Assembly: GCA_031262935.1 (NCBI GenBank)
Contig: JAISGU010000018.1
Span: 1-35,996 of the forward strand
DNA: 35,996 nt
Origin: Mycoplasmataceae bacterium
GTDB taxonomy: Bacteria > Bacillota_I > Bacilli_A > Mycoplasmatales > Mycoplasmoidaceae
Direction: 5' to 3'
The position numbers and the translations under genes are program-made. Positions within the stretch are counted from its first letter, which is position 1, and each line of letters begins with the position of its first letter. The notes under the pieces are model-generated. The model searched no databases. It was not told where the DNA came from and was given only the letters and a program-made list of their open reading frames with translations. Positions 1 to 35,996 of the stretch are shown piece by piece.

Positions 1-12
1 ATATTTTGTCAT
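1..12 (-). CDS. 5' end of an unidentified gene cut by the left window edge
   Basis: Only the first four codons (M-T-K-Y) are inside the window, reading leftward from an ATG at 12..10. The call rests on the good initiation context: AGGAG at 24..20 lies seven bases upstream of the ATG, and a promoter-like pair lies further upstream at 99..72. No function can be given. The gene would be divergent to nothing in view and co-directional with the SemiSWEET-like gene behind it. Confidence 0.4.
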
Positions 13-71
13 AACTTAACTCCTACTTAATATAAGTTAGACAATTTTTTATACCTTTTTACGAAGTAAAC

Positions 72-99
72 TTTATAGATTTAACCTCTAAAAAAGCAA
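72..99 (-). promoter_or_regulatory. Candidate promoter for the left-edge gene
   Basis: On the minus strand TTGCTT (99..94) and TATAAA (77..72) are separated by 16 bases, giving an untranslated leader of roughly 50 bases before the ATG at 12. The rest of 13..184 shows no ORF and no tRNA or other RNA fold that I recognise. Confidence 0.35.
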
Positions 100-184
100 A
101 CATTTTGAGACTTTATTCCGTTTCTTTCACAAAACTGGTCCGACTTATTTATCCTAACTTAAACTTTAATATCAAACGAGATAT

Positions 185-895
185 TTAAACGGTAGGTTTT
201 ACAGAAGGATTAATTTTTTGTTGTTCAGTCGCTTTTGGTAGCTCATCATTTGTTTTGGCAGCATTTCCTTCGTACACATCTAAATAAATTAAAGAAATGA
301 TTCTTGCTAGTTCAGCGTTGTTAGCAACGTTTAAAAAGAATTCAAGTCGTTGTTTAGGAGAAGTAATTTCTCGATTAATGGCTTTTTTATATGATCTTGA
401 TTCTTGGATTCTTAAATCTACAACCGGACCATAAACGGTATACAAAGAATTGATAACATTAGTTAAATCTGTCTGTTCTTTTTTCATTAATTGCAAATCC
501 TTTTCACTAAAGATTTGTAATTTTTTTAATTTATCCTGTGCTTGTTTTTGTTTGCTATATTGACGATATCAATCAACTTCTGACATGTGTAAATGTTTTG
601 CTTTTGATAGGTTTCTCAATTTAAACATTAAAACAATAAAAGAAATGATTGCTCCTAATCCATCAGAAATAATTAAACCAACAACTTCAATAATATCATG
701 ACTGACAAAGAAAAGCGCAACTGCATAAGCGCATCAAAACAAATATTCAATAACAAACATAATATATGAAAGCGTAGATGTACTAGTGGTGTTCTTTGTC
801 TTAATTGTTTCTTTTAAGGTCGGTATAAAAGATGCAGTTGTTAAAATTGACCCTCCTCACATAAAAATTTGTAGAAATATCATTGCTACTGACAT
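185..895 (-). CDS. SemiSWEET/PQ-loop-like membrane protein with long cytoplasmic tail
   Basis: This is a 236-residue protein (UGA=Trp). ATG is at 895 with GGAGG at 905..901 five bases upstream; a later TTG would remove the whole membrane part. Residues ~1-95 form three hydrophobic helices. The first carries a degenerate PQ-loop, S-F-I-P-T-L-K-E-T-I-K-T-K-N, where the family usually has P-Q followed by a basic stretch and a short polar turn. That is the architecture of SemiSWEET/PQ-loop sugar transporters, which are three-helix half-transporters working as dimers. The remaining ~140 residues are hydrophilic, Lys/Gln/Glu-rich and probably cytoplasmic; they are not part of a normal SemiSWEET (~90 residues). 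The classical Gln is replaced by Thr, so substrate and activity are uncertain. Sugar or small-metabolite transport is an inference; membrane location is well supported. Confidence 0.6.
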
Positions 896-918
896 ATAAA
901 CCTCCAAAACGTAAGTTA

Positions 919-924
919 ATTATA
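919..924 (-). promoter_or_regulatory. -10 box of the SemiSWEET-like gene
   Basis: TATAAT on the minus strand (924..919), giving a short leader that contains the GGAGG ribosome-binding site at 905..901. No good -35 match is seen. Confidence 0.45.
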
Positions 925-976
925 GATGGTGGATTAGTATGAAAAACCTTTAGGTAGCATTTTAAAACTTAATTAT

Positions 977-985
977 TGGTATAAT
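977..985 (+). promoter_or_regulatory. Extended -10 promoter close to the start codon
   Basis: TG-G-TATAAT, a perfect extended -10 element with TATAAT at 980..985. The ATG of the downstream gene is at 995, so transcription should start within a few bases of the start codon. There is no Shine-Dalgarno sequence. Confidence 0.55.
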
Positions 986-994
986 AAGTTCATT

Positions 995-1822
995 ATGTCA
1001 GTAGATTATACAAATATGGGGCAAAATGCAAATGTTAAGGTAAGAAAGTTTACCCAAGGTCAATTTTCTTTATTAACAAAATCAATGATTGCAGCAGGCA
1101 TTGGGTTTATTTTAATTGGGTTGATCGGTTTTGCAATTGCTTATCCTGTAATTCAAACCGCTCATAATAAGCCAAACGCTTTCATTAATTGGATTAATGG
1201 TTTATGAGCTTTTAGCGTTATCTTTATATTAGTAGCAATGGTTATGTCCATGTTTATGCAAAACAAATTATTTACTGGTAAACATGGTATGATCATTGCT
1301 ACATGAATTATTTATATTCTTGCAGAAGCTGCAGGGTTTGGAATATTAATTCCTTGTTTTTATATTCAATTTGCAAATCAAAGCAGTGGTTTAACGGGGA
1401 TTGCCTATCTATTATTAATTTTTGCTGCTGGTGGTATTTGTTTTGTTATTTCTTCATTAATTGGTAGAAAAATGTCTTTAAAAGCAACAGAGTCATTAGG
1501 AAAATTTATTGGTGTAATGTCAATTGGTTTTATGTTCGTATTTTTTATTGGTATGATTGCAACACTAATAATTGGTTTAACTTCTACCGGTGGTTTTATG
1601 GGAGATGGTTTATATATCTTCTTAATTTCATTATCAACCATCTTGTTTTTAGCTTATATGGCTTTTGATATGAGTTTAATATCAAAAACATCTCAATTTA
1701 GTCAAATTGATGATAACAAGGTTATGTTTAATTTTGTTTTAATCTTTGGATTTAGATTATTAGTTGATCTTGTTGGATTAGTTTGAAATATTGCTATTTT
1801 AGTTTTAAGATTTAGTAGATAA
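995..1822 (+). CDS. Multi-pass membrane protein, Bax inhibitor-1/YccA-like
   Basis: A protein of 275 residues (UGA=Trp). After a ~25-residue polar N-terminus the chain has about seven hydrophobic helices: near 28-53, 70-90, 98-122, 133-155, 168-192, 205-225 and 245-270. The spacing and the last helices, with A-Y-M-A-F-D-M between TM6 polar residues and a final amphipathic hydrophobic segment ending R-F-S-R, resemble the bacterial Bax inhibitor-1 (UPF0005) family. Members of that family act as pH-sensitive calcium or ion leak channels, or are linked to membrane-protease control. The family call is from pattern, not from a diagnostic motif, and another small-permease fold is possible. The gene is monocistronic and probably leaderless, with its stop 65 bases from the convergent aspS stop. 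Confidence 0.5.
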
Positions 1823-1837
1823 AAAAGTTATTACAAA

Positions 1838-1867
1838 TAAAAAAATACGGAATTTGCGTTCCGTATT
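1838..1867 (-). terminator. Intrinsic terminator of the pyrE-lepA-aspS operon
   Basis: A perfect 9-bp inverted repeat, AATACGGAA (1844-1852) and TTCCGTATT (1859-1867), has a 6-base loop. On the minus strand it is followed by an unbroken run of seven U (1845..1839), so it terminates aspS transcription 20 bases after the aspS stop. On the plus strand no U-tract follows, so it serves aspS rather than the convergent gene. Confidence 0.8.
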
Positions 1868-1887
1868 AGTGATCTATCCAGATCTAT

Positions 1888-3618
1888 TTATTTAATTTTT
1901 AGATGTAATTCGTTTAAGTCTTTTTCATCAACGTTGCTTGGCGCATCCATCATTAAATCTATACCGTGACTATTTTTAGGGAAGGCAATAATGTCTCTAA
2001 TACTTGTTGAATTTGTTAATAACATTATTAAACGATCTAATCCTAAAGCAATACCACCGTGCGGTGGGACACCATATTTAAATGCGTTTAATAGAAAACC
2101 AAATTTATTATTTGATTCTTCTTTTGATAAACCTATAGCGTTAAACATACGATTTTGTACATCTGAGTTAGTGATTCTGATAGAACCACCACCTACCTCA
2201 TAACCGTTTAATACAATATCATATGCTCTTGCTTTAGCGTTTTTCATGTCTTTATCAAAATTATTGATGGATTCACTTGATGGAGAAGTGAAGGGATGGT
2301 GAGCAGCTACATATTTATTATCTTGTTCGTTATATTCAAACAAAGGTCAATTAGTAATTCATACAAATTTATATTCATTTTCTTTTTTTAAATTTAAGAT
2401 AGTAGCTAGTTCATTTCTAACAGCTCCTAATGATTGATTGACTATTTCTAATTTATCAACTACCATTAATATTGTTCCCTTTGATGAGTCATTATCATTA
2501 AAAATATTACTAATAATGGTTTCATCTATTTTTTTAACAGATCCATCAATAATTTTGTTTTCATATGTTAATCACATTAAATCGTATGCTTTATTATCCT
2601 TAGCGTATTTTCTTAAAATCTCTACATGTTTTTTATCAAGTAATATATTTTTGACAAATATATATTTAATAACTTTTCCATCATTTAAAGCGTTTTTGAT
2701 AATGTTAAAATTTGTATTTTTAAAATAATCATTACCGTTTTGTAATTTTAAATTAAATCTTAAATCCGGTTTATCACTGCCATATTCATTAATAGCTTGG
2801 TCATATTCCATCATTTGAAAAGGTATTTTTAAATCAACATTTAATGTATCTTTAAACACTTTAACAAACATTTTTTCCATAATATTCATAATGGTTTGTT
2901 CGTCTATAAATGACATTTCTAAATCAAGTTGAGTAAACTCAGGTTGTCGATCTGCTCTTAAATCTTCATCTCTAAAACATCTTGCAATTTGGAAATAACG
3001 ATTCATTCCAGCGACCATTAATAGTTGTTTATAAACTTGTGGTGATTGTGGTAAAGCGTAAAAATAATTGGATTTAGTTCTAGTTGGTACTAGGTAATCT
3101 CTTGCGCCTTCAGGAGTTGCTTTAGATAGAATTGGCGTTTCAATTTCAGTAAATTCTCTACTTAATAGGTAACTTCTAATGGAATTAATAAATTTAGAAC
3201 GAAAGATTATTTTATCTCTCATAATCGGTCTTCTTAAGTCTAAATAACGATATTTTAGTCTAATTTCTTCTAAAGCATCAGTTTCGTTTTCAACAATTAA
3301 CGGTGTAGGTTCAGCTTTTGAAATTAATTTAAATGTTTGTAGATTAATTTCAATATCACCGTTAGGAAGCTTATTGTTGATGTCTTTTCTCTTATTAACT
3401 ATTCCTGTAATTTTTATTACACTCTCTTTAGTTGCAGAATAAACTTCATTGAATTGTTGATGTTGATCGTTAACGACTACTTGCACAATTCCATAACGAT
3501 CGCCAACATCTAAAAATATTAAAGAACCTAATTTACGATTTTTTTTAATTCAACCATTAATAGTTATTTCTTTACCTATCTCACGATTGCTTACTTTACC
3601 ACAATAACTTCAATTCAC
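1888..3618 (-). CDS. aspS: Aspartyl-tRNA synthetase
   Basis: Class II aminoacyl-tRNA synthetase charging tRNA-Asp, 576 residues, the usual bacterial length. The N-terminal OB-fold (anticodon binding) starts with Y-C-G-K and contains I-N-G-W-I-K-K and G-S-L-I-F-L-D. Class II motif 1 lies around [17 protein letters not shown], motif 2 is [17 protein letters not shown], and motif 3 is [10 protein letters not shown] bacterial-type insertion lies between motifs 2 and 3. In-frame TGA codons encode Trp. The start is GTG at 3618: no ATG lies in frame upstream before a stop at 3642, and the family N-terminus begins here. There is no Shine-Dalgarno, but TAAAAT at 3634..3629 could drive a near-leaderless transcript besides read-through from lepA, whose stop is 32 bases upstream. 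Confidence 0.95.
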
Positions 3619-3650
3619 TATGTTGTTAATTTTAACATATTAACAACTAA

Positions 3651-5450
3651 TTAATTCTCACTTAACAATTTAATAAAGACATCTTGTGGAACAGACACAT
3701 TCCCAATTGCTTTAAGTTTTTTCTTTCCTTCTTTTTGTTGTTCTAGTAACTTTTTCTTTCTAGAAACATCACCACCATAACACTTTGCAAGTACATTTTT
3801 AAATAAAGCTTTAATTGTTTCTCTTGCAATAATCTTTCCACCAATCGCCGCTTGAATTGGAACTTCAAATTGTTGTCTTGGAATTAATTCCTTTAATTTA
3901 GTAACAATCTTGTTTGATTTGCTATAAGCATTATCTTTATGGGCAATAAAAGATAATGCATCAACTTTATTACCATTTAATAGTAAATCAACTTTAACTA
4001 ATGGTTGAGTTCGATAATCAATTAGTTCATAATCCATTGTCGCATAACCACGACTAACAGTTTTTAGATTATCAAAAAATCCATAAATTATTTCTGCAAG
4101 TGGAATTTCATAAATTAATTTATGTCTCAACTTATCAACATATTGAAGATCTTTATAAACACCACGATGACCTGTACATAAATCCATGATATTACCTAAA
4201 TATTCTTCAGGAGTCATGATGGTTAATTTAACAAATGGTTCTTCAATTTGTTTGATATATGTTCGATCTGGTAATTTACTTGGATTATCAATCATTAAAA
4301 CTTCACCATTTGTTTTAACAACTTTATATTTAACACTTGGGGTAGTCATAATTAAATCGATTTTGTATTCACGTGCGATTCTTTCTCTAATGACATCCAT
4401 GTGTAGTAAACCTAGGAATCCACATCGCATACCATAGCCTAATGCTTGTGATGTTTCATATTCATATTCTAATGAACTATCACTTAATGATATTTTGCTC
4501 ATGGCATCTTTTAAAGCATCAAATTGAGCATTATCAATTGGATAAACACCACAATAAACCATTGGCTGTACTTTTTTATAACCTGGCAATGGTTCTTTGC
4601 ATGGATTACTACTATCAGTGATAGTATCGCCAACATTAACATCTTTAGCTGTTTTTATACTTGCAGCAAACCATCCGACATCACCACTATTCAACGCATC
4701 TTTGTTGATTGTTTTTGGTGTTCTAACACCAACTTCAGTAATGATGTATTCTTTATTGGAAGACATCATTCTTATTTTTTGTCCTTGTTTTAAAATACCA
4801 TTTTTGATTCTTACTAAACAAACTACACCCTTATATGGATCAAAGTAAGAATCAAAAATTAATGCTTGTAACGGCAAAGTATCATCGCCTTCAGGATGTG
4901 GTATTTCACTAACAATTGCTTCTAGTACTTGATCAACATTTAATCCAGTCTTTGCAGATACACAAGGAGCATTGCTCATATCAATACCAATCAAATCCTC
5001 AACTTGTTTTTTAGTTTTTTCAATATCAGCACTTGGTAAATCAACTTTATTAATGATTGGGACAATCATTAAATCATTTTCAAGTGCTAGATATACATTT
5101 GATAACGTTTGTGCTTCTACGCCTTGAGTGGCATCAACAATTAATAATGCTCCTTCACAAGCAGCAAGACTACGACTTACTTCATACGTGAAGTCAATAT
5201 GGCCTGGTGTGTCGATTAAGTGAAAAATGTATTCTTGATGATTTTTTGCTTTGTAATGTAATTCAATAGCATTTAATTTAATGGTAATGCCACGTTCTCT
5301 TTCAATGTCCATACTATCAAGAATTTGATTTTGCATTTCTCTTTTTGATACAGCATTACACATTTCAATAATACGGTCGCTTAAAGTTGATTTACCATGA
5401 TCAATGTGAGCAATGATGCTAAAATTACGGATGTGTTTTAAATCGTTCAT
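3651..5450 (-). CDS. lepA: Elongation factor 4 (LepA, ribosome back-translocase GTPase)
   Basis: 599 residues, full family length. The GTPase domain has G1 A-H-I-D-H-G-K-S-T (res ~14-22), switch I R-E-R-G-I-T-I, G3 D-T-P-G-H, G4 N-K-V-D and G5 S-A-K. Domains II, III and V and the LepA-specific C-terminal domain follow, with G-F-L-G-L-L-H-M-D and a lysine-rich end. EF4 acts on stalled or mistranslocated 70S ribosomes on the membrane/cytosol side. ATG at 5450 is two bases after the pyrE stop, so translation is coupled; there is no clear Shine-Dalgarno sequence. It is the middle gene of pyrE-lepA-aspS. Confidence 0.97.
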
Positions 5451-5452
5451 GT

Positions 5453-6082
5453 TTATTTTTTAATCCAGGAATCATCATTAGGATTGTTTCTAAATTTTAT
5501 GATTTGGCTCAATTGATCACTATTAATATATTTTTCTTTAACAGCAACTGATAATAATTCATCTAATGATGTTAATGAGTATCATTGACATTTATTTTTC
5601 TTGAAGTTATCAACGCAACTTTTCATATTGTATGTAAAAATACTTACAACACCTAAAACTTTCATTTTATTTTGTTTAAGTATTTTTACAACTTCTAAAC
5701 AAGAGTTACCTGTTGATAATAAATCTTCAATGACTACAACTCTTGTATTTAGTTTTAATTCTCCTTCGATGGCTTTTACTCTTCCGTGATCCTTAACTTT
5801 AGATCTTACATAAGCCATCGGTAAATTCATAATTTTTGAAACATAAGCAGCATGAGGAATACCTGCTGTTGATGTTCCAACGATTGCTTTAACAGTAGGA
5901 TATTTCTGTTTAATTAATTTAGCGAGTGAAGATTCAATTAAATCTCTAGTTTTAGTAAATGAGATAATCACACGATTATCTGTATATATAGGAGATTTAA
6001 TTCCACTTGCTCATGTAAATGGTTTAGAAGGGTTTAAAAATACTGCTTTTATTTTTAATAACTCATTAGCAATTTTAATCAT
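5453..6082 (-). CDS. pyrE: Orotate phosphoribosyltransferase
   Basis: 209 residues. Converts orotate and PRPP to orotidine 5'-phosphate and pyrophosphate. The N-terminus has the OPRTase signature ([16 protein letters not shown]). The PRPP-binding loop [13 protein letters not shown] is intact near residues 120-132, and a flexible-loop K-x-K-D-H-G precedes it. ATG at 6082 matches the family start; TAAAAT at 6094..6089 suggests a leaderless mRNA. The ORF needs UGA=Trp and ends S-W-I-K-K two bases before lepA. No other pyrimidine-synthesis gene is in the window, so the enzyme may salvage imported orotate or depend on a decarboxylase elsewhere. Confidence 0.92.
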
Positions 6083-6088
6083 AAGTTA

Positions 6089-6094
6089 ATTTTA
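6089..6094 (-). promoter_or_regulatory. -10 box of the pyrE operon
   Basis: TAAAAT on the minus strand, only six bases before the pyrE ATG at 6082, implying a start of transcription at or next to the start codon. Confidence 0.35.
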
Positions 6095-6159
6095 ATCAAT
6101 TAAAAAAATATTAAAAAAAATCTAAAAAATTTTAAGAAAAGTTTTTATGAATCCATTTC

Positions 6160-6165
6160 TATAAT
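6160..6165 (+). promoter_or_regulatory. -10 box of the 54-residue gene
   Basis: A perfect TATAAT followed by a ~25-base leader that includes AAGGA (6184-6188) before the ATG at 6195. It supports the reality of the very small downstream ORF. No convincing -35. Confidence 0.45.
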
Positions 6166-6194
6166 GTTTTGACTTTTTTTAAAAAGGAAAATAT

Positions 6195-6359
6195 ATGAAT
6201 GAATTTAAAGTAACAATCACACTATCTAGCATTAGAACTATTACAAGAAATATTAAAGCCGATGATCAAAATAGTGCTACTAAATTATTATTGGACAGTG
6301 TTAAAGACGATGATAAAGATTGAAAAATAAAAGCTGAATTAAAAACTACAGCTAGATAA
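6195..6359 (+). CDS. Small 54-residue protein of unknown function
   Basis: I do not recognise it. It starts M-N-E-F-K-V-T-I-T-L and ends A-E-L-K-T-T-A-R. The pattern of two beta-strand-like segments (res 3-10, 45-52) flanking a helix-like middle (res 28-36), plus one in-frame TGA read as Trp (res 43), suggests a small alpha/beta fold rather than a chance ORF. The TATAAT at 6160 and AAGGA seven bases before the ATG support expression. It is convergent with, and directly abuts, a 35-residue ORF on the other strand. Confidence 0.5.
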
Positions 6360-6467
6360 TTATTTTTTTTCTCTTCAAAATCCAGCTAATTTCATATCTT
6401 GTTCTTTAAAATGCTCGGCTCATTCTAAAGCTGTTTGTGGTCTTTTGTTCTGTTTATCTTTTTTCAT
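6360..6467 (-). CDS. Very small 35-residue ORF, unknown
   Basis: It encodes M-K-K-D-K-Q-N-K-R-P-Q-T-A-L-E-W and ends A-G-F-W-R-E-K-K. Two TGA codons are read as Trp. It is strongly basic at both ends, with a probable amphipathic helix in the middle. A TAAAAT at 6482..6477 stands nine bases before the ATG, the same leaderless spacing as other genes here. Nothing identifies a function, and it could be a chance ORF in the rplK upstream region. Confidence 0.35.
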
Positions 6468-6479
6468 ACTAATTTAATT

Positions 6480-6509
6480 TTAACAAGGTTTTACCATTTA
6501 CCATATAAT
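6480..6509 (+). promoter_or_regulatory. Promoter of the rplK-rplA operon
   Basis: TTAACA (6480-6485), an 18-base spacer and TATAAT (6504-6509). It gives a leader of about 95 bases, long for this genome, which contains the hairpin described next. The -35 overlaps the -10 of the small minus-strand ORF. Confidence 0.5.
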
Positions 6510-6547
6510 TCACCCACTTATTTAACGATAAGTATAAATTACAGCAA

Positions 6548-6576
6548 GTGGAAGACCGTTAAGTCGTTAGAACCAC
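6548..6576 (+). promoter_or_regulatory. Candidate ribosomal protein L1 autoregulatory hairpin in the rplK leader
   Basis: GTGG (6548-6551) pairs with CCAC (6573-6576), and inside it GAC (6554-6556) pairs with GTC (6563-6565) around a CGTTAA loop, leaving an asymmetric internal loop on the 3' side. The same GTGG...CCAC leader hairpin just before L11 genes is familiar from Firmicutes, where L1 represses its operon by binding an mRNA mimic of its 23S rRNA site. Function here is inferred from position and shape. Confidence 0.45.
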
Positions 6577-6609
6577 GTAGAGATACATAAATAATTAGGA
6601 GGTATACTT

Positions 6610-7077
6610 GTGGCTGCAAAGAAAACAATAACAAGAATCGCTAAGATTCAATTAATTGGTGGACAAGCCAAACCAGGACCAGCATTGGCTTCTATTGGTA
6701 TTAATATGGCCGAATTCACTAGACAATTTAACGACAAAACAAAAGATAGAATGGGAGAAGTGGTTCCTTGTGTAATTACTGCTTTTAATGATAAGTCTTT
6801 TACTTTTATCATTAAAACTAGTCCAGCTAGTGTAATGCTTAAGAAGGCTGCTAAAATTGAAACTGCTGGCAAGAATCAGTTAACTGATCATGTAGCAACT
6901 ATTTCTAAAGAAAAAGCATTAGAAATTGCTAAATATAAATTACCAGATTTAAATGCTTATGACGATGAAACCGCTTTAAGAATGATTGGTGGCACTGCTA
7001 AACAAATGGGTATTACGATTGAAGGTGTTGATTTAACGCCAAAGAAAAATGCTAAAGCTAAAAAGGAGGCTAAATAA
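6610..7077 (+). CDS. rplK: Ribosomal protein L11
   Basis: 155 residues. It binds the GTPase-associated centre of 23S rRNA and the L7/L12 stalk base. The N-terminal domain carries [17 protein letters not shown], and the C-terminal rRNA-binding domain has [14 protein letters not shown]. It ends in a Lys/Ala-rich tail about 12 residues longer than usual. The GTG start at 6610 is fixed by AGGAGG at 6597-6602. It is the first gene of rplK-rplA; no secE or nusG precedes it. Confidence 0.96.
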
Positions 7078-7079
7078 TT

Positions 7080-7763
7080 ATGAAACATGGTAAAAAATAT
7101 ATAGCCGTTAAAAAACTCGTTGATAACAAAAAACTTTACACAATTGAAGAAGCTGTTGACTTGACTAAAAAAACATCAACAACTAAATTTGATTCTTCAA
7201 TTGAAATTGCTATTAAATTAAATGTTGATACAACTAAAGCCGAACAACAATTAAGAGGAACGATTGCGTTGCCTTATTATTTTGGAAAGCAAACAAGAGT
7301 TTTAGCTTTAGATGATATGATGACAAAAGAATCTGCTAAAGAATGTGGTGCAGATTATTTTGGTGGTAATGATAAAGTAGAAGAGATTAAAGCAGGATGA
7401 ATGGATTTTGATGTCATTATTACTACACCAAAGTTCATGCCAGCTTTAAGTAAATTAGGTAAAGTATTAGGTCCAAAAGGATTAATGCCTAACCCAAAAT
7501 TAGGAACAGTTACTCCAAATGTTGCTAAAGTCGTTACTGAATTTAAAAAAGGTAAAATGAATTATCGAACCGATACATACGGTAACATTCATATGATTAT
7601 TGGTAAAGTTTCTGCTGCTGCTGATAAAGTTGTAACAAACATTAAAACATTATTAGATTTTATTGCTTCTAAAAGACCTTCGACAGTTAAAGGTGAATAT
7701 ATTCAAAAAGTATATTTAACAACTACTATGGGTCCTGCTATTAAAGTTCAACTTAATAAATAG
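7080..7763 (+). CDS. rplA: Ribosomal protein L1
   Basis: 227 residues, normal length. It forms the L1 stalk that moves deacylated tRNA out of the E site, and in many bacteria represses the L11-L1 mRNA. Conserved parts include Y-T-I-E-E-A-V-D-L (N-term), D-F-D-V-I-I-T-T-P-K-F-M, the signature L-G-P-K-G-L-M-P-N-P-K-L-G-T-V-T and G-K-M-N-Y-R-T-D. A TGA at 7398-7400 is Trp in A-G-W-M-D-F-D. The ATG is two bases after the rplK stop; the AAGGAGG Shine-Dalgarno (7063-7069) lies inside the rplK end. Confidence 0.97.
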
Positions 7764-7787
7764 TTAAAATCGTAGATAATTATTGTA

Positions 7788-8162
7788 ATGAGTAAATTAT
7801 TATCAGCTGTTTTGCAAGCATCTACTGATACAATTGATAAAAATGGTATAACAATTTTAATAGTTGTAGGTTGTGTTGTTGTTTTCTTACTATTATTTTT
7901 GATAATCTATATGATCGTAGCTTTTAGAAAGATTGGTATCGTTGCTAAAAAAATGGATTATTTAGTTGAAGATTTAACATATAAATCAGAAATGTTAACA
8001 CCGGTTGTAGAAGCAATGATTAAACTATCTCATTATGTAGATTTGTTTGAAAATATTCTTGTTCAAAACGAAGATTTAGTTAATAAGTTTGTTGGTGGTA
8101 ATAAAAAAGCATCAAAACAATTAGTGTCAAAGATAAAGGATTCTATTAAAAATGACAAGTAA
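7788..8162 (+). CDS. Small membrane-anchored protein, DUF948-like
   Basis: 124 residues. One N-terminal transmembrane helix (res ~20-47, very hydrophobic) is followed by a helical cytoplasmic or surface segment (F-R-K-I-G-I-V-A-K-K-M-D-Y-L-V-E-D-L) and a Lys-rich end. The layout is that of Firmicute DUF948 proteins, whose role is not established. No Shine-Dalgarno is visible; GATAAT at 7772-7777 ahead of the ATG could give a near-leaderless start. It overlaps the next gene by 11 bases, so the two small membrane proteins are co-translated. Confidence 0.5.
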   Translation: MSKLLSAVLQASTDTIDKNGITILIVVGCVVVFLLLFLIIYMIVAFRKIGIVAKKMDYLVEDLTYKSEMLTPVVEAMIKLSHYVDLFENILVQNEDLVNKFVGGNKKASKQLVSKIKDSIKNDK

Positions 8163-8346
8163 AAAGATTGCCGCTACCGCTTTAATGATTGTTATTGTTC
8201 ATCGTTTGTTAACTAACTCTAAATACAAATCGTTACGAAAACAATTTATAGATGCATTAAATGGGAATAAGGAATTAACTAAATCTGAACAATTAAATCA
8301 TAGAGAACTAATTAACCAACTAAATAAACAAATCATGTCTAAGTAA
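8152..8346 (+). CDS. Small basic protein with one N-terminal membrane helix, unknown
   Basis: 64 residues: a short basic start, a hydrophobic helix at about 5-20 (A-A-T-A-L-M-I-V-I-V) and then a polar, Lys/Asn/Gln-rich helix. I do not recognise a family. The start overlaps the DUF948-like gene in the ATGACAAGTAA arrangement. AAGGA lies about 12 bases upstream. It probably works with its partner at the membrane, but there is no direct evidence. Confidence 0.5.
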   Translation: MTSKKIAATALMIVIVHRLLTNSKYKSLRKQFIDALNGNKELTKSEQLNHRELINQLNKQIMSK

Positions 8347-8373
8347 ATCTCACTTTGGTATTTATCAAAATGA

Positions 8374-8379
8374 TATACT
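8374..8379 (+). promoter_or_regulatory. -10 box of uvrA
   Basis: TATACT 12 bases before the uvrA ATG, with no Shine-Dalgarno between. A short or absent leader is expected. Confidence 0.4.
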
Positions 8380-8391
8380 TAAAATCCATTT

Positions 8392-11220
8392 ATGGAAGAT
8401 AAAATAATTATTAAAGGTGCAAGAGAAAATAACCTTAAAAACATTAATTTAGAAATACCTAAAAATAAGTTAGTAGTCATTACTGGTTTAAGCGGTAGTG
8501 GTAAGTCTTCTTTGGCGTTCGATACCATTTATGCAGAAGGACAAAGAAGATATCTAGAATCGTTATCTTCATATGCGCGTCAATTTTTGGGAGGTAACGA
8601 AAAACCGGATGTAGATTCAATTGAAGGATTGTCTCCTGCAATTAGTATCGATCAAAAATCTACATCTCATAATCCTAGATCAACCGTCGGTACAGTTACA
8701 GAAATTTATGACTATTTAAGGGTTTTGTTTGCAAGAGTTGGTACACCTTATTGTCCACATGGACATGGTATTATTGAAACTCTTACAACAAAACAAATCT
8801 TAAATAAAATTATTGAAAAATTCATTGATGGTGATAAATTACAAATATTATCACCTTATATGCATCACCAAAAAGGAACATTCAAAACAGAAATTGAGAA
8901 ATTAAAAGGAGAAGGTTTTTTAAGAATTAGAGTTGATAATCATAACTATTCATTAGATGAAAAGATTGAATTAGAAAAGAATAAATTTCATAATATTGAC
9001 ATTATTGTTGATCGTATTATTGCTCATAATGATAACGATACAAAAAGTCGTATTAATGATGCTTTAGAAACTGCTTTAAAATATGGTAATGGCAAAGCCG
9101 TTATCATCGATAATGATGAAGAAACACTATATTCACAATCTCATTCATGTAAAGTTTGTGGTTTTACTATTCCAGAAATGGAACCAAGATTATTTTCTTT
9201 TAATGCTCCTACTGGAGCCTGTCCTAAATGTAAAGGATTAGGTTTTACTTATGAGCCTGACGAAGATAAAATGATTCCAGATTCATCTTTATCAATCAAT
9301 GATGGTGGTATAGAATATTTTAAAAATACTGTCAACACTACATCGTTAGATTGATTAAAGTATGATGTAATGATTAAACATTACAAAATTGATAAAAATA
9401 AACCATTAAATAAATTTACTAAAAAAGAAATGGACATTATTATGTATGGTAGTGACGAACCAATGAATATTGACTATACAACCGGTAGTGGTAATTCATA
9501 TCATAAGTATGATTATGTAGAAGGTGTGTTAGAACTTGTAAAAAGAAGACACTTAGAAACAACAAGTGAAATGGCTAGACAATATTATTCTAAGTTTATG
9601 TCTGAAAAGAAATGTGATGTTTGCCATGGTAAAAGATTATCAGAAGCTGCATTATCAGTAAAAATTGGTGGTAAAGATATTATTGAAGTTACAGATTTAT
9701 CAATTAAAGATTGTATTGATTTTTTATTAGATTTAAAATTAACATCACAGCAAGAACAAATTGCTAAACTTGCTCTAAAAGAAATCGTTGATCGTTTAAC
9801 ATTTCTTGATAATGTTGGTTTGGGATATTTAACATTATCAAGAAGTGCCGCAACATTAAGTGGCGGTGAATCGCAAAGAATTAGATTAGCTACGCAAATT
9901 GGTTCTTCATTAACGGGTGTTTTGTATGTGTTGGATGAACCATCAATTGGTTTACATCAAAGAGACAATGAAATGTTGATCAAAACATTAAAAAGAATGA
10001 GAGATTTAGGTAATACATTAATTGTTGTTGAACATGATGAAGAAACAATGTTATCAGCAGATTATCTAATAGATATTGGACCGGGTGCTGGAGCTAATGG
10101 TGGTAAAGTAGTGGCGATTGGCACACCAAAAGAAGTTATGAATAATAAGCAATCATTAACAGGTAAATATTTGACTGGTGAATTATCAATACCAGTACCA
10201 AAATCTAGAAGAAGTGGTAATGGAAGAACCATTATTATGAAAGGATGTAAAGAAAATAACTTAAAGAATATCGATGTAACTATTCCGTTAGGTAAATTAA
10301 TTTGTGTGACTGGTGTTAGTGGTAGCGGGAAATCATCATTAATTACCGAAACACTAGCTAAAAATATTCAAAAAAAGTTATTCTCACCATTTACACAAGC
10401 ACCAAAAATAAAATCATTAGAAGGTGTTTACAACCTTGACAAGATTATCATGGTGAGTCAAGATCCGATTGGAAGAACACCTAGAAGTAATCCTGCTACA
10501 TATGTAGGTGTATTTGATGACATTCGAGAACTATTCTCATTATTACCAGAATCTCGAGCAAGAGGATATACAAAAGCAAGATTTTCATTTAATGTTCCTG
10601 GTGGTAGATGTGAAAAGTGTTGAGGCGATGGTGTTATTAAGATTGAAATGCATTTTTTACCAGATGTATATGTCAAATGTCCAGAATGTAATGGTAAGAA
10701 ATATAACGATGAGACTTTATCAATTAAATATAAAGGAAAATCAATTTATGATGTTTTAGATATGTCAGTTGAAGAAGCATTAAAATTCTTTGAAAATATT
10801 CCAAATATTAGACATAAATTAGAACTAATGAATGATGTTGGATTAGGATATTTAAAACTCGGAACACAAGCAACAGCGTTAAGCGGTGGTGAGGCACAGA
10901 GAATTAAATTAGCAAAGTTTCTACAAAAAAGAGCATCAGAAAATACGATGCTAATTCTTGATGAACCAACCACAGGATTACATGCACACGACATTAAAAA
11001 CTTAATACAAGTATTAACCCGTATTGTCGATCGTGGTGCTACGATTATTGTTATCGAGCACAATCTAGATTTAATTAAATGTGCTGATTACATAATCGAT
11101 ATGGGGCCAGATGGCGGAGATCAAGGTGGTAAAATTATTGCTACTGGTACACCCGAGCAATTAATAAAAAAAGCCGATATATCATATACGGCTATTTTTT
11201 TAAAAAAGATATTAAAGTAA
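8392..11220 (+). CDS. uvrA: Excinuclease ABC subunit A
   Basis: 942 residues, the normal length. DNA-damage recognition ATPase of UvrABC nucleotide excision repair. It has two ABC modules: Walker [10 protein letters not shown] (res ~31-39) and G-V-S-G-S-G-K-S-S (~640), with signatures L-S-G-G-E-S-Q-R and L-S-G-G-E-A-Q-R and Walker B V-L-D-E-P-S and L-I-L-D-E-P-T. Zinc-binding Cys pairs appear as C-K-V-C...C-P-K-C and C-E-K-C-W...C-P-E-C. TGAs at 9352 and 10621 are Trp, so this is one gene, not three. A terminator hairpin lies inside the last 16 codons (11172-11201), upstream of the stop codon. Confidence 0.97.
11165..11201. terminator. Bidirectional terminator inside the 3' end of uvrA
   Basis: AGCCG (11172-11176) pairs with CGGCT (11189-11193), extended by ATAT/ATAT pairing with one bulged A around a 3-base loop. 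It is followed by ATTTTTTT on the plus strand and, read on the minus strand, by a run of seven U. It would end both uvrA and the convergent nusA operon, but for uvrA it sits before the stop codon at 11218. Confidence 0.6.
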
Positions 11221-11229
11221 TTTTTTAAC

Positions 11230-11895
11230 CTATGAAGGTTGTTGGAATGTTCAAATTTCTACCATTGAATAGATTGACATAATTGAGGAAATAATCCAAC
11301 AAACTATAGAAATAATGATACATAATCAAAGTGCATAATGGAAAGTTCGACTACTTGCAGTTCCATTAATACCAACAACCACTGATACTAATAACCAAAA
11401 AAACGGAATTACTAAAATAAAAACACCAATATAACTAAACACATTTGCTGTGGAAGAAATTGTTTTAAACCCTAATGCGTTTTGTTTGATTAATCCACTG
11501 CTTATATGTTTTAAAATTCCTGTTATTTCCACCAAATAAAAGATTTGAGAACCTAATAAAACCACAATGACAGCAAGTGCGATTAATCAAATTCTTAATA
11601 ATGTTTTAGGATTTCTTAATCAAATATCTAATTTAATACCCAAACGAGTAGTTGATTTTTTTTGTTTTTTAGTGCGGTTAAATTTATCAAAATCTATTTT
11701 AGCATCTTCATTATCACCTAATAATTTTTCTTCTTTAACTTCTATAGTCTCGATTTGTTTTTCTAGTCTATCTTGTTCTTCTTCTAATTTGGTTAGTTCT
11801 TTAATTGTTGATTTATCAACATTATCATTAGCTAAGAATGACCCAATATGTTGGTTAATGTCTAGATTATCTTTTTTCTCGTTATTATCAGCCAT
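11230..11895 (-). CDS. Membrane protein with coiled-coil N-terminus, unknown
   Basis: 221 residues (UGA=Trp). Residues 1-90 are soluble and highly charged; 33-62 (E-E-E-Q-D-R-L-E-K-Q-I-E) look like a coiled coil. Three hydrophobic helices follow at about 100-122, 148-172 and 185-208, and the chain ends T-F-Q-Q-P-S. I do not recognise a family. ATG is at 11895, two bases after the rbfA stop, so it is the last gene of nusA-infB-rbfA. The placement suggests co-expression with the translation machinery, but the sequence does not suggest a translation role. It stops nine bases beyond the uvrA stop on the opposite strand. Confidence 0.55.
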
Positions 11896-11897
11896 AA

Positions 11898-12251
11898 TTA
11901 TTTTTTAGATTGGTTAATATTATCTAATATTTTGTCTATTTTTAGCGAATTATCGATAGTGGTATCACTAACGAATTTTATATCAGGTACTTTTCTTAAA
12001 TTTAATCCTTTTGCAATCCCGTTTTTAAAGAACCCTTTTGCAATCATTAATTTGTCTACCATATCATTAATTTTACTACGATCAAAGGTATCGACATAAA
12101 CTGTTAATAAAGAAAAATCAGGGGCTAATTTAACAGCGGTTAATGAACAATGTTTTAATGTCTCATCATAAACATCAAACTTAATTGTGTGATTAAGACA
12201 ATCAAGAATATCGGATTCAAGATGTTGCAATTTGTGATTTTTTATTGACAT
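11898..12251 (-). CDS. rbfA: Ribosome-binding factor A
   Basis: 117 residues, usual size. A KH-like protein that binds the 30S subunit near helix 1 of 16S rRNA and promotes late maturation. Family features include the start with H-K-L-Q-H-L-E-S-D-I, the central V-K-L-A-P-D-F-S-L-L-T-V-Y-V and the C-terminal R-K-V-P-D-I-K-F-V-S-D. ATG at 12251 lies three bases after the infB stop; the order nusA-infB-rbfA is the standard one. Confidence 0.9.
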   Translation of the reverse strand: MSIKNHKLQHLESDILDCLNHTIKFDVYDETLKHCSLTAVKLAPDFSLLTVYVDTFDRSKINDMVDKLMIAKGFFKNGIAKGLNLRKVPDIKFVSDTTIDNSLKIDKILDNINQSKK

Positions 12252-12254
12252 ATA

Positions 12255-14069
12255 CTACCCCCTTTTCTTAGTAACCATTTTATATGTTTGAATAATGTCA
12301 CCTATTTTTAAATCGTTAAATCCTTCTAAAGTAACTCCACATTCAGTCCCAGCGGATACTTTATTAACAGTGTCTTTTAGATGTTTCATTGAAGCAATTT
12401 TAGTTTTCATAACAACAGCTCCATCTCTTAAAACACGAGCATTATCGTTTCGATTCATTTCCCCATTTTGTACTAAACACCCTGCGATTACACCGACATC
12501 AGAGTGTTTCCATAATTGTTGAATAATTGCTTCAGCAGTTTCTTGCTCTTCGTAGATTGGATCCAATTGTCCTAATAACAAATTTTCAATATCCTCTTTT
12601 AATTTATAAATAATGTCATAAAATAAAATTTTTATTTTTTGATGGTCAGCTATATCTCTTGTTGCTCGTGATGGTTTAATATTAAAACCAATAATAACTG
12701 CCCCTGACGCTCTAGCAAGTGTGACATCGGATTCAGTTATTCCACCAACTGAACTTCTAATTAATTGTAAAAATGTACCTTCAACATTAACTTTTGACAG
12801 TATTCCTTTAATTGCCTCTAATGAACCATGGACATCTGTTTTAAGAATGATGTTTAGATTTTTATTACCTTCTTTAGAAGAACTAACGAATGTCGCTTCT
12901 TGTCTAGCTTGCATAATTTTATGAAGCCTAATTTTTTCTGCAATTTCCTTTATATCTTTTTCATTTGTACTAACCACAAAATGGTCACCTGCGGCTGGCA
13001 CTTCTGACAAACCTGTTATCTTTACAGGTTGTGAAGGATAAGCAACATTAACCTCTTTTAAGCTTTCATCAAACATTGCACGGATATGTCCGTAAGTACT
13101 ACCAACAATCATAAAATCACCTTTAGTTAATGAACCATTCTTAACTAAAACAGTTGCTACTGGTCCCATACCTCGATCAATTCTTGATTCTAAAACAATT
13201 CCCATTCCTAAACGATTAGGATTTGCCTTATATTCGTTAACTTCAGCGACTGCTAGAATAGCTTCAATTAATTTATCAACATTTAAACCGACAAGTGCTG
13301 AACCTTTAATAGTAATTGTTTGTCCGCCTCATTCTTCAGCCATTAAATCATGATCTGATAATTGTGTCATAACTTTATCTGGATTCACATTTGGTTTATC
13401 CATTTTATTGATAAATACAATAATTGGAACTTTTGCAGCTTTGGCATGGTCGATTGCCTCTTCTGTTTGTGGTTTAATACCATCATCAGCAGCTACTACA
13501 ATGACAACAATGTCAGTTACATTAGCACCACGTGCTCTCATTTCAGTAAAAGCAGCATGCCCTGGTGTGTCAATAAAAGTAATCTTTTGTTTGTTGTAAT
13601 TAATTTGGTACGCACCAATGTGCTGAGTAATTCCGCCAGCTTCACCACGAGCAATGTGTGTTTTTCTAATGTAATCTAGTAGTGTTGTTTTGCCATGATC
13701 AACGTGCCCCATAATTGTAACGATTGGTGGTCGTGGCTTCAAATCTTTTCTATCATCTTCAATTTTAATATTGCCTAAAACATTTGTTTCATCAACATTT
13801 GTTCTTTTTTCAAAGTCATAATTAAATTCTAAACATAATTCTCCAATTTCATTCTCTGACAAAATACTATTAACGTTTAAAATTTTACTTTTAAGAAAAA
13901 AATATTTAAGTATTTCACTAATTGGCTTATTTATTTTTTTGGAAAACTCTTCCACAGATAAAGGGGACGTAAAAATAAAAATACCATCTTTAATGCCAGT
14001 ATCAACTTTTTTAAATTGTGATTTGATATCTAAATTTTTTCTTGTATCCTGTTTTTTTTGATTCTTCAT
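12255..14069 (-). CDS. infB: Translation initiation factor IF-2
   Basis: 604 residues, the short mollicute form. A GTPase that brings initiator tRNA to the 30S subunit and promotes subunit joining. There is a short IF2_N region (res ~30-75) rather than the long N-terminal extension of other bacteria. The G domain has [30 protein letters not shown] and G-S-A-L. Domains II-IV end with G-T-E-C-G-V. A TGA is read as Trp in A-E-E-W-G-G-Q. ATG at 14069 has AAGGAG at 14083..14078, nine bases away. It lies 37 bases behind nusA; ylxR and ylxQ, often between them, are absent. Confidence 0.97.
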
Positions 14070-14106
14070 TTAAATATCTCCTTTCTAAAAAATGGTCCAA
14101 TGAAAA

Positions 14107-15501
14107 TTAATATTCATCATGATCATTTATATCGTCATCATTATTATCAGTGTCAACTTGACTTAATGTTTCATCTAAATCTTTTTTATCCATTTTTTTA
14201 AATTCGTCCAAGATAGATGTCTTCATATTTTTTGATTTAATTTGTTCTTCACTTTCACCGTAGTTCAAATTAACTTTTGCAGTTTTATATCTATTAAACA
14301 TATCGTTAGAAGTTTTATATTTATTGAATGTTTTATTGAATCCTTGTTGTCTCATTTTACTCATATCGATATGTGTATATTCTAAATTAGTTTCTTGTGC
14401 TTCTTGAACTGAACGGATTTCAATGTCAGCATTTAGTAAATCAGATATTAAACGAACATTACAACCTCTTTTACCGATTAAAAGCGCTAGTTTATCATCT
14501 CTTGCAACAAGAACGATTTGTTTTCGATCTTCTGGTGCTTTTGGTTCAGTAACTGCAAAACCAGAAATTTCCGCTGGTGAACAAACATTGATAATGTAAG
14601 TTGTGAAATCATCACTATATTCAATAACTTCAATTTTTTCATTTTTAGAGTTATCAATTAAATCTCTAACAGCATTAATTCTTTGCCCACGTTGTCCAAT
14701 AATAGCTCCGGTTGGATCAATACTTGGTTGGTGACTTATCACTGAAACCTTTGTTTTAAATCCTGCAACTCTGGCAATATCTTTAATTTCAATACGGTTC
14801 TCTTGTAATTCAGGAATTTGAATTCTCATCATTTCTTTTACAAGGTTTTTATTTGCACGAGATAAAACTGTAGGTCATCCTTTAGTTTGTTTTTTAACAT
14901 CCTTAATTAAGAAGTTATATTTAGTTCTTAAATTTAGTTTTTCTCCTGGGACAGTTTCATTTCTCGGTACAAAACCACTTGTCGAACCAATGTTTACTCT
15001 AATTCCACCACTACGTCTATCAATTTCTTCAACCTCACCAAACACAACATGACCAACTTTAGGTAATCATTCAGAATAAACTTGTTCATTAGATTTGCTT
15101 GTAATGTTATGTTTAAACATTTGTGACAAATAAAGACTAAGTGAAGTATCTGATAATTCGTTTAAACTAACTTCACTCTTATATGTATCACCTACATTTA
15201 ATGATTTATCGTGTTTATGAACATCTTTAATAGAAATCTCACAGTAATCATTTAAGTCATCATACTCTTCTACAACTTTATAAAGTTTAAAAAGTCTAAT
15301 TACTTTATCATCAATATTAATATCTACTTGAATTTCACTTTCAGGATATTCTTTAATATACGCTTTAGTAATGGCATCTTTTAAAGCATCAACAACTGTA
15401 TCTCTTGGTATTTTTCTTTCATCAGCAATTTGTGTAATCGCTTCAATTAATTTAGTTGCTTGGTTAGTTCAATCTATTTGTTGGTTTTGTTTTTTATTCA
15501 T
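14107..15501 (-). CDS. nusA: Transcription termination/antitermination factor NusA
   Basis: 464 residues. Binds RNA polymerase and controls pausing, termination and antitermination. The order is an N-terminal NusA domain (res ~10-125), S1 domain (~140-205, V-G-H-V-V-F-G-E-V-E), KH1 (D-P-T-G-A-I-I-G-Q-R-G-Q-R) and KH2 (L-A-L-L-I-G-K-R-G-C-N-V-R). A ~110-residue charged tail ending in an Asp/Asn-rich stretch replaces the acidic repeats of proteobacteria. ATG at 15501 has GGAGG at 15512..15508. It is the first gene of nusA-infB-rbfA; rimP is missing in front. The short leader contains a strong GNRA-capped hairpin. Confidence 0.96.
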
Positions 15502-15523
15502 TGTTTTCCTCCAATTAACAAAC

Positions 15524-15549
15524 GAAGGAACCACTTTCGTAGTTCCTTC
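15524..15549 (-). promoter_or_regulatory. Tetraloop hairpin at the 5' end of the nusA mRNA
   Basis: GAAGGAAC (15549..15542 on the minus strand) pairs perfectly with GTTCCTTC (15531..15524). After one mismatch, A-C/G-T pairs close a GAAA tetraloop. It starts about ten bases after the predicted transcription start and is not followed by a U-tract, so it is not a terminator. A stability element or a protein-binding site for autoregulation are both possible. Confidence 0.5.
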
Positions 15550-15565
15550 AATGAAATATAGACAT

Positions 15566-15571
15566 ATTATA
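15566..15571 (-). promoter_or_regulatory. -10 box of the nusA operon
   Basis: TATAAT on the minus strand. The transcript should start near 15559, giving a ~57-base leader with the hairpin and GGAGG. Confidence 0.5.
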
Positions 15572-15599
15572 TAACAAAATTTATCTTATAAATATTTGT

Positions 15600-16268
15600 G
15601 TGAAACGATTAAGTAAACGTTTGTTACATATTTGTAATCTTATCAAAACTAATGGTTGTGTTATAGATGTCGGAAGTGATCATGCATTAGTGGCTATTAA
15701 TTTATTAAAAAGACATCGTTGTAGAAAAGTTTACAACATAGAAGTTAGCAGCAAGCCATTACATAACACCATCAAAAATTTAATTAATGAATGCTTAATA
15801 AATAAAACAGAAAATATCTTATGTAATGGTTTGCAAACTAACAAGATTTTAGAAAAGATTAACACATGTATTATTGCTGGAATGGGAGGAGATAAAATTG
15901 TTGATATATTAAAACACGCAAATAAAAAAATAAAAATAGATGAATATATTTTTGTACCCAATACTCATGCTAATAAATTAAGAAAATATTTAAAAAGTAA
16001 GAATTTTAAATGTATTAAAGAAAAAATAGTTTTTGAGAACAAAAGATTTTATCAATTAATACAGGTAAGCAAAAATAAGGGAATCAAAATTAAGAATAAT
16101 GATGATATTTTATTTGGTCCATATAACTTAAAACATATATCAAGAAACTTAATAAACTTGACAAACGAGCGCAGAAAATTTATAATTAGTAATAGTTTAG
16201 ATAAATACAACAGAAATATCAAAACTGAATTGCTACAAATAGAGAGGTTTATTAAGAAATGAAATTAA
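15600..16268 (+). CDS. trmK: tRNA (adenine-22-N1)-methyltransferase TrmK
   Basis: 222 residues. A SAM-dependent methyltransferase that makes m1A22 in tRNA. The N-terminal Rossmann fold has the SAM motif V-I-D-V-G-S-D-H-A-L-V-A-I (res ~20-32), then I-I-A-G-M-G-G-D-K-I-V-D-I-L and P-N-T-H-A-N-K-L-R-K-Y-L, as in TrmK/YqfN. A helical C-terminal domain follows. The start is GTG at 15600 (TATAAA at 15587-15592, no Shine-Dalgarno). A TGA at 16260 is Trp, so the real stop is the TAA at 16266-16268. The end overlaps the next gene by 10 bases; trmK followed by a Nif3-like gene is the usual Firmicute pair (yqfN-yqfO). Confidence 0.85.
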
Positions 16269-17014
16269 ACGATATTCATGATATCATCGTTAAAGAATTC
16301 CCTTTAAAAAGACAAGAGAAATGAGACAACTCAGGGATTTTTTATAAAACAGGAAGTAATCCAGAGATTACTGGTATTTTATTTTGTTTAGATTTATCTA
16401 AAGAAACTATTAAATACGCTTTAAATAATGGTATTAATTTAATTGTTAGTCATCATCCTTTAGGATTAAAAGATCAAAAGACTAATAAATATGATCAAGA
16501 ATTGTCAAAAATGTTGAAAACAAGCAAAATGAACTTTGCAAGTTATCACACCAATGTTGACAATTCCCCGACTGGTATTAATTACTATATCGCTAAGGAA
16601 ATGGGGCTTCATCAAATTAAAGTTATTCCAAATACAAGTATAGTAACAGGTAAATTAGGATTTTCTTATCGTGCTAAAGTATTTGCAAACACTTTAAGAG
16701 TGCAATTTGATTTAGAAAGAATTTTATATACAAGCGATGATCTTGTTAGAAACGTTGCATTTTGTGCAGGAGCTGGATTTGAAATATTAAAAGAAAATCA
16801 AAACAAATTAAATGGTGTTGATTTATGGGTTACAGGTGATATTAAATGACATCAGTGAGAATATGCTAAAAATCATGAGATTAATGTTATGGATGTCGGT
16901 CATGATTTAGAAAACACATTCTTAGAATTGTTGACAAAATTAATTACTGCTAACATCAAGTTAATCAAAGTTCAGTCTTTTCCTAATAAACAGGGAATTA
17001 AAATTGTTATTTAA
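16259..17014 (+). CDS. Nif3-like dinuclear metal-centre protein
   Basis: 251 residues, the core Nif3/YqfO form without the PII-like insert. Family proteins are toroidal hexamers with two metals per subunit; many are annotated as GTP cyclohydrolase 1 type 2, but their cellular role is unsettled. Metal ligands are visible in S-H-H-P-L-G (res ~61-66), H-T-N-V-D (~98-102) and the C-terminal D-V-G-H-D-L-E. The ATG at 16259 overlaps the trmK end, so the two are co-translated, matching their widespread pairing. TGA codons (W-D-N-S-G, W-H-Q-W-E) are Trp. Confidence 0.88.
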
Positions 17015-17019
17015 TTTTT

Positions 17020-17763
17020 ATGTTTAATAAAAACAAAATTATTAAATTTTATCCATGTTGTACTAAAGAAAATATTTTTGATAATATTGCAGAAATTGTT
17101 TGCAATATCATCAAGACGAACACAAATGCTTCAATTGGATTTGGATGTGGTGCTAATTTCATAAATTTATTTAAAAAGATAACATCTACATTAAAAAAAC
17201 AATCATTAAATTTATTGGATACTAAAATTTTTACCTTATTTGACTATATAGATTTAGAAAAAAAATATAGTAGCTATTTTACAAAAAATGTAATTATTAA
17301 TAATTTTTTTAAAAAAACAAAGTTTAATACAGATAATATTTTTTTAATAGATGATAAGAACTATATTGATATTGATAAAAAAATTAATCAATTACGAGAA
17401 TTAGATTTATTAATTATTTTTACAACATCAGTTGGTAGTATCATGCTTGACGACCGCAAAAAGAAGAATACTAACAGCGCCGTTTTATATGTTTCTGAAA
17501 ATAATCGTTCTTTATTAGTGAAAGATTATGATGAAAAGATTGATGTCCCTCATAAATGTGTTTCTATAGGATTTAATCAAATAAAAAGAGCTAAGCAAGT
17601 TATTATCATTTCTATAGGAAGTAGTAATAGTTATATAAATAACATTATTTTAAGAAATCAAATTAATAAGAAATATCCAATTACTTTGTTAACGAAGTTA
17701 AAAAATGTATCTTTATACACCGATAATGATTCAACTAATTTAATTAACTCAGAAAAATTCTAA
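17020..17763 (+). CDS. Degenerate NagB/RpiA/SugarP-isomerase-like protein
   Basis: 247 residues, the size of glucosamine-6-phosphate deaminase. Traces of the NagB fold appear in order: a phosphate-loop-like G-F-G-C-G-A-N-F-I-N-L (res ~42-52), F-T-L-F-D-Y-I-D-L in place of the NagB N-x-D-E-Y-V-G-L, a P-H-K-C-V-S-I-G-F-N-Q-I-K-R-A-K segment typical before the last strand, and a Y-T-D-N-D-S-T end. The catalytic loop that in NagB reads G-I-G-x-D-G-H-I-A-F-N-E-P is here T-T-S-V-G-S-I-M-L-D-D-R, without the His or the Asp of the motif. Deaminase activity is therefore doubtful; it may be a regulator or sugar-phosphate binder. It sits 5 bases after the Nif3-like gene, and its stop overlaps the convergent gene by 4 bases. 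Confidence 0.6.
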   Translation: MFNKNKIIKFYPCCTKENIFDNIAEIVCNIIKTNTNASIGFGCGANFINLFKKITSTLKKQSLNLLDTKIFTLFDYIDLEKKYSSYFTKNVIINNFFKKTKFNTDNIFLIDDKNYIDIDKKINQLRELDLLIIFTTSVGSIMLDDRKKKNTNSAVLYVSENNRSLLVKDYDEKIDVPHKCVSIGFNQIKRAKQVIIISIGSSNSYINNIILRNQINKKYPITLLTKLKNVSLYTDNDSTNLINSEKF

Positions 17764-18302
17764 CCAATTTTTTCTAGCATTTGATTCATTAAAACAGCAA
17801 GCATACACATATTGCTAGGAAGAATTTCTCTTAATAGTTTGTGTATGTTGGTTAGATATTTTTGTTGAATGATTATTTTTTGCACGTTATTTTCATAATC
17901 GTTCTTTAAAGTCTTAATAATGGATATAGGCATATAGTCAATTAGATAATTGATTTTAAAAATATTAAAAATATCTGTAATTAATGATTTTCATATATTT
18001 TGATCAATGATTTTTTTTTGTTGTGATAAGAATATAATAACAACATTAATACTCATATCATAATGATCTTGATTAATTTCATTTTTAAATATCTTAAAAA
18101 AATTGTTATTAATTAGTGCTTGTAGCACATCTTCTTGATTAAGATTACAATATTGACTTAATAGCAAAACAATGTATGTTGGAATTTTTAATTTTGAATC
18201 ATAGTCTTCTATTGTTTCGTTAAGAAAATAATTGCTTTTAAAATAATGTTTAATTAATTTACTTACTTTTTTAAATTTAATAGCATCTCTTCTTAATTTC
18301 AT
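17760..18302 (-). CDS. Unknown protein co-transcribed with hrcA
   Basis: 180 residues (UGA=Trp near residue 104). It has a basic N-terminus (M-K-L-R-R-D-A-I-K-F-K-K) and is predicted mostly alpha-helical, rich in Ile, Asn and Lys, with no signal peptide or clear membrane segment. I do not recognise a family. ATG at 18302 follows the hrcA stop by four bases, so it is probably translated from the CIRCE-controlled hrcA mRNA. A heat-shock link is an inference from position only. Its stop codon overlaps that of the convergent NagB-like gene. Confidence 0.5.
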
Positions 18303-18306
18303 ATTT

Positions 18307-19302
18307 TTATTTTTTTAATTTTTCAACTGATGATTTAATGAAGTCCAACAAACCCTTAATTTGAGCGTAATCCATTCTTGTTGGACCAACAATTGACAAT
18401 TGATGATTACCAATGTTTGTAGAAGCGACAGCAACATCCTTATTACCAATTTCATTGCCAAAGGTAATTAATGTTTTTCCGGTGTGTTGCTGATTGTATG
18501 AAATATGTTTTCAAACATTGGTATCTTCTAACATTGTTAAAACTTTATTTAATTGATTAATATTTTTAAACTCTGGTTGAGTAGTTAAAAATCTTGTGCC
18601 TCTAACTTTATTGGTTGCAGGAATTTTGTTGAAGTCAAAAATTTTTTCAATAATCTGACGAATACAAAATTCATACTCATGGACAGCATTACGAATAATT
18701 TCTTTAATAGAATCTAATTTAGAAGGTACATTTTTAATGGTTGTATCAATTAAACGATCATTAAAGATTCTAATGCAAATGCCAATATCATCTAATTGTT
18801 TCTTGTCACTTAAATGAATGTTAGTTTTGTTAACAGTTCCCGATGAAGTAACAATTAGAATTAATGCATTGTGTTTGTCAATCTGTATCAAATCAAATCT
18901 TTTTAATAATTCATTATCTTGTTCGGTAGTAATAACTGTAGGCAATTTAAAAGCCTCGTTAATGATTGATACAGATTCATCAATAACTGAATCAATAGAA
19001 ATGTCTCTTTGAGCAAAAACTCTTTCAAGTTTAGATTTAATGTTATTAGATAACTTTGGTTTTAAAATATTAGTTTCATAATATTTATAGCCATTAGTAG
19101 ATGGAATTCTACCTGATGATGTATGTGTTTTTTCTAACAGTCCTGCTTTTTCAAGACTTGCCATATCGTTTCTAATGGTTGCAGAAGAAACATTTGGCAT
19201 ATATCTTTCAATAATCTCCTTACTAGAAACCGGTGTTGCTGAATATGTGTATTCATCAATGATGATTTGTAATAATTTCTTTTGACGTTCTGAAATAGTC
19301 AT
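18307..19302 (-). CDS. hrcA: Heat-inducible transcription repressor HrcA
   Basis: 331 residues, usual length. It represses chaperone genes by binding CIRCE, with GroE or DnaK as thermosensor. The N-terminal winged helix has T-I-S-E-R-Q-K-K-L-L-Q-I-I, P-V-S-S-K-E-I-I and the recognition helix S-S-A-T-I-R-N-D-M-A-S-L-E-K-A-G-L. The GAF-like and C-terminal dimerisation parts follow, ending G-P-T-R-M-D-Y-A-Q-I-K-G-L-L. A TGA is Trp. I chose ATG at 19302, not GTG at 19317, because the family starts two to four residues before S/T-E-R-Q and the -10 box covers 19313..19308. A CIRCE element directly upstream implies autoregulation. Confidence 0.95.
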
Positions 19303-19307
19303 AGTTA

Positions 19308-19337
19308 ATTTTATCACTCTTTTAATTAGATTGCTAA
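19308..19337 (-). promoter_or_regulatory. CIRCE operator overlapping the hrcA -10 box
   Basis: On the minus strand TTAGCAATC, nine bases, GAGTGATAA (19337..19311). The consensus is TTAGCACTC-N9-GAGTGCTAA, so there is one mismatch in each arm and the spacing is exact. The second arm runs into TAAAAT (19313..19308), the likely -10 of hrcA, so bound HrcA would block the polymerase. The divergent guaA promoter starts about 33 bases away and could also be affected. Confidence 0.8.
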
Positions 19338-19369
19338 TTAATAAAACTACTAACTATTTAATTAGTTCT

Positions 19370-19375
19370 TATAAT
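19370..19375 (+). promoter_or_regulatory. -10 box of guaA
   Basis: TATAAT seven bases before the ATG at 19383, predicting a leaderless mRNA. There is no room for a purine riboswitch between this box and guaA. Confidence 0.5.
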
Positions 19376-19382
19376 TTTTATC

Positions 19383-20912
19383 ATGTCAAATAAGGTATTG
19401 GTAATTGATTTTGGTAGTCAATACAATCAATTGATTGTAAGAAGAATTAGAGAATTAGGTATCTATAGTGAATTAGTACCAAATACCATTACTATAGATA
19501 CCATTAAAAATGATAAAGATATTAAAGGAATCATTTTTTCTGGTGGACCTAATTCTGTTTATGAATATAACGCTCCTAAAATTGATAATCAAATCTATCA
19601 ACTGGGATTACCAATTTTAGGAGTGTGTTATGGAATGCAATTAATAACGTTCCAAAACAATGGTAAAGTTAAAGCTTCCAAAAAGAAAGAATATGGTAAA
19701 ACAATTATCAATATTAAACAAAATCAACTGTTTAAAGGTTTAGATAAGAAAGAACAGGTTTGAATGTCACACGGTGATCAAGTTTTTCAACTACCAAAAG
19801 GATTCAAATCTTATGGTAGTTCATTAACTTGTCCAATTGCCATTATGGGTAATGATAAATTAAAAATTTATGGTATTCAATTTCATCCTGAGGTTAATCA
19901 TACAATTCATGGAATTCAAATTATTAAAAATTTTGTCTTCAATATTTGTAAAGCAAAATCTAATTGGACAATGAAACAATTTGTAAAATCGGAAATTGAA
20001 CAAATTAAAAAAACAGTTAAGAATGATAAAGTATTGTGTGCCTTAAGTGGTGGTGTTGATTCGGCGGTGACTGCCGCTTTAATAGCCAAAGCTATTAATA
20101 AAAATTTAACTTGTCTGTTTGTAGATCATGGAATGTTAAGAAAAAATGAAGCTGATAATGTTGTTAGTGTCTTTAAGAAAAATTTTAATGTTAACTTTAT
20201 TAAAGTGGATGCATCACAACAGTTTTTATACAGATTAAACAACATTAGCGATCCTGAACAAAAAAGAAAAATTATTGGTAATGAATTCATTAAAGTTTTT
20301 GATGAATATAGTAGTAACATCAAAAACCTTAAATGATTAGCACAAGGTACACTTTATACCGATGTGATTGAGTCAGGAACTAAAACAGCTCAAACAATTA
20401 AGTCGCATCATAATGTTGGTGGTTTACCAAAAGATATGAAGTTTAAATTAATTGAACCTTTAAATAAATTATTTAAAGATGAAGCAAGACAACTTGGTAG
20501 AGAATTAGGATTACCAGAAAACATTGTTAATCGTCAACCATTTCCTGGCCCTGGTTTGGCTGTAAGAATTATTGGTAATATCACTAAAGATAAAATCAGG
20601 TTGGTTCAAGAATCTGATTTTATCTTACAAGAAGAAATGTTAAAAGCAAAGCTTCATAAATCCATTTGGCAATATTTTACAGTTTTACCTGGAGTTAGAA
20701 CTGTCGGTGTTAAAGGTGATCAACGCTCATATGAAGATGTTATCGTGATTAGAGCAGTCACAAGTCAAGATGGAATGACTGCAGATTATGCCAAAATTTC
20801 ATATGAGGTATTAGATAAAATTTCAACACGAATTACTAATGAAGTTAATGGGATTAATCGCGTTGTCTATGATGTTACTTCAAAACCACCTGGAACGATA
20901 GAATGAGAATAA
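19383..20912 (+). CDS. guaA: GMP synthase (glutamine-hydrolysing)
   Basis: 509 residues. Aminates XMP to GMP with glutamine and ATP. The class I glutamine amidotransferase domain has the nucleophile in G-V-C-Y-G-M-Q-L (res ~78-85) and F-H-P-E-V with the catalytic His-Glu. The PP-loop ATP pyrophosphatase has [10 protein letters not shown], and the C-terminal dimerisation domain has [12 protein letters not shown] and the end G-T-I-E-W-E. TGA codons at 19761, 20334 and 20904 are Trp; the last gives the canonical I-E-W-E tail. It is monocistronic. The terminator stem begins inside the last codons and includes the stop. Confidence 0.97.
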
Positions 20913-20929
20913 AATTCTCATTCATTTTT
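20901..20929 (+). terminator. Terminator of guaA, overlapping its stop codon
   Basis: A 10-bp perfect stem, GAATGAGAAT (20901-20910) with ATTCTCATTC (20914-20923), has a 3-base loop and is followed by ATTTTT. The stop codon TAA (20910-20912) begins at the last stem base and fills the loop. Confidence 0.75.
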
Positions 20930-20965
20930 CTTGATAAAAAAATGTAATATTTTTTTAATCGTTTA

Positions 20966-20971
20966 TATAAT
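20966..20971 (+). promoter_or_regulatory. -10 box of the HAD-potABCD-tsaD operon
   Basis: TATAAT about 56 bases before the ATG at 21027, so unlike most genes here this operon has a real leader. AGGAG at 21004-21008 lies 18 bases from the ATG, too far for a normal Shine-Dalgarno, and no other in-frame start fits better. Confidence 0.45.
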
Positions 20972-21026
20972 GAAACTCTTAATAAAAAAATATGTTAGTT
21001 TTTAGGAGTAAGAATATAAACTAGAG

Positions 21027-22751
21027 ATGACAAAAATTAAATTGCTAGCAATTGATCTTGATGGCACTTTACTTTCTAAAACTAAACATATTTCTCATCG
21101 AAATTTAAAAGCTTTAAGAGATTACACAAATTCTGGAGGAACAATAGTTTTAGCATCTGGAAGATCAATAGTTTCAATTAAAAGAATTGTTAATAAAATT
21201 GATAGATTTACTGGTATTAAATCTAAATATAGTATTGCTTTTAACGGTGGGTATATTGATGATATTTCTAATGACTCGGTTATAGAAAATAAAATCCCTA
21301 ATGAAGTTGTTAAAAAAATTTGAGATTATGCAGTTTCTAACAAGATGGTAATATGGGTTTACAATAAAGAAGCTTTAGATAAAAAAGCTGTTTACACAAC
21401 AGATACATTCTTTAATGTATTTGTTAGAATGGGTAAAGGTATTAATTTGTTAAAACTTAATGAAAATGTAAAAGATATAAGTTCATACAAAATAAATTTA
21501 ATGTCTACTAAAAAGAAAAGAATTCATGAGGCAAAAAAATGAATATTAACTAATTTAAAAAAAGATGTTTCGATTTCAACGCATCCTAGATTGTTAGAAA
21601 TTAATTTAAAAAATATTAATAAAGGATTTGCGTTAGATTTGATTGCTAAAAAGCTAAATATTAATAGAAATGAAATGGCAATGATTGGTGATAGTAATAA
21701 TGATTTAACAGCAATGAAAAATGTTGGTTTACCAATCGGCGTTAAAACAAAAAGCGAATATGTTAAAAAAGCTGTTAAATATTATTTACCATACAAAAGA
21801 AACGCTGTTGCTAATGCAATTTGTAAATATATTTTATCGCTAAATAAGCAAATCGAATTGATTGCAACGGATTTAGATGGAACATTATTACATAATGGCG
21901 ATAAGATAATTTTACCAAATGTAGTTAAGTCAATTCAAAAAGTAGTTGATGAAAAAAAACTTAAATTTGTTATTTGTACTGGCAGAAGCATTGATGATAT
22001 ATTAGTGGTTGTAAAAAATTTAAAAATCAAAAATTTAAATAATGTTTTTATTATCGGCGCTAATGGTGCATTTATTTATGATGTTTATAACCAAAGATAT
22101 ATTGATGAAAAATTTGTTAAAATTTTATATGCTAAACAGGTAATAGATTTAATCAAGAGTTTTTATGATAATAAAAAATTTAAAGGTCAAGTAGGATTTG
22201 AAATTTTTAACAGTTATACAGTCAATGAAATTAAATCAAACAAACCATTAAAACACTTTTTATTAAATAGGGAATTTGTTTATAGTAACTTTGTTAAAAA
22301 GCATCCTGGTATGATGATTAATAATTGAGCTAAACGTGCAAATTGTACGATTGATGATGCAAATTTATCAAAGATATATAAGTTTGTAATTTCTTTTGAA
22401 AATCAAAATGATAAAGCTAGAGTGTATGCTGCTTTAGAACAATTTAAAGACGTTTTGGAAATATCTAGCAGCGGTCCATGGAATATTGAAGTAATGCCAC
22501 AATACACAAATAAAGGTAGCGGACTTAAAAAACTTTGTGCCTATTTAGGGGTTGATGAAAGAAATACCATGACAATTGGTGATGAATTAAATGACGTATC
22601 GATGTTAGAATTATCTAAGCATTCAGTCACATTACTAACATCTTGTATAAAAGTAAAAGAATCGGCAGGGCATGTAATGGATTACCAAACAAGCGATATT
22701 GTTGGTAAAGCTATTGATCAATTTATTTTGAATAAAGACAATGCAAAATAA
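21027..22751 (+). CDS. Tandem double Cof-type HAD phosphatase
   Basis: 574 residues in one uninterrupted frame (UGA=Trp), twice the normal ~270-290. Both halves are complete Cof/YbiV-type HAD hydrolases. Half 1 (res ~1-270) has L-A-I-D-L-D-G-T-L-L, L-A-S-G-R-S, the Lys in N-K-G-F-A-L-D, and M-I-G-D-S-N-N-D. Half 2 (res ~275-574) has I-A-T-D-L-D-G-T-L-L, I-C-T-G-R-S, T-N-K-G-S-G-L-K-K and T-I-G-D-E-L-N-D. All four HAD motifs, with the two catalytic Asp, are kept in both. Such enzymes dephosphorylate sugar phosphates, flavin or vitamin B6 phosphates; the substrate here is unknown. The end overlaps potA by 11 bases, so it leads the polyamine-uptake operon. Confidence 0.85.
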
Positions 22752-24354
22752 AAATTTCATTCAGCTTTCTAATATTTCTAAAACATATGATGACGGATAT
22801 GTGGCTGTTAAAGATATTAATATCAACATTAACAATGGTGAATTTGTAACATTATTAGGCCCAAGTGGTTGTGGTAAAACAACAATCTTGAAAATGCTAG
22901 CGGGATTTGAATTACCAACATCTGGGAAGATTATAGTTAACAATATCGATATAAAAGATCTACCGATCAACGAAAGACCAACAGCCACAGTCTTTCAAGA
23001 TTATGCCTTATTTCCTAATATGAATATTTATCAAAATATTACTTACGGTTTAAAAGTAATGCGAAAAGAAATATCAGGCATTACTAATCAAGATTTTAAA
23101 GATAGTGAAAAAGTTTATCGCGAAGGCATCAAAAAAGCAGCAAACGAAATAAAAAAGATTAATAACCAACAAGGAAAGTTATTAAGACAAATATCTAAAC
23201 TTAATGATTTATATAAAAAATATCCCGAAGTTGAATCAATAAAAGATATGCGTGAACTTCAATATGAAATGAAAGAAAAATCATTTCTTAAAAAAATTAA
23301 AGATAAATATGGTATCGATTATCATTTTTATATTTCTAGGAAAAATAAAAATAAGGAAGCTTTTTATAAAATACGATGAGGATTCCATGATCGTTTAATT
23401 AAATATGATTTAACAAAACTTAATAAATGAGAAAAGATGATTTTAGAATTAAGAAAATGATATTTGTATAAATTACCAATCGATCGAAAAATTGATTTAC
23501 TTAAGGAACAGTACAATGATTTAGATTTAAAATCATCTTATTGACAGAACTATCCAACCCTTGCTAGAGAAAAATATGAGAAAAAAAATTCTACTAGAAA
23601 ATTAACTAAAAATGAAATTAAAGAAAAAGCCACGGAGATGATTGAATTAGTTGGGTTAAAAGGGAATGAAACCAAATATCCTAATGAACTTTCTGGTGGA
23701 ATGCAACAAAGGGTTGCTTTAGCTAGAGCGTTAGTTGTTCAACCTCAAATATTATTACTTGACGAACCTTTATCGGCATTAGATGCTAAGGTTCGTCAAC
23801 AAATGCAATTAGAATTAAAAAGAATTCATAAAGAATTAGGTTTAACTTTTATTTTAGTAACACATGATCAAGAAGAAGCTTTAACTCTTTCTAATAAAAT
23901 TGTCGTAATGTCAAAAGGTAGGGTTCAACAAATTGATACTCCTAAAATGATTTATGATCATCCTAAAAACGAATGAGTTGCTAATTTTGTTGGTAAAGTC
24001 AATCTATTTGACGCGACTTATGCTGGGAATAGCAAAATTAAATTTGGTAGTCAAACATTTAAAGCCTCTGATAGTTTAGTTAAACGTTTTAAAGTAAATA
24101 CCAAAATTAAATTTATGGTTAGACCTGAAGATATTAAGATTGTAAAAAAGGGTATTATTCAAGGCAAAGTCATCGACACCGTTTATAAGGGAATGACATA
24201 TACAATTATGATTAAAAGTAAAAACCACATTATTATGTGTCAATCACTTCAACACATTAATACCAATACTAAAGTTGGTTTAACATGAAGTCAAAATGTT
24301 GTGCATGTAATGTCTGATCGAGTTAGAGGAAACCCAAATGAGTTTAAGTTCTAA
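22741..24354 (+). CDS. potA: Spermidine/putrescine ABC transporter ATP-binding protein
   Basis: 537 residues, much longer than the ~370 of E. coli PotA. Walker [10 protein letters not shown] is at ~40-48, the Q-loop V-F-Q-D-Y-A-L-F at ~84-91, signature L-S-G-G-M-Q-Q-R at ~317-324, Walker B L-L-L-D-E-P at ~338, and H-loop V-T-H-D. A regulatory TOBE-like C-terminus follows. Between Q-loop and signature lies an insertion of about 150 residues, charged, helical and Lys-rich, as in other Mycoplasma PotA proteins. TGA codons in it are Trp. The start overlaps the HAD gene and the end overlaps potB by 17 bases, so the operon is tightly coupled. Confidence 0.93.
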
Positions 24355-25186
24355 TAAACGACATTTAAATAAAAAAAATAAATGTTGGGTATTACTTATA
24401 CCTTTTAGTGTTGTTACATTAATTTTAGTTATCATCCCATTAGTTTTAATTATTGTTAAATCATTTATTCCTGTTGATGGTGCTTCCGTTAAAGACAATT
24501 GATTAATTGTTGATGGTTTTATTTGACAAAAGATATTGTTGTCATTAGTATTATCGATTGTTGCTACTATATTTTGTATGTTAATTGGTTATCCATTTGC
24601 TTACTTCTTATCATTTAGTAAAAATAAAATTTTTAAAGCAATTTGTATTTTTATCGTGACAGCACCAGTTTGAACTAGCTTTCTAGTTAAATTGGTAGGT
24701 TTAAAAACATTTTTTGATTTATGTGCAGGTCACGATAATTCAACATATGGACATATTTGGACTATCATTGGATTAGTTTATTTGTATTTACCATTTATGA
24801 TTATGCCGTTATATTCTGTTTTAAATGATATGCCAAGAAATTTAGTGTTGGCAAGCCAAGACTTAGGATATTCAAGTGTTAATACTTTTTTTAAAGTAGT
24901 TATTCCTTATAGCAAAACAGCGTTGATGAGTGGAATTACTTTGGTATTTTTACCAGCGTTAACTACAGTTGCTGTCCCACAATTTTTAAACAACAACAAC
25001 GATGGTTCTATGATTGGTGACATTATTACCGATCAAGGTCAACAAGGGTTAACTAGTAAGATCGCTCTAGCAAGAGCTTCAACATTAGCGTTAGTTTTAA
25101 GTTTAGTAATGTTGTTTGGTGTTGGTGTTTATTTTGTTAGTAAGAAATTAATCAAACAACATAAATTGAAAAAGGGTATAAAATAA
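24338..25186 (+). CDS. potB: Spermidine/putrescine ABC transporter permease PotB
   Basis: 282 residues (UGA=Trp), about six membrane helices. The ABC-permease EAA loop reads A-S-Q-D-L-G-Y-S-S-V-N-T-F-F-K-V-V-I-P and contacts PotA. A family-typical F-V-x-x-A-P-x-W-T-S segment is present around residue 110. The ATG at 24338 overlaps potA, and the stop shares its last base with the potC ATG (TAATG). Confidence 0.93.
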
Positions 25187-26052
25187 TGAAAAGTAAATTA
25201 ACATCTAAACATTGAATTTTAGCGAAGCTTAAAAGATGATATATTTATTTGGTTTTAGCTATTATTTATATACCTCTAATTATTATTGTTTTATTAAGCT
25301 TTAATCACGCAACACCAAAAGGGAATATTGATTTAAACTTTGGTGTACCAACATGATCAAATTATTTAGATTTATTTAAAAATAGTGACTTCATTAATGC
25401 TTTATTAAATTCAATTTTATTATCAGTCGTTGTTGTGCCAATTTCGATATTGTTAGCAACAGTCACGGCTTTTGGAATGTGAAAAGCAAGACCTTATCAA
25501 CGACAAGCAGTTAATTTTGCAAGTCAAATGACTATTGTTAATCCAGAACCAATTACTGGTATTAGTCTTGCTTTATTGTTTTCATCAACTTGAGTAGCGC
25601 TTGGATTTAACTTAGGATTTTTCACAGTCGTATTAGCTCATATTTCTTTTTGTACGCCATATGCTATTGTAGCAATTTATCCACGTATGGCAAAAATGAA
25701 AGAAAATCAAATTCTTGCAAGTTATGATTTAGGAAGAACAAGAATGTATACCTTTTGAAAGGTTATTGTTCCATATTTAATGCCAGCTATTTTATCTGGA
25801 GCAGCAATTGCTCTAGCAATGTCGTTAGATGATTTTATTATCACTAATTTAGTGAATGGTTCTTTTCAAACAATAGGTACTTTAATTTATTCTACAAGAA
25901 AAGGTATTAAGGCATGAGTGGTTACATTTGGGGCACTAGTTGTTTTAATAACCATTGCTGTTGTGATTATTGTTGGGATAAGAAAATATGTTTTATTGAA
26001 AAAATTAAATAAAGCAAGAGCAATATCACGAACAACCAAAGGAGGTAATTAA
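25186..26052 (+). CDS. potC: Spermidine/putrescine ABC transporter permease PotC
   Basis: 288 residues (UGA=Trp), six membrane helices. It starts with a basic stretch and Y-L-V-L-A-I-I-Y-I-P-L-I-I-I. The EAA loop is A-S-Y-D-L-G-R-T-R-M-Y-T-F-W-K-V-I-V-P, and L-D-D-F-I-I-T, a PotC-typical segment, follows. It pairs with PotB to form the channel. Coupled on both sides by TAATG overlaps. Its last codons contain GGAGG (26041-26045), which serves as the Shine-Dalgarno of potD. Confidence 0.93.
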
Positions 26053-27608
26053 TGAAATTAAAATTAGTCAAGTTTTTATCACCTTCATTAATTGTTTTAC
26101 CAATTGTTGTTAATGCAACTTCTTGTAGTGGTTCTGCTGGTATTGTTTTTGGAAACTTTGAAAGTTATATGAGTCCCTCATTAATAGAAGTATTACAAAA
26201 AGAAGTTTCAAATAGTAATTTTTTATCATATTCAACCAACGAGGATATTCAAATCAAATTTAAAAAATACTACGATATCGCTATTCCTAGTACTTACACT
26301 GTTCTTGAATTAATTAAAGATAAAGAACTTGCTAAATTTGATTGAAGCAAATTTAATGTTGAAATGTCTCCTGACCGTACAAATAATCAACACCCTCCTT
26401 TACAAAATCCATCAGATCGACCAACAGGTATTATTCAAAATGCCAAACAAGCTGAATGATTATTTAGCGATACAGTAGATCGTGTTATTGATAGTGTAGA
26501 TGAATATGCTCATCAAGAAAAAATTTATGATAACAATGAGTCGTTATTAGATTATGCTCTACCATACTTCTTACAGGACTTAATGTTTGCATATCATGGT
26601 AGTTATATTGATAGTTTACCATCTCCATCAACCTTACATGATGATCCAAATGATAATAGATGGTATAGTAATACAGATTGAAATAATATCACTAATGTAA
26701 TATCCAAAAAGAATAATCCTAATTTCGATCAAAGATTTACTCCGTCAAACTTATCAAAAATGATGATGATTGATGATAGCAGAACAGTTTATGATTATTG
26801 TCACTTAATCCATACTAACAATGCAGGTATTAATCCATCCAAAGAAGAAGAGAACATTCGTTCAATTACAAATGTCTATAAATCACTTACCGATAAATAT
26901 GATCCAAATACTTTTAGATTAAATTCCGATAGTTATCAAGTGATGTATTCTTTTGCTACTCCATTAGATAAAAAACAACCCACATTAGCTGAGGCAAACG
27001 GGATTATTTCATACAATGGTGATGCTTTGAATGCTATTACTGGTGGAGGTAATCCAGATTGAATTAATACATGATCATCAGATGATTCAGCATATGATGG
27101 TCATATGCCAGACCATAGCGGTAATACACATATTGTTAAGCCATTAAACACACCTGTAATGATGGATATGCTTGTAATGAATAAAAAAGATCAAGGTACA
27201 AATAAAGAAACTGATTTGTATAAAATGTTAAGAACAGTAGCGTTAGATGGTTGTCAATTATCTTGACAAACTACTCAAGGTTCTTCTGAACAATGAATTG
27301 GTTCACAAGATGATGAAGGGAACTGAATTTATCAGACAACTAATAACTTTAGTTATGTAGTTTATAACCCACCATTATGGAATTTAAATACTTTTGTTAG
27401 TCGTGATGAAGAAGTATCTACTGAATACAATTCATATTTTGACAAGATGTATAAAGATTTACCAGAACAAGAGAGAAATAATAAAGCTGAATTATGTGCA
27501 GAAATAAATACCGTCAATTTTTCCAATGGTTTATTGGAATTACCGCTAGATAGTGTTATGAAATCTGATATGTCAATGGTTTATACTCAATATAAAGAAC
27601 AAATGTAA
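26052..27608 (+). CDS. potD: Spermidine/putrescine-binding lipoprotein PotD
   Basis: 518 residues. The N-terminal signal has a lysine start, a hydrophobic core and a mollicute lipobox A-T-S-C with the lipidated Cys at 25, so the protein is anchored on the outer face of the membrane. The mature part is a long periplasmic-binding-protein fold (F-G-N-F-E-S-Y, Y-D-I-A-I-P-S-T-Y near the start). It is longer than E. coli PotD (~350) but near the ~480 of mycoplasma homologues. TGA is used often for Trp, here in surface segments. GGAGG six bases before the ATG gives strong initiation, in keeping with a lipoprotein needed in excess over the permeases. It is identified mainly by operon position and lipobox. 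Confidence 0.85.
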
Positions 27609-28549
27609 TGAAAACTAAAGTTATTCTTGCAATTGAAACATCATGTGATGATACATCAATTGCAATATTAAAAAATCAAAAAGTATTGTCTAATGTAACA
27701 CTATCTACAATAGATAAACATTGTAAATATGGAGGTATAGTTCCAGAAATTGCTGCACGTGGTCATGAACAATGTTTATCTAAATGTTTCACACAGGCAT
27801 TAGTGAAAGCAAAAATTAAAAGAGAACAATTAACACATATCGCCTATGCTGCTGAACCAGGTTTACCTGGTTCAATTCATGTTGGTAAAGTATTCGCTAA
27901 ATCAATGGCATTTTTATTGGATATTCCTTTAATTCCAATTAATCATATGATGGGTCATGTATTTTCGTTTGCAATTAATAAAGATAAAAAAGATATTCGA
28001 TTTCCTTTCATATCGCTAGTTGCTAGTGGCGGTCATACAAGCATTTATCTTTTTAAATCTTTTACAAATTACAAATTATTAACCAAAACTAATGATGACG
28101 CAATTGGTGAAACATTAGACAAGATTGGTAGAATGTTAAATTTAAAATATCCAGGCGGTATTTCTATTGATCAGATTTATTGTCAAAATAAATCTAATGT
28201 TAAATTAATAAACCATTTTCAACCTAATGCACCATTTAGTTTTTCTGGAATGAAAACGCATATTTTAAATTTAATTAATCAATATAAAATGAAAAAAAAT
28301 AAAATTGATAAAGTTTCTATCGCATCGTCATTGTTAAAATGAGTAATTGATGAAATATTAATTAAACTTATATACTATTTAAAGAAATATAAAGTCAATA
28401 ATTTATCAATCGGTGGTGGTGTAAGTGCTAATAAACAATTAAGAAAAATATTAAGTAAATTAAAAGTAAAAATTTCATTACCAGAAATTAAATATACTGG
28501 CGATAATGCAGCAATGATTGGTTATTACGCCTATCTAATTACAAAGTAA
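27608..28549 (+). CDS. tsaD: tRNA N6-adenosine threonylcarbamoyltransferase TsaD
   Basis: 313 residues. Transfers threonylcarbamoyl to A37 of ANN-decoding tRNAs (t6A) together with TsaB and TsaE. ASKHA ATPase fold: I-E-T-S-C-D-D-T-S (res ~9-17), metal ligands in I-N-H-M-M-G-H (~113-119), A-S-G-G-H-T-S (~140), D-D-A-I-G-E-T-L-D-K-I-G-R, F-S-F-S-G-M-K-T and the C-terminal G-G-G-V-S-A-N and D-N-A-A-M-I-G. One TGA is Trp. The ATG shares a base with the potD stop, so an essential tRNA-modification enzyme is the last gene of a polyamine-transport operon. Confidence 0.95.
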
Positions 28550-28552
28550 AGA

Positions 28553-29284
28553 TTAATATTTCTTTAAGAAATCGATTACAAATCTTTCTAATTGCTCTGG
28601 AGTATCTTTAAATGGATTATGTTTAGCGCCCAAAGCAACTTTTTTAATCAGCGTAGTATGTATTTCATCTTTTACATATGATAAAGTTGATTTGGGCGGA
28701 ACAACAGAATCATTTTCACCAACAATTAATAGAGTAGGAACATCAATCATTTTTAAACCGGTTCTAATTTTGTTTAAGGCATTAGAATTCATAATATTAG
28801 CTAATAATGATGTGTAAGAATCTTTGCCAGTTCATTTTCTAATACCTTTTAAAAAAAGTAATCAATTATCTTTAATAAATTTTTTGTATTTGCTAATATT
28901 GATTAAAAAGTCCTTAAATTTTATTTTAGAAAATCTTTCACTTTGATTAAAAATAGCTGGTGTAAGAGGACATTCTAAGATAACTCTAGTTATTTGTTTT
29001 TTAAAGTTTTTATAAAGAGCTAATGTCAATCCGCCACCCATAGAATGTCCCATAATAATGAATGGTTTATCTCTAATATTTATTTTGATATATGTTTTTA
29101 AGAATAAGAGCATATCATCAAATGTGTATTGATTATTAGTTTCAGTACTTGCTTGTATTCCGTGTCCTGGTAAATCTGGATGATGGAATGTGTAACCCAT
29201 TTTATTAAGTTGTTTTTCTAAACTGTGATGATTATTACCATAAGCAGTAATTCCGTGAATATAAAGTATGTCTTTAATTTCCAT
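28553..29284 (-). CDS. Alpha/beta hydrolase (lysophospholipase/esterase-like)
   Basis: 243 residues. An alpha/beta hydrolase with the nucleophile elbow G-H-S-M-G-G (Ser ~90), the acid in V-G-E-N-D-S-V-V-P (~188) and the His in G-A-K-H-N-P-F (~220). An oxyanion-type Y-I-H-G-I and H-P-D-L-P-G-H-G are at the N-terminus. The pattern resembles the monoglyceride lipase/lysophospholipase branch; the substrate is not certain. I chose ATG at 29284 over TTG at 29290 because TATACT (29300..29295) then gives the leaderless spacing common here. It lies 21 bases behind glpQ, so a role in phospholipid breakdown fits. Stops of this gene and tsaD are three bases apart. Confidence 0.8.
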
Positions 29285-29294
29285 ATGCAATTTA

Positions 29295-29300
29295 AGTATA
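29295..29300 (-). promoter_or_regulatory. -10 box of the alpha/beta hydrolase gene
   Basis: TATACT ten bases before the ATG at 29284, within the gap after glpQ, so the gene may have its own leaderless transcript. Confidence 0.35.
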
Positions 29301-29305
29301 TGAAA

Positions 29306-30043
29306 TTACATATTAAAACATTTATTAGTAGTAATAAAATCTACACCTCATTTAATTAATTTTCTTATTTGCTTTTCTTTATCTATAGTTCAGACGTTAA
29401 CTTTTAATGCATTGCTATGAAATTGTTTGACTATTCATTTATTTAATAATCGATATTCAATATCAATGTTATGTTTTGAATTAATGTGAGATTTAATTTT
29501 CTTTTTTAATAATGATGGGAAAAGAAAATTTATTTTCTTTTCATGTCAAATTAAATACGCAATATTTGTATTTCGATTTATTTGTTTTAACATTTCACAT
29601 ATATTGTGATTAAAACTAATAAACATACATTTACTTAAAGAAATATATTTTTTAACTAATGTAATTAATTGTTGAAGATTATTAAGTGATAGATTATTTT
29701 GTTTAATTTCAATTACTGGATGCTTTTTAAATTTATTACATATTTTTAAATAATTATTTAATAAAGGGATTGTTTCTATATTGTCAAATCTATATTTAGA
29801 AAATTGATTTGATAGTTTGTATGTTTTAATTTCATCATAATTACTTTCATTAATTCTTAAATTATTGTGTGGAGCAATAAAAGGAGTTTGCTCATGACAA
29901 CAGACAAATTTATTATCTTTTGTTAATCATATGTCTGTTTCTATTCCTCAAAAGAAATCACTTTGTGCGGCTAAAGTAAAAGATTTAATAGTATTTTCAA
30001 ATGCTTGACTACTTAAACCACGATGAGCAATAAACTTAATCAT
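29306..30043 (-). CDS. glpQ: Glycerophosphodiester phosphodiesterase
   Basis: 245 residues (several TGA=Trp). Cleaves glycerophosphodiesters from deacylated phospholipids into glycerol-3-phosphate and an alcohol; in mollicutes the product can feed glycolysis or peroxide-forming GlpO. TIM-barrel GDPD motifs: A-H-R-G (res ~6-9), E-T-D-I-W-L-T-K-D with the metal-binding Glu/Asp, C-C-H-E in place of the usual H-D/H-E, and E-I-K in the middle strand; the end is W-G-V-D-F-I-T-T-N. ATG at 30043 stands only seven bases after TATAAT, so the mRNA is probably leaderless. It is divergent from metK and leads a pair with the lipase-like gene. Confidence 0.88.
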
Positions 30044-30049
30044 ATAGTT

Positions 30050-30055
30050 ATTATA
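30050..30055 (-). promoter_or_regulatory. -10 box of glpQ
   Basis: TATAAT on the minus strand, 7 bases from the start codon. It lies back-to-back with the metK -10 box nine bases away, so the two promoters may exclude each other. Confidence 0.45.
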
Positions 30056-30064
30056 GAAATAACA

Positions 30065-30070
30065 TATAAT
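30065..30070 (+). promoter_or_regulatory. -10 box of metK
   Basis: TATAAT; transcription should start near 30077, directly before the structured leader at 30080. No good -35. Confidence 0.45.
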
Positions 30071-30079
30071 CATTTTCAT

Positions 30080-30217
30080 CCATAAAGAGTGTGGTAGAGA
30101 CAAGCTCATTAACCACACACCAACCTTCTAATGTATTAGAAAGGTGGTAAGACTTGAATGATGGTAGTTAAAATATATTCATTAATCAAGTTCTCATATC
30201 TTTATGGGGACTTTTTT
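30080..30217 (+). promoter_or_regulatory. S-box (SAM-I)-like riboswitch candidate in the metK leader
   Basis: The elements occur in S-box order. P1: CCATAAAGA (30080-30088) with TCTTTATGG (30199-30207), 9 bp. P2: GTGTGGT (30089-30095) with ACCACAC (30112-30118), inner GAG/CTC and loop ACAAG. P3: CCAACC (30120-30125) with GGTGG (30143-30147), reproducing the S-box pairing of GCAACC with GGTGC including the unpaired A, with a compensating G-C to C-G change, then TAA. Pseudoknot: loop CAAG (30101-30104) with CTTG (30153-30156), where S-boxes pair CUGG with CCAG. P4: AATGA (30157-30161) approximately with TCATT. The place before SAM synthetase fits. J4/1 is longer than usual, so it is a divergent member or a related class. 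Known biology: SAM-I binds SAM; binding here is inferred. Confidence 0.65.
30188..30217 (+). terminator. Intrinsic terminator of the metK leader
   Basis: AAGTTCTCATA (30188-30198) pairs with TATGGGGACTT (30203-30213), 11 bp including two G-U pairs and a UCUU loop, followed by a U-run (30212-30217). It lies between the leader and the metK Shine-Dalgarno AGGAG (30223-30227). Its loop and 3' arm share bases with the 3' strand of P1, so the two cannot form together. Confidence 0.65.
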
Positions 30218-30234
30218 GTTGTAGGAGAAATAAT

Positions 30235-31365
30235 ATGAAAATGAATTTATATACAAGCGAATCTGTTGGCAAAGGACACCCTGATAAAATATGCGATCAA
30301 ATCGCTGATAGTGTTTTAGATGAGTGTTTAAAACAAGACAAGAATAGTCGTGTTGCTTGTGAGGTGATGGCTAGTAATCATTTAATTGTAATTGGTGGAG
30401 AAATTACAACTAAAGCATATGTTGATGTTGTAAAAGTAGCATGAAGTGTTTTAAAACCGTTAGGATATGACGAAAATGATTTTACTATTTTAAGCAACAT
30501 AAATAAACAATCTCCTGATATTAATAAACAAGTTGACAAGAAGAATCGCCAAATTGGTGCTGGCGATCAAGGGATAGTTTTTGGGTATGCTACAAATAAA
30601 ACTAAAAGTTTTATGCCATTATCAATTGTGTTGGCTAATGAACTTGTTAGATTAGCTACAAAATTAGTTGATCAAAATAAATTTAAAGATGCTAGATACG
30701 ATATGAAATCACAAGTATCAATAGACTGAACCAATGCTGATAAACCAAGAATTGATAATATGTTAATGTCAATACAACATAAACGAAATGTAAATTTAAG
30801 TAATTTTAGAAAATTTGTTATCAACAACATCATGAATGTTGTTGCTAAAAAATATAAATTAAATTTAGATTTTAAAGCAAGAGTTAATGAAACGGGAGAG
30901 TTTATAATTGGTGGACCAGTTGGTGATACAGGGTTAACTGGAAGAAAACTAATGGTTGACACGTATGGCGGTATTTCGCATCATGGTGGTGGGGCTTTTA
31001 GTGGCAAGGACTATACCAAAGTTGATCGAACAGGCGCATATTTTGCTAGATGAATAGCTAAAAATATTGTTGCAAGTAAGCTGGCTAGTAGATGTGAAAT
31101 ACAAATAGGTTTTGCAATTGGTGATCCATTTCCTGTAAGTTTTCATATCAATTGCTTTGATACAAATGAATTTGATATGAACAAAATTTACAAAAGTGTT
31201 TATAAAACATTTAATATGAATTTAGCAAATATTATTAAGGAATTAAATTTAATGAATCCTATTTACAAACAAGTATCAGTATTCGGTCATTTTGGTAGAG
31301 ATGAATTAAATTTGTCTTGAGAAAAAACAAACAAAACGAAAGAATTAATAAAGAATGTTAAATAG
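30235..31365 (+). CDS. metK: S-adenosylmethionine synthetase
   Basis: 376 residues, normal length. Makes SAM from methionine and ATP, the methyl donor for enzymes such as TrmK in this window. Motifs are [10 protein letters not shown] (ATP), [24 protein letters not shown] and [14 protein letters not shown] with the phosphate-binding loop. ATG at 30235 has AGGAG seven bases upstream. TGA codons are Trp. The 3' end overlaps the convergent secDF stop by 8 bases. Expression is probably set by the leader riboswitch and terminator. Confidence 0.96.
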
Positions 31366-31378
31366 TAACGTTTTGTTT
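31326..31378 (-). terminator. Terminator-like inverted repeat at the metK/secDF junction
   Basis: AAACAAAACG (31329-31338) and CGTTTTGTTT (31369-31378) form a perfect 10-bp inverted repeat across both stop codons with a 30-base loop. On the minus strand the stem is followed by GTTTTTTC, suiting a terminator of secDF that lies within the metK coding end. The large loop makes it weaker than the others. Confidence 0.45.
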
Positions 31379-34300
31379 AATTCTCTTATTAATACCAGGA
31401 ATTAATTGTTCATCAACATTATCATAATTACGTTTAGTAGTTTTAACAATTTCTGAAGAGCTTGTTAAATAATGATATTTTATAACTAAAAATAAATAAA
31501 GAAGTATTGGTGTGATTGAATATAAAATTGGAGCGGTTGTCAATAACCCAATTAAACAAATTGCAAATGTGATAACTAGGTTTGTTGATGACATTAATAA
31601 TAAAATGGTAAATGATAAAATGACAAATGCATAAAAGAATAAATAGAAAATTAAATCATTCTTGAATTCAAGATTCATAACATATTTTAAATCATTGTGA
31701 TTTAAAACTTGTTTTCTTAATCAACGATTATTTAAATTTGCAATTAAACTAATTGTAAAATATGCATTGATTGTGTAAATTAATGTAATTGCTAAAACAA
31801 TATTTAAATCAAAAGGAATTTGTATTAATGATATTAGACCTAACATTAATAACGGTAAGAATGTTGTAGAAATAAAAACAGAAATGACACTAACTCAATT
31901 TAATCTAATTAGTGCATATGCAGAAAGGAAGCCACTTGCAATTAAGATCATATTTATACTATTTTTTAAGAAGATAATCACAGAGCCGTTATTAATGCTT
32001 TCAACAAAGTAATTAATTCCTTCGATCCCCAATGTCGTTAATAAAGTTGTGTCCGGATTAAAACCGTAATATAAATATGTTCAACCATCACTATCAATTT
32101 TGTAATTATATTTTGCTCATTCATTAGTAAGTTTGCTAATATCATTGCTATCTAATACAAGTCTAGTTCCACCATAAAAAGAATAAGAGGCATGACTACC
32201 AATAGTAAATAATAGAATAACACCAATAATTACGATAGCAATAATTATTGACATTACAAGAATTTGCTTTCAACCAAAAATATTGAATTTTTTTTGTTCA
32301 AAACCGCTATAAAAAGTTGTTTCATAAACTTTATTATTCAAATCAATTTTATTGTTGTTTTGGTGGTTTTTAAATAATACCCAATTGCCATATGCTAATT
32401 TTCGACGATGCATATTAATTTTATTTCTAAATAATAATCACATTGTTATTGGTCATAAAACTATCACAAAACCTATCGATAACAAACTTAAAATTAATAA
32501 GGAACTACCAAAATCAGTAATTTGAACATCAGCAAAATATGTTACACAAAAAGCAATTATTAACATCACAAAATGAATATCAAGCATTGGTAAAATACCA
32601 CGCTTGATACCACGAGTAAATGCAACTTCAAATGGAACATTGGCTTTCGTTTGTCTGCGTATGCGTGCCATTAACAAGAAGATTGATAACATTCCACCAA
32701 TCATACCCGCAAATAACCCTATCAATAATGGTGTTGTAACAACATACCCTGTTAATAACATAATCATAGCGGTTAATGATGTGGCAGCTAATATGGATAA
32801 GAAACCCATTGCCCCAGGAATACGATATAAAATGGAAACAATAATACCAATTAAAACAATAATAACCATCAAAGCAATAAATGCACCGAATAATGCAGTA
32901 TTACCAAAAACATTATTTGTTAAAGTCTTATCGATGGTTTTGACTTGATTTTTAATACCATATAGCATGTCGTTTTTAGTAAATCCGAAATACACACCGT
33001 TATTAGTTTGATCGTTTTCATTATTTAAAGCAAAACCATCAAGGCCATTACCGTTGTTCATTGCTAATACAGGTAATTTAAAATTAAAGTCTTTTACACA
33101 ATTATAGATATCTTGCGATGTGTATAGATTCTTAGCTTTAATTGTTAATCAGTTATATTGATCTACATCAACTTTTTTATCTTTAGGAGACTTATTCGGA
33201 AGAATGTTTAAGAATGATGTGGCATCAGGGTCGGCATTTTTTTCAGGAATATCTGATGATTTACCAAGCGCCATTACATATTGTTGCATGAAATCATATT
33301 TAACTTTCGATACATCATGGTCATCAGGTTTAGAATCATCTTGACCTTGTTTACCGTCGCTATCAAATAAAATCGGTAGTACACCTAATGGTGTGTCAAC
33401 ATCTGTTTTACTATTTTTGTCATCCATTTTTAATTCAATTGGTCCAGTCGAAGGAATTTGATAATTGGCATAAATCAATTTATTTTCAGTTTCTTTTTCA
33501 TTGTGAAGAACTGTTTCTAAAAAGCCGTTTCCGATACCTAAATTAGCTTTAATATTCTTATAAAATTCACCATCTATTTTTTCAGTAGCATCCATATTAT
33601 CATAATATCTTTGAATGTTAGCTGGATTATCTAAATCGCCACTAAAGACATTTGAATTACGTTCTTTTAAATAATCAACTTGCAAATCAGTCATACAACG
33701 ATTAACTAAACCATTTAAATCTCTAACAATGTAAATGTCAGAATTATTAATTATGGAATTTTTTTCACCATCTTTAACATTTTTAAAGTAATTATTAACA
33801 TAATTAGATAAAGAGTTTTTCAATTTGATATTAACTGTTAATTTATCAGAACTAAACGAAATATCATCATTATTATTAGAAATAATGTCGTTTAAAGGGA
33901 TGACAACAATTTTACCATTATTATCACCTTCTTGTTGCGAATAAAGATTCATCACAATAGATAATCTTGAATCGTTTACATATTTAATGTATGTGCTTAC
34001 TGGATCTTTGTCTAAGGTTTTGTTTTTATCATATGATATTTCTTTTTCATAGGTTTCATTTGGTAAAATAGCATTAATATAGGCGTGGTCGTTAATGATG
34101 ATATTGTTGTCATCATTACCATTATGGATGTATTCAGGGTAAACATTAAAATTATCGATATTTTTAGAGTGTAAGTATCGACTATATGCATCAGCGGATT
34201 GATTTAAAGCCTCTTTAGCATCTTCGACTAAATTAGCTTTTTTATATTGTTGTAAATTATTATCACTATATGGGTTTTCACTATGATTTAAATCTAATTC

Positions 34301-34519
34301 AAATCTTATGTTGTAAGATTTGTTAAATTCGCTACCAGCTTTATATTTTCATATAGATATACCAATACCAGTTCCACCAGACGCTAAGGTAATAGTTGAT
34401 AAAAATATTGAACTAAAAATACTAAATTTTCCACGTTTTTTTGCTGGATCAGCAGGATTTTTAGTAGAAACTTTATTTGTTCTTTTAAATACCTTAGCAA
34501 TTGATGATAAAAAGCTCAT
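31358..34519 (-). CDS. secDF: Fused protein-export membrane protein SecDF (divergent)
   Basis: 1053 residues (UGA=Trp). There is one N-terminal helix (res ~34-57) and a very large extracytoplasmic region (~58-535) of low similarity, rich in Asn/Asp. Five SecD-type helices follow (~543-690), with Y-R-I-P-G, the R-I-R-R-Q loop and G-I-K-R-G-I-L-P-M-L-D as in SecD G-F-R-R-A-x-S-T-I-L-D. A SecF half (~745-1000) begins with a helix and Y-S-F-Y-G-G-T-R-L-V, the SecF D-F-x-G-G-T. SecDF pulls secreted proteins out of SecYEG using the proton gradient. The Asp positions of the SecD TM4 and SecF TM4 motifs are replaced here. ATG at 34519; -10 TATAAT at 34539..34534. Confidence 0.8.
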
Positions 34520-34533
34520 ATAAAAGTTTGGTA

Positions 34534-34539
34534 ATTATA
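34534..34539 (-). promoter_or_regulatory. -10 box of secDF
   Basis: TATAAT on the minus strand, 14 bases before the ATG at 34519; no Shine-Dalgarno in the short leader. Confidence 0.45.
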
Positions 34540-34547
34540 TTAATAAA

Positions 34548-34553
34548 TATAAT
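34548..34553 (+). promoter_or_regulatory. -10 box of hisS
   Basis: TATAAT ten bases before the hisS ATG (34564); back-to-back with the secDF -10 eight bases away. Confidence 0.5.
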
Positions 34554-34563
34554 AAATTCACAT

Positions 34564-35832
34564 ATGTTATATACAAAACCAAGAGGAACAGAAGATTGAT
34601 TACCGGAAAGTAATAATAAGTATCAAAGCTTAATTCAATTGCTTTCTTTATTATCACGTCTTAATGGTTATCAACTAATATCTACTCCAATATTTGAAAA
34701 TGCTAATTTATTTATTAGATCGGTTGGTGAAACAAGTGATATTGTTAAAAAAGAATTCTATAACTTTAAAGACAAAGGCGATCGAGAGATGGTTTTAAGA
34801 CCAGAAGGCACTGCTAGTATTATTAGAGCAGTTGTTGAAGAAAAACTATTAAATAAACAACCATCTCCGATTAAATTATCTTATTGTGGTCCAATGTTTC
34901 GATATGAAAGACCACAAAGTGGAAGATTAAGACAATTTAATCAATTTGGTATTGAATGTATTAATACAAACTCTATATTTGATGATGCTGATGTTTTAAA
35001 TTTTGCAGTAAGCATTTTAAAAACATTAAATATTAAGAATTATGAAGTTTGTATTAATAACATTGGAAATTTTGAATCAAGAAATAAATGAATTAACGAA
35101 CTAAGAGAATACTTTAATAAATATAAAAATCAATTAAGTGAACTTTCGCAAAGTAGAATTGATAAAAATCCTTTAAGAATTCTTGATGATAAAGAAGACA
35201 ATAAAAAGGATTTTGTTAAAAAAGCTCCAAAGATTGATAAATATTTATCAAAACAAGAAAAAGATGAATTCAATTTACTTTCTGAAAGTTTAAAATTGCT
35301 TGATATTAAGTTTAAAGTTGATGATACATTAGTTCGTGGATTAGATTATTACACAAACTTTATTTTTGAAATCAATTCAACTGATCAAAGATTGTTAGGT
35401 CAACCAACCATTATTGGTGGTGGGAGATATAACAATCTTGTTAAAGAACTTGGTGGAGAAAATTGTTCTTGTATTGGTTTTGCATTAGGGTTAGAACGAT
35501 TGTTATTGGTTTGTGAATATGAAAATATTAAATTGCCAGTAAACGACACAATTGATGTGGTTATTTGTAATTTAGCCGACAAAACACAGCCTACAGCTTT
35601 ATTGTTGTTGTCTTTATTAAGACAACAAGGAATTTCTGTTGTTTGTAAATTTAATACTTTTAAATTACCACAACAATTTAAATATGCGGAAAGTTTAAAG
35701 GCTAAATATTGCATTATTCTTGGTGAAAAAGAACTAAAAGATAAGAAGATTATTATTAAAAATCAGAAAACTATGAAACAAGATATTGTTGAAATTGATA
35801 AGATAGTAAACTACTTTAAACGTGCTTCATAA
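34564..35832 (+). CDS. hisS: Histidyl-tRNA synthetase
   Basis: 422 residues, normal length. Class II synthetase for tRNA-His. It starts Y-T-K-P-R-G-T-E-D-W (TGA=Trp, canonically R-G-T-x-D). Motif 2 is F-R-Y-E-R-P-Q-S-G-R-L-R-Q-F, the HisA motifs are L-V-R-G-L-D-Y-Y-T and G-G-G-R-Y-N-N-L, and motif 3 is G-F-A-L-G-L-E-R-L. The C-terminal anticodon-binding domain ends Y-F-K-R-A-S. It is probably leaderless. In Firmicutes hisS is usually next to aspS; here they are ~31 kb apart on opposite strands. Confidence 0.96.
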
Positions 35833-35893
35833 GCGCTAATATTGTGTAGATATAGAGTTATTCGTTTTCTTAAAAATGAAGATAATGGACAAA

Positions 35894-35996
35894 TTAGGTT
35901 GGTTTTTTATGATTTAATCATAGTAATTCTTCTACCATTTTTCTTTGTTTTGAATATACAAGTCCAGGATGATCACCAAGCCTTTTTCTAAGTCAT
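35894..35996 (-). CDS. 3' end of an unidentified gene cut by the right edge
   Basis: The minus-strand frame entering from the right edge runs 33 codons to TAA at 35896..35894, with two TGA (Trp) and codon use like the neighbours. The visible tail contains L-G-D-H-P-G-L-V-Y-S-K-Q-R and ends N-H-K-K-P-T. I do not recognise the family. It converges on hisS, leaving 61 bases (35833-35893) in which I see no terminator. Confidence 0.45.

Follow-up and report, generated by a model that had tools for sequence, protein, structure and literature searches.

The window, by which we mean the whole 35,996-nucleotide stretch of DNA analyzed here, carries a metK gene on the plus strand (30235-31365) encoding a methionine adenosyltransferase of 376 amino acids. 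Its product scored 479.8 bits against TIGR01034 (cut-off 309.4) and its reading frame contains four in-frame TGA codons. This bears out an earlier note on this DNA, made from the letters alone, which had placed metK in a mollicute that reads UGA as tryptophan. Upstream and divergently oriented lies a gene for a glycerophosphodiester phosphodiesterase (GDPD; 29306-30118, minus strand). The likely ATG of this gene is near 30043, so the RNA described below is intergenic. On the other side, a 1053-amino-acid open frame on the minus strand (31358-34519) adjoins metK and gave no Pfam match at an E value of 0.01.

An Rfam covariance-model scan matched RF00162 to positions 30077-30167 with 48.0 bits (gathering score 44.4). 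This was the sole gathering-level match to an RNA family within the 36-kb window, and in clan competition among the SAM-family models RF00162 was the best for this segment. PyrR and other cmscan matches in the window were rejected, as their scores were far under their gathering scores. R2, a covariance model built on the form without helix P4, gave the window aptamer 91.8 bits, although the window sequence is itself among those from which R2 was built. The leader (30077-30220) folds with z = -4.54, and none of 200 shuffles was equally stable. We conclude that the plus-strand segment 30077-30167 is almost certainly the aptamer of a SAM-I-type (S-box) riboswitch of the RF00162 class. We infer SAM as the ligand of this RNA, a reading that metK among the downstream genes supports.

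The aptamer is built of three helices. P1 pairs CCAU (30080-30083) with AUGG (30161-30164). P2 (30089-30118) has an outer helix (30089-30095 with 30112-30118) and an inner helix (30097-30099 with 30105-30107), which flank a kink-turn-like internal loop (A30096 opposite AUUA, 30108-30111), and it ends in the loop ACAAG (30100-30104). P3 (30119-30148) pairs CCAACC (30120-30125) with GGUGGU (30143-30148), has a terminal loop of 4 nt (UGUA) and contributes the pocket bases A30122 and U30145; its pair 30120-30147 is C-G, where most relatives have G-C. A 12-nt joiner (30149-30160) occupies the place of J3/4, P4 and J4/1. Within it, CUUG (30153-30156) forms a pseudoknot with CAAG of the P2 loop (30101-30104), and A30152 and U30159 form a lone pair. 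P2 with its inner helix and CAAG loop, P3 and the CTTG are thus where the earlier note had put them, but its P1 needed correction to CCAU/AUGG. The longer pairing of CCAUAAAG with CUUUAUGG (30080-30087 with 30200-30207) was rejected as the aptamer's P1; it is a competing helix that reaches outside the aptamer and is not conserved.

The pairings were conserved, with covariation, when related metK leaders were aligned. In 12 sequences from the same family, 93.7% of the cells of the proposed structure were paired, and compensatory changes were present at 15 of 29 pairs, a number reached by none of 500 shuffles. Adding eight Mycoplasmopsis-family copies (20 sequences) raised this to 19 of 29 pairs (0/500 shuffles). 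In this larger set P1 varied with compensation (C-G/U-A and C-G/G-U, with C-G replaced by U-A in eight sequences), double-sided changes also occurred at all four pseudoknot pairs, and P2 covaried. Over 95 distinct rows of the P4-less form, double-sided changes were found at 23 of 29 pairs, again unmatched in 500 shuffles; the pseudoknot was 98.9% paired, with compensatory changes in all four of its pairs. From the alignment alone, RNAalifold predicted P1, P2 and P3 and nothing else. Together with the RF00162 score, and a search across the SAM clan that placed SAM-I above threshold, this covariation supports the original proposal of an S-box or SAM-I-like riboswitch in front of metK. It also agrees with the observation that P3 and the pseudoknot had changed on both strands with pairing kept. 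The suggestion that the C-G of P3 and the CAAG/CUUG pairing are special core changes did not hold, however: both are ordinary variation within the larger group, and the swap from G-C to C-G in P3 occurs in 4 of the 12 family sequences.

The SAM-I riboswitch, which is among the most studied of RNA switches, has P4 as a standard component. The absence of P4 is the real peculiarity of this locus, and it was overlooked in the first reading. The distance from P3 to P1 is 12 nt in the window, but most ordinary metK leaders of the SAM-I type that we measured have 22-31 nt there; these were the automatically measurable leaders of named Bacillota, and the few other values were apparently mis-registered. 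The ordinary metK leaders show a P4 hairpin in this stretch, while the joiner in the window contains none. The joiner is exactly 12 nt long in 91 of 94 readable high-scoring copies. P4 has thus been reduced to a single pair, A30152-U30159. Across the P4-less set this lone pair is 90% paired and occurs as G-U, G-C, A-U, U-A or C-G. Barrick and Breaker (PMC2258182) described a single pair at this position, joining the nucleotides that immediately precede the pseudoknot strand and the P1 3' strand. In the same order, the Spiroplasma-like families f8 and f9 keep a short P4, as judged by eye.

Because the window RNA passes the RF00162 score and has no P4, we class it as a SAM-I variant and not as one of the standard members. 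An S-box before metK is expected biology, whereas the P4-less SAM-I form is, as far as we could check, a new variant. No description of P4-less SAM-I RNAs or of S-boxes in mollicutes was found in the open-licence papers that we searched.

The ligand pocket is conserved in spite of the shortened scaffold. The SAM-contact positions of the T. tengcongensis aptamer are A6, U7, G11, A45, C47, U57, A87 and U88. The equivalents of A6, U7, A45, C47, U57, A87 and U88 are invariant in the readable P4-less copies, and that of G11 is kept in 95 of 96. The base equivalent to C8 is A in 87 of 96 copies, so that the C8-G86 pair adjoining the pocket is replaced by A.G. The first G.A of the P2 kink-turn is retained in about 94 of 96 copies; in the window this position is A.A and the next G.A is U-A.

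Upstream of P1 lies TATAAT (30065-30070, plus strand), a probable -10 element. Each of the 12 family sequences has a TATAAT-like hexamer before P1, at a distance of 7-8 nt in nine of them, and so do all eight Mycoplasmopsis-family copies (9 nt). Shuffles of such A/T-rich DNA also yield many TATAAT-like matches; the better evidence is the spacing between hexamer and P1, which is fixed at 6-9 nt in most leaders. Because of this fixed distance, transcription probably starts at the first base of the aptamer.

Downstream, positions 30188-30213 (plus strand) form a predicted intrinsic terminator with an 11-pair stem, the loop UCUU and a U-run at 30212-30217 (-12.0 kcal/mol), the U-run lying about 20 nt ahead of the metK start codon. 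Three terminator-like sites were found in the region compared to 0.4 expected from shuffles. Similar hairpins were found after 84 of 93 leaders from Bacilli and after 8 of 11 from the family; the other three family leaders have no recognizable terminator, and the output step therefore varies.

Two mutually exclusive folds were predicted for the leader. The minimum-energy fold is the antiterminated state (-42 kcal/mol), and the alternative, comprising the aptamer (-23.6) and the terminator (-12.0), is weaker by about 6 kcal/mol. The predicted antiterminator (30151-30192, plus strand) pairs 30151-30157 with 30186-30192 and 30159-30164 with 30179-30184, and its strands take in the pseudoknot strand and the P1 3' strand. 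In the same fold 30079-30088 (the P1 5' strand and J1/2) pair with UCUUUAUGGG at 30199-30208 (plus strand; the terminator loop and 3' arm), forming ten pairs (p about 0.01 against shuffles) in what would be the ligand-free, ON state. With 30151-30164 and 30079-30088 both re-paired, both arms of P1 would exchange partners with both arms of the terminator. Because 30079-30088 pair with 30199-30208 in this minimum-energy alternative, the long CCAUAAAG/CUUUAUGG pairing is best modeled as the helix of the ON state.

Six of 11 family leaders and 36 of 93 Bacilli leaders contain, farther downstream, a motif with complementarity to the P1 5' strand, compared to expectations of 0.3 and 2.7, respectively; these expectations come from mononucleotide shuffles, related sequences counted at full weight, and the motif lies partly beyond the terminator. 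We hypothesize that this motif might lock the ON state by pairing with the P1 5' strand. Ungapped complementarity for the P1 3' strand was weak in single family leaders (significant in 1 of 11) because antiterminators hold bulges.

These folds suggest how the switch could work. Bound SAM would hold P1 (30080-30083 with 30161-30164) and the pseudoknot together, the terminator at 30188-30213 would form and metK would be off. At low SAM, CUUG and the P1 3' strand would be taken up into the antiterminator with the terminator 5' arm, the P1 5' strand would pair with the terminator 3' arm, and transcription would run on into metK. The gap of roughly 6 kcal/mol between the two folds could plausibly be covered by the ligand and the pseudoknot.

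The genome that contains the window is a 0.74-Mb draft of the same family as Mycoplasmoides fastidiosum, in a different genus. RF00162 matches were found in 10 of 95 genomes of the family, in this genus and a sister genus. Wherever the downstream gene of a family copy was readable it was metK in all cases but one, where the RNA precedes a gene of no assigned function (L012); another copy (L011) is ended by the end of its contig. The metK of one genome, G073, is 100% identical to that of M. fastidiosum. All nine genomes of the genus with the RNA also encode metK, compared to 20 of 27 without it; this is the expected direction, although the numbers are too small to serve as proof. Conversely, no RF00162 match was found in 20 of the 29 genus genomes with metK, and seven genus genomes have no metK.

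Beyond the family, R2 matched 123 of 395 sampled Bacilli genomes at an E value of 1e-4 or better, a cut-off at which the weaker matches take in ordinary S-boxes; in named metK leaders these reach at most 52 bits. Our detailed set was composed of the matches scoring more than about 60 bits, together with five contigs of phage or viral origin (94 readable copies). The five contigs are a Ruminococcus phage (L198, PV036439.1), MT835503.1 (L201) and three from IMG/VR (L195-L197). A match to R1 in one genome (L109 in G244) was set aside, as it resembles protein-coding DNA with an APTGSGKT-like motif. A partial copy on the Psychrobacter plasmid pA53P4 (L200, 2498-2594) matches the Bacilli form in its 5' half (89% identity across 47 nt), has a degenerate 3' half and looks like a transferred or decayed piece. 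Three Mycoplasmopsis metK leaders (L112, L121 and L122, in G178, G199 and G191, respectively) carry a more divergent SAM-I-like RNA below RF00162 detection, with a pseudoknot such as UGAC/GUCA and a tiny P4. In G199 and G191, the element CUUCUUUAUGCCUC could pair with the aptamer 5' strand or, via CCUC, with the ribosome-binding site.

Among 84 proteins encoded downstream of P4-less copies in Bacilli and phages, metK was the commonest named family (13), followed by priA (11), N-formylglutamate amidohydrolase (5), AAA/MoxR ATPases (5), glutamyl-tRNA synthetase (2) and EamA transporters (2). Many of the remaining proteins are small and have no Pfam match. In three of the priA cases metK lies farther along the same strand, no more than about 5 kb away. 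Most of the Bacilli copies are followed by genes for which no connection to SAM is known. Most Mycoplasmopsis-family copies are followed by DUF4116 proteins (PF13475), for which we know of no connection to SAM; in L102-L106 the P4-less RNAs come with terminators, and in one genome (G189) three copies, one of them degenerate, lie within about 10 kb of sequence. MoxR-type AAA ATPases are found behind the RNA in L172, L176, L179 and L199. The next protein in L179 resembles a zinc metallopeptidase/VWA partner, and in L199 (Mycoplasmopsis cynos, NZ_LR214986.1) the ATPase is two genes downstream; this arrangement is reminiscent of MoxR-VWA systems. Behind the phage and viral copies, the next proteins are small (98-136 amino acids where read) and of no assigned function, apart from a longer protein behind one IMG/VR copy.

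Taken together, we consider it highly probable that the window RNA acts in cis as a SAM sensor of the SAM-I (S-box) type, built as a compact three-way junction without P4, and that it represses metK through early termination of transcription. The minimum-energy fold has exactly the shape of an ordinary four-helix SAM-I, with CCAUAAAG/CUUUAUGG as P1 and the hairpin between them as P4. This assignment is very unlikely, since the long helix would consume J1/2, of which the SAM pocket is made, and the pseudoknot strand would be lost to its hairpin; furthermore, 91 of 94 relatives keep the short P1 and the 12-nt joiner, while the long helix falls in or beyond the terminator and is absent from several of them. 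Membership in SAM-IV or SAM-I/IV is extremely improbable. SAM-IV also has no P4, and its pseudoknot strand runs directly into P1 (PMC6890682), but RF00162 is the best model in the clan, the short P3 loop leaves no space for PK-2, and P1 is followed by a terminator rather than P5. SAM-I/IV does not have the P2-loop pseudoknot that is present here.

The ligand might also have changed, for instance to SAH or a different adenosyl compound: the genes behind many P4-less copies are unlinked to SAM metabolism, and the C8 next to the pocket is replaced by A. We regard such a change as quite improbable, since metK follows the RNA in the window and most of the family copies, and the bases of the pocket are unaltered. 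Finally, control could act on translation instead of transcription. In one relative (G047, L009, aptamer 1501-1587) the metK start codon lies within the P1 3' strand (CGAUGUCGA), which suggests direct translational control without a terminator, and some Mycoplasmopsis metK leaders resemble translational switches. For the window leader, however, the 11-pair terminator and its U-run shortly before the start codon make translational control unlikely. Transcriptional control of metK by a P4-less SAM-I RNA remains our preferred explanation.

From sequence comparison, the compact form is common in small-genome Bacilli and some gut phages and, as far as we could search, undescribed. Its wide occurrence shows that very little scaffold is enough for the SAM pocket, and an aptamer of about 90 nt is a small RNA for structural work. 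Rfam scores for P4-less copies in this order are about 29-63 bits, near or under threshold, and therefore many copies are probably unannotated. SAM sensing may extend to genes of unassigned function, phage-borne ones included. It could be speculated that RNAs without P4 make up a fourth, distinct architecture within the SAM clan, spread through small-genome Bacilli and their phages, tying the level of SAM to non-methionine genes (DUF4116, MoxR-type ATPases and small phage-borne proteins) and perhaps sensing methylation capacity or phage attack on SAM; we consider this broader idea doubtful, if worth stating.

Compared to the known classes, the window RNA is closest to SAM-I (RF00162), with which it shares P1, P2 with its internal kink-turn position, P3, the P2-loop pseudoknot, the SAM-contact bases, the terminator/antiterminator output and the metK target. 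It departs from SAM-I in the missing P4, the 12-nt stretch in place of a J3/4-P4-J4/1 segment of 22-31 nt, the A.G in place of C8-G86 and, in the window copy, the A.A and U-A in place of the kink-turn G.A pairs. The Spiroplasma-like S-boxes (f8 and f9) are likewise metK leaders matched by RF00162, but they retain their short P4. SAM-IV (RF00634) has no P4 and no SAM-I kink-turn, and has P5 and PK-2 (PMC6890682). The window RNA resembles it in the lack of P4 and in a P1 3' strand that comes almost directly after the pseudoknot strand (PMC6890682), and differs in its SAM-I-like kink-turn position, its top score with RF00162 and its predicted fold, in which we saw neither a P5 after P1 nor a PK-2 from the P3 loop. 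With SAM-I/IV (RF01725) it has in common the core around the ligand; that class has P4 and PK-2 and no P2-loop pseudoknot (PMC6890682), and in P4 and the P2-loop pseudoknot the window RNA is its opposite.
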